This document shows positions 1 through 64,000 of a DNA stretch of 64,000 nt, piece by piece (within the stretch, counting starts at the first letter, position 1; each line of letters opens with the position of its first letter). Under the pieces are notes generated by a model that saw only the letters and a program-made list of their open reading frames with translations, was not told the origin of the DNA and did no database searches. Made by a program: the position numbers and the translations under genes. The DNA is from Cryobacterium glucosi (GTDB lineage Bacteria; Actinomycetota; Actinomycetes; Actinomycetales; Microbacteriaceae). The stretch is taken from the NCBI RefSeq assembly GCF_004402235.1, contig NZ_SOFS01000038.1, positions 1 through 64,000 on the forward strand, written 5' to 3'.

Positions 1-1090
1 CGGGACCGCGGGAGCCGGGGCCGCGCGGACCCGAGCCAGCGCCGGCCTCCCCGCGCGCCCCGCCCGCTCCGTTGCCGGAGGGGCCGCCGCCGGCGACCGC
101 ACCGCTCACGACCGGAACGGGCCCGGCCGCCACCCGTGACGGCTGCACGTAGTTGAGACCGTAGAAGTCGAGCGGCTGGTGGATCGTGCGCAGGTCCTCC
201 GGCTCCGTCTCGAGCAGCAGCCGCAGCTCGGTCTCGTAGGGTTCCGGCGGCACCGGGTAGCTCCCGAGGAGGACGGCGTCGGCGAAAACGCGGTTGTGCA
301 GCAGGTCGAAGAGCGCGGCGGCGACTTCGTCTGCCTCTCTGTCGCTCGCCGGCTGCACGGGCGAGTACGCGTTGGCGATTCCGATGCCGCCGCGCACGTC
401 GGCGGCGCGCAGGCCCTGGACGGCGAGGCCGTGGCCGAGGAGCTGATGGTGCGCGGCCGGCAGTGCGGCGAAGAGGCGGGCCTCGCCGGGGGCATCCGTG
501 CCGAGGGCGTAGCCGGCGAGCGTCACGGTCGCCGGCTCGTCGAGAGTGACCCAGGCATCGACCCGGTCGCCGAACACGGCCCCGAGCTCGTAGGCGTAGT
601 CGGCGAAGCGCGAGGCGGTGTCGCGGTTCAGCCAGCCGCCGCGCAGGGCAAGCGGCAGGTCGCGCTGGTGCAGCGTCGCCATCGGGCGGATGCCGGCCGC
701 GAGCAGCCCGTCGACGAGCCGGTCGTAGAACGCGAGTCCGGTGCGCGCGAGCGCCCCGCGTCCGTCCGGCTGCACCCGGGACCACGCGAACGAGAACCGG
801 TAGGCGTCGACGCCGAGCTCGCCCAGGAGGGTGAGGTCCCCGGGCAGCTTGTTGTAGTGGTCCGCAGAAACGGATGCGTTCGACCCGTCCACGATGCGGC
901 CGGCGGTCGCCGTGAACGGGTCCCAGGCCGACTCGGCGCGCCCGCCGTCGCGGGCGGCGCCCTCGATCTGGAACGCCGAACTCGCGACCCCGATCGTGAA
1001 GCCGTCGGGGAGCCGGTCGCCGAGTTCGCTGGCGCGGTGCGGCCAGGCCCGGCCGGCGACCGTGTTGGTGTTGATCGGCTTGCTGCTCAT
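1..1090 (-). CDS. Glycoside hydrolase family 1 protein, 3' part outside window
   Basis: GH1 (beta-glucosidase-type) TIM barrel, truncated by the window edge so that only about 363 N-terminal residues are visible. The N-terminus shows the GH1 signature (FTIGVASSAFQIEGAA, residues 31-46) and the FSFAWSRVQPDG barrel strand. The acid/base glutamate is E185 in TLDEP, where most members have T-F/L-N-E-P. The usual strand-3 Y-H-W-D reads H141-Q-R-D144, and the H of the usual G-x-H-A-P-G reads D199. These changes at the -1 subsite make function uncertain. The last visible 35 or so residues are a Gly/Ala/Pro-rich stretch. Start is the ATG at 1090; no strong Shine-Dalgarno is seen. The nucleophile region lies outside the window. 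Confidence 0.85.
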   Translation of the reverse strand, partial: MSSKPINTNTVAGRAWPHRASELGDRLPDGFTIGVASSAFQIEGAARDGGRAESAWDPFTATAGRIVDGSNASVSADHYNKLPGDLTLLGELGVDAYRFSFAWSRVQPDGRGALARTGLAFYDRLVDGLLAAGIRPMATLHQRDLPLALRGGWLNRDTASRFADYAYELGAVFGDRVDAWVTLDEPATVTLAGYALGTDAPGEARLFAALPAAHHQLLGHGLAVQGLRAADVRGGIGIANAYSPVQPASDREADEVAAALFDLLHNRVFADAVLLGSYPVPPEPYETELRLLLETEPEDLRTIHQPLDFYGLNYVQPSRVAAGPVPVVSGAVAGGGPSGNGAGGARGEAGAGSGPRGPGSRGP

Positions 1091-1243
1091 CTCGGAGGAC
1101 TCTCTGTACTGTGTCGGTCGGGTGCTGTGCGGTCCGTCGGGTGCTGGGCGGTCGACCGGTTCGTGGAGCGGCCGTGGGCCGCGGTCACCAGCCTGTCACG
1201 CGCGGCGCGAGAATTCGCACCCCGAGGTCGCCCGGCCGGCCGG

Positions 1244-2557
1244 TTACCGCCCGAGGACCCGTTCGAGGTACCGGTTCGTGAAACGGCGCTCGGGGTCGAG
1301 CCTGTCGCGTACGGCGACGAAATCGTCGAAGTGCGGATAGGTCTCGCGAAGGGATTCGGCGTCCCTCGTGTGCATCTTCCCCCAGTGCGGGCGCCCGTCA
1401 TGGGAGCGCATGATGGCCTCGACGGCGGTGAAGTACTCGGCCGGTTTCTCCCGGTAGAAACGATGCACGGCGATGTACCCGGTCTCACGGCCGTGGGCCG
1501 TGGACAGCCACACGTCATCCGCGGCTGCGGACCGCACCTCGATCGGGAACGAGATCCGCCAGCCGGAGCGCTGGATGAGTTCGCGGACCTCGCGCACGGC
1601 AGCCGGAATCGCGGCGATCGGGAGCGCGTATTCCATCTCGTGAAAACGCACGGCGCGCCGGCTCACGAAAATGCGCGTCGAGGCATCCGTGTAATCCCGC
1701 CGGGCCATGAAACGCTCGGCCACCCGGTTGATCGTCGGCACGGACTGCGGGAGCACGGCTCCGATCGTGCAGAGTGCCCCGAAGACGCCGTTGGCGAGCA
1801 GTTCGTCGTCGATCCAGCGGGAGACCGGCGCGAGCGGCGCGCGCCCGGCGGCCGGGTTTAGCCGGGTGTTCGTCTTGGTGAGGGCCTTCTCGGTGTGCGG
1901 GAACCAGTAGAACTCGAAGTGGTCGGCGGCGCGGCTGCGCTCGTCGAAGGTGTCGAGCACCTCGCCGAGCGGCTCGGCCTGTTCGACGGCGTGCAGGAGG
2001 AAGTCCGGGACGCACTGGATCGTCACGTCGACGAGGATCCCGAGCGCGCCGAGACCGAGGCGGGCGGCGGGGAAGATCTCCGCGTTCTCGGTCTCGCTCA
2101 CGTGCAGGAGTTCGCCGTCGCCGGTGACGAGGGTGAGGCCGACGATCTGGGTGACGAGTCCGCCGAAGGCCGACCCGGTTCCGTGGGTTCCCGTCGAGGT
2201 CGCACCGGAAATCGTCTGCCGGTCGACGTCCCCCATGTTGGCGAGCGCCAGCCCGTATGGCGCGAGCAAGCCGCGGATCCGGTGCAGTCGGGTGCCGGCG
2301 GCGAGGGTGACACGGCCGGTGGCCGTGTCGACGCCGACGATGCCGGAGAGGTCGGCCAGGTCGAGGAGCACGCCGGGGGCGACGGCGATGCCGGAGAAAC
2401 TGTGCCCCGATCCGACGGCCTTGATCGGCATCCCGGATTTCGCGGCGGCGATCACCGCACGCTGCACGGCCGCGACGCTCGTGGGCCGCTCAACCCTGGC
2501 CGGACGTACGGACTCGCTGCGCGCCCAGTTCTGCCAGAGAGCACCGGTGTTCGTCAC
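1244..2557 (-). CDS. FAD-dependent D-arabinono-1,4-lactone/alditol oxidase family protein
   Basis: 437-residue flavoprotein oxidase. Residues about 18-180 form an FAD-binding type-4 (VAO-fold) domain. G49-S-G-H-S-F-S-G-I-A58 is the FAD-binding loop, and H52 aligns with the histidine that carries covalent FAD in alditol oxidases and aldonolactone oxidases. The C-terminal half is an ALO domain and ends with the typical HWGKMH motif. Likely reaction is O2-linked oxidation of an aldonolactone or alditol; the exact substrate cannot be read from sequence. The GTG start overlaps the TGA of the upstream gene (GTGA), which points to translational coupling with the alanine-racemase-fold enzyme. Confidence 0.88.
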   Translation of the reverse strand: MTNTGALWQNWARSESVRPARVERPTSVAAVQRAVIAAAKSGMPIKAVGSGHSFSGIAVAPGVLLDLADLSGIVGVDTATGRVTLAAGTRLHRIRGLLAPYGLALANMGDVDRQTISGATSTGTHGTGSAFGGLVTQIVGLTLVTGDGELLHVSETENAEIFPAARLGLGALGILVDVTIQCVPDFLLHAVEQAEPLGEVLDTFDERSRAADHFEFYWFPHTEKALTKTNTRLNPAAGRAPLAPVSRWIDDELLANGVFGALCTIGAVLPQSVPTINRVAERFMARRDYTDASTRIFVSRRAVRFHEMEYALPIAAIPAAVREVRELIQRSGWRISFPIEVRSAAADDVWLSTAHGRETGYIAVHRFYREKPAEYFTAVEAIMRSHDGRPHWGKMHTRDAESLRETYPHFDDFVAVRDRLDPERRFTNRYLERVLGR

Positions 2558-3804
2558 AGGAACGCCTTTCCCTCGCCGCGGTAGCTGGGCAGCATGTCGA
2601 CGACCCGCCCGTCGTCCACCACTGCGAATTCTGTCACGTGTTCGCTGAGCTCCCCGGACTTGGTGTGCCGCAGCCAGACCCGGTCGCCGACGTCCAGGGC
2701 CGCGGCTCCGGGGCCAGCGAGCGGGGTCTGCACCTCGCCGGCCGCTTCCCGCGTCACGACGGCGAGCCCGGGCGGCCAGGCGAGGGCAGGCATCCGGTCG
2801 GCACCCGGCGGTCCGGATGCGACCCAGCCGCCGCCGAGGAGCGTTGCGGTCGCCGCGCTCGGCTTCCGCACGACGGAGAGGGCGAATGCCGCGGCGGGAG
2901 CGGGCGTGAATGCCGAATAGTTGTCGAAGAGGTGGCCGCCGAAGAAGCCGCTGCCCGCGGCGATATCGGTGACCGAGGCATCCGCGTGGGTGCTCTCGAG
3001 GGAACCGGTGCCGCCACCGTTGACGAATTCCAGGGGCGCGACCTCGCGCACGGCCGCGACGGCGGCGGCGCGGCGCACTCCGAGCTCGGCGATCGAGTGG
3101 CGACGCACCCATCGGTTCACGATCCCGGTGGTGAGCGCACGGGGGCCGCGACCGGCCGGCCGGTCACCGAGGCCGGCGACCTGCGATTCGTATGCCATCA
3201 GGCCGACGAGAGCGAAGCCGGGGCGCGCGACGATGGCCGCCGCGAAGTCCCTGGCCTCCGCGGCGGTATGCACCGGCGAGCGCAGCACGCCGAGGTGCCC
3301 GAGCACCGGGTTCTTCCAGCCGGCGTCGAGCTCGACGCACAGTCGGATGGTCTCGCGCCGGTGCGGGGGGATCACCGTGTCGATGAGATCGAGCTGGGCG
3401 AGCGAGTCGACCATCAGGGCGACCCGGGAGGCGAGCAGTGCCGAGCGGCCGAGGACCCCGATCGCCCCCCGGTCCACGCTCGGATAGCCGACGACGATGT
3501 CGTCGAGGGATTCCGCGAGCCAGAGCGCCTCGGCGAGGGTGTACGCGAGCACGCCCTGGTAGCCGGGCACGGCGAGGATGGCCTCGAGCACGCCACGGAC
3601 GCGGATCGACTTCGAAGCAACGCGGATCGGGGTTCCGCCCGCGCGTCGCAGCATGTCGTGGGTGTTGTGGCGGAGCGCTCCGAGGTGCAGCGCCGCGACG
3701 GGCGTGTCGAGATGGCGAGTGGCCTCGGTCAGGGCCGGCCAGTAGCTCTCCGGTCGGAGCCAGGGCGCTCCGGTGGCGGGAACGCGCAGGTCAGGAAGCG
3801 TCAT
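2554..3804 (-). CDS. Alanine racemase N-terminal domain (DSD1/D-threonine aldolase-like) PLP enzyme
   Basis: 416-residue fold-type III PLP enzyme. The N-terminal barrel holds the likely Schiff-base lysine K65 in RVASKSIR, in a region typical of D-serine dehydratase/D-threonine aldolase-like proteins annotated as amino-acid deaminase/aldolase. The C-terminal beta domain has the D-serine dehydratase-like metal-binding appearance (GDRVWLRHTKSGELSEH). It would act on a D- or beta-hydroxy amino acid in the cytoplasm; substrate is unknown. It is the first gene of a pair with the oxidase, with which it overlaps by 4 bp. It is divergent from the membrane-protein gene at 3976. Confidence 0.85.
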   Translation of the reverse strand: MTLPDLRVPATGAPWLRPESYWPALTEATRHLDTPVAALHLGALRHNTHDMLRRAGGTPIRVASKSIRVRGVLEAILAVPGYQGVLAYTLAEALWLAESLDDIVVGYPSVDRGAIGVLGRSALLASRVALMVDSLAQLDLIDTVIPPHRRETIRLCVELDAGWKNPVLGHLGVLRSPVHTAAEARDFAAAIVARPGFALVGLMAYESQVAGLGDRPAGRGPRALTTGIVNRWVRRHSIAELGVRRAAAVAAVREVAPLEFVNGGGTGSLESTHADASVTDIAAGSGFFGGHLFDNYSAFTPAPAAAFALSVVRKPSAATATLLGGGWVASGPPGADRMPALAWPPGLAVVTREAAGEVQTPLAGPGAAALDVGDRVWLRHTKSGELSEHVTEFAVVDDGRVVDMLPSYRGEGKAFL

Positions 3805-3975
3805 GGCGAGATCGGGCCTGTCTCACGGAGGGGCGGCGAATCCGCCTCGTGTCCGTCAGTATGCCCTACGCCCGCGTCCCGCGCCGGATAACAATCCCGT
3901 GCGGGATCGTGCCTGTTGCGCGTTGCACGTTGACAATCGGGGAGATGACCCCTGAAATGGAGGCAGGGGGGACCT

Positions 3976-6210
3976 ATGCATCGCTCACGTTTCGCTTGCC
4001 CCGGCCCGCCGCAGGCCCGTCATGGTCGACGGCCGCGGCGGATGCCCATCGCGCTTCGTCACGCCCGGTCACCGATCCGGCTGGTCGCGCCGGTATTCCT
4101 CGTCACCGCGGCGCTTCTGCTCCTGAGCCTCGGCGGTTTCCTGCCGGGCACGGATGCCGCCCGCGCCGCGACCTCCCCCGCCCCGCCCCCGAGCGGGCCG
4201 GCCGCAACCCCGCTTTCGCCATCCCCCACGATCGACAGTCCTCCGGCCCATACCTTCGTCGGCCGCTCGACCACGACGGTCTCCGGCACTCGCGCGGCCA
4301 ATCAGGAGATCCAGCTCCTCAACCCCGGTGAGGGCGACCCGCTCTGCATCATCGAAGCCACCCCGTCGACGGACTGGTCCTGCCCCGCAAACCTCCCGAG
4401 CGGGCAGAACGTCCGGCTGAAGGTCGTCGTGACAGGCGATTCGAGCCTCACCGCCGAGGAGACCATCGACGTCCTCGGTGAACCCGTCGTGACGGGCGGG
4501 CCGCTCGGCAACCCGGCGTCGAACGGAACCGTCCGGGGGTCCGCGTACCCGGGGGCATCCGTCGTCGCCACGGTGTCGACCGGCGAGAGCTGCCCGGCGA
4601 CGGCAGACACGGGAGGGGCGTGGGCGTGCACCTTCCCTGACCTGCCGAGCAGCGGCATCCACACCGTGACGGCAGCGCAGCAGACCGGGTTCAGCGCGCC
4701 CTCCTGGTCGAACGACAGTGCAGCGCTCAGTATCCGTTTCGACTTCGACCGGCCCGCCGCTCCCGTCGTCTCGTCACCGACCGCCGGCGCGCGGGTGGCC
4801 CAGACGGGGTCGACGTACACGGGGACGGGTGAGGACGGCGCCACCGTCACCGTGTTCGCCGGCCCGTACTCGCTGTGCACCGTCGCCGTCGCCGCGGGAG
4901 CCTGGGCCTGCACCGCGACAGGCACGGTCGCCGCGGGCAACCACCTCGTGATCGCCGCCCAACAGGATGCCGCAGGCAACCAGAGCCAGGGAAGCCCCGG
5001 CCTCGGCGTCGACTTCGGTCCCGCACCGGACGCATCACCGTCGGCCACCCCTCCGTCGTCGTCGCCCTCTGCCGAGGCAGGGAGCAGCTCCCCGACAGCC
5101 ACGGCTCCGGCGTCGGCGCCCGGCACACCGTCCGAGAGCGCCACCGCCACCCCGGCACCCTCGGCGACCCCGACGGCGGTCGCACCGGCACCACCGGGCG
5201 GCGGTTCGTCATCCGGACATGATCCCGCCCTCCCCGGCGGCTGGAACGACCCCACCCAGTTCACGAGCGCGGTACTGCCGCCGGGCGCGAACGCCGACTT
5301 CTCCTGGCTCGAGGCCGTACTCTTCGCCATCGGCGCCCTCGTGCTCCTCGTCATTCCCGCCCGTTTGCTGAGCGGCACGATCGTGCGGGCACGGGACGGC
5401 CGCCCGCTCTGGAACACGGCCGCCCTCTCCGGCCGCAACCAGGCGAGGGAGGAATTCGACAAGGCCCCCACCGTGATCGTGAACCGCTGGCTCATCGCGG
5501 CCGCCTCGGTCGCCGCTGCAGCGACGCTCATCATGCTCTCCGGCACCGTGTCGAGTCAGCCGGCCTTCCTGCGACTGCTGCTCGCGGTCATGCTCGCCCT
5601 CATCGTCGTCAACACGGTCGGAGCCCTCGTGCCGCAGTGGTGGAGCTCGCGGGTGTGGGGCGTGCCGGCATCCGTCACATTCCTGCCGCGGTACCTGCTG
5701 CTCGTCGCGGTGACCGCGCTCGGCTCGCGCGCGTTCGAGATCCATCCGGCACTGCTCTTCGGGCTGCTCGGCAGCGTCGCCGTCTCGAGCGGCCACAGCG
5801 CGATCCATCGCGGCCAGCTTGCGGCGCTGCGTGCCGGAAGCCTGCTCGCGCTCGCGCTCCTCGGCTGGCTCGTGCTCGGGATACTGCCGACCGGCGCGGA
5901 TTTCGGGGACCTGCTCGCCGCCGAGGTCGCCAACAGCGTCGTGCTGACCGCGATCGGATCGGCGCTTCTCGTGCTCATCCCGATCGGCAGCACGAGCGGG
6001 CGCAGCATCGTCGCCTGGTCGCCGCTCGCCTGGATCGGGTTGACCCTCGCCGCCTTCACGATCATGTTCGCCGTGCTGAACCCCGTCGTCGGACTGTGGC
6101 ACGGCGAGGGCAGCGTGACCCTGATGTGGGTCGCCTCCGGTCTCTTCGCGGCCCTCAGCGTCAGCGCCTGGGCATGGCAGCGCTTCGTGGTCCCTGAGCC
6201 CACCCGGTAG
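3976..6210 (+). CDS. Ig-like-repeat protein with multi-pass membrane C-terminus, function unknown
   Basis: 744 residues. A basic N-terminus and hydrophobic segment (about residues 34-56) look like a signal or anchor. Three bacterial Ig-like units follow (about 83-150, 150-250, 255-345); the second and third share the pattern C-x(5-11)-G-A/G-W-A-C-T and probably form intradomain disulfides. A Ser/Thr/Pro/Ala-rich spacer (about 350-420) leads to about eight or nine transmembrane helices (about 440-740). This places the repeats outside the membrane. I do not recognise the membrane domain. A GGAGG lies at 3959-3963 before the ATG. A TTGACA-N17-TGAAAT promoter-like pair at 3930-3958 sits so close that the two signals may not both be used. 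An ATCCCG-TG-CGGGAT dyad lies at 3894-3907. Confidence 0.8.
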   Translation: MHRSRFACPGPPQARHGRRPRRMPIALRHARSPIRLVAPVFLVTAALLLLSLGGFLPGTDAARAATSPAPPPSGPAATPLSPSPTIDSPPAHTFVGRSTTTVSGTRAANQEIQLLNPGEGDPLCIIEATPSTDWSCPANLPSGQNVRLKVVVTGDSSLTAEETIDVLGEPVVTGGPLGNPASNGTVRGSAYPGASVVATVSTGESCPATADTGGAWACTFPDLPSSGIHTVTAAQQTGFSAPSWSNDSAALSIRFDFDRPAAPVVSSPTAGARVAQTGSTYTGTGEDGATVTVFAGPYSLCTVAVAAGAWACTATGTVAAGNHLVIAAQQDAAGNQSQGSPGLGVDFGPAPDASPSATPPSSSPSAEAGSSSPTATAPASAPGTPSESATATPAPSATPTAVAPAPPGGGSSSGHDPALPGGWNDPTQFTSAVLPPGANADFSWLEAVLFAIGALVLLVIPARLLSGTIVRARDGRPLWNTAALSGRNQAREEFDKAPTVIVNRWLIAAASVAAAATLIMLSGTVSSQPAFLRLLLAVMLALIVVNTVGALVPQWWSSRVWGVPASVTFLPRYLLLVAVTALGSRAFEIHPALLFGLLGSVAVSSGHSAIHRGQLAALRAGSLLALALLGWLVLGILPTGADFGDLLAAEVANSVVLTAIGSALLVLIPIGSTSGRSIVAWSPLAWIGLTLAAFTIMFAVLNPVVGLWHGEGSVTLMWVASGLFAALSVSAWAWQRFVVPEPTR

Positions 6211-6246
6211 GCGACGACGTGTCCTCCGGCTTGGTATCGTCAGACT

Positions 6247-7173
6247 GTGCGCCTCGGAGTCATTGACGTCGGTTCGAATACCGTCCACCTGCTCGTCGTC
6301 GACGCCCATGCCGGCGCCCAGCCGGTCCCGATGGCTTCCGACAAGGCCGTCCTCCGGTTGATGCGGTATCTCACCCCAGAAGGGGCGATCAGCGGGGAGG
6401 GCTGCGCTGCCGTGCTGTCCGCGGTGCAGCACGCGGCCGACGTCGCGAGCCGGCACCAGGTCGACGACCTGCTCCCCTTCGCGACCTCCGCCCTCCGCGA
6501 CGCCACGAACGGCCCGGAACTGCTCGCGACGATCGAGAGGGAGACCGGCGTCGCCCTGCAGGTCCTCTCCGGCGAGGACGAGGCCCGCCTCACCTTCCTC
6601 GCGGTGCGACGGTGGTACGGCTGGTCGGCTCGGGACATCCTGCTGTTCGACATCGGCGGCGGGTCGCTCGAGATCGCCGCCGGCGCGAACGAGACACCGG
6701 CGGTGGCCCTCTCTGTCCCGCTCGGCGCCGGGCGCACGACCGTGGGATTCCTGCACCACGATCCCCCGCTCGCCGAGGAGGTTGCGGCCCTGCGCGCACA
6801 CGCGGCCGACGTGCTCGCCGAGGCCGTCGCATCCTTCGCCGGACAGCCTGCCCCGCACCACGTCGTCGGCTCGTCCAAGACGATCAGGTCCCTGGCGAAG
6901 CTCGCAGGGTATACCTCGGACGGTTTCGGTTCGGGTGAGCGGATGCTGCTCAGCCGCGCCCAGCTTGCGGACTGGGTACCCCGGCTGGCCCGCATTCCTG
7001 CGGACGCCCGCCCCGCCCTGCCCGGTATCACCGCCAACCGCACATTCCAGATCGTGGCGGGCGGGATCGTGCTCCAGGCAGCGATGGCCGCCCTGAAGGT
7101 GGACGAACTCGAGGTCTCGCCCTGGGCCCTCCGCGAGGGCATCATCCTCCGCTACCTCGACCGGCTCGGCTGA
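6247..7173 (+). CDS. Ppx/GppA family phosphatase
   Basis: 308-residue exopolyphosphatase/guanosine pentaphosphatase family protein with the ASKHA fold. It has phosphate-binding motifs near residues 7-15 (DVGSNTVHL) and at about 134-143 (FDIGGGSLEI). The length matches the short actinobacterial Ppx1/Ppx2 class without the C-terminal HD-like domain of E. coli GppA. It should hydrolyse polyphosphate or (p)ppGpp-related substrates in the cytosol. The GTG start is preceded by TATCGT six bases upstream (6235-6240), an arrangement typical of leaderless actinobacterial transcripts. The gene is followed by the YbaK-domain gene on the same strand. Confidence 0.93.
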   Translation: MRLGVIDVGSNTVHLLVVDAHAGAQPVPMASDKAVLRLMRYLTPEGAISGEGCAAVLSAVQHAADVASRHQVDDLLPFATSALRDATNGPELLATIERETGVALQVLSGEDEARLTFLAVRRWYGWSARDILLFDIGGGSLEIAAGANETPAVALSVPLGAGRTTVGFLHHDPPLAEEVAALRAHAADVLAEAVASFAGQPAPHHVVGSSKTIRSLAKLAGYTSDGFGSGERMLLSRAQLADWVPRLARIPADARPALPGITANRTFQIVAGGIVLQAAMAALKVDELEVSPWALREGIILRYLDRLG

Positions 7174-7203
7174 CCCGCCGCCCGAGTGTGATTGACTCGC
7201 CCC

Positions 7204-7689
7204 ATGACCGAAACAGGGCGCGACCGCGTGACGACGGATGCCCGCGCCCGCGGACTCGACATCGACATCGTCCCCCGGCCGGCAGCCGACAGCCTCGAGA
7301 GCGCCGCGCGGCTGCTCGGAATCGAGCCATCGGGCATCGTGAAGTCGCTCGTCGTCAAGCGGCACGACGGCGACTACCTCTTCGCGCTCGTGCCAGGCGA
7401 CCGGCAGATCAGCTGGGCGAAGCTGCGCGCGCTCGTCGGCGTGAACAAGCTCTCGCTCCCGCACGAGGACGTCGCCCTGGCGGCGACCGGCTACTCCCGC
7501 GGCACCATCACCCCGCTCGGCAGCACGACCCCCTGGCCCGTCTTCGCCGACGAACGCCTGCGCGGCAACCGGGTCGCGATGGGCGCGGGCGAGCATGGCT
7601 ACTCCGCATTCGTCGACGCCGACGCCCTGATCGACGCTTACGGCGCAACCGTGGCCGATATCACCGACCCGCTCAAGCCGCGGGCGTAA
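7204..7689 (+). CDS. YbaK/EbsC family aminoacyl-tRNA deacylase
   Basis: 161-residue single-domain protein of the YbaK/ProX superfamily, which hydrolyses mischarged tRNAs such as Cys- or Ala-tRNA(Pro). Family hallmarks are the conserved lysine strand (GIVKSLVVKR), the Asn-Lys segment (VGVNKLSL) and the Y-x-x-G-x-I-T-P-L-G loop (YSRGTITPLG). The ATG at 7204 was chosen over the in-frame TTG at 7192. It lies 30 bp after the Ppx gene and is probably cotranscribed with it. Confidence 0.9.
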   Translation: MTETGRDRVTTDARARGLDIDIVPRPAADSLESAARLLGIEPSGIVKSLVVKRHDGDYLFALVPGDRQISWAKLRALVGVNKLSLPHEDVALAATGYSRGTITPLGSTTPWPVFADERLRGNRVAMGAGEHGYSAFVDADALIDAYGATVADITDPLKPRA

Positions 7690-7733
7690 CCACTCGCGCG
7701 TAACCGCCCGCGCCGGCGACGGCCGGCTGCCGG

Positions 7734-7964
7734 CTACAGCTCGGTGCGTTCGATGAGGTCGATCACGGAGATGTTCAGGTAGCGACAGATCCGCTCGAGT
7801 TCCTCGACGTAGAACGATTTCTCCCCGGTGAGCCGTCGACGCAGAATGGCCATCGAGATTCCGGTCGCCGCCGACAGCTCCTTCAGGGTCCGGCCCTGGT
7901 ACCCCATCTCGCCGCGGATCTCCTCGGCGATCCTGGCGCTTCGGCGCGGCGCATGCTCGAGCAT
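7734..7964 (-). CDS. Small XRE-family helix-turn-helix protein
   Basis: 76-residue DNA-binding protein with one HTH (about residues 20-60: TLKELSAATGISMAILRRRLTGE) of the Cro/CI type and nothing else. The ATG at 7964 was chosen because it has an excellent Shine-Dalgarno (GGGAGG six bases upstream); longer in-frame starts exist at 7979 and 8018. Such single-domain regulators are often autoregulatory or phage-derived, but nothing else here looks like prophage. It is divergent from the GNAT gene, whose expression it could influence. Confidence 0.82.
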   Translation of the reverse strand: MLEHAPRRSARIAEEIRGEMGYQGRTLKELSAATGISMAILRRRLTGEKSFYVEELERICRYLNISVIDLIERTEL

Positions 7965-8077
7965 CGGTTCCTCCCGCATCGCACGGTGGCTGGGTGACAC
8001 AGCGGCTGTCGCGGACATTCAACCGCCATCTGTCGCGCTCCGAAAGAGCCTCCGACCGGAAGTGGAAGAATCGGGTC

Positions 8078-8488
8078 ATGCGCATAGCCGATCTGACTCC
8101 GGCGGACTTCGGTAGCGCATCCGCGCTCTGGGACCAGGCCGGACTCACCCGACCCTGGAACCCGCCCGAGCTCGACTTGCTGCGCGCGCTGGCCGGGGAG
8201 ACATCGACCGTGCTCGGGCTGTTCGACGGGAAGACCCTCGTCGGAACCGTGATGGTCGGCCACGACGGCCACCGAGGCTGGGTGTACTACCTCGCCGTCG
8301 ACGACACCCACCGCGGTACCGGACTCGGACGGCGACTGATGGTCGCCGCGGAGGATTGGCTCCGGGAACGTGGCGTCGTGAAGCTGCAGCTGATGGTCCG
8401 CTCGGCCAATGCGGCAGTACTGTCCTTCTATGATCGCCTCGGCTACGAGGATGCCGATGTCCAGGTTCGCGCGAAATGGCTCCGCTGA
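8078..8488 (+). CDS. GNAT family N-acetyltransferase
   Basis: 136-residue acetyltransferase of the YpeA-like GNAT group. The acetyl-CoA pyrophosphate loop is visible at residues 78-87 (HRGTGLGRRL), followed by an amphipathic helix and the C-terminal strand with the NAAVLSFYDRLGYE motif. The acceptor substrate is unknown. The ATG at 8078 follows AAGAAT-N6, a possible -10 of a leaderless transcript. The 3' end is followed within 65 bp by the MFS gene on the same strand, with a dyad operator between them. Confidence 0.9.
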   Translation: MRIADLTPADFGSASALWDQAGLTRPWNPPELDLLRALAGETSTVLGLFDGKTLVGTVMVGHDGHRGWVYYLAVDDTHRGTGLGRRLMVAAEDWLRERGVVKLQLMVRSANAAVLSFYDRLGYEDADVQVRAKWLR

Positions 8489-8506
8489 AGCGATAGCCTG
8501 TCATCG

Positions 8507-8522
8507 ATACCCCTATGGGTAT
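8507..8522. promoter_or_regulatory. CsoR/CstR-like operator dyad upstream of MFS gene
   Basis: ATACCC-CTAT-GGGTAT, a perfect 6-bp dyad with 4-bp centre and flanking C/G tracts. This is the shape of operators bound by the CsoR/RcnR/CstR repressor family (copper or persulfide sensing). It lies just after a TAGCCT that could be a -10 (8494-8499) and 30 bp before the MFS start. No CsoR-family gene is in the window. Confidence 0.5.
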
Positions 8523-8552
8523 GCCGGAATCAGCAACGAACGGAAGGCACCT

Positions 8553-9827
8553 GTGTCCAACGAACCGTCAGCCGCCGAGACCTCGCTGGCCGGGCAACCC
8601 GCCCACGGACCGCTGCAGCGCAAGGTCGTCGGCGTACTCGTCGCGGGGCAGATTCTCGGCGGAATAGGCATGGGGGCGACACTCTCCCTCGGTGCCCTTC
8701 TGGCGGCTCAGCTCTCCGGGTCGAGCTCCTGGTCGGGCATGGCCGCCACGATGAGCACTCTCGGCGCGGCCCTCGTCGCCGTGCCCCTCGCCCGGCTCGC
8801 CCAGGCCAGGGGGCGGCGACTTTCCCTTGCGACCGGTTCGCTCGTTGCCGGCGCCGGCGCCGTGCTTGCGATCACCGCGGTCTCCGTCAACGTCTTCGCT
8901 CTCCTGCTCCTGGCATTGATGATGCTCGGCGCCGGATCGGCCGCCAACCTGCAGGCCCGATTCGCCGCCACAGACCTGGCGAGCCAGGCCTTCCGGGCCC
9001 GCGATCTGTCGATTGTGGTCTGGTCCACGACGATCGGCGCCGTTCTCGGACCGAACCTGTTCGGCCCCGGCGAGGTCGTCGGCGCCTTCCTCGGCCTGCC
9101 CCCGATGACGGGTGCCTTCGCGTTCTCCCTGCTCGCCACGGTGGGCGCGGCGATCGTGTACACGGTCGGGCTCCGGCCCGACCCACTGCTGACGGCGCTC
9201 ACGTCCCGGGGGACGGATTCCGCCGCGCCGCGCCCACGCGGCGGCCTGGACATCCTGCGCTCCACCCCTTCCGCGCGCTATGCCGTCGCGGTGATCGCCC
9301 TGAGCCACGCCACGATGGTCGCCCTGATGTCCATGGCTCCGGTGCACCTGCGCGAGCACGGCGCCACCCTCACCGTCGTGGGGCTCACGATCAGCCTCCA
9401 CGTCGCCGGCATGTACGCCTTCTCCCCCGTGTTCGGCTGGCTGGCCGACCGGGTAGGACGGATGCCCGTCATCCTCGCCGGCCAGGCCCTGCTGTTGTCG
9501 TCGCTCACGCTTTTCTGGCTCGCGGGAGACTCGAGCACCGCCATGACCGCCGGCCTGATCCTGCTCGGCCTCGGCTGGTCGGCATCCGTCGTCGCGGGCT
9601 CAGCCCTCATCGGCGAGGCGGTCGGGCTGAATGACCGGGCGGCCCTGCAGGGCTTCTCCGACCTGTCGATGAACGCGGCCGGCGCCCTCGGCGGCGCCCT
9701 GGCCGGTCTGGTGCTCGGCGCCGTCGGTTATTCCGGCCTCGGCCTGGCCACCATGATCCTGGTGGGCGTCGTCGTGACCTGGTCGATCAACCGGGCCGCC
9801 GGCGCCCGCCGCACTCCCGCTGCCTGA
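8553..9827 (+). CDS. MFS transporter
   Basis: 424-residue major facilitator with about 12 hydrophobic helices. The loop between helices 8 and 9 reads GWLADRVGRMP, the classic G-x-x-x-D-R-x-G-R motif A variant. N- and C-halves are separated by the ALTSRGTDSAAPRPRGG loop. Substrate is unknown; the type resembles drug or metabolite exporters. GTG at 8553 was chosen because GGAAGG lies 5-10 bases upstream and the hydrophobic region begins about 30 residues in. The dyad at 8507-8522 suggests metal- or sulfur-responsive control. Confidence 0.88.
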   Translation: MSNEPSAAETSLAGQPAHGPLQRKVVGVLVAGQILGGIGMGATLSLGALLAAQLSGSSSWSGMAATMSTLGAALVAVPLARLAQARGRRLSLATGSLVAGAGAVLAITAVSVNVFALLLLALMMLGAGSAANLQARFAATDLASQAFRARDLSIVVWSTTIGAVLGPNLFGPGEVVGAFLGLPPMTGAFAFSLLATVGAAIVYTVGLRPDPLLTALTSRGTDSAAPRPRGGLDILRSTPSARYAVAVIALSHATMVALMSMAPVHLREHGATLTVVGLTISLHVAGMYAFSPVFGWLADRVGRMPVILAGQALLLSSLTLFWLAGDSSTAMTAGLILLGLGWSASVVAGSALIGEAVGLNDRAALQGFSDLSMNAAGALGGALAGLVLGAVGYSGLGLATMILVGVVVTWSINRAAGARRTPAA

Positions 9828-9838
9828 GCATGTCGTGT

Positions 9839-10891
9839 CTACCGGCTGCTCGGCTCCGCTCGCAGTGAGGGATAGCCGCCCGCCCAGCTGCCGAGCAGAT
9901 GCGCCGACTGACGGTCATCAAGAGTCAGGAACACGCTCGCTCCGAACATGATGTCGCCGACCGCCTCCGGGTCATCTTCGACGAACGAACCGGCCAGGTC
10001 CCGGCAGGCCGACTGTTCGCGCGCGAAGCCGGCTTCGACGTGCACATCGAAGTACCGGGCCACACTGTCGTCGAAACCGAGCCGCTGGAATCCATCGGAG
10101 TACAAGCGGCTGGGAATCGCCGACGTCATCTCGAAGGCGGCCAGGTGCCCGACGAGCGCGGCGCGCAGGCGCCGGTTGAGCCCGAACATCGAGATCGCGT
10201 TGACGGAAGCGAGCGTGACAGCCGGCACCGCGTCGACGGATGCGACGTAGTCCCCCTCGAGCCCCGCCGCCCTCAGGGCATCCGCGAAGAGGACCGAATG
10301 CATCCGCTCGACCCGGCCGCCGCCGTATTCACCGGCAAGGATTTCGATGAGTGCCGACTTGGACCGGCCGGCCAGGCGCGGGATTCCCCAGGCGTACGGA
10401 TCCGCCTCTCTGAGCGCGTAGACCGAGCGGTGGACGAGGAACTCGACGGCCTGCTGCCCGGTGGCCGCGCGCGCCACGTAGAGTGCCAGGCCTGGGTTGT
10501 GCTCGTGCCCGGTCAGGGTGAAGAGTGCACGGGCGACGTCGTCGCGGGTCGCCGCGGGAATCGGAGGCTGCGGCGCCGAGGCCCGCAATGCGGCCTCGAA
10601 ACCGCGCTCGAGGACGACACGTGCGGCCAGGAGGGCGGGATGCCATTCCCACTCGTCGTCGCCCGGCACGACACCGTCGTAGTGCAGGCGGTACAGCAGG
10701 AACAGAGTCAGCTGCAGGTCCTCGTCGACCAGGATGTCCGGGACTCGGCCGAGGGCACGTGCGGCCAGCGCCTCGAACCCGGCCAGGCCGGACCCTCCCG
10801 TTTCAGTGGACTCGGAGAGCGCGGCGAGGAGCCGCTCGCTGACCGGGCCGCGGGCCGACAGGGCCGCACGGGCAAGGGTGGAGGGGAGCAT
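9839..10891 (-). CDS. Iron-containing redox enzyme family protein (haem-oxygenase fold)
   Basis: 350-residue alpha-helical protein resembling the iron-containing redox enzyme family (haem-oxygenase-like domain; includes non-haem di-iron oxygenases). Candidate metal ligands are spread through helices: E and H residues in EWEWHPALLAARVVLE, TGHEHNP, EILAGEYGGGRVERMHS, and YFDVHVEAGFARE followed by the acidic VEDDPEAVGDIMFG helix. Reaction and substrate are unknown. It ends 11 bp from the convergent MFS gene and is divergent from the CDF transporter at 11143. Confidence 0.75.
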   Translation of the reverse strand: MLPSTLARAALSARGPVSERLLAALSESTETGGSGLAGFEALAARALGRVPDILVDEDLQLTLFLLYRLHYDGVVPGDDEWEWHPALLAARVVLERGFEAALRASAPQPPIPAATRDDVARALFTLTGHEHNPGLALYVARAATGQQAVEFLVHRSVYALREADPYAWGIPRLAGRSKSALIEILAGEYGGGRVERMHSVLFADALRAAGLEGDYVASVDAVPAVTLASVNAISMFGLNRRLRAALVGHLAAFEMTSAIPSRLYSDGFQRLGFDDSVARYFDVHVEAGFAREQSACRDLAGSFVEDDPEAVGDIMFGASVFLTLDDRQSAHLLGSWAGGYPSLRAEPSSR

Positions 10892-10981
10892 GAAGCCTCG
10901 TTCCAGTACTGCGATCGAGTCGCGCCGGCAGGCCGGCGGGACGATTCAAACGCCCTCCACCGTAGAGAGGGGGCAGGCGTG

Positions 10982-11013
10982 GACTGTTCGCCGGATCGGA
11001 ATTGGGAACAGTC
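10982..11013. repeat. Inverted repeat in divergent promoter region
   Basis: GACTGTTC-N16-GAACAGTC, perfect 8-bp arms, in the 251-bp gap between the divergent redox-enzyme and CDF genes. It may be a regulator site or a stem in the 5' leader of the CDF transcript. Nothing else recognisable lies in this gap. Confidence 0.45.
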
Positions 11014-11142
11014 ACTGATAGGACGTACCCCGAAGGCGAATCGTCACGATCATCCGAATGTTGCTTCCTCACCGACGCGTCATGCTCTGCGATACAGTCA
11101 GGGAATGCTGAGTCGTGTTCCGTTCTGCCGCGATACCCGAGC

Positions 11143-11823
11143 ATGAAGCCAGAAACGGGTGCGCCGTCGCGCGGCCTGGATCCCCGGCGCAGAGGAGTCC
11201 TGCAGCGCCGGATCCGCTGGATCGTCGCTATCACGATCAGCTACAACGTGGTCGAGGCCATCATCGCCCTCGCCGCCGGAACCGTCGCCACCTCGGCCGC
11301 GCTGATCGGGTTCGGCCTCGATTCCATCGTGGAGGTCCTGTCCGCCGCCGCGATCGCGTGGCAGTTCTCCGCACCCGATCCGGAGAAGCGCGAACGGGTC
11401 GCCCTGCGGGTCATCGCTTTCTCGTTCTTCGGGCTCGCCGCCTACGTGAGTGTCGACGCCACCCTGTCCCTCTTCGGAGTCCGGGAGGCCGTGCACAGCC
11501 CGGTCGGCATCGGGCTCGCCATGGCCAGCCTGCTCGTGATGCCGTTCCTGAGCTGGTGGGAACGTCGCACCGGGACCGAACTCGGCTCGGTTTCAGCCGT
11601 GGCCGATTCCAAGCAGACCCTGATCTGCGCCTACCTCTCGGCCGCTCTTCTGATCGGGCTGTTACTGAATACCCTGCTCGGCTGGGCGTGGGCGGACTCG
11701 CTCGCGGCGCTGTTCATCGCCGGCTTCGCGGTCCGGGAAGGAATCGAAGCGTGGAAGGGCGACACCTGCGCCGTTCCCGTGGCCGCACTGACCGGCGAAC
11801 GCACGGTCGATCCCTGCGACTGA
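11143..11823 (+). CDS. Cation diffusion facilitator family transporter, short form
   Basis: 226-residue protein with six hydrophobic segments, lacking the C-terminal cytoplasmic metallochaperone-like domain of standard CDF proteins. Helix 2 carries the expected S-x-x-L-I-G-F-G-L-D-S signature (the D of the H/D-x-x-x-D pair), and helix 5 follows VSAVADSKQT, where the second D site lies. The likely role is efflux of a divalent cation or a related solute. The ATG at 11143 is preferred from protein alignment sense; the local Shine-Dalgarno is poor. It ends convergent to the DHA2 exporter, with a GC-rich hairpin between. Confidence 0.82.
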   Translation: MKPETGAPSRGLDPRRRGVLQRRIRWIVAITISYNVVEAIIALAAGTVATSAALIGFGLDSIVEVLSAAAIAWQFSAPDPEKRERVALRVIAFSFFGLAAYVSVDATLSLFGVREAVHSPVGIGLAMASLLVMPFLSWWERRTGTELGSVSAVADSKQTLICAYLSAALLIGLLLNTLLGWAWADSLAALFIAGFAVREGIEAWKGDTCAVPVAALTGERTVDPCD

Positions 11824-11843
11824 GCTCTCTCCGACAGCCGAAG

Positions 11844-11871
11844 GGACCGGGTCCCCGAGGGGTCCCGGTCC
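11844..11871. terminator. Hairpin between convergent CDF and DHA2 genes
   Basis: GGACCGGGTCCCC-GA-GGGGTCCCGGTCC, a 13-bp stem with one mismatch and a 2-nt centre, between the stops at 11823 and 11883. There is no U-run, so it would act as a GC-rich hairpin terminator for both genes, if it acts at all. Confidence 0.5.
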
Positions 11872-11882
11872 GGGCACTGCGT

Positions 11883-13343
11883 TCAGTCGAGGTCTTCGAC
11901 GCCGAGGGCGAGTGCCTGCTCGCGGCGCTTGCTCATCGACGGCGCTGCGAGCGCTGCGATGATCGCGACAACGGCCACGGCGGCACAGACCCAGAAGCCG
12001 ATCGTGAAGGCGTCGTCCAGGGGCAGGCCCTGCGAGGTGCTGTGCGACGTGATCAACGCGGCGATCACGGCTGTGCCGATGCTGCTGCCGATGGTGCGCG
12101 CAATCGTGTTGACGCTGCTCGCCTCTCCGGTCTGGTGGATCGGCACGCTCTCGATGATCGCGTTGGACATCGCTGCGAAGGCCAGGCCGATGCCGGCACC
12201 GGTGAGCAGGCCCGACACGACGACCTGCCAGAGTTCGGCGTGGTTGAGTGCGGGAATCACGAATGCGGCGGTCACGAAGAGGGCGCCGAAGACCATCGGC
12301 GGCTTCGGGCCGATCTTGCGCACGAGGATGCCGGCGACGGGACCGAAGACCACCATCATGAGCACGGTGGGGAGCAGGAACAGGCCGGCAGAGGACACCG
12401 ACTCGCCGAAGCCGTAGCCCGTCACGGTCGGCAGCTGGAGCAGCGTCGGCACGAGGACGAAGGTGCCGAACATGGCGAAACCGAAGACGAGTCCCACCAC
12501 GTTCGCCGTCCACACGCCGCGGATCTTGAACAGGCGCATGTCGATCAGGGGTTCCTTCACCCGCAGCTCGACGAACACGAACACGACGAGGGCGAGGGCG
12601 CCGAGGGCCAGGAGGCCGATCGTGCTGCCGGAGTCCCAGCCCCAGGACTGTCCCTTGCTGATCGCCAGGAGAAGCGAAACGAGGCCGACCGTCAGGATGA
12701 CAGCACCGAGCACGTCGAGGTGGCCGGGTCGCTTGACCGGTGACTCCGGCATCCCGAAGATGACACCGAGCAGGGCGATGACGACGAGGATTCCCGGCAG
12801 CCAGAACAGCCACGGCCAGGACAGGTTCTCCACAATGGGTCCCGCGGCGACGATGCCGACCCCGGCACCGACGCCGAAGATCGCCGACAGCAACCCGATG
12901 GTCACCCCGACCTTCTCGTGCGGAAGTTCATCGCGCACGATGCCGATCGAAAGCGGCATCACCGCACCGGCCGCACCCTGCAGCACGCGGGCCACGATCA
13001 GGACACCCAGGTTGGGGGCGAGCGCCGCCAATACGGTGCCCGCGAGGAGCAGGGCGAGCACGACGATCATGATCCGGCGCTTGCCGACCATATCGCCGAG
13101 ACGTCCCAGGATGGGCGTCAACACGGATGCCGACAGCAGATACGCCGTCAGGATCCAGCTGACATCGGCGGTCGAGGCGCCGAGGTCTTTCCCGATCGTC
13201 GCGAGTGCCGGGGCGACGAGCGACTGCAGGACCGAGAAGGCCAGGCCACCGAGGGACAGGTAGAGGACGATGAGCGTGCTGTTTCGGCTATGGGCGGGCG
13301 TCGGAATCGAGCCCGTGGCCGGCCGTTCGGTTGTTTGGGACAT
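11883..13343 (-). CDS. DHA2 (EmrB/QacA) family MFS drug exporter
   Basis: 486-residue, 14-helix major facilitator. The family motifs are visible: LGRLGDMVGKRR between helices 2 and 3 (motif A) and GAAGAVMPLSIGIVRDELP for motif C/D. It would export toxic organic compounds with proton antiport. It is divergent from a TetR regulator and is preceded by a clean promoter (TTGACT-N16-TATGCT) flanked by the arms of an inverted repeat, so it is almost certainly repressed by that TetR protein and induced by a ligand. Confidence 0.93.
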   Translation of the reverse strand: MSQTTERPATGSIPTPAHSRNSTLIVLYLSLGGLAFSVLQSLVAPALATIGKDLGASTADVSWILTAYLLSASVLTPILGRLGDMVGKRRIMIVVLALLLAGTVLAALAPNLGVLIVARVLQGAAGAVMPLSIGIVRDELPHEKVGVTIGLLSAIFGVGAGVGIVAAGPIVENLSWPWLFWLPGILVVIALLGVIFGMPESPVKRPGHLDVLGAVILTVGLVSLLLAISKGQSWGWDSGSTIGLLALGALALVVFVFVELRVKEPLIDMRLFKIRGVWTANVVGLVFGFAMFGTFVLVPTLLQLPTVTGYGFGESVSSAGLFLLPTVLMMVVFGPVAGILVRKIGPKPPMVFGALFVTAAFVIPALNHAELWQVVVSGLLTGAGIGLAFAAMSNAIIESVPIHQTGEASSVNTIARTIGSSIGTAVIAALITSHSTSQGLPLDDAFTIGFWVCAAVAVVAIIAALAAPSMSKRREQALALGVEDLD

Positions 13344-13358
13344 ATCTCTCCGGATGCT

Positions 13359-13424
13359 ATGTAAACAGTTGGCGACTTAGGCCAGCATAGCCATGATCGC
13401 CCGTAAGTCAAAGCATGTTTACAT
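13359..13424. promoter_or_regulatory. Paired 21-bp operator arms between DHA2 exporter and tetR
   Basis: Two inverted 21-bp arms, 13359-13379 and 13404-13424, each reading ATGTAAACA-N6-GACTTA on its own strand and separated by 24 bp. One arm covers the exporter -35; the other covers its transcription start and leader. This is a typical layout for repression by the divergent TetR protein. Confidence 0.8.
13384..13411 (-). promoter_or_regulatory. Promoter of the DHA2 exporter
   Basis: On the minus strand TTGACT (13411-13406), 16-bp spacer, TATGCT (13389-13384). The predicted start of transcription near 13377 gives a leader of about 34 nt before the ATG at 13343. Confidence 0.7.
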
Positions 13425-13467
13425 CGGTTCTGCCGGCCTGTACCGTGGAGGGGAACGAAAGGATGCC

Positions 13468-14121
13468 ATGACACCGGGTATGCCGACCATCGATGCCGCC
13501 CCCTCCGAGTCCGACGCCCCGGGCGGCGTCCGGCAGCGCGACGCCGCCAATACGCGGCAGTGCCTGCTGCAGGCGGCACGGCGTCGATTCGCGCACGACG
13601 GCTACGCGGCGACGACGGTCCGGGACATCGCCACGGACGCCGGCGTGAACGTGGCACTGATCAACCGGTATTTCACATCCAAGGAAGGCCTCTTCGAGGC
13701 GTGCCTGACCCGTGCCGTTGAAGAGCTCGACCGCCCGATCCCGGAGAGCGACACCGTTGAGCTGATGCTGCAGACCATGCTCAGGCACCTCGCGGAGCTG
13801 CCGAGCGGTGAGCATCCGCTCGGGCTCCTCCTGCTCTTGCGTTCCTCCGGGGATGAATCGGCGGAACGGATCCGCCGTAATACGTTCCGTCATTTCGCCG
13901 AACGGTTGGCCGCGGCCGCCGGCTGGCGGCCGGATGACGCCGAAACCGAGCATCTCATGCTGCGCGCCCAGATCGCCCTGTCCGTCGGCTTCGGCATCGT
14001 GCTGTTGCGAACCACCTCGGGATTGGAGGCCCTGTCATCGGCCTCCGCAGGAGACCTGGCCGGTCCACTCGGCGACGTTTTCGCCGCACTCCTGGAGCCT
14101 GCACCCGACGCCCGCCCCTGA
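13468..14121 (+). CDS. TetR family transcriptional regulator
   Basis: 217 residues. The N-terminal HTH (about residues 22-66) contains the TetR signature (TRQCLLQAARRRFAHDGYA, then TTVRDIATDAGVNVALINRYF). The C-terminal ligand domain is typical of regulators of efflux pumps. The ATG at 13468 was chosen because AAAGGA lies upstream; earlier in-frame starts would include operator sequence. It is divergent from the DHA2 exporter and expected to repress both genes through the inverted repeat at 13359-13424. Confidence 0.92.
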   Translation: MTPGMPTIDAAPSESDAPGGVRQRDAANTRQCLLQAARRRFAHDGYAATTVRDIATDAGVNVALINRYFTSKEGLFEACLTRAVEELDRPIPESDTVELMLQTMLRHLAELPSGEHPLGLLLLLRSSGDESAERIRRNTFRHFAERLAAAAGWRPDDAETEHLMLRAQIALSVGFGIVLLRTTSGLEALSSASAGDLAGPLGDVFAALLEPAPDARP

Positions 14122-14215
14122 CTGCCGCCGGGTGGGGTCAGGTTTTCCCGAGAAGGCAACAGCTGGGAACGACGGCTCGTTGCGAGGCTGTCACCGGGCT
14201 CGCATCACACTCGGT

Positions 14216-16144
14216 TCAATGATCAGGGCGCGTCGCGACCGGGAGCCAGACGCGCATCGTGGACGGGCCACGGTTCGCCCAGTCGAAGTAGGGAATGAGC
14301 TCGACGTCACAGGCGGCATTCTCAGCCGTGAACCCGCCGTCGTGGCCATAGGGCCAGTCAGGATTCGGCGATTGGGCTGACTGCGCGTGCACCCGCGCTC
14401 CCCGCACGGTCTCGGTCAGGCCGACGCGATCGTTGATGGACACGCCTGCGAGGTCGTGTCCCTCCCGGAGGTCGCAGGATTCCAGGCACATCACGAGTGG
14501 GCCACGCTCGATGGCGACCGTTCCGCGGACCGCGTCGATCGACGGATGCGGGTGGGTCACCCGCGGCGCCATCGGCAGGTCGAGCGTCAGTTGATCACCT
14601 GCGCGGAAGGCGCGGCTGATGGTGACCGTCGATCCGGAGCAATCGACTCGTGCCCCGTTGAACGTGACGACGGCGCGGCCGATGGCCCACCGTGGGATGC
14701 GCAGGGAGACCGATGATTCCGCTTCCGGCGCCTCGCGGATGTGAACCGAGACGGTACCGTCGAACGGGTAGCCCGTTCTCACCTCGAGGGCGATCTGGCC
14801 GGTCGCAAGATTCGTCGCGACGTCATAGTCGCCGTACTGGTGCAGTTGCACCCCGATTTCCGTTGCGGTTGCGAAGTACAGGTTGACGCTGGCCAGGGTG
14901 CGGGCGATGTTCGTCGGGCAACACGACACCTCGAACCAGGGAGCACGAAGGCTGGACTGCGCGCGCGCGTTGATTTCATCCTCCTCCGGCACGGTACCGT
15001 CCACGCGCTGGTGAAGGGTGTTGGTGTAGAAGAACGCCCGGCCATCGGCGCGCGGGGAGGCGAGGATGTTGTTGAGGAGTGTGCGCTCGATGAGGTCCGC
15101 GTACTTGGCGTCGCCGGTCTGCAGCAACAGGCGCCAGCTCAGCATCACCGATGCGATTCCAGCACAGGTTTCCGCGTAGGCGCGGTCCGGCGGCAGCTCG
15201 TAGTCTTCGCCGAATGCTTCGTCGAGATGGTGTGATCCAACGCCGCCCGTGATGTACGTGCGCCTGGCCACGGTGTTGTCCCACTGCGCGGCCACCGCGC
15301 TCGCGAGCGCCGAATCGTCGGTCTCGACGGCCACGTCCAGGGCGCCCGAAGCCAGGTACAGCGCACGCACCGCATGACCGCGGAGAACGGTGGCGTCCCG
15401 CACCGGCATGTCATCGAGGAAATACTCTGCTCCGAACCTGTCGGGTACGAGCAGGCCGCGCCCACGACGTTCGACGAGGATGCGGGCGAGTTCGAGGTAG
15501 CGCGGCTCGCCTGTCGCTCGGGAGAATTCAACGAGGGCGACCTCGATCTCGGGATGCCCGCAGACGGCGTCACGACCGTCCGGCCCGAACTCGCCGTAGA
15601 CGTGGTCGGCGAGACGCCGAGCCACCCGCACGAGCTCGTCATCGGAACCGGACCGTAGCCGCGCGACGGCAGCCTGGATGAGGTGCCCGAAGCAGTAGAG
15701 CTCGTGTCCCCATTCCAGGTTCGAATAGCGCGGCGGTTGCCCGGAGCGCCCGAAGCTCGTGTGCAGGTATCCGTCGGCCTCCTGGGCCGACTCGACACGG
15801 GCGACCAGGGCGCGGTATCTGAATTCGAGATCGGCGTCGGGCTTTCGTCCGAGTTCCCAGGCCAGAGCCTCAAGCAATTTGTACACTTCGGAGTCGACGA
15901 ACTCGATCCCGGCGTGGTCGCTGCCGAGCGCGCCGTTGGCGGCGCGATCGAAGTTCCCGATCCACCCGATCCGCTCCATCCACCGCTGGCAGTGGTCAAG
16001 GATGACTTCGGAGTTCAGGGTTTGCTTCTCCTGCCAGAATCCCCCGGTGAGAGACACTTCGTCCGGTCCGAGTGCCCGCAGCGCGCTCGTCGACGGCCGC
16101 ACGGGGCCTCCGCGGAGTGTCGGGGGTGCGATAAGAGAAGGCAT
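14216..16144 (-). CDS. GH127 beta-L-arabinofuranosidase
   Basis: 642-residue glycoside hydrolase family 127 enzyme (HypBA1-like). An (alpha/alpha)6 barrel is followed by beta domains. The Zn/thiol catalytic site can be read: E309 (acid/base), E325 and C327 in YAETCAG, and C408-C409 in SCCPTNIARTL; in HypBA1 the cysteine of this cluster is the nucleophile. It should release L-arabinofuranose from beta-linked oligosaccharides, in the cytoplasm since no signal peptide is seen. It is the last gene of the binding-protein/permease/glycosidase operon, 17 bp after the preceding gene. Confidence 0.92.
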   Translation of the reverse strand: MPSLIAPPTLRGGPVRPSTSALRALGPDEVSLTGGFWQEKQTLNSEVILDHCQRWMERIGWIGNFDRAANGALGSDHAGIEFVDSEVYKLLEALAWELGRKPDADLEFRYRALVARVESAQEADGYLHTSFGRSGQPPRYSNLEWGHELYCFGHLIQAAVARLRSGSDDELVRVARRLADHVYGEFGPDGRDAVCGHPEIEVALVEFSRATGEPRYLELARILVERRGRGLLVPDRFGAEYFLDDMPVRDATVLRGHAVRALYLASGALDVAVETDDSALASAVAAQWDNTVARRTYITGGVGSHHLDEAFGEDYELPPDRAYAETCAGIASVMLSWRLLLQTGDAKYADLIERTLLNNILASPRADGRAFFYTNTLHQRVDGTVPEEDEINARAQSSLRAPWFEVSCCPTNIARTLASVNLYFATATEIGVQLHQYGDYDVATNLATGQIALEVRTGYPFDGTVSVHIREAPEAESSVSLRIPRWAIGRAVVTFNGARVDCSGSTVTISRAFRAGDQLTLDLPMAPRVTHPHPSIDAVRGTVAIERGPLVMCLESCDLREGHDLAGVSINDRVGLTETVRGARVHAQSAQSPNPDWPYGHDGGFTAENAACDVELIPYFDWANRGPSTMRVWLPVATRPDH

Positions 16145-16161
16145 GTGTCGTGTTCTTTCGG

Positions 16162-17850
16162 TCAGTTGTCGGACGCTCGGATGAACGCTTCGTGCGCGAG
16201 CAGGAGGTAGGAGCTCGCGGTCCAGGTGTATGCACGGTCGCGGAGACCGTCGCCGCTCAGCGCGTCAAAATTCTCAGCGAACCCCGACCTTTCGCAGAGG
16301 CGGCGAAAGCGCTCGCTGACGGTATCCGCGAGTGTCGTGAAGCCTGCCCTGCGTAACCCGTCTTCGACGATCACGGTGGAAGGCGCCCAGATCGGGCCCC
16401 GCCAATAGCCGTCGGATTCGTACAGCGGTGATGAGGGCAGCTCGGTCGCCGGTCCCCAATCGGTGAGATGACCCGCGATGGAATCGGCCACACGCTCGCG
16501 CACCTCCACCGGCAGGAAATCCGCCGCGACGATCGTCAACAGGTTGAGGAGGCTCGTCGTGGAACTCGTGCGCCCGCTCAGCGGGGCGCGGGCCACGAAG
16601 TGCTCGCCGTCCCAGAGCTCGGCCAGCAGGGCGGTCGCCATGGAGTCACGCTGGCCGCGCCTGCTGGCTCCGTCGTCCCGGCCCAGTTCGTCGGCGAGCC
16701 GCGCGAGAGTGTCGAGTTGCAGAATCAGGAAGGCGGCGAGGTCGGGGGCCTCGATGACGCGGTCGCGGTCGAAGGTCGAGGAATTGTCCCAACCGCTGTC
16801 ATTGCCGTGCTGGTAGTGCGCGAGCTCGTGCCCGGCGATGCGCCGGGAGTTGAGCCAGAAATCCGTCCAGGCCGACAACTGGTCGTATACGGCCGCCAGG
16901 ACGTCCACGGGAATGGCGTCGGGCATCCGCTGGCGCAGCTTGTCGAATGCCCAACCGTGAATCGGCGGCTTCACGAAGTTGTACAGGATTTCTGAGTGCG
17001 TCACGGAGTCGGGTAGAGCGCCGGAGGAGTCCTGGTGGTCGAAGATGAGCCGAAACTGGCCGAGCGCAGCGCCGGGATCGCCGGGGGCCAGGGCCAGCGC
17101 GTTGAAACAGTGGTCCCAGCTCCAGACCTTGTCCATCCAGTGCTTGGACATCAGGATGGATTCGTGCTCGAGGAAGCCGAGCGGGCGAACCGTCGCCGAC
17201 CACATCACGTAGCCGGCGAGCGCAGCGGTCGGCGTGCGCGCGTCGCTCCAGCCCGCCACACGGTCCAGGTACCCCGCGAAGTCCTGGCGGGTCGACAGGA
17301 CGACCTGGTCGAATGAGAGAGCCGGGCGATAGCTCGGCCGGGCGGACTCGAACTCCTCGATCGCCACTTCCCAGCCGTCGGCTCCGGAAACGACGACGTC
17401 ACGGACATGCGCACCGAGGGCCTCGACGCCGTGCACGTCGAGCTCGCCGCGCAGGCTGGTGACCCGGTAGCGGCGACCCGTTTCGTAGGAGGTGAAGACG
17501 GCGGCGCCGTCCATCGGGTCGCGGAAGAGGTAGGAGCCCGTGAACGGAGTCAGCCCCGTCGACGCATCGCCAATCGTCAGGTCGACGCCGCGACCGCGGA
17601 TGCGCAGGCAGGCCACCCCGTCGAAGGCCGCATCGATCTTTCCTTCTGCCGCGGTCCACGACAGGAGTGCAGGCGAGGCCGTGACGGTCGTCTCCGTCCG
17701 GACGCCGTCCACCTGCGGCACGAGAATGAAGACCGCGTGCATTCCGTTCTGGTGGGAGACCAGATGCAGGTCCTGATGCACGGTGTGCAGCGCAACGACG
17801 GGCGAGATGTCGAACCACGCTCCCCTCGCGCTGAAGGGAATGTCACGCAC
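16162..17850 (-). CDS. Clan GH-G-type (MGH1-like) glycoside hydrolase
   Basis: 562 residues. An N-terminal beta-sandwich (about 1-180) is followed by an (alpha/alpha)6 barrel with the motifs of GH37/GH63-type enzymes: KVWSWDHCFN (241-250), HGNDSGWDNSS (348-358, with the likely catalytic Asp) and YWRGPIW (482-488). It probably hydrolyses an imported oligosaccharide in the cytoplasm together with the GH127 enzyme; the exact linkage is not predictable. The start is uncertain. GTG at 17850 is the only ATG/GTG/TTG near the N-terminus, but the reading frame is open for 25 codons upstream to the stop of the permease gene and encodes a plausible PDLPAFD segment. Confidence 0.82.
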   Translation of the reverse strand: MRDIPFSARGAWFDISPVVALHTVHQDLHLVSHQNGMHAVFILVPQVDGVRTETTVTASPALLSWTAAEGKIDAAFDGVACLRIRGRGVDLTIGDASTGLTPFTGSYLFRDPMDGAAVFTSYETGRRYRVTSLRGELDVHGVEALGAHVRDVVVSGADGWEVAIEEFESARPSYRPALSFDQVVLSTRQDFAGYLDRVAGWSDARTPTAALAGYVMWSATVRPLGFLEHESILMSKHWMDKVWSWDHCFNALALAPGDPGAALGQFRLIFDHQDSSGALPDSVTHSEILYNFVKPPIHGWAFDKLRQRMPDAIPVDVLAAVYDQLSAWTDFWLNSRRIAGHELAHYQHGNDSGWDNSSTFDRDRVIEAPDLAAFLILQLDTLARLADELGRDDGASRRGQRDSMATALLAELWDGEHFVARAPLSGRTSSTTSLLNLLTIVAADFLPVEVRERVADSIAGHLTDWGPATELPSSPLYESDGYWRGPIWAPSTVIVEDGLRRAGFTTLADTVSERFRRLCERSGFAENFDALSGDGLRDRAYTWTASSYLLLAHEAFIRASDN

Positions 17851-17925
17851 ATCGAAGGCCGGCAGGTCAGGCCCCGACGGGGTCGGGTTGGGTGTGGGGA
17901 CGGTGATGCTCTGGCCTGGAATGAG

Positions 17926-18744
17926 TCAGTCCTTTACTGCGCCGGCGGTCACGCCGGCGGCGACGTAGCGCTGGGCGACGATGAGCAGGATGGCCGCCGG
18001 TATGGACGCGACGACTGCGGTAGCCATGATCGCGTTCCATTGCGAGGTGTTGTTGCCGATGTACTTGTAGATGCCCAGGGTGATCGGCAGGAATTGCCCG
18101 CTCCGGGAGAGGGTCGACGCGAAGATGAAGTCGGACCACGCCCACAGGAAGGCGAACAGGGAGACCGTGATCGCGGAGTTCCGGCTCACGGGCAGCACGA
18201 TCGACCGGAAGGTGCGCCACGGTCCTGCTCCATCGACCGTGGCCGCCTGGATGAGTTCGTTGGGGATACCGGACATGAAGGCAGTGAAGAGGAGGACACC
18301 GAACGGAACGGCGATCGTCGAATCAGCGAGGATCAGGCCACCGACGGTATTGAGGAGTCCGCTGTTCAGGTAGATGGCGTAGAACCCCATCGCCATCACG
18401 ACACCGGGGATCATCTGCGCGACCAGCAGGATGAACGTGAGCGGGGCAGCACCTCGCAAGCGCAATTTGGCGAGCGCGTAGCCGGCAGGCGCGGAGATGA
18501 CGAGCGTGACGACAACCGTGCCAAGGCCGATCAGGAGACTCGTGCCGAGGTATGGCAATTGCTGCGAAAGCACCGCGGTGTAGCCGTCGAGCGTCGGTGA
18601 GAATGGGAAGAGGTTGGGCGGTGAATCGCGCAGATCGCTTGTCTTCGTGAAGGAGACGTTGATCATCCAGTACACGGGAAAGAGCATGACAGCGGTGAGG
18701 AGGAGTCCGATCGCGGTCTTCCACCAGGAGCGTCGATGAGACAT
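17926..18744 (-). CDS. Carbohydrate ABC transporter permease (MalG-like)
   Basis: 272-residue inner-membrane permease with six helices. The EAA loop is at about residues 185-205 (ELIQAATVDGAGPWRTFRSI), the contact site for the ATPase. It is the partner of the permease immediately upstream, with which it overlaps by one base (TAATG). No ATPase gene is in this operon, so a shared MsiK-type ATPase encoded elsewhere is likely, as is usual in actinobacteria. Confidence 0.95.
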   Translation of the reverse strand: MSHRRSWWKTAIGLLLTAVMLFPVYWMINVSFTKTSDLRDSPPNLFPFSPTLDGYTAVLSQQLPYLGTSLLIGLGTVVVTLVISAPAGYALAKLRLRGAAPLTFILLVAQMIPGVVMAMGFYAIYLNSGLLNTVGGLILADSTIAVPFGVLLFTAFMSGIPNELIQAATVDGAGPWRTFRSIVLPVSRNSAITVSLFAFLWAWSDFIFASTLSRSGQFLPITLGIYKYIGNNTSQWNAIMATAVVASIPAAILLIVAQRYVAAGVTAGAVKD

Positions 18745-19727
18745 TATTTCTCCGTCCTGTTCTGAATGCGCAGATAGATGAACCCGAAGATCAGGGCGAT
18801 CAGGATCAGGACGTTGCCCACGGCTGCAGCCGGGCTGAAGTCGGGGTTGCCCGTTCCGAAGGCCTCCCGGTACGACCAGGTGGCGAAGGTGGTCGAGGAA
18901 TCCCCCGGGCCGCCGGCCGTCATGATCCAGATGATGTCGACGACTTTCAGCGTGTAGATCAGCCCGAGCAGGATCGTGATCAGCGAAACCGGACGCAGCA
19001 ACGGGAAGGTGATCCGCCAGAATTTCTGCCACGCGTTCGCACCATCGAGGGAGGCAGCCTCGTAGAGGTCTTCGGGAATGTTTTGCAGACCCGAGTAGAG
19101 GACGACGAGGTTGAACGGGATCCCCAGCCAGATATTCGCGATGATCACGGACGCAAGCACCAGATCGGGCGAGGTCAGCCAGTTCACGGGTGCGACCCCG
19201 ATCACGCTGAGGGCCGAGTTGATCACCCCGTTGTCCGAGTTCATCATGGACGACCAGGTCGACGCGGACACGATCAGCGGGAGCAGCCACGGGACCAGGA
19301 ACAACCCTCGCAAGACGCCGTTGAGTCGGAAGTTGTTCCGGAAGAAGACGGCGAGGATGAGGCCGATGCCGAACTGGAACGCGATTGAGACGACGGTGAA
19401 CAGCGCCGTGTTGGTCAGCGCCTTGGCGAACGTTTTCGATCCGAAGACGGCGACATAGTTTTCGATGCCGACGAACGCGGCATTGCCCTGCACGAAGGCG
19501 CGCGGGGTGTAGTCGTGGAGGCTCAGTTCGATGTTCCGATAGAGCGGGAACGCGTAGAAGATGATGAGGTAGGCGATGAGAGGGGCGACGAAGGCCAGGG
19601 CAACCCACTGGCTGGTGCCGAAAGAAGTTCGCCTCGATCTTTTTTTCGGGGGGAGTGGAGCGGATGTGCCGACCGCCCCACCCGCGTCGGGGCGTGCGGC
19701 CCCGACGCGGGCAGGAAGTGTGGTCAT
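18744..19727 (-). CDS. Sugar ABC transporter permease (MalF-like)
   Basis: 327-residue permease. A basic, Pro-rich cytoplasmic N-terminus of about 40 residues precedes six helices and the EAA loop (DLYEAASLDGANAWQKFWRI, near residue 230). It forms the heterodimeric channel with the downstream permease. A very stable hairpin (19681-19711) sits within codons 6-16. It lies 39 bp after the binding-protein gene, so the operon order is binding protein, MalF-like, MalG-like, two glycosidases. Confidence 0.95.
   Translation of the reverse strand: MTTLPARVGAARPDAGGAVGTSAPLPPKKRSRRTSFGTSQWVALAFVAPLIAYLIIFYAFPLYRNIELSLHDYTPRAFVQGNAAFVGIENYVAVFGSKTFAKALTNTALFTVVSIAFQFGIGLILAVFFRNNFRLNGVLRGLFLVPWLLPLIVSASTWSSMMNSDNGVINSALSVIGVAPVNWLTSPDLVLASVIIANIWLGIPFNLVVLYSGLQNIPEDLYEAASLDGANAWQKFWRITFPLLRPVSLITILLGLIYTLKVVDIIWIMTAGGPGDSSTTFATWSYREAFGTGNPDFSPAAAVGNVLILIALIFGFIYLRIQNRTEK
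19681..19711 (-). other. Perfect hairpin in first codons of malF-like gene
   Basis: 13-bp perfect GC-rich stem (CCCGCGTCGGGGC and its complement) with a 5-nt loop, starting 16 nt after the permease start codon and about 55 nt beyond the binding-protein stop. It could protect the 3' end of processed binding-protein mRNA or slow entry into the permease genes, and so raise the ratio of binding protein to permease. Confidence 0.6.
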
Positions 19728-19766
19728 GGTGGGATGCCCTTCGTGTTCTCGGTGGGAGGCTTCGGT

Positions 19767-21020
19767 CTACTTGGCGATAGCTGCTGCGGCAGCGGTCTGG
19801 GCTTCCTTCAGCGCTTCCGTGGGCGTCATCGCACCGCTCAGTGCGTTCTGGATGGCGGTATAGACCTGCTCTGAGATCTTCGGGTAGTTCGCACCGAGGT
19901 TGTCGCTGGTGCGCCCCTTGGCTGCCTTCACGGCGTCGACCCACACCGAGAGTTCCGGGTGTTCGACAAGCAGGGCGGCCTGGCCTGCCGTGGTCGCGGG
20001 GATGTAGTACGCGAACGTGTCGGCGGTCTTGACCTGGCCTGCGGTGGTGCTCATGCATTCGACGATCTTCTTGGACACGTCGTAGCGCGCCGTGTCCTTC
20101 TGGGTCGGGATGACCATGAATTCGCCGCCGGTCGGTGCGGGAGCCGCTCCCCCGGCCTCGGCCGGGATGGTGATGTAGCCGGTCTTGAAGCTGGCCTTCG
20201 CTGCGCTGTTGACCTGCCACGTGCCGTTCACCGCGAAGCCGAAGTCACCGGTGAGGAATTCCTCCCAGTTGGTGTTCTGCGAATTCGTGATGACTGAGTT
20301 CGGCGCGAGGCCCTGGCTGACCCAGTCGGTCCACAGTGTCAACGCAGAAATCGCCTGGGTCGAGTCGAGCTTGTTGAGGTTGGCTCCGGCTCCCCAGAAG
20401 AACGGCAGGAACTGGAAGGTTCCTTCTTCGCTCGCGAAGCCGGCGAAGGTGATGCCCTTGTGACCGGCGGTCTTGACCTGCTGCAGGGCTGCGGTGAGGC
20501 TGGCCCAGTCCGTGACCGTCGCAGGATTGACGCCCGCCGCGTCAAGGACGTCCTTGTTGTAATAGAGCGCGAGGGTGTTGGCGCCGACGGGAATGCCGTA
20601 CGTCTTGCCGTCGAGGACACCGGCCCCGAGGAGATTGGGGTCGATCGCGGATGTGTCGAGCCCGATGGACTCCATGTCGTTCAGGGCGCCAGTGTCTGCC
20701 AGGGTCGTCACGGCCGGGTTGTCGAGGAGGATGACGTCGGCTGCGGTGCCCTCCTGGGCGGCAAGAAGGGACTGGTTGGTCAGCGACTGGGAGTCGTACG
20801 CCGTACGTTTGATGGTCACGCCGGCGTCGACACCGCAGGCATCGATGCGCTTGGCCCAGTCGGAGCTGGCGTCGTGCTGGGGATACGGATCCCACACTGT
20901 GTACTCGGTGCTGCCGGCACTGCTGGAGCTGCCACCGGCAGCCGAGCATCCGGCCATGGCCAGTGCGAGGGTCGCGACCCCGGCGACGGCCATCGTGCTA
21001 CGTACGAACTTCATTGTCAT
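19767..21020 (-). CDS. Extracellular sugar-binding lipoprotein of ABC transporter
   Basis: 417-residue family 1 extracellular solute-binding protein. The signal peptide ends with a lipobox (LAMAGCS; Cys about residue 24), so it is a membrane-anchored lipoprotein that presents sugar to the two downstream permeases. A Gly/Ser linker follows. The motif NGTWQVNSAA is typical of family members. ATG at 21020 was chosen, with AAGGA eight bases upstream; GTG at 21023 is possible. Given GH127 in the same operon, arabinofuranosyl oligosaccharides are the likely ligand (inference). Confidence 0.94.
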   Translation of the reverse strand: MTMKFVRSTMAVAGVATLALAMAGCSAAGGSSSSAGSTEYTVWDPYPQHDASSDWAKRIDACGVDAGVTIKRTAYDSQSLTNQSLLAAQEGTAADVILLDNPAVTTLADTGALNDMESIGLDTSAIDPNLLGAGVLDGKTYGIPVGANTLALYYNKDVLDAAGVNPATVTDWASLTAALQQVKTAGHKGITFAGFASEEGTFQFLPFFWGAGANLNKLDSTQAISALTLWTDWVSQGLAPNSVITNSQNTNWEEFLTGDFGFAVNGTWQVNSAAKASFKTGYITIPAEAGGAAPAPTGGEFMVIPTQKDTARYDVSKKIVECMSTTAGQVKTADTFAYYIPATTAGQAALLVEHPELSVWVDAVKAAKGRTSDNLGANYPKISEQVYTAIQNALSGAMTPTEALKEAQTAAAAAIAK

Positions 21021-21068
21021 CACGTTTTTCCTTCATTGGAATAGGGCAGGAATATCAGAGCAGAATTG

Positions 21069-21091
21069 TGAAACAAATAAAACTAGTTTCA
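21069..21091. promoter_or_regulatory. Candidate LacI-family operator
   Basis: TGAAAC-N11-GTTTCA inverted repeat (21069-21091), enclosing the exact palindrome AAACTAGTTT (21080-21089). It lies immediately downstream of the predicted transcription start of the binding-protein operon and 165 bp before the divergent LacI-family gene, the standard position for a repressor site. Confidence 0.65.
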
Positions 21092-21099
21092 ATAGGGCG

Positions 21100-21129
21100 A
21101 GGCTAGCACTGAGTTTCCCGGTACGTCAA
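21100..21129 (-). promoter_or_regulatory. Promoter of the sugar ABC/glycosidase operon
   Basis: On the minus strand TTGACG (21129-21124), 18-bp spacer, TAGCCT (21105-21100). Transcription would start near 21093, at the edge of the candidate operator. Confidence 0.6.
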
Positions 21130-21256
21130 TCGGAATTTGTCTCTTTTGTCAGTGAATTGCGGGGCACGCGGGGTACAGTCTTTTCTCGTAGGGTTTCACG
21201 CGACTCGGCCGAACAATGATCGGCCTCGACATCGGTTTCAGAGGCGAAAGGACACC

Positions 21257-22270
21257 ATGGGCAAGACGAATGACGCAGTCACCCTCGCCGACGTGGCGCG
21301 TGCCGCCGGCGTGTCCATTGCGACGGCGTCCAAGGCTCTCAACGGCAAGACCGTCGTGCGCGAGGCAACCCGGCAGCACGTCGAGGAGGTGGCCCGGAGC
21401 CTCGCCTTCACGCCCAACCCGTTCGCCCGCGCACTCAATTCGTCGATCACGGGCACCATCGGCGTCCTGACCGCAGACCTCGCCAACCGGTTCGTCGTTC
21501 CGATTCTTCTCGGCGTCGAGGACGCCTTCGGTGCGGACTCCACGTCGGTCATCCTCACGGATGCCCGGAACGACTCCATCCGGGAGTCGCACCAGTTGCG
21601 CACCCTCATGGCGAAACGCGTCGACGGCATCATCGTCCTGGGCGACAGTGACACGTCCCGCCCTTCGATCACGGAACAGGTGACGGTACCGGTCGCCTAT
21701 GCGTTCGCCGCCAGCCAGGACCCGAAGGACTCCTCATTCACGACGGACAATTCCCAGGGCACCGACCTCGCCATCGACCACCTCGTCTCCCGGGGCCGAC
21801 GCGGTATCGTCGCGATCAGCGGCGATCCCACCTTCTCGGCGGCCGTCGAACGGCTCACCGGCGCCACCCAGGCGATGAAGCGGCATGGCCTGCAGCTCGT
21901 CGGCGGTGAGAACCTGTACGGCGACTGGAGCGAGGACTGGGGCCGTCAGTGCGTGCATGCCCTCATCGAGGCCGGGCACCACTTCGACGCGATCTTCTGC
22001 GCCAGCGACCAGATCGCCCGGGGCGCCATCGAGCAATTGCGCGATGAGAACCTCCGCGTGCCCGAGGACGTCGCCGTCGTCGGCTACGACAACTGGGAAC
22101 TGTTCAGCGTGCATTCACGCCCGCCGATCACCACGATCGACATGAATCTCCAGGAGCTGGGCCGGGCGGTGGCACGCGAACTCATCGACGCCATCAAGGG
22201 ACAGCCGCATCCGGGAGTGCACCGTGTCCCGGTGCGCCTCATCCCGCGCGCATCCACGACGCGGCTCTGA
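21257..22270 (+). CDS. LacI family transcriptional regulator
   Basis: 337 residues. The N-terminal HTH and hinge (VTLADVARAAGVSIATASKAL, residues 8-28, with the hinge ending near 60) is followed by a periplasmic-binding-protein-type effector domain. The ATG at 21257 has GAAAGGA six bases upstream; a longer in-frame extension lacks homology. It is divergent from the binding-protein operon and very likely represses it in the absence of a sugar inducer, probably at 21069-21091. Confidence 0.95.
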   Translation: MGKTNDAVTLADVARAAGVSIATASKALNGKTVVREATRQHVEEVARSLAFTPNPFARALNSSITGTIGVLTADLANRFVVPILLGVEDAFGADSTSVILTDARNDSIRESHQLRTLMAKRVDGIIVLGDSDTSRPSITEQVTVPVAYAFAASQDPKDSSFTTDNSQGTDLAIDHLVSRGRRGIVAISGDPTFSAAVERLTGATQAMKRHGLQLVGGENLYGDWSEDWGRQCVHALIEAGHHFDAIFCASDQIARGAIEQLRDENLRVPEDVAVVGYDNWELFSVHSRPPITTIDMNLQELGRAVARELIDAIKGQPHPGVHRVPVRLIPRASTTRL

Positions 22271-22323
22271 CCCCGTCGTTTCGCACACCGGCGACGCCGC
22301 GCCCTGTCGGTACCGGCATCCGC

Positions 22324-23181
22324 TCAGATCAGGCCATGGCGGCGGAAGGCGTTCCAGACCCCGTCGTCGAGCACGGCGGTGGTGACCTCGTCGGCGTGGG
22401 ACTTGACCTCGTCGGTGGCATTGCCCATCGCGATGCCGACACCGCACACCTGGAGCATTTCGATGTCGTTGCTGCTGTCGCCGATGCCGATGGCGGATGC
22501 CGCGTCGAGGCCGAGCAGGTCGAGCAACTTCAGGATCGTGCTGCCCTTGTTCACCCCGCCCAGGGTCACCTCGCCGCTGCCGCGACCCATGTGGGGAATG
22601 GTGCCGGTGATGACGTGGAAATCGTCGCCGAGCGCGTTCGAGACTCGATCGAAGGCCCGAAGGTCACCGGCCAGGAAGACCGACTTGGCGATGCCCGTGA
22701 ATGACAGCGGCCGCACGTCTCCGAAAGCCTTCAGGACCGGGTGTTCCTCGGCCCCGGTGACGGAGGCGAGGTCGGGCCGGGGATCACCCTTTCGTTCCCT
22801 GTCGTCCTCGAGGTAGGTCGCGAAGCGCGAGCGCACCCCGGGGCTCGGGTAGAGCGTGTCGTAGGACTGGAGGTAGAAGTCGTAGCCCGCGGCCTCGTAG
22901 AACCCGACCATTCGCGCCACCGCCGGTTCGGGCATCGTGCGGGAGATCACGACGTCGCCGCCGACTTCGGCGAACCCGCCGCCGGCGCTGATCGCCCCGT
23001 CGAAGCCGATGTCCCGGATCGCCGGGTAGATCTCCACCGACGCCCGCCCCGTGCTGAGGTACACGAGGTGACCGTTCTTCCGGGCGCTGCGCACCGCCTC
23101 GATCGACGATGGTGCGATCGCCTCGCCGGAGTCGATGAGGGTGCCGTCGACGTCGAGGAAGGCAATGCGGGGGGAAATCAT
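22324..23181 (-). CDS. HAD-superfamily (Cof-type) phosphatase
   Basis: 285-residue HAD hydrolase of the Cof/class IIB type. Motif I D10-V-D12-G-T is at the N-terminus; a cap domain is in the middle (about 85-195); motif IV GIGDSSND lies near residue 235. It dephosphorylates small phosphorylated compounds, probably a sugar phosphate given that it lies 78 bp downstream of a 6-phospho-beta-glucosidase in the beta-glucoside operon. Confidence 0.92.
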   Translation of the reverse strand: MISPRIAFLDVDGTLIDSGEAIAPSSIEAVRSARKNGHLVYLSTGRASVEIYPAIRDIGFDGAISAGGGFAEVGGDVVISRTMPEPAVARMVGFYEAAGYDFYLQSYDTLYPSPGVRSRFATYLEDDRERKGDPRPDLASVTGAEEHPVLKAFGDVRPLSFTGIAKSVFLAGDLRAFDRVSNALGDDFHVITGTIPHMGRGSGEVTLGGVNKGSTILKLLDLLGLDAASAIGIGDSSNDIEMLQVCGVGIAMGNATDEVKSHADEVTTAVLDDGVWNAFRRHGLI

Positions 23182-23259
23182 GATCTGCTCCAGACGAGGC
23201 CGCCTCCGGGACAGTGCATCCAGGAGGCAGCCGACGGGACGAACCCGTTTGGTTCTACG

Positions 23260-24717
<1,458 letters not shown>

Positions 24718-24784
24718 TTACGCAGATGGCCGGTGGAGGAGCAGCCGAGCCGCTCCTCCACCGGGACGTACAAACCGCCCTCGC

Positions 24785-26653
<1,869 letters not shown>

Positions 26654-26715
26654 TCACCTTCCGCCGCGACATCGCGACTTCCATGCTCAGGAAGCGATCA
26701 ATCGGTGTTTTGGGC

Positions 26716-26767
26716 AAAAAAAAGACCTGAACTCATTCATCGCCGTACTGGCGATGCGAGTTCAGGT
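26716..26767 (-). terminator. Intrinsic terminator controlled by BglG
   Basis: On the minus strand a long hairpin: ACCTGAACTC (26767-26758) pairs with GAGTTCAGGT (26734-26725), an inner 7-bp stem (CATCGCC/GGCGATG) closes on a 5-nt loop, and eight U follow (26723-26716). Its first three bases overlap the end of the RAT element, so the two structures exclude each other. Confidence 0.93.
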
Positions 26768-26793
26768 TTTGCCCGCTGATGCGGTAACAATCC
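26765..26793 (-). promoter_or_regulatory. Ribonucleic antiterminator (RAT) for BglG/LicT family
   Basis: A 29-nt element matching the BglG-type RAT pattern: it opens with GGATTGTTACCGC (26793-26781) and closes with GCGGGCAAAACC (26776-26765), with the two sides forming the bulged stem-loop recognised by the CAT domain. Binding of active BglG would stabilise it and prevent formation of the overlapping terminator, letting transcription enter bglP. Confidence 0.92.
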
Positions 26794-26845
26794 GAAAATG
26801 CTTCCACAGAGCGTCGTCGCCCTGCGGTCTCAACGTAGCACACGA

Positions 26846-27733
26846 TCAGGTGGCGGCGCCATCCACCATCTGGTTCGCCAGTCGCTCGACGTGCACGATC
26901 ACGTACAGGAGCTCTTCGTCGGTGAGGTCGGAGCCGGTGGCGGCACTGACGTACGACTTGACGTCGGCGGCGATGGCGTAGGAGCGGGGGTAGCTGTGTT
27001 TGGCGAATTCGAAGAAGGACGTGTCCGAGCCGCGCAACATCGACTTCGCCACCAGCCGCTGCAGGAGGAATTGGATGTGCAGGATGAACCGCGCGTAGTC
27101 CGGGCTCGCCGTGTCCAGGTGCACGCCGAGGCCGCCCTCGACCGTCGTCACCACGTGCTGCACCCGACGGAAGAGCAGTGCCGCGGTTCCATTGGGCTCG
27201 TCCCTGGTCGCGTTGAGGAGATGCATGGTGAGGAACACCGCTTCCTCGTCCGGGAGGGCGGTGTCCAGGCTGGCGCTGACCGATCGGGCCATTGCCGTCG
27301 CGGCGTCGAACTCCTGCGGATGCAGGACGCGTAATTCGGGCATCGACGTCGTCGGGATGCGGATGCCTTTCTGCATCCGTTCGAGCACGAATTGGATGTG
27401 GTCGATGATGGCGAGCGGCAATCGGCGACCGAGGCTTCGGCCCAGGGTCCGTTCCGCCTCGTCGACCGCCCGCGTGACCGCTTCGATGACCGGGTACGGC
27501 ACGGACGCGAGGAGTTGGCGGGCATGGTCGGCTTCACTGCCCTGATCGAGGACGAAGGTCTTCTCGACCTTGGCGGGATCGATCGTGTCGCTGGGAAGCA
27601 GTTGGAATCCCAGCCCGCGTCCCATCAGCACGCGTTCCTGACCGGACTCGTCGATCGAGATGACGACGTTGTTGTTGAGCACCTTGTGCACCACCTTGTC
27701 CGGTGTGCGTGCTGCCCCGTCTTGCCTCGCCAT
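26846..27733 (-). CDS. bglG: BglG/LicT family transcription antiterminator
   Basis: 295 residues: N-terminal CAT RNA-binding domain (about 14-68; VLNNNVVIS), then two PRD domains (about 80-180 and 190-290) with histidines in IDHIQF, LTMHLLN, ILHIQF and VIVHVERL for PTS-dependent phosphorylation. It binds the RAT 50 bp downstream of its own stop codon and allows read-through into bglP. A TAAACT six bases before the ATG suggests a leaderless transcript. Confidence 0.96.
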   Translation of the reverse strand: MARQDGAARTPDKVVHKVLNNNVVISIDESGQERVLMGRGLGFQLLPSDTIDPAKVEKTFVLDQGSEADHARQLLASVPYPVIEAVTRAVDEAERTLGRSLGRRLPLAIIDHIQFVLERMQKGIRIPTTSMPELRVLHPQEFDAATAMARSVSASLDTALPDEEAVFLTMHLLNATRDEPNGTAALLFRRVQHVVTTVEGGLGVHLDTASPDYARFILHIQFLLQRLVAKSMLRGSDTSFFEFAKHSYPRSYAIAADVKSYVSAATGSDLTDEELLYVIVHVERLANQMVDGAAT

Positions 27734-27790
27734 AACGCTAGTTTAGGGCGCTCGCCTTTTCGCGGCCGCCGTGCTCGACGGACACGGGCG

Positions 27791-28147
27791 CTAACCAACC
27801 GTGCGGGCCGAGAGCACGCAGAATTCATTGCCCTCCGGGTCCGCCAGGACTACCCAGGGGACGTCTCGCTGGCCCACATCGGCACGGGTCGCCCCGAGGC
27901 CGAGCAGGCGCCCGACCTCGGCGGCCTGGTCGTCGGGGACGAAGTCGAGGTGGAGCCGGTTCTTCACGGTCTTTCCCTCGGGGACAGCGCCGAACAGCAG
28001 GGTCGGGTGCGCACCCTCGGCCGCGGCGAGTTCGAGCTCGTCGTCGCTCTCGCCGACCACGATCCAGCCGAGAGCCTCCTGCCACCATCGCCCGAGCCCC
28101 TTCGGGTCGCGACAATCGACGACGACTTCTTCCCAGAACAGCGACAT
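27791..28147 (-). CDS. VOC (glyoxalase-fold) family protein
   Basis: 118-residue single VOC-fold protein of the glyoxalase-like group found in many actinobacteria; the function is usually unknown (small-molecule binding or resistance). It shows the N-terminal DCRDPKGLGRWWQEALG helix and the C-terminal VLADPEGNEFCVL strand with the metal-site Glu. ATG at 28147 was chosen; the sequence upstream is not protein-like. It lies 57 bp before bglG on the same strand but is probably a separate unit. Confidence 0.88.
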   Translation of the reverse strand: MSLFWEEVVVDCRDPKGLGRWWQEALGWIVVGESDDELELAAAEGAHPTLLFGAVPEGKTVKNRLHLDFVPDDQAAEVGRLLGLGATRADVGQRDVPWVVLADPEGNEFCVLSARTVG

Positions 28148-28229
28148 GCCGGACACACTACGCCGGGCCGCGACCCCAGGTCCAGACGCAGGGCATTCCG
28201 GGTGCAGCCGTAGCGGTACCGCGCTCGGC

Positions 28230-28871
28230 TCAGGCGGCCAGGTGAAACGTGCTCGCGAAGCGACCGAGGAGGGCACGGCGACCACGCAGCACCTCGACGA
28301 CCCCGGTCTCGATCGCGCGCTCCGGGCCGAGCTCACCGGAAATGAGCCGGCGGATGCCCGGACCAGCGGCGAAGGCGAGGTCGACGGGCCCATCACCGCG
28401 CGTCACATCGAGGGTGGAGCCGTCAACCCGGATCAGAAGCTCGGCATGACCGAACCGCGCTGCGTACGCGGTCGCCGGGAGCTGCTCCGCGACCTGCGGA
28501 CGAAACGCGGTCCGGAGGTCCATCGTCATGGCGTCAGGGGTGATGACCTGCTCCTCCCGCGGATCGCCCAGGGATTTGAATCCCCACGCCCCGAGTGCGA
28601 GCACCACGGGCTCGAGCTCGCGGCCGTACGGCGTCAGCTCGTAGACGATGACGCGCGAATGAGGCACCCGTCGGATGATGCCCGCCGCCTGCAGCTCCTT
28701 CAGCCGTGCGGCCAGGATGTTGCTCGGGATCCGAGCGAGTCCCCCGGCGAGTTCGCCGTAGCGCCGCGGCCCGACGAGCAGGTCGCGGACGATGAGCAGG
28801 GCCCAGCGCTCTCCCACAAGCTCCAGGCCTCGCGTGACGCCACCGTATTGACCATAGTCGCGTGCGGCCAT
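28230..28871 (-). CDS. HxlR family winged-helix regulator with SCP2-like C-terminal domain
   Basis: 213 residues. The N-terminal winged helix is HxlR-like (residues about 5-95; GERWALLIVRDLLVGPRRYGEL), and residues about 110-213 form an added alpha/beta domain resembling SCP2 sterol carriers, possibly a ligand sensor. It is cotranscribed with the VOC gene upstream (5-bp gap). The promoter of that pair has a perfect ACTTG/CAAGT dyad, so autoregulation is likely. Confidence 0.9.
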   Translation of the reverse strand: MAARDYGQYGGVTRGLELVGERWALLIVRDLLVGPRRYGELAGGLARIPSNILAARLKELQAAGIIRRVPHSRVIVYELTPYGRELEPVVLALGAWGFKSLGDPREEQVITPDAMTMDLRTAFRPQVAEQLPATAYAARFGHAELLIRVDGSTLDVTRGDGPVDLAFAAGPGIRRLISGELGPERAIETGVVEVLRGRRALLGRFASTFHLAA

Positions 28872-28876
28872 CGACC

Positions 28877-29311
28877 TCAGTCCTGCTGATTCGCGAAGGC
28901 TTCGGGGCCCTGAGCGGCTGCTACCGGGTCCATCCAGCCGAACTCGAGGAAGTTGCCGTCGGGGTCGTTCAGCTGGCGCTGGTACATGAAGCCGTAGTCC
29001 GAGGCCGGTTTGGGCTCAGAGCCTCCAGCGGCGACGCCGTCGGTGACGGCCTTGTCGACCGCCTCGCGACTGTCCAGGAAGATCGCGGTCGACACGGAGG
29101 GGTTCACGGCCGGATCTCCGATCGGAAGGTCGGTGAAGGTCTGAAAGTACTCGCGGACAAGGATCATAAAGTAGCTGTGGTCTTCTTCGACGACGACGCA
29201 GGCCGCGTTGTGGTCCGAGAAGGCCGGGTTGATGGTGAATCCGAGCGCCGTGTAGAACGCCTTTGCGCGCTCCAGGTCGGTCACCGGCAGGTTGACGAAC
29301 ATCGCGGTCAT
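28877..29311 (-). CDS. VOC family protein (glyoxalase/bleomycin-resistance type)
   Basis: 144-residue single VOC domain: VNLPVTDLERAKAFYTALGF at the start, HSYFMILVREYF in the middle and NDPDGNFLEFGWMD at the end, including the conserved metal-site Glu. It is the first gene of a two-gene operon with an HxlR regulator, behind a strong promoter. The role is unknown; VOC-HxlR pairs often respond to electrophiles or antibiotics (inference). Confidence 0.92.
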   Translation of the reverse strand: MTAMFVNLPVTDLERAKAFYTALGFTINPAFSDHNAACVVVEEDHSYFMILVREYFQTFTDLPIGDPAVNPSVSTAIFLDSREAVDKAVTDGVAAGGSEPKPASDYGFMYQRQLNDPDGNFLEFGWMDPVAAAQGPEAFANQQD

Positions 29312-29349
29312 CGTGTCTCCTTGTAGAGGTTCCCATGTGGACTGACGTC

Positions 29350-29378
29350 ATACTTGCAAAAAACAAGTGTGCTGTCAA
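29350..29378 (-). promoter_or_regulatory. Promoter and HxlR-type operator of the VOC-hxlR operon
   Basis: On the minus strand TTGACA (29378-29373), 17-bp spacer, AAGTAT (29355-29350). The spacer carries a dyad, ACTTG-N7-CAAGT (29352-29368), placed so that a bound dimer would block RNA polymerase. Confidence 0.8.
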
Positions 29379-29473
29379 GGCCTCTGTCGTGCCCTTCCGG
29401 ACGCGAGCGCTCAGCCCGCCCCAGCGCACCCCGGTCTACCGGGGTGGCGGCGTCGTGTCGTAACGTAGGCGAT

Positions 29474-29554
29474 ATGACGATCTCGCCCGGATTTCAGATT
29501 CCTGATTTCACCCATCCGGGCGTCGTCGGGTCGCTGCCGCCACATCATGACTGA
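29474..29554 (+). CDS. Possible 26-residue leader ORF overlapping the beta-mannosidase start
   Basis: A 26-codon ORF (ATG at 29474) whose TGA at 29552 overlaps the mannosidase ATG by 8 bp (ATGACTGA). It begins seven bases after TAACGT, the pattern of a leaderless transcript start. The mannosidase itself has no Shine-Dalgarno, so translation of this ORF could be needed to deliver ribosomes to it. The peptide resembles nothing I know. Confidence 0.45.
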   Translation: MTISPGFQIPDFTHPGVVGSLPPHHD

Positions 29555-32114
29555 CACCACCATCCAGGCCGTCGTGCCCACGAGTCACCCGATCCGACGC
29601 CTCCTCGCCGACTGGACCGTCACCGCGCTCGACGGCCCTGTCCCCCGGGCCGTGCGCCAGCACACAATTCCGGCAAGCGTTCCCGGGTCGGTGCACACCG
29701 ACCTCCTCGCCGCGGGCCTCATCCCCGACCCGTACCTCGACGGCAATGAGCAGTTGCTCGGCTGGATCGGACTCACCGACTGGCGATACACGACGACCTT
29801 CGTCTGGCAGCCGAACAGCAGCACCCAGAGCGAGATCGTCTTCGACGGTCTCGACACGATCGCGACGGTTGAACTCAACGGCCACCGGATCGGCGTGACC
29901 AGGAATATGCACCGCCGTTACCGATTCGACCTGCGCACCCATCTGCGCGCCGGCCTGAACGAGCTCGCCGTCACGTTCTCCTCTCCGATCCGGGCCGCGG
30001 ATGCCGCCAGCCTCGAACTCGGCTATCGCCCGCACGTGAACCACCACCCGTACAACGCGATCCGCAAGATGGCCTGCAGCTTCGGCTGGGACTGGGGCAT
30101 CGACACGAGCACATCGGGCATCTGGCGCCCGGTCGCCCTCGAATGCTGGGCGACGGCGCGGATCGAGTCCGTGCGCCCGATCGCCACCGTGGACACCCTT
30201 GTCCGGGCAGACGGGACGGCCCGGCACTCGGGCACGGTCGCCGTGCACGTCGAGGTCGCCCGGGCGAGCGACGCAGATCTCATCGTGACGGCATCCGTCG
30301 GAGGCGTGACCGGCTCGGCCACTCTGAACGCGGGCCAGACGAGCGCGGTCGTGACGCTGCAGGTTGCCGAGGTGTCGCGGTGGTGGCCGCGGGGCTACGG
30401 CGAGCAGCCGCTCTATGCCGTCGACGTGACGTTGCACGATTCGGGCGCGGACGACGCCGAAGCACTCGAACTCGATTCGGCACACCGGCGCGTGGGCTTC
30501 CGTACCGTGTCGTTCGACACCGAGCCGGATGCCACAGGGACACCGTTCACGATCGCCGTCAACGGGCACCCGGTCTTCGTTCGCGGGGCCAACTGGATCC
30601 CCGACGACTCCTTTCCGCACCGGGTCGACCGGGACCGGTACCGGGACCGCATCGAGCAGGCCGAATTCGCCAACATCAACCTGCTCCGGGTCTGGGGCGG
30701 CGGCATCTTCGAGGCCGACGACTTCTTCGAGCTCTGCGACGACCGCGGCATGCTCACGTGGCAGGACTTCCTTCTCGCCTGCGCCGCCTACTCCGAAGAG
30801 GCGCCCCTGTTCGGCGAGATCGAAGCGGAGGCCCGCGACAACGTGGCCAGGCTGGCGTCGCACCCATCGCTGATCGTGCTCAACGGCAACAACGAGAACC
30901 TCTGGGGCCACGAGGAGTGGAACTGGAAGACGAGACTGGATGGCAAGACCTGGGGCGCGGGCTACTACTACGAGCTCTTCCCGCGCATCGTGGCCGAACT
31001 GGCGCCGCACATCGGATACACGCCGGGAAGCCCGTTCACCCCGGGCGGCATCGACGGTCTCGGCCGTGACGGAACACTCACGCCGAACGATGCGAACAAC
31101 GGCACGATGCACATCTGGGACCTGTGGAACCAGCGCGACTACCCCGCCTACCGTGAGTACACGCCCCGCTTCGTAGCGGAATTCGGCTGGCAGGGCCCAC
31201 CGACCTGGTCGACCATGCGCGCATCGATCAGCGACTCCCCGCTCACTCCCGAGTCCCCCGGCATGCTGGTGCACCAGAAGGCGATGGAGGGCAACGTGAA
31301 GCTCACCGACGGCCTGCTCGCCCACTACCCGTTGCCCGACGACATCGACGACTGGCACTGGGCGATGTCGCTCAACCAGGCCAACGCCATCGGCACCGCC
31401 ATCGAACACTTCCGTTCCCTGCAACCGCACTGCATGGGCAGCGTCGTCTGGCAGCTCAACGACTGCTGGCCGGTCACGTCCTGGGCGGCCGTCGACGGCT
31501 ATGGGCGGCCCAAGCCGCTGCTCTACGCGATCCGCCACGCCTACGCCGACAGACTGGTGACCATTCAACCGCGCGCGGGGGGAACGCTGGCCGCGGTCGT
31601 CGTCAACGACGAGGCTTCACCCTGGTCGGGCGAGCTCATCGTCCGACGCCTCACAGACGCGGGAATCGTGCTGGCCGAGCACGCGGAACGGGTCACCCTG
31701 CCCGCGCGGTCCACGGTGACCGTGCCGCTGCCCGCATCCGTCTCCGCGACAACGGATGCGGCAGCGGAACTCCTCCGGGCCGAGCTCAGCGGGGTGCGTG
31801 GCCACTGGTTCTTCGCCGAGCCCCGCGACACCCGGCTCGGTGCCCCGTCGTTGTCTTCGTCACTCGAACGGGTCCCGAACGGCTACCTGCTCACGGTGAC
31901 GGCCGCAACGCTCACCCGCGATCTTGCCGTCCTGGTGGACAAGGTAGACCAGTCCGCCCGGGTCGACGACATGCTGATCACACTGCTCGCGGGCGAAAGT
32001 GCGGTGTTCAGCATCCGCTCCACGGTCGAGCTGGACTGTGCGACCCTGACGGCACCGACGGTGCTGCGCAGCGCGAACCAGCTTGTGCGGCCGAGATCCC
32101 GCCGACGAGGATGA
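29547..32114 (+). CDS. GH2 beta-mannosidase
   Basis: 855-residue GH2 enzyme of the beta-mannosidase branch. N-terminal jelly roll (about 15-200), Ig-like domain (about 205-320), TIM barrel (about 325-640) with acid/base E450 in NGNNENLWG and nucleophile E545 in FVAEFGWQ, then C-terminal beta domains. W-D-W-G-I-D (181-186) is typical of mannosidases. No signal peptide, so it acts on imported manno-oligosaccharides or N-glycan fragments. The start lacks a ribosome-binding site and overlaps a short upstream ORF. Confidence 0.94.
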   Translation: MTDTTIQAVVPTSHPIRRLLADWTVTALDGPVPRAVRQHTIPASVPGSVHTDLLAAGLIPDPYLDGNEQLLGWIGLTDWRYTTTFVWQPNSSTQSEIVFDGLDTIATVELNGHRIGVTRNMHRRYRFDLRTHLRAGLNELAVTFSSPIRAADAASLELGYRPHVNHHPYNAIRKMACSFGWDWGIDTSTSGIWRPVALECWATARIESVRPIATVDTLVRADGTARHSGTVAVHVEVARASDADLIVTASVGGVTGSATLNAGQTSAVVTLQVAEVSRWWPRGYGEQPLYAVDVTLHDSGADDAEALELDSAHRRVGFRTVSFDTEPDATGTPFTIAVNGHPVFVRGANWIPDDSFPHRVDRDRYRDRIEQAEFANINLLRVWGGGIFEADDFFELCDDRGMLTWQDFLLACAAYSEEAPLFGEIEAEARDNVARLASHPSLIVLNGNNENLWGHEEWNWKTRLDGKTWGAGYYYELFPRIVAELAPHIGYTPGSPFTPGGIDGLGRDGTLTPNDANNGTMHIWDLWNQRDYPAYREYTPRFVAEFGWQGPPTWSTMRASISDSPLTPESPGMLVHQKAMEGNVKLTDGLLAHYPLPDDIDDWHWAMSLNQANAIGTAIEHFRSLQPHCMGSVVWQLNDCWPVTSWAAVDGYGRPKPLLYAIRHAYADRLVTIQPRAGGTLAAVVVNDEASPWSGELIVRRLTDAGIVLAEHAERVTLPARSTVTVPLPASVSATTDAAAELLRAELSGVRGHWFFAEPRDTRLGAPSLSSSLERVPNGYLLTVTAATLTRDLAVLVDKVDQSARVDDMLITLLAGESAVFSIRSTVELDCATLTAPTVLRSANQLVRPRSRRRG

Positions 32115-32286
32115 GTGCCGCCGCTGGGACTCAGACCCACACTGTGACGATTTCAAGTCGTCTGCCTCTGCCATTGGGCTACGGGGCGCGTCCGAGTGCA
32201 TCCGCGCTGAGCGAACTCAGTCCGAACAGACTCCGACGCTTCAAGCGCAGGTACCGCCGGAGCAGCCGCTTACCAGGCGGGCGTGG
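32109..32286. repeat. Left copy of a ~170-bp direct repeat (decayed tRNA region)
   Basis: Matches 34111-34289 over about 170 bp with 13 substitutions and one single-base deletion by eye. It begins at the beta-mannosidase stop codon and covers a tRNA-like sequence, the spacer and the last few bases of an ndh-like 3' end. The two copies lie in the same orientation around ctlX and lrp. Confidence 0.9.
32116..32187 (-). pseudogene. Decayed tRNA-Leu copy
   Basis: A copy of the tRNA at 34115-34190. It has lost acceptor-stem pairing (base change and one deletion), the conserved TTCGA of the T loop (now TCTGA) and the encoded CCA, and its anticodon-loop sequence changed from CTTAAAA to CTTGAAA. It should not fold into a working tRNA. 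Confidence 0.85.
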
Positions 32287-32370
32287 CCGGGACCCAAGAC
32301 TGGCCAGGGCCAGCCCGAAGCAGTCGTCGGAACCGGGCATCCGCGGTCGTTCCGGAGCAGACAAGCACCC

Positions 32371-33438
32371 CTACTGCCGCGCGCCCAGCGCACTGAACGG
32401 AGCCGGGGCAGACGTTGGCCACCTGTCCTGGTGACGTCGTCGATCCAGGTGGATTCCGGCGAGCATACACCGGATGGAACCGCCGGCCAGTTCTATCGTC
32501 GGCACGTCCACGGGCACAAGACGGCAGGACTCCTCGAGTGTTTCCCGCTGGCGTTCCGTCAACGCCGTGAACGCCCGACGGGACAGCGCGAGGATCCTGC
32601 CCCGGTCTCCCTCGAGTTCGATGGCGTTACCGCAGAATTCCTTGATCTGGGCGGACGACAATTCGATGACGGTGCGGCCCGAAGACGTCAGACGCTCAAC
32701 GACCTCGTCACGACGATCGCGCGAAGTCATGAGCTCAAGCCCGATCAATGCGAACCGGGTCCCCACACACATCATCACGTTGGTGTGGTAAATCGGGATA
32801 CCCGAATCATCGACGGCGTCGAAAACCAACGGTTCGTAGCCGAAGTTGGTGCAGAAGCGTTCGAGGGCGACAGGATCCGCACGCTGTGACCTGGCCACAT
32901 AGGCGACTCTGCTGACGTGGTCGAGTACCATCGCACCGGTGCCTTCGAGGTAGATCCCGTCGAATTCGAGGCCGGAGTAGTCGATCACGTCCTGCACGCG
33001 ATAGTTCTGTTTGAGCAGTTCCAGGATGTCCTGGCGACGTTCCGTGCGGCGGTTGGGCGTGCGCATCGGATAGACGGCGATATGGCCGCCGGCGTGGGTG
33101 GAAAACCAGTTGTTGGGGAAGACGCTGTCGGGACGGCCCTCGTGCTCGTCCTCGAAGAGGTGCACGGTGATTCCATTGGCGCGCAGGGTCTCGGCCACGA
33201 CGGTCACTTCGCCGTGGGCCGTGTGGTGATGTTCGTTCAGGTTCGACAGGTCGACGAGCGGCTGGAACGTGTTGTCATCGGCGGTTTGAGAGTTGGGCGT
33301 GAACCGGTGCGGACGGATGAGGACGACCGTGCCCGGTGACTGAACCGACACGACGGTCAGACCCTGGTGAAGACGTGGGCTGGAATGGGTAGACTCCCGG
33401 ACACGCGGCTCCGGGAGCTGTTGGTCATTTCTGCGCAC
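32371..33438 (-). CDS. CtlX-type hydrolase (DDAH/arginine deiminase superfamily)
   Basis: 355-residue guanidino-group-modifying enzyme of the citrulline utilisation hydrolase (CtlX)/dimethylargininase-related family. The active site is readable: D104 in PDSVFPNNW, E165 in YLEGTGAM, H218 in IYHTN and the nucleophile C324 in GGSIRCMLAGIH. Length is slightly above the family norm because of a basic 25-residue tail after the catalytic Cys and about 30 N-terminal residues of uncertain use (GTG at 33438; another GTG lies 29 codons in). It is divergent from an Lrp/AsnC regulator that probably controls it. The likely substrate is citrulline, arginine or a derivative. Confidence 0.88.
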   Translation of the reverse strand: MRRNDQQLPEPRVRESTHSSPRLHQGLTVVSVQSPGTVVLIRPHRFTPNSQTADDNTFQPLVDLSNLNEHHHTAHGEVTVVAETLRANGITVHLFEDEHEGRPDSVFPNNWFSTHAGGHIAVYPMRTPNRRTERRQDILELLKQNYRVQDVIDYSGLEFDGIYLEGTGAMVLDHVSRVAYVARSQRADPVALERFCTNFGYEPLVFDAVDDSGIPIYHTNVMMCVGTRFALIGLELMTSRDRRDEVVERLTSSGRTVIELSSAQIKEFCGNAIELEGDRGRILALSRRAFTALTERQRETLEESCRLVPVDVPTIELAGGSIRCMLAGIHLDRRRHQDRWPTSAPAPFSALGARQ

Positions 33439-33501
33439 TGCACCACTCGGCGCCTCCTTCGATCAGGATTCCAACGCTACGGTGCGCGAATACGTCATCG
33501 A

Positions 33502-33519
33502 TAGTGGATTTTCCCACTA
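33502..33519. promoter_or_regulatory. Candidate Lrp/AsnC binding site
   Basis: TAGTGG-ATTTTC-CCACTA, a perfect 6-bp dyad with an AT-rich centre, in the gap between divergent ctlX and lrp. The T/YAG...CTR ends and A/T centre resemble Lrp-family sites. Confidence 0.6.
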
Positions 33520-33570
33520 ATTACGATGAGGAATTGCACACTTTGCATACCCGAGCCGTACTCTATGCGT

Positions 33571-34014
33571 ATGCCCCTGGATGACCTCGACCACAGGCTG
33601 ATCAGTCTGCTCCGGGTGAACGGGCGAGAACCAGTCGCTGCACTCGCTCGTGAGCTCGGCGTGACCCGCTCCACCGTCGACAATCGATTGGCCCGTCTTG
33701 TGCAGTCGGGCACTGTCGTGGGGTTCTCCATCCGGGTGCGTGAGGACCAGGATCCGGGCGTGGTGCAGGCCATCTCGTTCATCGAGGTAGAGGGTCGGGC
33801 GACGAGTGACGTCATCCGGGCCCTGCGCGGCTATCCGGAGGTCAGTTCGCTGCACACGACCAACGGGGCCTGGGACCTCGTCGCCGAGTTGCGCACCGCT
33901 GACCTGGGCGAGTTCGACCGGCTCCTTGGACGAATCCGTTCCATCCCCGGTGTCCTCAACAGCGAGACCAGTCTCCTGCTCAGCTCCGTCTCCGAGCGTG
34001 CCGTCGGCGCCTGA
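33571..34014 (+). CDS. Lrp/AsnC family transcriptional regulator
   Basis: 147 residues: N-terminal HTH (about 1-55; DDLDHRLISLLRVNGREPVAAL and the TRSTVDNRLARL recognition helix) and C-terminal RAM ligand domain (about 65-140). ATG at 33571 was chosen because TACTCT (33559-33564) lies six bases upstream, the leaderless layout; ATGs at 33526 and 33565 are in frame. It is the likely amino-acid-responsive regulator of ctlX. Confidence 0.93.
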   Translation: MPLDDLDHRLISLLRVNGREPVAALARELGVTRSTVDNRLARLVQSGTVVGFSIRVREDQDPGVVQAISFIEVEGRATSDVIRALRGYPEVSSLHTTNGAWDLVAELRTADLGEFDRLLGRIRSIPGVLNSETSLLLSSVSERAVGA

Positions 34015-34110
34015 CCCGCCGATCGCCTTCGACGTCATCGTCGGTGGAGAGAAGCGTGTCGGCCTGGGAGAGTCCGCCGAGTCCGGCCTCAGTCGGAAGT
34101 TCGGTGCCGG

Positions 34111-34289
34111 ATGATGGTGCCCCCGCTGGGACTCGAACCCAGACTGTGACGATTTTAAGTCGTCTGCCTCTGCCATTGGGCTACGGGGGCGCGTCCGAGT
34201 ACATCCGGGCTGAGCGAACTCAGTCCGAACAGACTCCGACGCTTCAAGCGTAGGTGCTGCCGGAGCAGCCGCTTACTTGACGGGCGTGG
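34111..34289. repeat. Right copy of the ~170-bp direct repeat
   Basis: Contains the intact tRNA, the 80-bp spacer and the last codons of ndh. This copy looks ancestral because both its genes are complete. Confidence 0.9.
34115..34190 (-). tRNA. tRNA-Leu (anticodon UAA), class I variable loop, CCA encoded
   Basis: Clear cloverleaf on the minus strand: acceptor GCCCCCG/CGGGGGC, D stem GCC/GGC, anticodon stem GACGA/TCGTC with loop CTTAAAA, T stem CTGGG/CCCAG with TTCGAGT loop, discriminator A73 and encoded CCA (34117-34115). Anticodon TAA at 34157-34155 reads UUA. The variable region is only five bases, whereas leucine tRNAs normally have a long variable arm. Confidence 0.9.
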
Positions 34290-35805
34290 TCGCCTCGGTC
34301 GCGGCATCCGCTGCCACGATCGCCGGTGCGGCGGCGGGAGCCTTGACCGGCGTCTTGCGCGGCGCGCGGGGCGCCGTGACCTTGGCGGCGGGGGCTGCCG
34401 CGGCAGCCGCTGCCGGCACGGTGACCGGTGCCGGGGGCGTGACCGCAGCGGATGCGGCCTTCGCCGGCGCCGCGGCACCCGCGGCGGGCTTCGGGCGGGA
34501 GGCGAACTCGACGAACACGGCGCGCGGGGTCTCGACGGCGGCGAGGGACACGATGTCGCGACCGAGGAAGAAGTTGTTCACCCAGCCCCAGACGACGCGC
34601 AGCTTGCGCTCCCAGCTCGGCATGGCGAGGCCGTGGTAGCCGCGGTGCGCGATCCAGGCCAGCGGGCCCTTGATGGCCAGTTTGCCGGACTGGAAGACAC
34701 CCTGTCCGACACCGAGACCGGCGACGGCGCCCAGGTTCTTGTGGATGTAGTCCTTGGGGCCCTCGCCGCGGAGGACGGCGACGATGTTCTTGGCCATGAG
34801 CTTGCCCTGACGCACGGCGTGCTGGGCGTTGGGAACGCAGAAGCCGCCCACTCCCCCGCCACTGAGGTCGGGGACGGCGGTGATGTCGCCGGCGCCCCAG
34901 GCGTCTTCGATGATCTCGTCTGCGGTGCCGACGCGGAGGTCGGGGCGCACCTGCAGGCGGCCGCGCTCCTCGATGGGGAGGTCGGTGTGACGCACGATGC
35001 CGGGGTTCGCCATCACGCCAGCAGTCCAGACGATCAGGTCGGTCTCGAACTTCTCGCCGGTGGAGAGCTCGACGACACCGTCGACGGCGCTCGTCAGCTG
35101 GGTGTTGAGGTGGATCTTCGCACCGCGCTTGTCGAGGTTGTCGATGACCCAGAGGCTCGTCGGCACGGACACCTCTGGCATGATCCGGCCCATCGCCTCG
35201 ACGAGGTGGAACTGGATGTCGTCGAACCCGATCTGCGGGTAGGACTTGAGCAGCGAGGTCGCGAACGAGCGCAGTTCGGCGAAGACCTCGATGCCGGCGA
35301 AGCCGCCGCCGATGACGACGAAGGTGAGCAGGCGGTCGCGCTCGGGTCCGGCGGGGAGCAGGGAGGCCTTGTCGAAGTTGGTGAGCACGGTGTCGCGGAT
35401 GGCGACGGCTTCCTCGATGGTCTTGAGTCCGAGCGCCTGGTCGGCGACCCCGGGGATCGGGAAGGTGCGCGAGACGGCTCCTGCGGTGACGACGACGATG
35501 TCGTAGTTGAACTCATACGGCTCGCCGACCGGCGGGGTGATCGTCGCGGTCTTCGACGCGTGGTCGATGTGGGTGACCTTCGCGGTGACGACGTTCGTCT
35601 TCGAGAGGTGGCGACGGTGCGCGACCACGGCGTGGCGGGCTTCGATCGAGCCGGCGGCAACCTCGGGGAGGAAGGGCTGGTAGGTCATGTACGGGAGGGG
35701 GTCGACCATGGTGACCTCGGCCTCGCCTTTTCGCAGCCACTTCTCAAGCTTCCAGGCGGTGTAGAAGCCCGCGTAGCCGCCACCGACAATGAGAATTTTT
35801 GGCAC
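34273..35805 (-). CDS. ndh: Type II NADH dehydrogenase
   Basis: 510-residue NDH-2: a membrane-surface flavoprotein that passes electrons from NADH to menaquinone without pumping protons. FAD-binding motif at residues 5-11 (ILIVGGGYAG), NADH-binding motif near 145-151 (FVVIGGGFAG), second FAD motif DAWGAGD, and the AQHAVRQG quinone-site segment. The last 70 or so residues are an Ala/Pro-rich basic tail not needed for catalysis. The GTG at 35805 is chosen because AGGAGG lies at the right distance. It follows the subtilase gene after 37 bp. Confidence 0.96.
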   Translation of the reverse strand: MPKILIVGGGYAGFYTAWKLEKWLRKGEAEVTMVDPLPYMTYQPFLPEVAAGSIEARHAVVAHRRHLSKTNVVTAKVTHIDHASKTATITPPVGEPYEFNYDIVVVTAGAVSRTFPIPGVADQALGLKTIEEAVAIRDTVLTNFDKASLLPAGPERDRLLTFVVIGGGFAGIEVFAELRSFATSLLKSYPQIGFDDIQFHLVEAMGRIMPEVSVPTSLWVIDNLDKRGAKIHLNTQLTSAVDGVVELSTGEKFETDLIVWTAGVMANPGIVRHTDLPIEERGRLQVRPDLRVGTADEIIEDAWGAGDITAVPDLSGGGVGGFCVPNAQHAVRQGKLMAKNIVAVLRGEGPKDYIHKNLGAVAGLGVGQGVFQSGKLAIKGPLAWIAHRGYHGLAMPSWERKLRVVWGWVNNFFLGRDIVSLAAVETPRAVFVEFASRPKPAAGAAAPAKAASAAVTPPAPVTVPAAAAAAAPAAKVTAPRAPRKTPVKAPAAAPAIVAADAATEATTPVK

Positions 35806-35842
35806 GATAAGGGTCCTCCTACATGATGGAATATGCGAAAAC

Positions 35843-37126
35843 TTACCGATTCGATCGATTTCGCTTGAGCCGCCGAAGAGCACCTATGCCGAACAGCGTT
35901 ACTAGGATAGCAAACCCCAACAGAACGAGAAGCGGAACGGTGATATAGGTCAGGGTCAGCTCGGTCGGCAGCCAGGGACTCGCGGCGGTGTCGGTCGGCA
36001 GCGGCGGGTCGCTGCTCGGCACGGCGCGGGCAACGGGTGCGGCCGTCGGCGCGGCTGTCGGGACGGTGTCGATGCGCCGATGCAGGTGAATCCAGTCCTG
36101 GAGCAGGGCCGTCGGCGTCGGAGACGTCGAGGGCGCCACGGACGCGGTGACCGCGGCGGCCGCGTCGATCAGGCCGTTGCCGTAGACGGGGCTGGGGACG
36201 ACGTGGCCGTTCGGGTTGGCGGTCGCGATCACCCGGTTCATCACCTCGGCGGCGTTGAGCTTCGGGTAGGCGGCGCGCACGAGGGCGACGAGGCCGGAGA
36301 CGATCGGGGCGGAGGCGCTCGTGCCGCTCCACTGCACGTACCCGCCGTTCGGCACCACGCCGACGAGTTGTTCGCTCGGGGCGGCGACGGCGATCGTGAT
36401 GCCCTGTGAGGAGGCGTCGAAGCTCGCGGTCTTGTTGCGGTCGACGCCCCCGACGGTGAGCACGCCGGGGATCGTCGCCGGGGCGCCGACCTCCGTGGTG
36501 CCGCTCCCCCGGTTTCCGGCCGCGGCCACGACGACGACGTCATGCTGGAACGCGTACAGGAAGGCGTCGTCCCAGCTCGACGGCCAGTCCAGGGTGTTCC
36601 GGGTCAGCGACATGTTGATCACGTCGGCGCCGTGGTCGACGGCCCAGCGGATGCCTGCCGCGATCTGGTCGTCGTTGCTGAGCTTTGCGCCGCTGCTCCC
36701 GAACGCGACCGACACCGCGAGAATGGACGCCTCGGGTGCCACGCCGATGACTCCTGTCCCGTCCGCGGAACCGCGGCCGGCCATCAGGGAGGCGACCAGG
36801 GTGCCGTGCTCGCTGCCGTCCCCCACGGGGGTCTGGCCGTTACTCGAGCCCAGGCCCGAGACATCCGTGCCACCGACGACGGCGCCGGCGAGTTCGGGGA
36901 CGCTCGTGCTCACCCCGGTGTCGATCACGGCGACCGTCACGCCGGCGCCCTTGGTCGTCGCCCAGGCCTGCGTGAAACCGTAATCGTTGAGCCAGTACTC
37001 GAGGTCGCGCACCTGGTCGGCGTGCGCGGGTGCCGCGTCGCCGACGACGGAGGCGCCTCCCAGAACAATGGTCAGCGCCACCGCGAGCGCGGCGCCGAGG
37101 CGCCGCTGCAGCAGGGAACGGGTCAC
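35843..37126 (-). CDS. Secreted, membrane-anchored subtilisin-like serine protease (S8)
   Basis: 427 residues. A signal peptide (about 1-36, ending AHA) precedes the S8 catalytic domain with D69 (VAVIDTGV), H107 (SEHGTLVA), oxyanion N205 and S270 (SGTSASAP). A Pro/Thr/Ala-rich spacer (about 330-385) leads to one C-terminal transmembrane helix with a basic tail. The topology resembles mycosins, but no type VII secretion genes are visible. The GTG start overlaps the upstream DUF501 stop (GTGA). Confidence 0.93.
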   Translation of the reverse strand: MTRSLLQRRLGAALAVALTIVLGGASVVGDAAPAHADQVRDLEYWLNDYGFTQAWATTKGAGVTVAVIDTGVSTSVPELAGAVVGGTDVSGLGSSNGQTPVGDGSEHGTLVASLMAGRGSADGTGVIGVAPEASILAVSVAFGSSGAKLSNDDQIAAGIRWAVDHGADVINMSLTRNTLDWPSSWDDAFLYAFQHDVVVVAAAGNRGSGTTEVGAPATIPGVLTVGGVDRNKTASFDASSQGITIAVAAPSEQLVGVVPNGGYVQWSGTSASAPIVSGLVALVRAAYPKLNAAEVMNRVIATANPNGHVVPSPVYGNGLIDAAAAVTASVAPSTSPTPTALLQDWIHLHRRIDTVPTAAPTAAPVARAVPSSDPPLPTDTAASPWLPTELTLTYITVPLLVLLGFAILVTLFGIGALRRLKRNRSNR

Positions 37127-37644
37127 GCGTCCGCCGCGGAATAGTCGAGGCACTCGCAGACGGCCGGGGTCCAGGCTGCCCGCGCGAGCGCGAGGTCACC
37201 GATCGGGTTGACGCCCGGGCCTGCGGCGAGCGAGTGTGCGGCGAGGGCGTGCAGACACTTGACCCGGTCGGGCATGCCGCCCGAGGAGATGCCGGCGATC
37301 TCGGGTACGTCGCCGAGCATGGCGCGATCGGCGAGGAATCCCGCGTGGGCGCGGCGGTACTGGTCGTGGACGGCCTCATCGTCGGCGAGCAGCTGGTTGA
37401 ACTCGTTCATCACCTGGGTCGCCTCGAGGAAGGAGAGCGCAGCGGTCGCGGCCGGGTGGGTCAGGTAGTAGAGAGTGGGGAACGGCGTGCCGTCGCTCAG
37501 CCGGGGTGCGGTGGCGACGACGGTGGGAGCACCGCACACGCAGCGCGCCGCGATGCCGACGGCGTCGCGGGCCGGGCGGCCGAGCTGTGCGCTGACGATC
37601 TTCAGGTCGTCGGCGGTGACGGGCGCGAACGGCGGCCGGGTCAC
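37123..37644 (-). CDS. DUF501 domain protein
   Basis: 173-residue protein of the DUF501 family, conserved in actinobacteria between ftsB-like and protease or phosphatase genes; no biochemical function is established. Conserved cysteines: a C-x-C pair in ARCVCGAP, one in DRVKCLHALAAHSLAAG and two in CECLDY near the C-terminus, together suggesting a metal site. Both ends overlap neighbouring genes by 4 bp (GTGA), so it is tightly coupled. Confidence 0.88.
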   Translation of the reverse strand: MTRPPFAPVTADDLKIVSAQLGRPARDAVGIAARCVCGAPTVVATAPRLSDGTPFPTLYYLTHPAATAALSFLEATQVMNEFNQLLADDEAVHDQYRRAHAGFLADRAMLGDVPEIAGISSGGMPDRVKCLHALAAHSLAAGPGVNPIGDLALARAAWTPAVCECLDYSAADA

Positions 37645-38114
37645 TGGGTGGCCTGGGGGGCGAGGCCGGCGGTCATGACGGAAGCGAACATGGACGATAC
37701 CCAATCGATGTCGGTGTTCTGGATGGCCGTGGTCGCGGCGGGCGCGGCGGCAGCGGCGGCCGGCAGCGGCAGGTCGTTGATAACGAGGAAGCTCACGTCG
37801 CCCGGCAGCACATAGGACAGCCGGGCGCGGGCCTGGGTCGTGACGTAGGTGCGGTCGTTCCAGCGCTCCCGCTCGGTCTTGAGCTGGTCGACGGTGGTCT
37901 GCTGGGCAGACACGTCGGCGGTGAGCCGGCTGATTTCCTGCTGCTGCTCACCGTAGGTGCGGAGGCCGGGGGCGAGCACGACGACCGCGAGGATGAGGAT
38001 GCCCATCATCATGAGCGAGAACCCGGACAGGCGCAGGCCGCGAAGCCAGCCACTCATCGGGGTCTCGTCGAGGCCGAGCGCGACGGGCTGCCGTTCAGTG
38101 CGTTTCGCGGCCAT
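37641..38114 (-). CDS. FtsB/DivIC-like septum formation protein
   Basis: 157 residues: cytoplasmic N-terminus, one transmembrane helix (about 31-52), a coiled coil (about 55-85; QQQEISRLTADVSAQQTTVDQLKTE region) and the conserved WNDRTYVTTQARARLSYVLPGD segment of the DivIC family. It would act in the divisome with FtsL and FtsQ. ATG at 38114 has AAAGGAG upstream. First gene after the enolase terminator, followed by overlapping DUF501 and protease genes. Confidence 0.92.
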   Translation of the reverse strand: MAAKRTERQPVALGLDETPMSGWLRGLRLSGFSLMMMGILILAVVVLAPGLRTYGEQQQEISRLTADVSAQQTTVDQLKTERERWNDRTYVTTQARARLSYVLPGDVSFLVINDLPLPAAAAAAPAATTAIQNTDIDWVSSMFASVMTAGLAPQATQ

Positions 38115-38155
38115 GGCAACTCCTTTCGCCGGATCCTCGCCGGTTCTCACCGGAT

Positions 38156-38205
38156 AAAAAACAGAGCTCTCGAAGCGCGGGATTCACCCCGCGCTTCGAG
38201 AGCTC
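38156..38205 (-). terminator. Intrinsic terminator downstream of eno
   Basis: 18-bp perfect stem (38205-38188 with 38181-38164) around a 6-nt loop, followed by UGU and six U on the minus strand (38161-38156). It lies 10 bp after the enolase stop. Confidence 0.95.
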
Positions 38206-38214
38206 CAGTCGAAA

Positions 38215-39579
<1,365 letters not shown>

Positions 39580-39619
39580 TCATGTAACAGTCTAGCGACG
39601 GAGGCTCCGAGCGCGGGAA

Positions 39620-40897
39620 TCAGCCCGCGAGCGGGCGGAAGTCGAGCGTCGCGGCATCCGCTGTTTCATCGGTGACGAAGGCGTACCGCCCATAGCCCGC
39701 CTCGGCGGCGCGACCGAGCAGGGCCTTGAGGTTCTTGGTGCGGTGCTCGAGCCGCACCCGCAGGCCCTCGGCGACGAGTGCGGTCTTCAGGGCGACGAGG
39801 CGGCCGGGAGCCGCGTCCTTCTCGTGAATGAGCACAACGGCGTTCTCGGCGGATGCGCCGGTGCCGCCGAGCAGGTCGACGATGCGTTCGAAGCCGATCG
39901 AGAAGCCGCACGCGGGAACGTCGACGCCGAGGAATCGGCCGATCATGCCGTCGTACCGGCCGCCGCCGCCGAGCGAGTAGCCGAGATCGGGGTGCGCGAT
40001 CTCGAAGATCGTGCCGGTGTAGTAGCCCATGCCGCGCACGAGCGTCGGGTCGAAGACGAGGTCGGCGCCGGGGAGCGCGTCGCGGAGGGCGAGCAGGTCG
40101 GCGTATGCGACCGGGTCGAGCCAGGCGGGTGCTGCGGACGCATCGGGCTCGCCGGCCGAGCCGAGCAGGTCCCAGCCGGCGGAGGCGATCGAGCGGAGGG
40201 TCTCCGCGATGCCGTCGGTGGGGATGCCGAGGCCGTCGAGTTCGGTGACGACGCCGTCGACGCCGATCTTGTCGAGCTTGTCGATCGTGATCAGGGCCCG
40301 CTCGAACAGATCCGCAGGGACCTGCCAGTACGCGAGCAGGGCGGTGAGGATGCGGCGGTCGTTGATGCGCACCGAGCAGCCGGTGAGGCCGAGGGCGTCG
40401 AGGGCGGCCATCGTCGCCGTGATGAGTTCGATCTCGGCGAGCGGGCCCGCCTCGCCGATGATGTCGATGTCGCACTGCACGAACTGGCGGTACCGGCCCT
40501 TCTGCGGGCGTTCGGCCCGCCAGACCGGGGCGATCTGGATCGCCCGGAACACCGTGGGCAGGGCGGCGCGGTGCGTCGCGTAGAACCGGGCGAGCGGGAC
40601 GGTGAGGTCGAAGCGGAGGCCGAGGTCGGCGAGGCCGAGCAGGTCGCCGGACTCCGCGGCGGCGAGGGCGTCGGCAGGGGCGAGGCCGCGCTTGAGCACC
40701 GCGAAGCCGAGCTTCTCGTTGTCGCCGCCGAGGCCGGAGTGCAGCCGGGCGGAGTCTTCCATGACCGGGGTCTCGATCTCGTCGAAGCCGTGCGCGGCGA
40801 AACTGCGCCGGATCACGCCGAGCGCGTGCTCGCGACCGGCCTTCTCAGCGGGGAGGAAGTCGCGCATGCCGCGCGGCGGGGTCACCTGTGTTGCCAT
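39620..40897 (-). CDS. hisS: Histidyl-tRNA synthetase (class II)
   Basis: 425 residues. Class II motifs are visible: motif 1 region PPRGMRDFLP and GFDEIETPVMED, motif 2 FRAIQIAPVWRAERPQKGRYRQF, the HisA segments LVRGMGYYTGTIFE and GGGRYDGMIGRF, and motif 3 ACGFSIGFERI. The C-terminal anticodon-binding domain covers about 335-425. ATG at 40897 was chosen by family N-terminus; 40906 is also possible. It lies 47 bp after mazG and is probably cotranscribed. Confidence 0.98.
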   Translation of the reverse strand: MATQVTPPRGMRDFLPAEKAGREHALGVIRRSFAAHGFDEIETPVMEDSARLHSGLGGDNEKLGFAVLKRGLAPADALAAAESGDLLGLADLGLRFDLTVPLARFYATHRAALPTVFRAIQIAPVWRAERPQKGRYRQFVQCDIDIIGEAGPLAEIELITATMAALDALGLTGCSVRINDRRILTALLAYWQVPADLFERALITIDKLDKIGVDGVVTELDGLGIPTDGIAETLRSIASAGWDLLGSAGEPDASAAPAWLDPVAYADLLALRDALPGADLVFDPTLVRGMGYYTGTIFEIAHPDLGYSLGGGGRYDGMIGRFLGVDVPACGFSIGFERIVDLLGGTGASAENAVVLIHEKDAAPGRLVALKTALVAEGLRVRLEHRTKNLKALLGRAAEAGYGRYAFVTDETADAATLDFRPLAG

Positions 40898-40944
40898 GGA
40901 ATCCATTGTCTCAGGTCGGGCCGGGCGGCCCGGCCCGGTGGCGG

Positions 40945-41712
40945 TCAGTCGTTGTCGGCGGGGAGGCCGATGATGCCGGCATCCGAGAAGTCGGTCGCGG
41001 CATCCGCTGCACCGTCGAGCCCCGCGCTGTCGAGCTCAGCGGAACGGATCTCGTCCTGGAGCCCACGCACGGCGGTGCGCAGGGCGCGTTCGGAGTCGAG
41101 GCCGCGAGCCTTCGCCGCGGAGACGATTGCGAGCAGCAGGGGGCCGAGCTCGTCCTCGCTCTCGAGCGGGAGCGGGAAGTCGGCGCCGTCCGCATCGAGC
41201 AGCCCGATCTTCTGGGCGCGCCCGAGCACCTTGTCAGCGAGGGCGAGAGCGGGCATGCCCTGCGGGATGCCGTCGAGCACGCTCGTGCGGCCGGGCTTCT
41301 CGGTGGCCTTGAAACCGTCCCAGGCCGCGGCGACGTCGTCGGCGGTCGCGAGGTCGAGGTCTCCGAAGACGTGCGGATGCCGGCCCTCGAGTTTCCGGGT
41401 GAGGCTCGCGGCGACATCCTGCAGGTCGAAGTCCTCGCCGGCGGTGTGCGCGGCGAGGTCGGCATGGAAGAGGACCTGGTAGAGCACGTCGCCGAGTTCC
41501 TCGAGGAGTTCCTCGCGGCCACCGGCCTCGATCGCCTCGACCAGCTCGTGGCTTTCCTCGAGCAGGTAGGGCACGAGGGAGGCGTGGGTCTGCTCCATGT
41601 CCCAGGGGCAGCCGCCGGGAGCGCGCAGCCGCGCGACCGTCCGGACGAGGACGTCGATCGGGGTATCGGTCCGCGGGTCGATCGGGGCGTCGATCGGGTT
41701 GGCGTCGGTCAC
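40945..41712 (-). CDS. mazG: MazG family nucleotide pyrophosphohydrolase
   Basis: 255-residue MazG protein that cleaves noncanonical NTPs to NMP and PPi. The metal site is clear in the N-terminal unit: GCPWDMEQTHASL, LLEESHELVEAIE (E-x-x-E) and ELLEELGDVLYQVLFHA (E-x-x-D). The second repeat (about 150-255) is degenerate. Starts with a 4-bp overlap (ATGA) with mfd. Confidence 0.95.
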   Translation of the reverse strand: MTDANPIDAPIDPRTDTPIDVLVRTVARLRAPGGCPWDMEQTHASLVPYLLEESHELVEAIEAGGREELLEELGDVLYQVLFHADLAAHTAGEDFDLQDVAASLTRKLEGRHPHVFGDLDLATADDVAAAWDGFKATEKPGRTSVLDGIPQGMPALALADKVLGRAQKIGLLDADGADFPLPLESEDELGPLLLAIVSAAKARGLDSERALRTAVRGLQDEIRSAELDSAGLDGAADAATDFSDAGIIGLPADND

Positions 41713-44700
41713 GACTTCCTCCTGGGGTTGGGGTGCTGCGTGGTCGTCGGTGCGGCCTTGGGTGCGGCACCCGGCGCAGCGGGCTCCTCGACGGGACGGG
41801 GGAAGATCGCGGCGAGCAGGGAGCCGGCCCAGGCGATCAGGGCGGCGTCGCCGAGCGGTTCGTCGTTGATCCGCGGCATCGGCACCATGATGGCCCCGGT
41901 TGCGACGGTGTACCGCGAGCCGGGGTACATCCGCTTCAGGCGCACCTGCATCGAGTCGGCGAGGTCGGCAGAGGCGACCCGCAGGTTGGAGCCCATCGCG
42001 ACGACCTCGCTCAGGCCGGCCTGCTGGGAGAGCCAGCGCAGCCGGGAGACCAGGATCAGGTTCTGCACCGGTTGCGGGGGTTCGCCGTAGCGGTCGGTGA
42101 GTTCCTCGAGCACGAGGTCGATCTGGTCCCTGGCCGCGGTCGGCGAGCTCGCCGCGGAGAGCTTCTGGTAGGCCTCGAGGCGGAGGCGCTCGCTGTCGAC
42201 GTAGTCCTCGGGGATGTGCGCGTCGACGGGCAGCTCGAGCCGGAGCTCGGTCTGGCCCTCTGCGACGTCGCCGCGGAAGGCGCTCACCGCCTCGCCGATC
42301 ATCCGCAGGTAGAGGTCGAAACCGACCCCGGCGATGTGCCCGGCCTGTTCGCCGCCGAGCAGGTTGCCCGCCCCGCGGATCTCGAGGTCTTTCAGGGCGA
42401 CCTGCATGCCGGCGCCGAGCTCGTTGTTCGCGGCGATCGTGGAGAGCCGGTCGTGGGCGATCTCGGTGAGCGGCTTGTTCTCGTCGTAGAGGAAGTATGC
42501 GTACGCGCGCTCCCGGCCGCGGCCGACCCGGCCGCGCAGCTGGTGCAGCTGGCTCAGCCCGAACTTGTCCGCCCTGTCGATGATGATGGTGTTCGCGTTG
42601 GCGATGTCGAGGCCGGTCTCGATGATCGTCGTCGAGACGAGCACGTCGAACTTGCGCTCCCAGAAGTCGACGACGACCTGTTCGAGCTGCGCCTCGGGCA
42701 GCTGCCCGTGTGCGACGGCGATCCGGGCCTCCGGTACGAGTTCGGCGATGTGAGCGGCGATCCTGTTGATGCTCGACACCCGGTTGTGCACGACGAAGAT
42801 CTGGCCTTCGCGGAGCAGCTCGCGCCGGATGGCCGCGGCGACCTGCCGGTCGGAGTACGGCCCGACGAACGTGAGGATCGGGTGCCGGTCCTCCGGCGGG
42901 GTCGCGAGGGTCGACATCTCGCGGATGCCCGTGACCGCCATCTCGAGGGTGCGCGGGATCGGCGTCGCGCTCATGGCGAGAATGTCGACGTTGGTCTTGA
43001 GCTTCTTGAGGGCGTCCTTGTGCTCGACGCCGAACCGCTGCTCCTCATCGATGATGACGAGGCCGAGGTCCTTGAAGATGATCGACCCGGTCAGGAGCCG
43101 GTGGGTGCCGATCACCAGGTCGACCGTGCCGTCGAGGATGCCGGCGACGGTCTCCCGGGATTCCTTCTCGGTCTGGAACCGGCTCAGGGCGCGGATGTGC
43201 ACGGGGAACCCGGCGAATCGCTCCTGGAAGGTCTCCATGTGCTGGCGCACCAGCAGGGTCGTCGGCACCAGGATCGCGACCTGCTTGCCGTCCTGGATCG
43301 CCTTGAATGCTGCGCGCACGGCGACCTCGGTCTTGCCGAAGCCGACGTCGCCGGAGAGGAGCCGGTCCATCGGGATGGGCCGTTCCATGTCGGCCTTGAC
43401 CTCGTCGATCGTCGTGAGCTGGTCGGGGGTCTCCGCGAACGGGAACGCCTCCTCGAGCTCGCGCTGCCAGGGCGTGTCGGGCCCGAAGGCATGGCCCTTG
43501 CTCGCCATCCGTGCCGAGTAGAGCTTGACGAGCTCGACGGCGATGTCCCGCACCGCGTGCCGGGCCTTCGACTTCGCGCTCGACCAGTCGCTGCCGCCCA
43601 TCTTGCTGAGCGCGGGCGCCTCACCGCCGATGTACCGGCTGACGAGGTCGAGCTGGTCGGTGGGCACGAAGAGCTTGTCGCCGGGGTGCCCGCGCTTGGA
43701 CGGCGCGTACTCGAGCACGAGGTACTCGCGCTTGGTCTTGACCGGGTTGCGGCCGCCGCTCGACACCTCGCGCTGGGTCAGTTCGACGAACCGGCCGATG
43801 CCGTGGGTCTGGTGCACGACGTGGTCGCCGGTCTTGAGCTGCAGCGGGTCGACGACGTTCTTGCGCCGGCTCGCGAGCTTCTTCACCTGGCGGGCGTCGT
43901 AGCCGACCGTGCGGCCGTAGAACTCGGACTCGCTGACGAGGGTGAGCTTCGTCTCGGCGAGCTCGAAACCGTGGTCGACGGATGCCTTCAGCAGGTACGC
44001 GATGCCGGGTTCCGGTTCTGACGGCCATTCGGTCACGATCCGGGCGGGGAGTTCGTGCTCGGCGAGCACCGCGGCGGCTCGTTCGACGAGCCCGGCACCC
44101 TGGGCGAGCACGCCGACCGTCCAGCCGTCCTTCATCCGGCTGCTGAGGTGCCCGATGGCGCCCTCGACGCTGCCCTGGAAACTGGGGACCGCCTCGCCCT
44201 CGACCCTGAGGGTGAGGAGGTCGTCGATTTCGCGGTGCTCTGGCAGGACCGGGGCATCCGTCGGGGCGGCCTGGAAGGAACTGAAAGTCCACCAGACGTG
44301 CGCGGAGGCCGGCGCGCCGGGAGCGGTGTGCGTGACCGAGTCGCGCAGCCGGCCGAGGGTGAGGAAGTCGCCGGACTCGAGGTCGATCGGGGCGTCTGCA
44401 CCCGCGGTCGCTGCGCTCCAGGCCGCCCCGAGGAACTCGCGGTTCGTCTCGGCGAGGCTGATCGCCCTGCTGGCGACGCGTTCGGGCGAGACCACGGCGA
44501 CGGCGGCTTCGGCGGGGAGGTAGTGCGTGATCGGCACGAGCCGGTCGACGAGGGCGGGCGCGAGGCTCTCCATGCCCTCGACAGGGATACCCTCCGCGAT
44601 CTTCGCGAGGAGGCCGGCGAGGCTGGGGAACTCGTGCTGCATCTCGCGGGCGCGCTGCCGCACGGCGGGGCTCAGCAGCAGCTCGCGGCTCGGCGGCAGA

Positions 44701-45401
44701 CTCACCGAGGCGACCGGTTCTGGCAGGGAGCGCTGGTCGGCGACGGAGAAGGCGCGGATCTGTTCGACCTCGTCGCCGAAGAACTCGACGCGGGACGGAT
44801 GCGGGGCGATCGAGGGGAACACGTCGAGGATGCCGCCGCGCACGGCGAACTCGCCGCGGCGGGTCACCATGTCGACGCGGGTGTACGCGAGTTCGACGAG
44901 CTGCACGGCGAGCGCGCCCAGGTCGTTGCCGCGGGCGCCGGCCGTGAGCACGATGGGCGCGAAGTCGGTGAGGTTGTCCGCGACGGGCTGCAGGGCTGCG
45001 CGCACGGATGCGATCACGATGAGCGGGCGGCGAAGGGCCGGGTCGATCTCCTCCCACTCGCGCATCCGCCGCAGTGCGAAGAGCCGCTTGCCGACGATCT
45101 CGGCACTCGGGCTCAGCCGCTCGTGCGGGAGCGTCTCCCAGGCCGGGAAACCGATGATCTCGGCGTCTTCGGTGAAGCAGTCGAGGTTGTCGTGCAGGTA
45201 TTCGGACTCACGCCCGGTGGCGGTGATGACCAGCAGGGCCGGGGCCTTGCCGAGCCGGGCGCGCTGTTCGAGGAGCGCGGCGAGCACGGGAGCCCTGAGG
45301 CCTTCGGTGAGCGAGAAGTCGGCGTCGCGGCCCGCGCACGCGAGGGCTCGGTCGAACGTGGAGGCGCGCGAAAGTGTGGCAATTACGCCGTGGAGGGTCA
45401 C
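41709..45401 (-). CDS. mfd: Transcription-repair coupling factor
   Basis: 1230-residue SF2 ATPase that removes stalled RNA polymerase and recruits UvrA. Domains in order: UvrB-homology region (about 1-350), RNA-polymerase-interacting CarD-like domain near 530 (DHVVHQTHGIGRF), translocase with Walker A GDVGFGKT near 685 and Walker B D-E-E-Q near 785, motif VI QLRGRVGRGRERAYAYF, and C-terminal TRCF/UvrA-binding domain. Standard length. It follows pth after 136 bp and overlaps mazG by 4 bp. Confidence 0.99.
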   Translation of the reverse strand: MTLHGVIATLSRASTFDRALACAGRDADFSLTEGLRAPVLAALLEQRARLGKAPALLVITATGRESEYLHDNLDCFTEDAEIIGFPAWETLPHERLSPSAEIVGKRLFALRRMREWEEIDPALRRPLIVIASVRAALQPVADNLTDFAPIVLTAGARGNDLGALAVQLVELAYTRVDMVTRRGEFAVRGGILDVFPSIAPHPSRVEFFGDEVEQIRAFSVADQRSLPEPVASVSLPPSRELLLSPAVRQRAREMQHEFPSLAGLLAKIAEGIPVEGMESLAPALVDRLVPITHYLPAEAAVAVVSPERVASRAISLAETNREFLGAAWSAATAGADAPIDLESGDFLTLGRLRDSVTHTAPGAPASAHVWWTFSSFQAAPTDAPVLPEHREIDDLLTLRVEGEAVPSFQGSVEGAIGHLSSRMKDGWTVGVLAQGAGLVERAAAVLAEHELPARIVTEWPSEPEPGIAYLLKASVDHGFELAETKLTLVSESEFYGRTVGYDARQVKKLASRRKNVVDPLQLKTGDHVVHQTHGIGRFVELTQREVSSGGRNPVKTKREYLVLEYAPSKRGHPGDKLFVPTDQLDLVSRYIGGEAPALSKMGGSDWSSAKSKARHAVRDIAVELVKLYSARMASKGHAFGPDTPWQRELEEAFPFAETPDQLTTIDEVKADMERPIPMDRLLSGDVGFGKTEVAVRAAFKAIQDGKQVAILVPTTLLVRQHMETFQERFAGFPVHIRALSRFQTEKESRETVAGILDGTVDLVIGTHRLLTGSIIFKDLGLVIIDEEQRFGVEHKDALKKLKTNVDILAMSATPIPRTLEMAVTGIREMSTLATPPEDRHPILTFVGPYSDRQVAAAIRRELLREGQIFVVHNRVSSINRIAAHIAELVPEARIAVAHGQLPEAQLEQVVVDFWERKFDVLVSTTIIETGLDIANANTIIIDRADKFGLSQLHQLRGRVGRGRERAYAYFLYDENKPLTEIAHDRLSTIAANNELGAGMQVALKDLEIRGAGNLLGGEQAGHIAGVGFDLYLRMIGEAVSAFRGDVAEGQTELRLELPVDAHIPEDYVDSERLRLEAYQKLSAASSPTAARDQIDLVLEELTDRYGEPPQPVQNLILVSRLRWLSQQAGLSEVVAMGSNLRVASADLADSMQVRLKRMYPGSRYTVATGAIMVPMPRINDEPLGDAALIAWAGSLLAAIFPRPVEEPAAPGAAPKAAPTTTQHPNPRRKS

Positions 45402-45499
45402 CCGGCAATTCTACGCAGCACCGCCGACAGTCGCCTTTCCGGTCGACAGTCGCCGCCACACCGGTGACTCTCGACCGGAACGGCGATTCTCGCGGTCGG

Positions 45500-45531
45500 G
45501 ACGGTCACTGTCGCGGACGGTCACTGTCGCG
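45500..45531. repeat. Two tandem 16-bp copies between pth and mfd
   Basis: GACGGTCACTGTCGCG occurs twice in tandem. Related CGACAGTCGCC elements lie 60-90 bp to the left, so the 136-bp gap is built largely of short ACTGTCG/CGACAGT words in both orientations. No promoter is evident. Confidence 0.8.
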
Positions 45532-45537
45532 GGCGGG

Positions 45538-46119
45538 TCAGGGCGCGTGGAACTTCTGCTGGGCGACGGTGACGCCCTCCGCCGCGATCAGCTGGATCGC
45601 ATCCGCTGCGTCTTCGAGCAGGTTCGGCAGGGTCTCGCGCTCGACCTTGGAGAAGTCGTGCAACACGAAGTCGGCCGGCGCCTGGCGACCGGGCGGGCGG
45701 CCCAGGCCGAGGCGGATACGCACGAAGTCCTTCGTGCCGATGGCCGCGATGATGTCGCGGAGCCCGTTGTGGCCCCCGTGACCGCCGCCGACCTTGATCT
45801 TGAGCGTGTCGAATGGCAGGTCGAGCTCGTCGTGCACGACGATCAGGCGATCCGGTTCGAGCGAGTAGAACCGCAGCAGGGCGGCCACCGGTCCGCCGGA
45901 CACGTTCATATAGGTGTTCGGCGTCGCGAGCACGAGCCCGGGGCCCCCGGGGAAACTGCGCCCGGAAGCAACCGTCGAGTTGGTCTTGTGGGTCTTGAAA
46001 TTCGCCGACAGTCGGTCGGCGAGCACGGCGGTCACCATGTGGCCGACGTTGTGGCGGTTTCCGGCGTAGTCGGGCCCGGGGTTACCGAGCCCGACTACGA
46101 GCCAGAGATTCTCGTCCAG
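45538..46119 (-). CDS. pth: Peptidyl-tRNA hydrolase, apparent CTG start
   Basis: 193-residue Pth, which recycles peptidyl-tRNA. The catalytic histidine H23 and substrate asparagine N13 lie in VVGLGNPGPDYAGNRHNVG (residues 8-26), and N-x-Y-M-N-V-S-G and VHDELDLPF follow. This essential N-terminus lies upstream of the first ATG (46038). In the open frame after the previous in-frame stop the only plausible initiators are CTG at 46119, six bases after a perfect AAGGAGG, and ATT two codons earlier. CTG is the best-placed start. It lies 49 bp after rplY in the same operon. Confidence 0.93.
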   Translation of the reverse strand: MDENLWLVVGLGNPGPDYAGNRHNVGHMVTAVLADRLSANFKTHKTNSTVASGRSFPGGPGLVLATPNTYMNVSGGPVAALLRFYSLEPDRLIVVHDELDLPFDTLKIKVGGGHGGHNGLRDIIAAIGTKDFVRIRLGLGRPPGRQAPADFVLHDFSKVERETLPNLLEDAADAIQLIAAEGVTVAQQKFHAP

Positions 46120-46168
46120 GGAAATCCTCCTTGTTCGACGAGATCAGGCAGAAAGCGTGAAGCGAATG

Positions 46169-46798
46169 CTACTCGGCGGGGGCTTCCTCGACAACGGCCT
46201 CGGCGTCGGCGTCGGCAACGGCCTCTTCCTCTTCCTCGGCCTCGGGCAGGTGCACGCTGATGACGACGGCGTCTGCATCGGAGATGAGCACGGCACCGTC
46301 GGGAAGGACGATCTCGCCGGCCTTGATCTGGGCACCCTCGTCGAGGCCATCGACGTTGACAACGATGTTCTGCGGGATGTTGGTCGCTTCGACCTCGAGC
46401 AGCAGGCTCTTGATGTCCAGGTCGATGACGTTTCCGGCGATGATCTCACCGGTCAGGTGCACGGCGACGTCAACCTGGACCTTTTCACCCTTGCGGATGA
46501 CGATGAGGTCGAGGTGTTCGATGATCTGACGGACCGGGTCCTTCTGGACGTCCTTGACGAGGGTCAGGTGGGTCTCGCCGTTGACCTCGAGCTCGAGCAC
46601 CGCGTTGGCGCGACGCAGGATCAGGCCGATCTGGTGGGACGGAAGTGCAACGTGCACCGGGTCGGTGCCGTGGCCGTAGATGACGGCCGGAATCTTGCCG
46701 AGCACGCGCAGCTTGCGGGCCGCACCCTTGCCGAACTTGGTACGCAGGTCGGCATCGATCTTGTTGTCGATGACCTTTTTGTCCTTGGCCTCAGCCAT
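46169..46798 (-). CDS. rplY: 50S ribosomal protein L25/general stress protein Ctc
   Basis: 209 residues: N-terminal L25 domain that binds 5S rRNA (about 8-95), C-terminal TL5 beta domain (about 100-185) and an acidic Glu/Ala tail. ATG at 46798 follows AAGGAG with good spacing. It heads the rplY-pth-mfd-mazG run; rplY-pth is a conserved pairing. Confidence 0.98.
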   Translation of the reverse strand: MAEAKDKKVIDNKIDADLRTKFGKGAARKLRVLGKIPAVIYGHGTDPVHVALPSHQIGLILRRANAVLELEVNGETHLTLVKDVQKDPVRQIIEHLDLIVIRKGEKVQVDVAVHLTGEIIAGNVIDLDIKSLLLEVEATNIPQNIVVNVDGLDEGAQIKAGEIVLPDGAVLISDADAVVISVHLPEAEEEEEAVADADAEAVVEEAPAE

Positions 46799-47104
46799 GA
46801 TGTGTCTCCTTGTCAGGCCGCTACGGCCCAGATCAGTTGCGCAGCCGATGGCCGCGCGTATGGGTGCTGGTTCAACTCGAACGCGTGTCGCGTGAGGAAA
46901 GGCCGTGAAGCATTTCGCCGCGTCGATAACGGATGCCGAGCGTGCGTGACACGCCTGGCAGCCCTCGCCGAAGTTCAACTGCTAAGTCTAGCGGAGTGTG
47001 CGGGAACCGCGCACCAGCATCCGCCCGCCCCCGTCGGGCAGGTGCCCAGCCCGACCGACTAACCTTGAACATGGTTCTAGACCAACCATTTTGAAGGAGC
47101 GAAC
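46799..47104. other. Divergent intergenic region rplY/gnd
   Basis: 306 bp without a supported gene. It must hold promoters for rplY (minus) and gnd (plus). On the gnd side a GAAGGAG at 47093-47099 is the ribosome-binding site. On the rplY side a TAGACT (minus strand, near 46990-46985) could be a -10, but no convincing -35 partner was seen for either gene. Confidence 0.6.
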
Positions 47105-48562
47105 GTGACCGAAACCGGTACAGCACAGGCAAATATTGGCGTCGTCGGACTGGCGGTGATGGGCTCGAATCTCGCCCGCAACCTCGCCAGCCGGGAGGGG
47201 AACACCGTCGCGGTCTACAACCGCTCGTACGTGCGCACCCAGACCCTCATGACGGAACACCCCGAGGCCGGCTTCGTCGCCTCGGAGACCATCGAGGACT
47301 TCGTCGCGTCGCTGAGCCGCCCGCGCACCGCCATCATCATGGTCCAGGCCGGAAAGGGCACGGACGCGGTCATCAGCCAGCTCGCCGAGCTGTTCGAGCC
47401 CGGCGACATCATCGTCGACGGCGGCAACGCGGACTTCCACGACACCATCCGCCGCGAAAAGGCGATCAGCGCGACCGGCATCAACTTCGTCGGCGCCGGC
47501 ATCTCCGGCGGCGAAGAGGGCGCGCTCAAGGGCCCGAGCATCATGCCCGGCGGCTCCGCGCTCGCCTACGAGACCCTCGGCCCGATCCTCGAGTCGATCG
47601 CCGCCGTCGTCGACGGCGTGCCGTGCGTCACCCACATCGGCACCGACGGCGCAGGCCACTTCGTCAAGATGGTGCACAACGGCATCGAATACGCCGACAT
47701 GCAGCTCATCGCCGAGGCGTACGACCTGCTCCGTCATGTGACCGGCCACTCCCCCGCCGCCATCGCCGACGTGTTCACCGAGTGGAACAAGGGCGACCTC
47801 GAGAGCTACCTGATCGAGATCACCGCCGAGGTGCTCCGCCAGGTCGACGCCGAGACCGGACTGCCGTTCATCGATATCGTCCTCGACGAGGCCGGCTCCA
47901 AGGGAACCGGCGTCTGGACCGTGCAGAACGCGCTCGACCTCGGCGTGCCCGTCGCCGGAATCGCGGAGGCCGTGTTCGCACGCGCCGTGTCGAGCCACCC
48001 CGAGCAGCGCGGACCGGTGCGCGCCTCGATCAGCGCCCGCCCCGAGATCGCCGTCGTCGGCCACACCTTCGTCGACGACGTGCGCCAGGCGCTCTACGCG
48101 TCGAAGGTCGTCGCGTACGCGCAGGGCTTCGACGAGATCATCGCCGGTGCCGCCAAGTACAACTGGAGCATCGACAAGGGTGCCGTCGCCACGATCTGGC
48201 GCGGCGGCTGCATCATCCGCGCCCAGTTCCTGAACCGCATCGTGGATGCCTACGCGAACGACCCGTCGATCCCGACGCTGCTCGTCGACCCGTTCTTCGC
48301 CGCGGCCGTCGCCGCCGGCGAGTCGGCCTGGCGTCGCGTCGTCTCGACCGCTGCGCTCTCCGGCATCCCGGTTCCCGGCTTCGCCTCGGCGCTGAGCTAC
48401 TTCGACTCGCTCGCCGCGGAACGCCTGCCCGCCGCCCTCGTGCAGGGCCAGCGCGACTTCTTCGGAGCGCACACCTACAAGCGCGTCGACAAGCCCGGCG
48501 TGTTCCACACCCTGTGGTCGGGCGACCGCACCGAAATCGCCACGGAGGCCTCGACCCACTAG
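47105..48562 (+). CDS. gndA: 6-phosphogluconate dehydrogenase, decarboxylating (NADP)
   Basis: 485-residue long-form 6PGDH of the oxidative pentose phosphate pathway. N-terminal Rossmann domain with GLAVMGSNLARNLASR, catalytic segment GISGGEEGALKGPSIMPGG, lysine in HFVKMVHNGIEY, C-terminal helical domain and the R-D-x-F-G-A-H-T-Y-x-R tail. GTG start follows GAAGGAG. Followed 16 bp after the stop by an exceptionally long hairpin terminator. Confidence 0.98.
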   Translation: MTETGTAQANIGVVGLAVMGSNLARNLASREGNTVAVYNRSYVRTQTLMTEHPEAGFVASETIEDFVASLSRPRTAIIMVQAGKGTDAVISQLAELFEPGDIIVDGGNADFHDTIRREKAISATGINFVGAGISGGEEGALKGPSIMPGGSALAYETLGPILESIAAVVDGVPCVTHIGTDGAGHFVKMVHNGIEYADMQLIAEAYDLLRHVTGHSPAAIADVFTEWNKGDLESYLIEITAEVLRQVDAETGLPFIDIVLDEAGSKGTGVWTVQNALDLGVPVAGIAEAVFARAVSSHPEQRGPVRASISARPEIAVVGHTFVDDVRQALYASKVVAYAQGFDEIIAGAAKYNWSIDKGAVATIWRGGCIIRAQFLNRIVDAYANDPSIPTLLVDPFFAAAVAAGESAWRRVVSTAALSGIPVPGFASALSYFDSLAAERLPAALVQGQRDFFGAHTYKRVDKPGVFHTLWSGDRTEIATEASTH

Positions 48563-48578
48563 TCGCGGCATCCACCTC

Positions 48579-48647
48579 TCTCCGCGAGAGCGTAAAAAGT
48601 GCCCCTTCCCGCTGCGGGAAGGGGCACTTTTTACGCTCTCGCGGAGA
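48579..48647. terminator. Bidirectional terminator with a 33-bp perfect stem
   Basis: Perfect 33-bp inverted repeat (48579-48611 and 48615-48647) around a CTG loop. The core GTGCCCCTTCCCG stem is flanked by A5 on the left and T5 on the right, so an RNA read in either direction gives a hairpin plus U-run; a further GCG-rich outer stem extends it. It ends transcription from gndA. Confidence 0.93.
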
Positions 48648-48680
48648 ATGGGAGCGCAATTTGCGATACTGGACCCCACG

Positions 48681-49067
48681 ATGAACGACGACGACGGTAG
48701 CGAGCAGCACGAGCACCCCGAGCTCGCCGGGTATGAGCCGCACGACAGCGCGCGGCCGCTGCGCAGCAGGCGGATGCTGCTGGTGATGCGCCTCGCCGTC
48801 GTACTCGGGCTCGTGGCGCTGATCGTGCCGGGGATCCTCACGTCGATGCAGATCGCATCCGTCACCGCCACGAACGGGTGCTCCGTTGCGGTCGCTCACT
48901 ACTACCCGCTCGCGGAGGGGTCCACCGCGCGCTTCGACCTGGCCGGGCCCGGCGGGTTCGGCTGGCAGTGTTACGCGATCGACGTGCACGAGCGGGAGAC
49001 CTGGGTGATCTCGCTCGGCCTGATCCCCCGCGCGCCGGGGTTCGGCCCACCGGTCGTGCCGGCCTAG
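48681..49067 (+). CDS. Small single-pass membrane protein, function unknown
   Basis: 128 residues: acidic N-terminus, one transmembrane helix (about 32-56) and a short extracytoplasmic domain with two cysteines (NGCSVAV and WQCYAI) that could form a disulfide. I recognise no family. ATG at 48681 is used; GATACT at 48665-48670 may be its -10. It ends convergent to prs with a hairpin between. Confidence 0.7.
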   Translation: MNDDDGSEQHEHPELAGYEPHDSARPLRSRRMLLVMRLAVVLGLVALIVPGILTSMQIASVTATNGCSVAVAHYYPLAEGSTARFDLAGPGGFGWQCYAIDVHERETWVISLGLIPRAPGFGPPVVPA

Positions 49068-49112
49068 GCATCCGCTGCCCGTGCGCGCCCCACAGGGTGT
49101 CGCGGCGGTTAA

Positions 49113-49150
49113 CGACGGATGCCCCGCTCGGGTGAGCGGGGCATCCGTCG
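49113..49150. terminator. GC-rich hairpin terminator between convergent genes
   Basis: 17-bp perfect stem (49113-49129 and 49134-49150) with a GGGT loop, between the stops at 49067 and 49167. There is no U-run; U-less hairpins of this sort are common at actinobacterial gene ends. Confidence 0.7.
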
Positions 49151-49166
49151 GTCGGGGCAGCGTGGG

Positions 49167-50144
49167 TTACGCGGCGCCCTCGAACATCGACGTGACGGAT
49201 CCCTCGTCGAAGACCTCGTGGATCGCGCGGGCCAGAAGCGGGGCGATCGGCAGAACGGTCAGGGTCGGGAAGCGCTTCTCCGGGGGGATCGGCAGGGTGT
49301 CGGTGACGACGACCTCGGTGATCGCCGGGTTCTGCAGCAGCTCGAGCGCGGGGTGGCTGAACACGGCGTGGGTCGCGGCGACGACGACGCCGATCGCTCC
49401 GGCGGCACGCAGTGCCTCGGCGGCGAGGACGATGGTGCGTCCGGTGTCGATCATGTCGTCGACAAGCAGGCAGACGCGACCGGAGACCTGGCCGACGATC
49501 TCGTGCACGGAGACGCGGTTCGGCACCAGCGGGTCACGGCGCTTGTGGATGATCGCCAGGGGGGCGCCGAGCTTGTCGCTCCAGATGTCGGCGACGCGGA
49601 CGCGGCCCATGTCGGGCGACACCACGGTCAGCGTTGCGGGGTCGAGCTTCTCCTGGAAGTGCTCGAGCAGCACCGGCATCGCGAAGAGGTGGTCGACGGG
49701 GCCGTCGAAGAAGCCCTGGATCTGGGCGGCGTGCAGGTCGATCGACATAATGCGGTCGGCGCCGGCGACCTTGAACAGGTCGGCGACGAGGCGGGCCGAT
49801 ACCGGCTCGCGGCCGCGGCCCTTCTTGTCCTGGCGGGCGTAAGGGTAGAACGGCGCAACAACCGTGATGCGCTTGGCGGAGGCCCGCTTGAGCGCGTCGA
49901 CCATGATGAGCTGTTCCATCAGCCATTCATTGATCGGGTTGGTGTGCGACTGGATCACAAAGGTGTCGCTGCCGCGCACGCTCTCGTCGAAACGGGCGTA
50001 GATCTCGCCGTTCGCGAAGGTACGTGCGTCGGTGTGCACGAGTTCGGTACCGAGCTCCTTGGCGATGTCCAGTGCCAGTTGCGGGTGTGCTCGCCCCGAA
50101 ACCAATACAAGTCGTTTCTCGCCGCTGGCATTGATTCCAGGCAC
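49167..50144 (-). CDS. prs: Ribose-phosphate pyrophosphokinase
   Basis: 325-residue class I PRPP synthetase making PRPP from ribose 5-phosphate and ATP for nucleotide, His and Trp synthesis. The FANGEIYARFDESVRG flexible region, YPYARQDKK ATP loop, HAAQIQGFFD ribose-5-phosphate site and VDDMIDTGRT PRPP loop are intact. The GTG start follows the glmU TAG directly, with no intervening base, so the two are coupled. Confidence 0.98.
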   Translation of the reverse strand: MPGINASGEKRLVLVSGRAHPQLALDIAKELGTELVHTDARTFANGEIYARFDESVRGSDTFVIQSHTNPINEWLMEQLIMVDALKRASAKRITVVAPFYPYARQDKKGRGREPVSARLVADLFKVAGADRIMSIDLHAAQIQGFFDGPVDHLFAMPVLLEHFQEKLDPATLTVVSPDMGRVRVADIWSDKLGAPLAIIHKRRDPLVPNRVSVHEIVGQVSGRVCLLVDDMIDTGRTIVLAAEALRAAGAIGVVVAATHAVFSHPALELLQNPAITEVVVTDTLPIPPEKRFPTLTVLPIAPLLARAIHEVFDEGSVTSMFEGAA

Positions 50145-51569
50145 CTAGTCTCCGCTCTTAGCCGCGGCTTCCGCCGCGTCGGTTCCCGGGCGGTTGGTCT
50201 GAACCCAGCCGTCCATATTGCGTTGTGGGGCCACGGTGAGAGCCAAAGCTCCGGCCGGCACGTCCTTGCGGACGATGGTACCGGCACCGGTGTAAGCCCC
50301 GTCCCCAATCCTAACGGGCGCGACGAAGACGTTGTGCGACCCGGTGCGCACATGCGACCCCACGACGCTCGGCGATTTCGTCACACCGTTGTAGTTCGCG
50401 AAGATCGTCCCCGCCCCGATGTTGGAGTGCACACCGACCGTCGCGTCGCCGACGTAGCTCAGGTGCGGCACCTTGCTGCCCTCGCCGATGACGGCGTTCT
50501 TGGTCTCGACGAAGGTGCCGATCTTGCCGTCCGCGCCGAGAATCGTGCCGGGCCGCAGGTACGAGAACGGGCCGACGGATGCGCCGGCACCGATCACCGC
50601 GAGGGTCGCGTCCGTGCGCTTCACCTCGGCGTTCGCGCCGATCTCGCAGTCCACGAGGGTCGTGTCCGGTCCGACGACGGCGCCGGTCTCGATGACCGTC
50701 GCCCCGAGGATCTGGGTGCCCGGCTTGATCGTGACGTCGGGCGCGATCGTGACGGCGAGGTCGATCCAGGTCGTCGCAGGGTCCTGCACGGTCACGCCGG
50801 CGAGCTGCCAGCCGCGCACGATGAGCGCATTGAGCTGCCGGGCGGACTCGGCGAGCTGGGCCCGGTCGTTGATGCCGGCCACGAGCCAGGCATCCGCTAC
50901 CGGAACGGCGCGCACATCGGAGCCGGACTCGCGGAGCAGGCCGATCACGTCGGTGAGGTACTTCTCGCCCTGGACGTTCTCGGTCGTGATGCGGGCGAGC
51001 TGCGCACGCAGTTCGGTGATGCCGAAGACGTAGACGCCGGCGTTCGTCTCCGTGATCAGGCGTTCCTCGGGGCTGGCGTCCTTCTGTTCCACGATGCGGT
51101 CGAAGGCTCCGGCTTCGTCGCGCACGATGCGGCCGTAGCCGGTGGAGTCGTCGGGGAAGGCGGACAGCACGGTCGCCGCGACGGCGCGTTCGCGGTGCGC
51201 GGTGATGAAGCTCGCGAGGGTCGCCGCGTTCAGGAGGGGAACGTCGCCGCTGACGACGAGCACGTCGCCCTCGAAGTCGGCGGGCAGGGCCTCGATGGCC
51301 TGCTCGACGGCCCGGCCGGTTCCCGGGACCTCGTCCTGGTCGACGACGATGCTCTCGGGCAGGTCGGCCTCGACGATGTCGACGAGCCGGTCGCGTTCGT
51401 GGCGCACGACGGTCACGACGTGCGCGGCGTTCAACGCGGATGCCGTCGCGAGCACGTGGCTGAGGATGGGCAGCCCGGCGAGGGGGTGCAACAGCTTGGG
51501 AGTCGCGGATTTCATCCGGGTGCCCTGGCCTGCGGCCAGGACGACGATGGCGAGACGGGAATCGGTCAC
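50145..51569 (-). CDS. glmU: Bifunctional UDP-GlcNAc pyrophosphorylase/GlcN-1-P acetyltransferase
   Basis: 474 residues. N-terminal uridyltransferase (about 1-230; LAAGQGTRMKS, GDVPLL) and C-terminal left-handed beta-helix acetyltransferase (about 250-450; hexapeptide repeats, NYNGVTK, catalytic His in SYLRPG...VPHLSYVGD region). It makes UDP-GlcNAc for peptidoglycan. GTG at 51569. It lies after the tRNA-Gln gene and is followed by prs. Confidence 0.98.
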   Translation of the reverse strand: MTDSRLAIVVLAAGQGTRMKSATPKLLHPLAGLPILSHVLATASALNAAHVVTVVRHERDRLVDIVEADLPESIVVDQDEVPGTGRAVEQAIEALPADFEGDVLVVSGDVPLLNAATLASFITAHRERAVAATVLSAFPDDSTGYGRIVRDEAGAFDRIVEQKDASPEERLITETNAGVYVFGITELRAQLARITTENVQGEKYLTDVIGLLRESGSDVRAVPVADAWLVAGINDRAQLAESARQLNALIVRGWQLAGVTVQDPATTWIDLAVTIAPDVTIKPGTQILGATVIETGAVVGPDTTLVDCEIGANAEVKRTDATLAVIGAGASVGPFSYLRPGTILGADGKIGTFVETKNAVIGEGSKVPHLSYVGDATVGVHSNIGAGTIFANYNGVTKSPSVVGSHVRTGSHNVFVAPVRIGDGAYTGAGTIVRKDVPAGALALTVAPQRNMDGWVQTNRPGTDAAEAAAKSGD

Positions 51570-51651
51570 GGGGTCCTCGTGCTTCTGTGTTGCCGGCCGG
51601 GAAGACCGGGTGCGGGCGCCACTGGAATGCAGCACTGGTAATGATCTACGG

Positions 51652-51723
51652 CTCCGCCGCCAGGACTCGAACCTGGACCTAACAGCTCCAAAGGCTGTCG
51701 TGCTGCCATTACACCACGGCGGA
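51652..51723 (-). tRNA. tRNA-Gln (anticodon UUG)
   Basis: 72-nt cloverleaf on the minus strand: acceptor TCCGCCG/CGGCGGA, anticodon stem ACAGC/GCTGT with loop CTTTGGA (anticodon TTG), T stem CCAGG/CCTGG with TTCGAGT, discriminator G. CCA is not encoded. Confidence 0.97.
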
Positions 51724-51848
51724 ATTCGCCGGCCGGAGCCGACCAACGCTGATAAGTCTGCCAGAAGTATCGGCTGCGGCGCGCAGCCGGGCGTACCGAT
51801 GACCCGTGCTGTGCAGGCGGATGCCCCGGCTGGCCGGATAATAGGACG

Positions 51849-52340
51849 ATGCCCGGCAATGACGAAGTAGACCGCATCGTGGATGCCTGGCTGCGCGAGC
51901 GGCCGGACCTCGATTTCGCCCCGTTGCAGGTGCTCAGCCGGGTCGGTCGCCTCGCCAAGCACCTTGACCGGGCCAGGCGCACCGCGTTCTCCCGCTCCGA
52001 ACTGGAGTCGTGGGAGTTCGACGTGCTGTCGGCGCTCCGCCGCGAGGGCGCACCGTACGAACTCAGCCCCAAGGCGCTGCTGCAACAGACGCTCGTGTCG
52101 AGCGGAACCATGACGAACCGGATCGACCGGCTCGTCGAGCGCGGCCTCGTCACCCGGCGCACCGACCCCAACGACGGCCGCGGCATCTTCGTCGTGATGA
52201 ACCCCGACGGGCTGATCCGGGTCGATGCCGCGATCACCCGCCTCGTCGACGCCGAGGCCGAGCTGCTCGCGACGCTCACGGCCAGCGAACGCGAACGCCT
52301 CGCCTCCCTGCTGCGCAAGCTCAGCCTCGACTTCGACTGA
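51849..52340 (+). CDS. MarR family transcriptional regulator
   Basis: 163 residues with a central winged helix (about 60-125): SPKALLQQTLVSSGTMTNRID recognition region and wing RTDPNDGRGIFV. Dimerisation helices at both ends. Ligand and targets unknown; no divergent efflux gene is next to it. GATAAT six bases before the ATG suggests a leaderless transcript. Confidence 0.94.
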   Translation: MPGNDEVDRIVDAWLRERPDLDFAPLQVLSRVGRLAKHLDRARRTAFSRSELESWEFDVLSALRREGAPYELSPKALLQQTLVSSGTMTNRIDRLVERGLVTRRTDPNDGRGIFVVMNPDGLIRVDAAITRLVDAEAELLATLTASERERLASLLRKLSLDFD

Positions 52341-52392
52341 GCTCGCGCGCACCGCAAGAATCGCGGCGGAGCCCTGACCGGGGTCGACGGCG

Positions 52393-53922
52393 TCAGAGCA
52401 CGGACTTGGGGAAGCTTTTCCACGCCGACCGGAACCGGCTCTCGAGGTGCGCACCCCGGAACTGTTCGGTCGCGTGGAGGCGGCCGTACGTGAACGAGTT
52501 CTCGTTGTCGATGAAGGCGCGCATGCCGAGGGTGAGCAGCACCCCGCGGGCGACGACGCTGTCGTGGTGCTCGCCGAGGATGTCCTGGACCAGTCGGGCG
52601 GCGGCCACAAGCCTGGCCGCACGTTTCGGACTCAGGATGAGCGCAGACTCCGTCGTATACCGCAGGCGCTTGGCGATCTTGCGCACCTCGTGCAGGGCTG
52701 CGTCGTGATCGGGGCCCTGCGGCACGGTGCGAGCGTCGCGAACGGCCTTGCGCAGTCGGGCGCCATCACGCTTGACGAGACCAGGTACCACCGACTTGGC
52801 CGACTTCTTCGCGAGCGCGGTGAACGGCGGCTCCGCGATGAGGGCGTCGAGTGCGTCGAGCAGCCGGAAGTAGCGTGGGCTGTCGAGCACGACATCCGCC
52901 GCCTGCTGCGCCGTGGCGAGGTCGGCCGCGAAGTGCGCGTCCAGGCGCTTCCTGACGTGCCCGACCACGAGCTTCGCCGGCTCGGACGAGAGCGACCTGG
53001 CGAGGTTGTGGTGCAGGACCTCGTTGTCGCGGGCGGCGCCGAGCACACGGGCGATCCACTGGAGTTCGTCCCCGAGGGTGTTGGCCAGCCCGTTCGGAAG
53101 CAGGTCGCGATAGGTGGCCAGCACCGAGCGCATCCGCCGGGTCGCGACCCGCATCTGGTGCACGGCTTCGGCGTCGTCGCGCCTCACGAGCGGGTCCTGG
53201 TGGACGAGTACCCGCATCTGGGCGTCGAGGTAGGCGAGCAGCAGGGCCCCCGTCGTACTCGACCGGGTCGGCGTCGCCGGTGGGGCCGGCGGGGCTGCGG
53301 GAATGCGGTCGCCGAGGGCACGGCCGAGCTTCGAGGGGTAGCCTGCGCGACGGACTCCCCCGGCGGCGAAGGCCTCCGCGACGGCGTCGAGCAGCTCGGG
53401 GGCGCCGTCGACGAGTTCGATCTCCCATTCCCGCCATTCCTGGCGGAGCGGGTCGACACCGAGGCGGTCGGCCAGGACACTGTCGTCGCAGACCTCGGCG
53501 AGCACGGCGCCGTTGTCCCCGCGCAGCACGTGCACGATCCGGTGGTTGCGGAGCCGCACGACGGGCACGAGCACCCGGTCGCGCACGAGGACGCGAACCC
53601 GCTGCTGGAGGCCGGCCGGCACGAGCTCGGGGTCGCTGCCGAGGGGTTCGTGCACCTCGCGGCGTTCGTCGGGGCCGCGACCGTCGACGCCGGACGGGAG
53701 CTTGAGGTGCCAGCCGGCGTCGTCCCCGCCGGTGCGGCGCCGCAGTGTGATCCGGTGCGCGGCAAGGGTGAGGTCGGCCGTGTCGAAGTAGACGGCGTCG
53801 AGCGACTGGTCGACAGGGGCATCCACCCAGGTCACGCCGGGGAGCTCATGCAGCGGCGGGAGAACGGATGCCGCGTCGACGTCGTATTTGCGCTCAACCT
53901 CGGAAAAATCCACGGCATTCAT
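52393..53922 (-). CDS. CYTH and CHAD domain protein
   Basis: 509 residues. The N-terminal CYTH (triphosphate tunnel) domain (about 3-205) starts with the E8-x-E10-x-K12 signature and carries charged strands for binding triphosphate or polyphosphate. The CHAD helical domain (about 230-500) shows the conserved histidine helices (HQMRVATRRMRS and HEVRKIAKRLRYTTE), known to bind polyphosphate. Probable inorganic polyphosphate-related role; a Ppx/GppA gene is elsewhere in the window. It lies 48 bp after arsM on the same strand. Confidence 0.94.
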   Translation of the reverse strand: MNAVDFSEVERKYDVDAASVLPPLHELPGVTWVDAPVDQSLDAVYFDTADLTLAAHRITLRRRTGGDDAGWHLKLPSGVDGRGPDERREVHEPLGSDPELVPAGLQQRVRVLVRDRVLVPVVRLRNHRIVHVLRGDNGAVLAEVCDDSVLADRLGVDPLRQEWREWEIELVDGAPELLDAVAEAFAAGGVRRAGYPSKLGRALGDRIPAAPPAPPATPTRSSTTGALLLAYLDAQMRVLVHQDPLVRRDDAEAVHQMRVATRRMRSVLATYRDLLPNGLANTLGDELQWIARVLGAARDNEVLHHNLARSLSSEPAKLVVGHVRKRLDAHFAADLATAQQAADVVLDSPRYFRLLDALDALIAEPPFTALAKKSAKSVVPGLVKRDGARLRKAVRDARTVPQGPDHDAALHEVRKIAKRLRYTTESALILSPKRAARLVAAARLVQDILGEHHDSVVARGVLLTLGMRAFIDNENSFTYGRLHATEQFRGAHLESRFRSAWKSFPKSVL

Positions 53923-53969
53923 GCCCGACAGTGTACGCCCGGGCGCCTCCCGGCCCGCGCCACACGCGG

Positions 53970-54728
53970 CTAGACGGTGGGCTTGACCGCCTTGACGATG
54001 GCGCTGTGCATGTCGGGGGCGACCTCGTGGGTGTAGTCGACGCTGATCCCGGTGAATCCCGCCCCGGCCAGGGTGTCTAGGTATTCCCGGGGGGAGAGCG
54101 CGCCGGCGATACAGCCGGCGTAGCTGCCGCGCTCGATGCGGTCCTGCTCGCTGAGGTGGTCCTCCGCGACGACGTCGGAGATCCCGAGCCGCCCGCTGGG
54201 CTTGAGGACCCGGAACATCTCCGTGATGACGGCGGTCTTGTCGGCGGAGAGGTTGATCACACAATTGGAGATGATGACGTCGACGGATGCGTCGGGCAGC
54301 GGGATCTCCTCGATCCGGCCCTTGATGAATTCGACGTTCGTGGCGCCGGCCTTGTCCGCGTTGGCCCGGGCGAGGGACAGCATCTCGTCGGTCATGTCGA
54401 GGCCGTATGCAAAACCGGTGGGGCCGACCCGCCGCGCGGAGAGGAGCACGTCGATGCCGCCTCCGGAGCCGAGGTCGAGCACGGTTTCGCCGGCGCGCAG
54501 GTCGGCGACCGCCGTGGGGTTGCCGCAGCCGAGGCTCGCCAGCAGCGCTTCCTCGGGCACTTCGGACCCCTCCCCGCCCGTATAGAGGACCGATCCGAAG
54601 ACGTCGCCGTTCCCGAGGTCGGTGGGAACGCAGCACGAGCCGGATGCAGCCGACACGTCGGTGAGCTGCAGCGCCGCGGCGGCGTAGCGTTCGCGGACGA
54701 GCTCGGTGATGTCTGTCTTTTCAGTCAT
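53970..54728 (-). CDS. arsM: Arsenite S-adenosylmethyltransferase
   Basis: 252-residue class I methyltransferase that methylates As(III). The SAM motif is VLDLGSGGGID (83-93). Arsenic-binding cysteines: C32-C33, C68 (SLGCGNP), C156 (SNCVINLS) and C206 (YAGCIAGAL); the last three match the three essential cysteines of characterised ArsM. It is cotranscribed with arsR (34-bp gap). Confidence 0.96.
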   Translation of the reverse strand: MTEKTDITELVRERYAAAALQLTDVSAASGSCCVPTDLGNGDVFGSVLYTGGEGSEVPEEALLASLGCGNPTAVADLRAGETVLDLGSGGGIDVLLSARRVGPTGFAYGLDMTDEMLSLARANADKAGATNVEFIKGRIEEIPLPDASVDVIISNCVINLSADKTAVITEMFRVLKPSGRLGISDVVAEDHLSEQDRIERGSYAGCIAGALSPREYLDTLAGAGFTGISVDYTHEVAPDMHSAIVKAVKPTV

Positions 54729-54762
54729 GGGTGGTTCCTTCCTTCGGATGATCGCTGCGAGG

Positions 54763-55113
54763 TCATGCGCTGGTCAGCAGCCGCGCGACCGAGTCGAGCG
54801 CGCCGGGTACGAGCGCAAAATGGGCCCAGTTGCCGCGCTGGGTGCGGCTGAGGAATCCGGCGTCGGTCAGGACTTTGAGGTGGTGGGACACAGTGGGCTG
54901 GCTCAGCCCGACCGGTGCCGTCAGGTCGCAGGCGCAGGCTTCCTGACCTTCGGATGCGGCCACGATCGAGATCAGGCGCAGCCGGGTCGGGTCCGCGAGG
55001 GCCTTGAGCGAGCGCGCGAGGTCAACGGCATCCGCCGCGGCGAGCGTCGCGCGCGTCAGCGGCGCGCAGCACGCGCCACGCGAGGCGATGGGGAGCAGGG
55101 AGGTGATCGACAT
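54763..55113 (-). CDS. arsR: ArsR-type arsenite-responsive repressor
   Basis: 116-residue SmtB/ArsR winged-helix repressor. The metal site appears to be C15-C16 at the N-terminus plus C60 or C62 in EACACDL, as in the corynebacterial ArsR type rather than the E. coli helix site. The recognition helix is LSQPTVSHHLKVL. The ATG is six bases after a TATGCT -10 (55125-55120), so the mRNA is probably leaderless. It should bind the five dyads listed at 55133, 55170, 57422, 57456 and 59113. Confidence 0.96.
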   Translation of the reverse strand: MSITSLLPIASRGACCAPLTRATLAAADAVDLARSLKALADPTRLRLISIVAASEGQEACACDLTAPVGLSQPTVSHHLKVLTDAGFLSRTQRGNWAHFALVPGALDSVARLLTSA

Positions 55114-55132
55114 GGGCCCAGCATAGTCGCGT

Positions 55133-55148
55133 ATTGACACTTGTCGAT
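55133..55148. promoter_or_regulatory. ArsR operator 1
   Basis: ATTGACACTTGTCGAT. It overlaps the -35 of the arsD promoter (TTGACA at 55134-55139, 18-bp spacer, CATACT at 55158-55163) and that of divergent arsR (TCGACA on the minus strand). Confidence 0.85.
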
Positions 55149-55169
55149 ATAGAGGGTCATACTGGGGGT

Positions 55170-55185
55170 ATCGATGAATGTCGAT
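55170..55185. promoter_or_regulatory. ArsR operator 2
   Basis: Reads ATCGACATTCATCGAT on the minus strand. It lies at the predicted start of the arsD transcript, 23 bp before the arsD ATG. Confidence 0.82.
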
Positions 55186-55207
55186 ATAGTGAATTGAGGA
55201 GTACGAG

Positions 55208-55636
55208 ATGGCTGCCATTCGAATCTACGAGCCGGCCCTGTGTTGCGAGTCCGGGGTCTGCGGAACCGACACCGACGCATCCCTGGTCACCGTGACCGCC
55301 GACGTGCGCCGGCTCAAGGACCTGGGCGCCGACATCGAACGCCACAACCTCGCCACCGACCCGACCGCCTTCACCACCGACGAGACGGTCCGCGGCTTCA
55401 TGCACACCGTGGGCTCGAAGGGCCTCCCCCTGACCGTCGTCGACGGCGTCACCGTCGCGACCGGCACCTATCCGAGCCGCGACGAACTGCTCGGCTTCGC
55501 CGGCCTCGGTGACTCGTCCAACGTCGCGTCGAAGGTCGCGTCGACGGTCGCGTCGCAGGTCGAGCCGGCCCGGTCCGAGCTGGGCCTCACCGCAAAATCG
55601 GGCGGATGCTGCGGCGGCGCCTCCGGCTGCTGCTAA
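55208..55636 (+). CDS. arsD: Arsenite metallochaperone
   Basis: 142-residue ArsD, which hands As(III) or Sb(III) to the ArsA ATPase. C12, C13 and C18 form the conserved metalloid site. The C-terminus has two vicinal pairs, C134-C135 and C141-C142, with the same spacing as those of E. coli ArsD. GAGGAG lies nine bases before the ATG. The arsA start is 10 bp after its stop. Confidence 0.97.
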   Translation: MAAIRIYEPALCCESGVCGTDTDASLVTVTADVRRLKDLGADIERHNLATDPTAFTTDETVRGFMHTVGSKGLPLTVVDGVTVATGTYPSRDELLGFAGLGDSSNVASKVASTVASQVEPARSELGLTAKSGGCCGGASGCC

Positions 55637-55645
55637 GCCGCCCCG

Positions 55646-57415
55646 ATGCGATTCCTTGAGGACCCACCCCGCTTCCTGTTCTTCACCGGCAAGGGCGGCG
55701 TCGGAAAGACCTCGGTCGCCTGCGCCACCGCCCTCGACCTCGCCGGCCGGGGCAGGAAGGTGCTGCTGGTCAGCACCGACCCCGCCTCCAACGTCGGCCA
55801 GGTATTCGGCCTGACGATCGGCAACACGGTCACTCCCCTCGCGAGTGTGCCCGGCCTCTCCGCCCTCGAGATCGACCCGGAACAGGCCGCAGCGGCCTAC
55901 CGGGAGCGCATCGTCGCGCCCGTGCGCGGCCTGCTTCCGGAGGACGAACTCGCTGGCATCATCGAGGGCCTGTCCGGTTCCTGCACGACCGAGATCGCGT
56001 CCTTCGACGAATTCACCGGCCTGCTCGCCGACGAAGCCGTCTTCGGGCAGTACGACCACATCGTCTTCGACACGGCACCGACCGGGCACACCATCCGCCT
56101 GCTGCAGCTGCCGGGCTCCTGGACCGACTTTCTCGAGGCCGGCAAAGGCGACCCGTCCTGCCTCGGCCCGCTCTCGGGGCTCGACAAGCACCGTTCGATG
56201 TACGCCGCCGCTGTCGCCGCGCTGACCGACCCGGCGCGTACGCGACTGGTCCTCGTCGCCCGGGCGCAGGCATCCTCGCTGGCCGAAATCGAACGCACCT
56301 ACCTCGAGCTGAATCAGATCGGCATCGGCGGCGGTTTCGTCGTCGTCAACGGACTGCTGCCCGCTGCCGCCGGCGACGAGGACCTCACCCGGGCCGTCCG
56401 CGCCCGCGAGGGAGCCGCGCTGGCCGCCATGCCCGCCGCCCTCTCCCGCCTCCCGCTGGACGTGCTCGAGCTCAAGGCCGCCAACATGGTCGGCATCCCG
56501 GCGCTGCAGTCTCTCTTCTCGGCGAGCGCCGGGACGGGCGAATCCGACGAGATCGTTGAGGCCGGGGAACCCCTCCCCGACGCCCCGCTCGCGGCCCTCG
56601 TGGATGCGATCGAACGGGACGACCACGGCCTGGTGCTCTGCATGGGGAAGGGCGGGGTGGGCAAGACCACGATCGCCGCGGCCATCGCGGTCGCACTCGC
56701 CGAACGCGGCCACGCCGTGCACCTCACCACCACCGACCCCGCCGCTCACCTCACCGAGACCCTGCACGGCAGCGTGCCCGGGCTCGCGGTGTCCCGTATC
56801 GACCCGGCCCTGGCCGTGCAGACGTATCGCGACCACGTGATGGCCACCAAGGGCACGGCCCTGGACGCGGAGGGTCGCGCGGCACTGGCCGAGGACCTCC
56901 TCTCCCCCTGCACCGAGGAAGTCGCCGTCTTCCAGCAGTTCTCCCGGGTCGTCCATGAGTCGCGCCGGAAATTCGTCGTCGTCGACACCGCCCCGACCGG
57001 GCACACGCTCCTCCTGCTGGATGCGACCGGTTCCTATCACCGCGAAATGGCGCGGCAGATCGGCGACTCGCTTCCGTTCACGACACCATTGATGCGTCTG
57101 CAGGACCCGGCCCTGACCAAGGTCATTCTGGTTACCCTCGCGGAGACGACCCCGGTGCTCGAGGCCGAAGGTCTGCAGGACGACCTCGAACGTGCCGGCA
57201 TCCACCCGTGGGCCTGGGTCGTCAACGCCTCCCTGGCCGCGGCCCGCCCGGCGTCACCGTTCCTTCGAGCACGCGCTTCGAGCGAGGTCGAACAGATCGA
57301 CCGGGTGCGTCTCCTCGCGGATCGAATGGCCATCGTCGCCCTCCTGCCGGCGGAGCCCATCGGACAGGAGAAGCTGGCGGCACTGACCGCACTCAGCCCC
57401 CAACCGGCACGGTGA
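55646..57415 (+). CDS. arsA: Arsenical pump-driving ATPase
   Basis: 589-residue two-domain ArsA. P-loops GKGGVGKT at residues 15-22 and about 334-341; DTAPTGHT signal motifs follow each. Metalloid cysteines at about 112, 171 and 422 match C113/C172/C422 of E. coli ArsA. It energises arsenite efflux by the membrane transporter; here the partner is Acr3-type rather than ArsB. Follows arsD in one operon. Confidence 0.97.
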   Translation: MRFLEDPPRFLFFTGKGGVGKTSVACATALDLAGRGRKVLLVSTDPASNVGQVFGLTIGNTVTPLASVPGLSALEIDPEQAAAAYRERIVAPVRGLLPEDELAGIIEGLSGSCTTEIASFDEFTGLLADEAVFGQYDHIVFDTAPTGHTIRLLQLPGSWTDFLEAGKGDPSCLGPLSGLDKHRSMYAAAVAALTDPARTRLVLVARAQASSLAEIERTYLELNQIGIGGGFVVVNGLLPAAAGDEDLTRAVRAREGAALAAMPAALSRLPLDVLELKAANMVGIPALQSLFSASAGTGESDEIVEAGEPLPDAPLAALVDAIERDDHGLVLCMGKGGVGKTTIAAAIAVALAERGHAVHLTTTDPAAHLTETLHGSVPGLAVSRIDPALAVQTYRDHVMATKGTALDAEGRAALAEDLLSPCTEEVAVFQQFSRVVHESRRKFVVVDTAPTGHTLLLLDATGSYHREMARQIGDSLPFTTPLMRLQDPALTKVILVTLAETTPVLEAEGLQDDLERAGIHPWAWVVNASLAAARPASPFLRARASSEVEQIDRVRLLADRMAIVALLPAEPIGQEKLAALTALSPQPAR

Positions 57416-57421
57416 CCGTGA

Positions 57422-57437
57422 ATCGACATTCGTCGAT
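57422..57437. promoter_or_regulatory. ArsR operator 3
   Basis: ATCGACATTCGTCGAT, seven bases after the arsA stop codon and upstream of acr3. Confidence 0.82.
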
Positions 57438-57455
57438 AGAGTGGGAACGCGTCAT

Positions 57456-57471
57456 ATCGACGTTCATCTAT
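57456..57471. promoter_or_regulatory. ArsR operator 4
   Basis: ATCGACGTTCATCTAT, 34 bp after operator 3. The pair of sites implies a separate, ArsR-controlled promoter for acr3 within the ars operon. Confidence 0.78.
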
Positions 57472-57496
57472 TCATTTTCTGATGGTGCGGAGCCCC

Positions 57497-58591
57497 ATGC
57501 CCTTCCCTGAAACCCCGACCGTTCCATCCGTCGCCACCCCGATCACCGCTCCGGCCCGTCTCGGGTTCACCGACCGGCTCCTCCCGGTCTGGATTCTCGC
57601 GGCGATGGGTTTCGGCCTCCTGCTCGCGGTCGCCGCCCCCGGCATCGGCACGCTGCTCGGCGCGTTCACGATCGGCTCGGTCAGCGTGCCGATCGCCATC
57701 GGCCTGCTCGTGATGATGTATCCGGTGCTCGCGAAGGTGCGGTATTCGGATGCCCGCGCCGTGGCCGGCGATAAGCGCCTTCTGGTCTCGTCGCTCGTGA
57801 TGAACTGGCTCGTCGGGCCCGCGCTGATGTTCACGCTCGCCTGGATCTTCCTGCCCGACCTGCCCGAGTACCGCACCGGGCTGATCATCGTCGGCCTCGC
57901 CCGCTGCATCGCGATGGTGCTGATCTGGAACGAACTCGCCTGCGGGGACCGCGAGGCCGCCGCCTTCCTCGTCGCCATCAACTCCGTCTTCCAGGTCTTC
58001 GCCTTCGCGGCGCTCGGCTGGTTCTACCTGCAGATCCTTCCGGCCTGGCTCGGCCTGTCCACCACGAGCGCGGACTTCTCGATCTGGGCCATCACGGCGA
58101 GCGTGCTCGTGTTCCTCGGCATCCCGCTCCTGGCCGGATACCTGTCCCGCCGGGTGGGCGAGGCCACCCGCGGCCGGGACTGGTACGAGGCCCGGTTCCT
58201 GCCGAAGGTCGGGCCGTTCGCCCTCTACGGGCTCCTCTTCACGATCGTGCTCCTGTTCGCCCTGCAGGGCAGGCAGGTCATCGACCGGCCGCAGGACGTC
58301 GCCCGCATCGCCCTGCCGCTCCTCGTCTACTTCCTTGTGACGTTCCTCACCGGCTTCCTGCTCGGGAAGCTCATCGGCCTGCCGTACGAGCGCACCGCGA
58401 CCCTCGCCTTCACTGCGGCGGGCAACAACTTCGAGCTCGCGATCGCGGTCGCGATCGGCACCTTCGGTGCCGGCAGCGGTCAGGCCCTCGCGGGCATCGT
58501 TGGCCCGTTGATCGAGGTCCCCGTCCTCGTCGCCCTCGTCTACGTGGCGCTCTGGCTCCGGCCCCGCCTGTTCCCGGCGCCGCGCAGCTAG
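57497..58591 (+). CDS. acr3: Acr3-type arsenite efflux permease
   Basis: 364-residue, ten-helix Acr3 transporter of the BART superfamily. The essential cysteine of helix 4 lies in GLARCIAMVLIWNELACGD, and the helix-9 TAAGNNFELAIAVAIG motif is intact. It exports As(III). ATG at 57497 has GGAG upstream; ATG at 57482 is also in frame. It is convergent with arsC and has its own pair of ArsR sites. Confidence 0.96.
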   Translation: MPFPETPTVPSVATPITAPARLGFTDRLLPVWILAAMGFGLLLAVAAPGIGTLLGAFTIGSVSVPIAIGLLVMMYPVLAKVRYSDARAVAGDKRLLVSSLVMNWLVGPALMFTLAWIFLPDLPEYRTGLIIVGLARCIAMVLIWNELACGDREAAAFLVAINSVFQVFAFAALGWFYLQILPAWLGLSTTSADFSIWAITASVLVFLGIPLLAGYLSRRVGEATRGRDWYEARFLPKVGPFALYGLLFTIVLLFALQGRQVIDRPQDVARIALPLLVYFLVTFLTGFLLGKLIGLPYERTATLAFTAAGNNFELAIAVAIGTFGAGSGQALAGIVGPLIEVPVLVALVYVALWLRPRLFPAPRS

Positions 58592-58670
58592 CGCTCAACC
58601 ACGACGAATCCCGCCAAGAGCGCAGGCCGAAGTGGCCACCCGAGCAGCGGCACCCGTCGTGGCCGTCGGC

Positions 58671-59081
58671 TTAGACGCTCGCGGGCAGGAGCTCGGCGAG
58701 GAGGGCCTCGACGCGCGCCTTGATGTCGTCGCGGATCGGGCGCACCTCGTCGATGCTCTTGCCCTTGGGGTCGACGAGCTCCCAGTCCTCGTAACGCTTG
58801 CCGGGGAAGATCGGGCAGACGTCGCCGCAGCCCATGGTGATGACGACGTCGGACTCGCGCACCTGCTCGGTGGTCATCAGCTGCGGAACGGCCTGGGAGA
58901 TGTCGATGCCCTCTTCGCTCATGGCCTGGATCGCCATCGGATTGATCTGGTCACCCGGCTCCGAGCCGCCGGAGCGCACCTCGACGGCGCCGCCGGACAG
59001 GGCGCGCATATAGCCGGCGGCCATCTGCGAGCGACCGGCATTGTGGATGCAGACGAACAGGACGGTGGGCTTCTCAGACAC
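58671..59081 (-). CDS. arsC: Arsenate reductase, LMW-phosphatase type
   Basis: 136-residue arsenate reductase with the phosphatase-like loop C11-x5-R17 (CIHNAGR), the D104-P catalytic loop and further cysteines C85 and C89 (GCGDVCP) that could serve the thiol relay. It reduces arsenate to arsenite for ArsA/Acr3 export. GTG start with GAGGA upstream. Its promoter (TATACT at 59115-59110) is overlapped by ArsR operator 5. Confidence 0.95.
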   Translation of the reverse strand: MSEKPTVLFVCIHNAGRSQMAAGYMRALSGGAVEVRSGGSEPGDQINPMAIQAMSEEGIDISQAVPQLMTTEQVRESDVVITMGCGDVCPIFPGKRYEDWELVDPKGKSIDEVRPIRDDIKARVEALLAELLPASV

Positions 59082-59104
59082 GGGGGTTCCTCACTCTCGA
59101 TGTC

Positions 59105-59136
59105 CTCAAAGTATAGACGTTTGTCTATGCTTTGAG
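59105..59136. promoter_or_regulatory. ArsR operator 5 within a larger dyad at the arsC promoter
   Basis: Core ATAGACGTTTGTCTAT (59113-59128) matches the other ars sites. It is extended outward by CTCAAAG/CTTTGAG arms. The core lies between -10 and -35 of the arsC promoter on the minus strand. Confidence 0.82.
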
Positions 59137-59167
59137 AATCCCCCATCGTTTCTTTACCCGGCCGGGG

Positions 59168-60184
59168 CTAGCCGAAACGGCCGTTGACGTAGTCGGCGGT
59201 GCGGCTGTCGATCGGGTTGCCGAACATGGCGTCGGTCGGCCCGTGCTCCACGATGCCGCCGGGCGTGCCCTGGGCGGCGAGGAAGAACGCGCAGTTCTGC
59301 GACACGCGCTGTGCCTGCTGCATGTTGTGCGTCACGATCACGATCGTGACCTCGTGGGCGAGCTCGAGCATGGTCTCCTCGATCACCCGCGTGGAAGTCG
59401 GGTCGAGGGCCGAGCACGGTTCGTCCATCAAGAGGATGCGCGGGGTCACCGCGAGCGACCGCGCGATGCACAGACGCTGCTGCTGCCCTCCGGAGAGTCC
59501 GGAACCGGGCGCGCGCAACCGGTCGCGCACCTCCTTCCAGAGCCCGGCCTTGGTCAGGCAGCTCTCGACGAGGAAGTCTTTCTCATCGTTGGAGGCACGC
59601 TTGCCGGTGAGGGTGAGCCCGGCGATGACGTTGTCGTAGATCGACATGGCCGGGAACGGGTTGGGCTTCTGGAACACCATGCCGATGCTCTTGCGGGCGT
59701 CGACGAGCTTGCGTTCGGGGTCGTAGATGTCCTCACCGTCGAGGAGGACTTCACCGGCGAGGCTCGCGGACGGCACGAGCTCGTGCATCCGGTTCAGGAT
59801 GCGCAGGAACGTGGACTTGCCGCAGCCGGACGGGCCGATCAGGGAGGTGATGATGCCGGCCGGCATGGTGAGGTTGACCCGGTCGAGCACCTGGCGTTCG
59901 CCGAACCAGGCCGAGACGTTGCGGCCCTCGAGGGTTGCGAGTGGTGCGATCTCGCGCACCGGCGGGCTGAAGCTCGCGTAGACCCCGGCATCCGCGGCAG
60001 ACGGCCGCTTCAGCCAGGGCGCGCTGAAGCCTCCGAGCCGGGGAGCCTTGACCGGCGCGTCGGCCACGACCTCGGGCCGGGCCTCGGTCCTCGCCTGCGC
60101 GCGCTGCTTGCGGTCACGCCGGACCGGTCCCTTCACCGGCGGCAGCACCTGGGTGAGCTCGTCGTTCTGCACATTGTCGGTCAT
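59168..60184 (-). CDS. PstB-like phosphate-type ABC ATPase with N-terminal extension
   Basis: 338-residue ABC ATPase. Residues about 85-338 are a complete PstB-type domain: Walker A GPSGCGKST (117-125), VFQKPNPFPAMSIYDNV, signature LSGGQQQR (230-237), Walker B ILLMDEP (250-256). Canonical PstB is about 250-260 residues; here about 85 extra N-terminal residues, basic then Pro/Ala-rich, precede it. No PstS, PstC or PstA gene is in the window. It sits at the distal end of the sortase-like/WxL-like/DUF916-like gene run, after three tandem 17-bp repeats. Confidence 0.9.
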   Translation of the reverse strand: MTDNVQNDELTQVLPPVKGPVRRDRKQRAQARTEARPEVVADAPVKAPRLGGFSAPWLKRPSAADAGVYASFSPPVREIAPLATLEGRNVSAWFGERQVLDRVNLTMPAGIITSLIGPSGCGKSTFLRILNRMHELVPSASLAGEVLLDGEDIYDPERKLVDARKSIGMVFQKPNPFPAMSIYDNVIAGLTLTGKRASNDEKDFLVESCLTKAGLWKEVRDRLRAPGSGLSGGQQQRLCIARSLAVTPRILLMDEPCSALDPTSTRVIEETMLELAHEVTIVIVTHNMQQAQRVSQNCAFFLAAQGTPGGIVEHGPTDAMFGNPIDSRTADYVNGRFG

Positions 60185-60204
60185 GACACTCGTTTCATTG
60201 GTCT

Positions 60205-60255
60205 ACAGCAGTTTCGGGACTGAAGCAGGTTCGGGACTACAGCAGGTTCGGGAGG
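60205..60255. repeat. Three tandem 17-bp repeats at the end of the sortase-like gene
   Basis: Units 60205-60221, 60222-60238 and 60239-60255 share the core AGCAGKTTCGGGA. The rightmost unit encodes the last codons (P-N-L-L) and stop of the sortase-like gene; the other two are noncoding copies of it filling the gap to the ATPase gene. Confidence 0.88.
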
Positions 60256-61388
60256 AGGCGCACGAGTTGGTCGGCCACGAAGAGCCCCCCGACAGTGACA
60301 ACCGGAAGGAAGACGATCCAGGTCTTGCGGAGGCCGACCCGGCGGAACGCCCAGACGGCGGCGAGTTCGATGACCAGCAGGAACTGCAGGGCGAAGACGA
60401 GGGCCCACACCGTTGTGGTGTCGGTCGCGAGTTCCTTGTCCTGCAGGGGCAGGGTCGCGAAGGTGGTCTGGCGCTTGCCGGCGGGCTTCGTCTCGGAGAC
60501 GAGTTCGGCATCCACGCGCACGACGCCGCTCGGCACGTAGGCCGGCCCGCGGGCGCTCTCGAGGATCAGTCGGCTCTTGCCTGCACCGAGGCTTGCGGGT
60601 GCGGGGTCGCCGGCGTAGCGCAGGCCGAGCACCGAGAACGTCTGCTCGCCCTGGCCGGTGATCACGGTGAACTGCTGGCCGGGGCGCAGTTCCTGCAGCC
60701 GGGCGAACGGACCACCGTAGGCGGCGGCGCGGCCCATGAGCACGCTGATGCCGGACTGGCCGGGTAGCGGCGTGTCGCGGCGATGGCCGGGGCCGGCGCG
60801 CAGGGTGCCGGAGTCTGTGCCCTCGACGACGATCTCGTGCACGTCGATCGAGGGGATGTCGAGCACGGCCACGGGTGTGCCGGAGGTGAGCAGCACCTTG
60901 TCGACGGTGCCCTCGCTGACCGGGGCCGTTCCCTGGGCGAGCTCGTACCGGAAGGTGTTCGTGAGCTGCTGCTGGGACACGATGTGCTGCAGCTGGCCGA
61001 GCACGGTCAGGTTGGCGAGGAACCCGAAGATGAGGATGGCGAGAATCGCCAGGGTCGAGCGGATGACCTGGTCGCGCTGGGTGAGCACGACCGGCGGCCG
61101 AGGGGGCGGCGGGCTACGCCGCGGCGGCGTCGGGATCTTCGGTGGTTTCGGCGGCTTGCCCTGGCGGCCGCGCTCCGGCGGTGTGCCGGGGAGTCCGCCA
61201 CCACCGCCCAGAGTGCCCGGGCCGGGCGGTGACCAGTCCCGGGGTCCCGCGGACTGTCCCGCGAGGGGGTGGACCGCCTGCATCTCGGAAACGCCGGGCG
61301 AAACCGGCGGGACCCAGCCTCGCGGCATTCTCGGCACCTTCGGCACCGTGGGGCGTTGGGGACGACGGGGCAGCCTGGCTGTCGTCAT
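60237..61388 (-). CDS. Sortase-fold membrane protein lacking catalytic His and Cys
   Basis: 383 residues: Pro/Gly-rich cytoplasmic segment (1-100), transmembrane helix (about 110-132), sortase-like beta-barrel (about 165-300) and two C-terminal helices (about 326-347 and 356-376). Class E sortases have G-H-R-x-x-Y-G-x-P-F at the catalytic His; here it reads MGR220AAAYGGPF. The L-x-T/L-C strand reads RLILESAR with no Cys, and the protein has no cysteine at all in this domain. It is therefore probably a non-catalytic or structural member. Starts with a 4-bp overlap (ATGA) with the preceding gene. Confidence 0.78.
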   Translation of the reverse strand: MTTARLPRRPQRPTVPKVPRMPRGWVPPVSPGVSEMQAVHPLAGQSAGPRDWSPPGPGTLGGGGGLPGTPPERGRQGKPPKPPKIPTPPRRSPPPPRPPVVLTQRDQVIRSTLAILAILIFGFLANLTVLGQLQHIVSQQQLTNTFRYELAQGTAPVSEGTVDKVLLTSGTPVAVLDIPSIDVHEIVVEGTDSGTLRAGPGHRRDTPLPGQSGISVLMGRAAAYGGPFARLQELRPGQQFTVITGQGEQTFSVLGLRYAGDPAPASLGAGKSRLILESARGPAYVPSGVVRVDAELVSETKPAGKRQTTFATLPLQDKELATDTTTVWALVFALQFLLVIELAAVWAFRRVGLRKTWIVFLPVVTVGGLFVADQLVRLLPNLL

Positions 61389-62125
61389 GACGCCACCTCT
61401 TCCGCGAGTTTGGGGGTGGGCCGCGGTACGAGGAGCACGAAGCGGAGGATCAGGGTCAGCGTGCCGGCGATCGCGAGCGCGATCAGGGCGAAGTAGGGCG
61501 GGATGATGCTGAACGAGTCCCGGGTGACGGGCGAGAGCGCCGTGCCGCCGATGTCCGCGGGAGGCGTCATGGTGACGTGACCCTTGAACCAGGCCCACTG
61601 GCCGACGTCCCGAATGGTGGCCGAGACGGTGCGGGTCTCATTGGGGGCGAGGCTGTCGATACTGACCTTGTCGACGATGGCGACGGGGAGGTCGACCGCG
61701 TTGTCGAGCCAGAAGCGCAGGCTCGAGGTGATCGGGGCATCCGTGATGTTGCGCATCGTGAAGTCGAGCACCATGGTGCCGCCGCCCGGCCCGGCCTCAG
61801 AATCGATGCGTGTCGTGAGGCCGCTCACGTAGAAGACGCCCGCGATCTTGGTCGGGTTCGCGCCGAGCGCCGAGGCCGCGGCGGCGGTGTCCTTGATCGT
61901 CGTTTGGGTCACCGCGGGCACGGCCACGGATTTCACCGGGTTCGTGACGGCCGGGGTCGTCGTCGCCCGGCTCGACGGCCCGACGACACCCACGCTGATG
62001 CCCACACCGTTCGGGTCATCCGTCGCCGCCTGTGCACTCATGGCGAGTCCGGCCAGGCCCGCCACCGGCGCGAACGCGATGAGGGCCACGACCAGAATCA
62101 GGCGCGCGTGAGCGGATGTGAGCAC
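61385..62125 (-). CDS. Membrane protein with DUF916-like C-terminal (DUF3324-type) domain
   Basis: About 246 residues: signal peptide ending near ...SAQAA, low-complexity segment, one beta-sandwich domain (about 80-210) and a C-terminal transmembrane helix with a short basic tail. The segment SLAPNETRTVSATIRDVGQWAWFKGHV parallels MLPGSSRTVTLTVSGVGAWVYLNPHV of the gene at 63256, so the two share a domain. The start is uncertain: GTG at 62125 follows CTAACT closely (leaderless layout); TTG 62131 and TTG 62176 are alternatives. Function unknown; probably binds the WxL-like protein. Confidence 0.72.
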   Translation of the reverse strand: MLTSAHARLILVVALIAFAPVAGLAGLAMSAQAATDDPNGVGISVGVVGPSSRATTTPAVTNPVKSVAVPAVTQTTIKDTAAAASALGANPTKIAGVFYVSGLTTRIDSEAGPGGGTMVLDFTMRNITDAPITSSLRFWLDNAVDLPVAIVDKVSIDSLAPNETRTVSATIRDVGQWAWFKGHVTMTPPADIGGTALSPVTRDSFSIIPPYFALIALAIAGTLTLILRFVLLVPRPTPKLAEEVAS

Positions 62126-62256
62126 AGTCAAGTTAGTCCATTCGAGGTTTCGGCGAGCTGACGGGCGGGCAAACAAGAGGCAAACACAGCAGGAAACCGA
62201 GCCTCGCTCATTCCGTGCCGTACGAGCGCGACAGGATAGAGTCGGCGACCGGCCGG

Positions 62257-63165
62257 CTACTGGGAAACGAGGGTGAGGGAGAGGGTGGATCGGTAGGTGC
62301 CGACTGACTTCTCGGGCGGCGCGACGAAAGTGAGGCCGGCGTTGAGCACGGTCGTGCCCACGGTCTGGGCCGGGGCGGCCACGGCGAGGTTCATCGGATA
62401 CGTCGCCGAACCCGCGGTCTGGGCGGTGACGAGGCTCACCCCGGTGGCGTCGGTGCTGACCAGCTGCGGCGCGAGCCCGAGCTGGGAAGCACCGATCACG
62501 CTGCCGTCCGCGGCGTTCACGAAGTCGGCGACATCGGCCGACAGGATCCAGCCTTCCTGGGTGAGCACCCGGGAGTCGCTGACCGCGAAGCTGCCCAGGA
62601 CACCGGTGGTCGTCGACCGGTTCGAGACCAGCACCGGGGCATTGAACGCGGCGACGGCAGCGGCGGGCACGACGAGGCTGAGCACGCCGTTGGTGTCGCT
62701 CGTCGTTGCAGATCCGATTGTTCCGGCGTCCGTCACGGCGAAGGATGCCGCCACCTGGCTGAACGGGTCGTCCGCGGCCGTGGTGCCGATCACCTCGATG
62801 GTGTGTCCTCCGGCCTCGAGGTCGGGGGGAAGGGTGCCGCTGCCTGCGAAGTCACCGGCAGCGTCGGCGTTTCCGCTGATCAGCAGGAACGGAGTGGAGT
62901 GCACCCAGACCTCGACGTGCGAAAACGGCTTGAGCCCGCGGATGGTGACGTACACCGGCGCCGAATCGACCCGCGAGCCGACCGGGAGCACACAGTGGAT
63001 CTCGACGGGCCCGTTCGGAAGCTTGTCGGCCACACTCACCGTGAGCGCGACCCCCCCACTGTCATCGGCCTGCGCCACGGACGAGATGGAGACCGTCCCG
63101 ACCAGAGCAAGCAGGGCGACCAGTGCGCCGGTGATGAGAGTCGAACGGATGGGCAGTTGGAACAT
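62257..63165 (-). CDS. WxL-like secreted surface protein
   Basis: 302 residues: signal peptide (about 1-33, ending AQA), Ig-like N-terminal half (about 38-145) and a C-terminal domain (about 155-302) resembling the WxL cell-wall-binding domain: W206-I-L in LTQEGWILSADVADFVNAADG, and the closing V-G-T-Y-R-S-T-L-S-L-T-L. The second W-x-L of firmicute proteins is replaced by L-T-L. No membrane anchor or LPxTG is present, so attachment must be non-covalent, plausibly through the DUF916-like partners. GGGGA lies before the ATG. Confidence 0.72.
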   Translation of the reverse strand: MFQLPIRSTLITGALVALLALVGTVSISSVAQADDSGGVALTVSVADKLPNGPVEIHCVLPVGSRVDSAPVYVTIRGLKPFSHVEVWVHSTPFLLISGNADAAGDFAGSGTLPPDLEAGGHTIEVIGTTAADDPFSQVAASFAVTDAGTIGSATTSDTNGVLSLVVPAAAVAAFNAPVLVSNRSTTTGVLGSFAVSDSRVLTQEGWILSADVADFVNAADGSVIGASQLGLAPQLVSTDATGVSLVTAQTAGSATYPMNLAVAAPAQTVGTTVLNAGLTFVAPPEKSVGTYRSTLSLTLVSQ

Positions 63166-63255
63166 GTGTTTCCCCGATGGATCCTGGTGCGGTGGAGCTG
63201 CGGTGCCTGGGTGAAACTGCAGGGCAGTGGAGCAAGGCGTGCGGAGGTGCAGTGG

Positions 63256-64000
63256 TTACGGTGTCGGGTTGTGCGCGGCGGCGCCGTCCGCGCTGGCGCC
63301 CACGAGGGCCTCTTCGCGAGCCTTGCGGCGCGCTTCCGCCTCGGTGTATTCGATCCACGCCGCAGCCCGGGTCGAGTCGCGCTTGCGGCTGAGCCTCACG
63401 ATGAGCCAGGTCACGGCCGCGACGAGAAGGAGGAGCAGGAAGGCCCACGGCACCACGACGAGGCTCGAGTCGCGTTCCGCGGTCGGCAGGGCTCCTGGGT
63501 TGAGTGCGTCGGGGTCGATCGTGCCGACGAGGGAGACATGCGGGTTGAGGTAGACCCAGGCGCCGACGCCGGAGACGGTCAGCGTCACGGTGCGGGAACT
63601 TCCCGGAAGCATCTCCGAGATCTCCTGGTCAGTCAGCCCGGACAGGGGGATGCCGAAGATGCCCTTGACCTGGGAGACCGTATTGGCCCCAAGGGACACG
63701 TTGCCGGTGTTGGTGAGGCTCACTCGGATCTTCGTGTCGCCGGCGAAGGGGTTGATGCTGCCCTCATAGGCGGATTCAATGCTGCTGATCGTCAGCGCCG
63801 GCTGCAGGAGACCCTTGACGCGCACATACAGGCGGATGGCGACGCGCCGGTCGACCGAGACCTGCCCGGCCGGGGAGAGGGCCGAGACGACGATGCCGCC
63901 GGCGTGGTCGCCGGGCTTCGCCTCGGCCGGGGTCTTCATTGTGAACGGGAGCACCTGCTGGGCGCCCGGTTCCAGGGTGACCGAGACACGGCCGGTACCG
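63256..64000 (-). CDS. DUF916-like (WxL-interacting) membrane protein, 5' end outside window
   Basis: Only the C-terminal 247 residues are visible; the reading frame is open to the window edge. PFTMKTPAEAKPGDHAGGI is characteristic of the DUF916 (WxL-interacting, peptidoglycan-binding) domain. Next come a second beta-sandwich of the DUF3324 type, a transmembrane helix (LVVVPWAFLLLLLVAAVTWLI) and a cytoplasmic basic tail. It would anchor WxL-like proteins to membrane and wall. It is first visible gene of the five-gene run toward the PstB-like ATPase. Confidence 0.85.
   Translation of the reverse strand, partial: GTGRVSVTLEPGAQQVLPFTMKTPAEAKPGDHAGGIVVSALSPAGQVSVDRRVAIRLYVRVKGLLQPALTISSIESAYEGSINPFAGDTKIRVSLTNTGNVSLGANTVSQVKGIFGIPLSGLTDQEISEMLPGSSRTVTLTVSGVGAWVYLNPHVSLVGTIDPDALNPGALPTAERDSSLVVVPWAFLLLLLVAAVTWLIVRLSRKRDSTRAAAWIEYTEAEARRKAREEALVGASADGAAAHNPTP

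Follow-up and report, generated by a model that had tools for sequence, protein, structure and literature searches.

What does a sortase-like protein that has lost its catalytic Cys and His do among the genes of a phosphate-type ABC transporter? The question is raised by one end of the window, by which we mean the whole stretch of DNA analysed (64,000 bases, bases 1-64000 of contig C24, which is 91,950 bases long, in a genome of 3.93 Mb to which, among named species, Cryobacterium breve and C. algoricola are closest). The original prediction placed five consecutive minus-strand genes here, and all five are present between 59168 and 64000. A search for pstSCA-like genes past 64000 found them, together with two more PstS-like proteins and a second WxL-like protein. 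The resulting set is as follows.

pstB, 59168..60184, minus strand: Pst-type ABC ATPase of 338 aa with an additional ~80 aa at the N-terminus (TIGR00972 over residues 85-338).
srtX, 60237..61388 (upper end approximate), minus strand: dead class E-like sortase (PF04203, E 5.5e-12).
tmX, 61385..62176 (upper end approximate), minus strand: secreted, membrane-anchored protein with a TTG start at 62176 or 62131 (hhalign, hydrophobic segments).
wxlB, 62257..63165, minus strand: secreted WxL-like protein of 302 aa (PF13731, E 0.022).
wxlip, 63256..64000 and on to C24:64359, minus strand: WxLIP (DUF916)-type protein of 367 aa with a C-terminal TM anchor (PF06030, E 6.9e-9).
wxlA, C24:64485-65570, beyond the window edge, minus strand: second WxL-like protein.
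pstS3, beyond 64000 on C24, minus strand: PstS-like secreted protein of 364 aa.
pstS2, beyond 64000 on C24, minus strand: giant PstS-like anchored protein of 893 aa.
pstS1, beyond 64000 on C24, minus strand: anchored PstS of 563 aa.
pstA and pstC, beyond 64000 on C24, minus strand: Pst-type permeases (TIGR02138 and TIGR00974, both above cut-off).

With the starts that we chose, genes overlap at the tmX/srtX, pstS1/pstS2, pstA/pstS1 and pstC/pstA junctions, the srtX ATG overlapping the tmX stop (ATGA). No terminator-like site was detected on the cluster strand within L004:3500-19500. Judged from the DNA, the cluster is likely to be a single transcript.

SrtX has a basic proline-rich N-terminus, one TM helix, a sortase barrel, two further TM helices and a C-terminal LLPNLL. 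By prediction the barrel has the sortase fold, in a structure model of moderate confidence (mean pLDDT 58.7). The prediction that a sortase-fold protein had lost its catalytic residues was borne out for Cys and His: our SrtX contains no Cys at all, and the Cys position is occupied by Ala in 51, Ser in 6, Thr in 2 and Gly in 1 of 60 loci, while the His position holds Arg (57) or Lys (3). These columns comprise 61 rows from the 60 loci, with one L051 row, out of frame at the His position, left out; L139 and L140, which complete the 62 loci, were inspected separately. The Cys register (Ala278) was set by eye from distant members (TTSNP, VTSDG); when srtX was aligned in MAFFT with the class E-like sortase of the same genome, the Cys column came out one residue off and the Arg column was misplaced. 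By eye, the catalytic Arg is not at its expected place in alignment A1. The computed column has Arg in 7 of 22, but this column is the misplaced one, and the distant SrtX of L139 seems to retain the residue (ASERLVV). Of the 18 named loci, 15 are represented in alignments A1 and A2; the omitted ones are L040 and L047, both near-copies, and L051, in which srtX is split over two frames. In the last of these, from Cryobacterium breve ERMR7:08, srtX, wxlA and wxlB are matched in pieces in different frames, possibly owing to sequencing errors. A plasmid search with srtX gave no match.

The gene is under purifying selection, and the barrel and the GHRRDT, MGR and PN motifs are strongly conserved. 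This conservation could also be expected if SrtX were still an enzyme that uses another nucleophile, in a cluster devoted to sorting or assembly; the Ser or Thr that 8 of the 60 loci have at the Cys position, and the Ser of the two distant members, point the same way. However, with Ala at that position in 51 of the 60, Arg or Lys at the His position in all of them, and the C-terminal 60 residues of all 11 of our proteins devoid of LPxTG-like motifs, we regard an active SrtX as extremely unlikely.

We mapped 62 srtX loci: our own, 18 from named relatives, 20 from the family, 1 from another family of the order, 20 from the class (16 genomes) and 2 from the phylum. Within the DNA covered, at least one pst gene was present in 61 and pstB in 59; the only locus without any pst gene, L116, is a 5.6-kb piece at a contig end. 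This association is not circular because all but two of the loci (our own, taken from the window, and L108, found via PstS1) were found via srtX. All seven core genes were detected in 28 of the 62 loci, many of the others being truncated where the contig or the locus ends. These seven, pstC-pstA-pstS1-pstS2-pstS3-srtX-pstB, make up the conserved core. L115 has the gene set without pstB nearby, and in class loci L127, L128 and L130-L134 srtX lies between or beside pstS2 and pstS3, away from pstB. The gene set is kept together in other genomes, and because it is conserved across genera and families it is not a chance assembly.

Within the genus the occurrence is patchy, with a close PstS1 (E <= 1e-150) in 14 of 36 other Cryobacterium species; at the same threshold, it was detected in 1 of 23 genomes from other families of the order. 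An srtX profile match at E <= 1e-30 was obtained in 60 of 299 genomes of the family (own included), representing 31 of 85 genera. A class-wide draw gave a long match at E <= 3e-38 in 17 of 98 genomes (own included; partial matches in G410 and G400 left uncounted) from 9 families. A clear gap separates them from the next genome (E 4e-17), at whose level the matches resemble ordinary sortases. Of 90 genomes drawn from across the phylum, two that do not belong to the class had a distant long match (E 8e-28). In these two loci (L139 and L140), the dead sortase adjoins pstC, the gene orders differ and a PstS1-like gene follows pstB; this arrangement is possibly an early form of the system.

WxLIP is present in 44 and WxL in 35 of the 62 loci, and both are missing from four complete family clusters (L093, L100, L101 and L103). 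In three of these (L100, L101 and L103), PstS3 carries a long additional C-terminal part that looks Ig-like by eye. The original prediction took the genes for a WxL/DUF916 surface complex with a Pst-type ATPase and a non-catalytic sortase, and considered a link to phosphate uptake possible. The presence of pstSCA and the conservation of the set support this combination, but the WxL/DUF916 part has to be corrected to an optional one. The better reading is of a modified Pst transporter whose wall-binding module is optional, because WxL/DUF916 proteins are frequent but missing from some complete clusters.

The members of this module differ in how well they match known families. The predicted DUF916-like anchored protein is confirmed by a match of the full protein to PF06030 (E 6.9e-9, above cut-off) and a hydrophobic segment at 302-320, and all 9 aligned WxLIP members match that family at E <= 0.1. 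For the proposed WxL-like secreted protein, the gene at 62257-63165 does match PF13731, but weakly (E 0.022; 15.2 bits, below the cut-off of 25); wxlA has no PF13731 match, and 5 of 13 WxL-like members match at E <= 0.1 (best E 0.0006). WxlB aligns with the other WxL-like proteins and has GW and Y.S..T motifs in common with them. TmX, the second anchored protein, has two hydrophobic segments and no Pfam family. Its C-terminal domain is indeed common to WxLIP (hhalign of family alignments, prob 99.3, E 2e-20), but the name DUF3324, under which this domain had been proposed, was given by no scan of our proteins.

The permeases, the ATPase and PstS1 are members of the Pst family. The predicted PstB-like ATPase matches TIGR00972 at E 3.7e-98 (327.8 bits, slightly below the cut-off of 343.2), both permeases score above their cut-offs, and PstS1 is above that of TIGR00975. 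Residues of the PstS1 site were tallied by aligned column in 53 rows (49 cluster copies plus four additional PstS-WxL fusions). The equivalents of Arg135 (49/53), Ser139 (51/53) and Gly140 (52/53) are mostly kept. The equivalent of Asp56 is Glu in 44 of the 49 cluster copies, Asp in 3 and Ser in 2, against Asp in 15 of 15 ordinary PstS controls (the 16 control sequences included one from L130, a truncated cluster PstS1 that has no letters in these columns). The F11 equivalent is Trp in all 52 rows that have a letter there. The PstS1 ligand may not be phosphate because of these changes at D56 and F11. Four Microbacterium loci (L041:12084-13781, L042:12168-13763, L043:12093-13790 and L045:12078-13640) have, after pstB, a single open frame in which a second PstS1-like domain is fused to a WxL-like C-terminal domain; these four fusion copies have Asp at position 56.

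The other two receptors are far from ordinary PstS. For PstS3, a profile comparison with PstS1 was weak (hhalign prob 7.2, E 0.005), and 3 of 11 members matched PBP_like_2. PstS2 yielded a moderately confident model (mean pLDDT 57.9) whose fold-search matches fall in residues 347-801, the N-terminal 345 residues being barely covered and without an assigned fold; a PDB sequence search with it gave no match. An ordinary pstSCAB with a lipoprotein PstS lies on another contig of our genome, and each of the 16 genomes that carry the special PstS1 (ours among them) has at least one match to an ordinary PstS in addition.

We favor, with moderate confidence, a dedicated second ABC importer of the Pst type that forms a fixed complex at wall and membrane, with SrtX as a non-cutting holder. 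The transport direction, the substrate, the physical complex and the binding partner of SrtX are what we infer here. PstS1, held in the membrane by a C-terminal TM helix of its own, would bind phosphate or a closely related oxyanion and pass it to the PstC/PstA channel, with PstB providing ATP. PstS2 (a PstS fold within a ~900-residue anchored protein), PstS3 and the dead sortase would form a membrane-side scaffold and would not act as ordinary carriers, while WxL, WxLIP and TmX, where present, may fasten the assembly to peptidoglycan. The old substrate groove of SrtX would most likely grip, uncut, a peptide tail or linker of PstS1, PstS2 or PstS3, and so keep the receptors docked on PstCA. 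Several findings speak against this importer: the D56 and F11 changes, the absence of a PHO-box-like repeat in our cluster promoter, the clusters without WxL or WxLIP, L115 without a nearby pstB, the class loci with srtX away from pstB, the moderate confidence of the SrtX and PstS2 models, the weak relationship of PstS3 to PstS and the patchy occurrence. A more far-reaching version, which we offer as a tentative possibility, is a phylum-wide Pst-derived importer in which a pseudo-sortase peptide clamp holds tandem receptors in a wall-spanning relay, possibly drawing phosphate from wall or environmental polymers and reporting to a PASTA kinase.

It is also conceivable that the ABC machine acts on the wall itself, moving or stripping a polymer that is linked to the wall and carries phosphate, for example teichoic acid, with no import of free phosphate. 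Three receptor-like proteins, a wall-binding WxL/WxLIP module, the PstS-WxL fusion in four loci, the long Ig-like-looking PstS3 tails in three loci without WxL, the Asp-to-Glu and Phe-to-Trp changes in PstS1 and the occurrence of an ordinary PstS as well in each of the 16 genomes would all suit such a machine. However, PstC, PstA and PstB score as subunits of a Pst importer, and we consider this reading unlikely.

A gene for a Ser/Thr kinase with PASTA domains lies on the cluster strand immediately upstream of pstC (C24:73791-75842; L109:1792-3843). Of the 20 family loci, 11 have a relative of this kinase next to the cluster (10 at a stricter threshold), six upstream of pstC and five after pstB, and weak kinase pieces were detected in L118. 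This neighborhood suggests a link to wall sensing in our own family. Known Pst systems also signal to PhoR, and the distance of PstS2 and PstS3 from ordinary PstS would fit degenerate receptors that report wall or phosphate status, partly via the adjoining kinase, in a sensor that is not a bulk importer. We doubt this explanation, as the full permease and ATPase are retained and no kinase above threshold was found in the 18 named loci (all cut before pstC), the 1 order locus, the 20 class loci or the 2 phylum loci. Phosphate regulation, as judged by promoter motifs, is plausible for some clusters. A strict PHO-box pattern gave one site among 20 cluster promoters and none in the canonical promoter. 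An 11-base direct repeat resembling a PHO box precedes pstS of the ordinary pst operon (L107:5850-6300). With a looser, home-made score, which was set after this canonical repeat had been spotted by eye, so that the canonical promoter (23.3, 0 of 200 shuffles) is no independent control, a PHO-box-like repeat was detected at p <= 0.02 in 6 of 20 cluster promoters, our own not among them (p 0.52).

On its other side, directly downstream of pstB, the cluster is followed by ars genes at 53970-59081 (an arsM-like gene, arsR, arsD, arsA with two ATPase halves, a gene for an ACR3-type transporter, and arsC). The same genes occur in L036, and all except the ACR3 gene were matched in L051. This position, together with the Glu at position 56, which could alter selectivity, might indicate an arsenic-linked phosphate uptake in which an arsenate-discriminating Pst works beside the ars cluster. 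We judge this very unlikely, because 37 of the 39 other loci are without these ars genes, although the 20 family loci among them reach only a few kb past pstB. A general link was rejected, the two loci with ars adjacency (2/39) being the close Cryobacterium loci L036 and L051. One class locus has an arsC-like frame, recognized by eye, ~1.6 kb past pstB (L129:17995-18444).

The original prediction had not recognized the set as a described system, and among the titles listed from an open-access library none was likewise about a combination of pst, a pseudo-sortase and WxL. The new element is the pseudo-sortase as a constant transporter partner, the permease, ATPase and PstS1 belonging to the already known Pst family; as far as that search shows, a non-enzymatic role of a sortase fold as part of a transporter has not previously been described. 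Work on sortases treats them as enzymes and as drug targets; here the fold stays under strong selection with the catalytic Cys and His gone, and it accompanies a transporter in distantly related actinobacteria. The cluster offers a case in which the conversion of an enzyme into a structural subunit, and the fixing of an ABC importer to the cell wall, can be tested. Genes named by profile as 'sortase' and 'PstS' in many actinobacterial genomes are suggested to be members of a single complex that has not been described. The presence of a further Pst-type system, with an altered receptor site, alongside the ordinary one also bears on phosphorus acquisition in these bacteria.

Three known systems provide a comparison. 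Like PstSCAB of Escherichia coli and Mycobacterium tuberculosis (PstS-1), the cluster has PstC, PstA and PstS1 that pass curated cut-offs, a PstB at E 3.7e-98 and a PstS1 that mostly retains the Arg135, Ser139 and Gly140 equivalents. It differs in having three PstS-like proteins, none a lipoprotein in our genome, Glu for Asp56 in 44 of 49 copies, a dead sortase and wall-binding proteins, and in being present in addition to an ordinary PstS. With the WxL/DUF916 (Csc) clusters of Firmicutes, it has in common a WxLIP_PGBD (DUF916) protein, two WxL-like secreted proteins and two anchored proteins with a common C-terminal domain. According to one account (PMC9772566), those clusters are proposed to attach to peptidoglycan and frequently include an LPxTG partner, which is not required. 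Our locus, in contrast, is actinobacterial, linked to an ABC transporter and without an LPxTG protein; its WxL-like proteins score below cut-off, and the module is missing from some actinobacterial clusters. Compared with class E sortases (Streptomyces coelicolor SrtE1, 5cuw; Thermobifida fusca SrtE, 9iok), SrtX has lost the catalytic Cys and His and, by eye, apparently the Arg too, has two additional C-terminal TM helices and a conserved PN motif at its end, and is accompanied by pst genes in 61 of 62 loci. The other sortases of the same genome (L104 and L105) belong to the same fold family (PF04203) but, unlike SrtX, retain both Cys (LTSC, LVTC) and His (AAHRS; IAAH), and they are encoded on contigs C26 and C19, whereas the two matches to PstS in this genome lie on C24 and C41.
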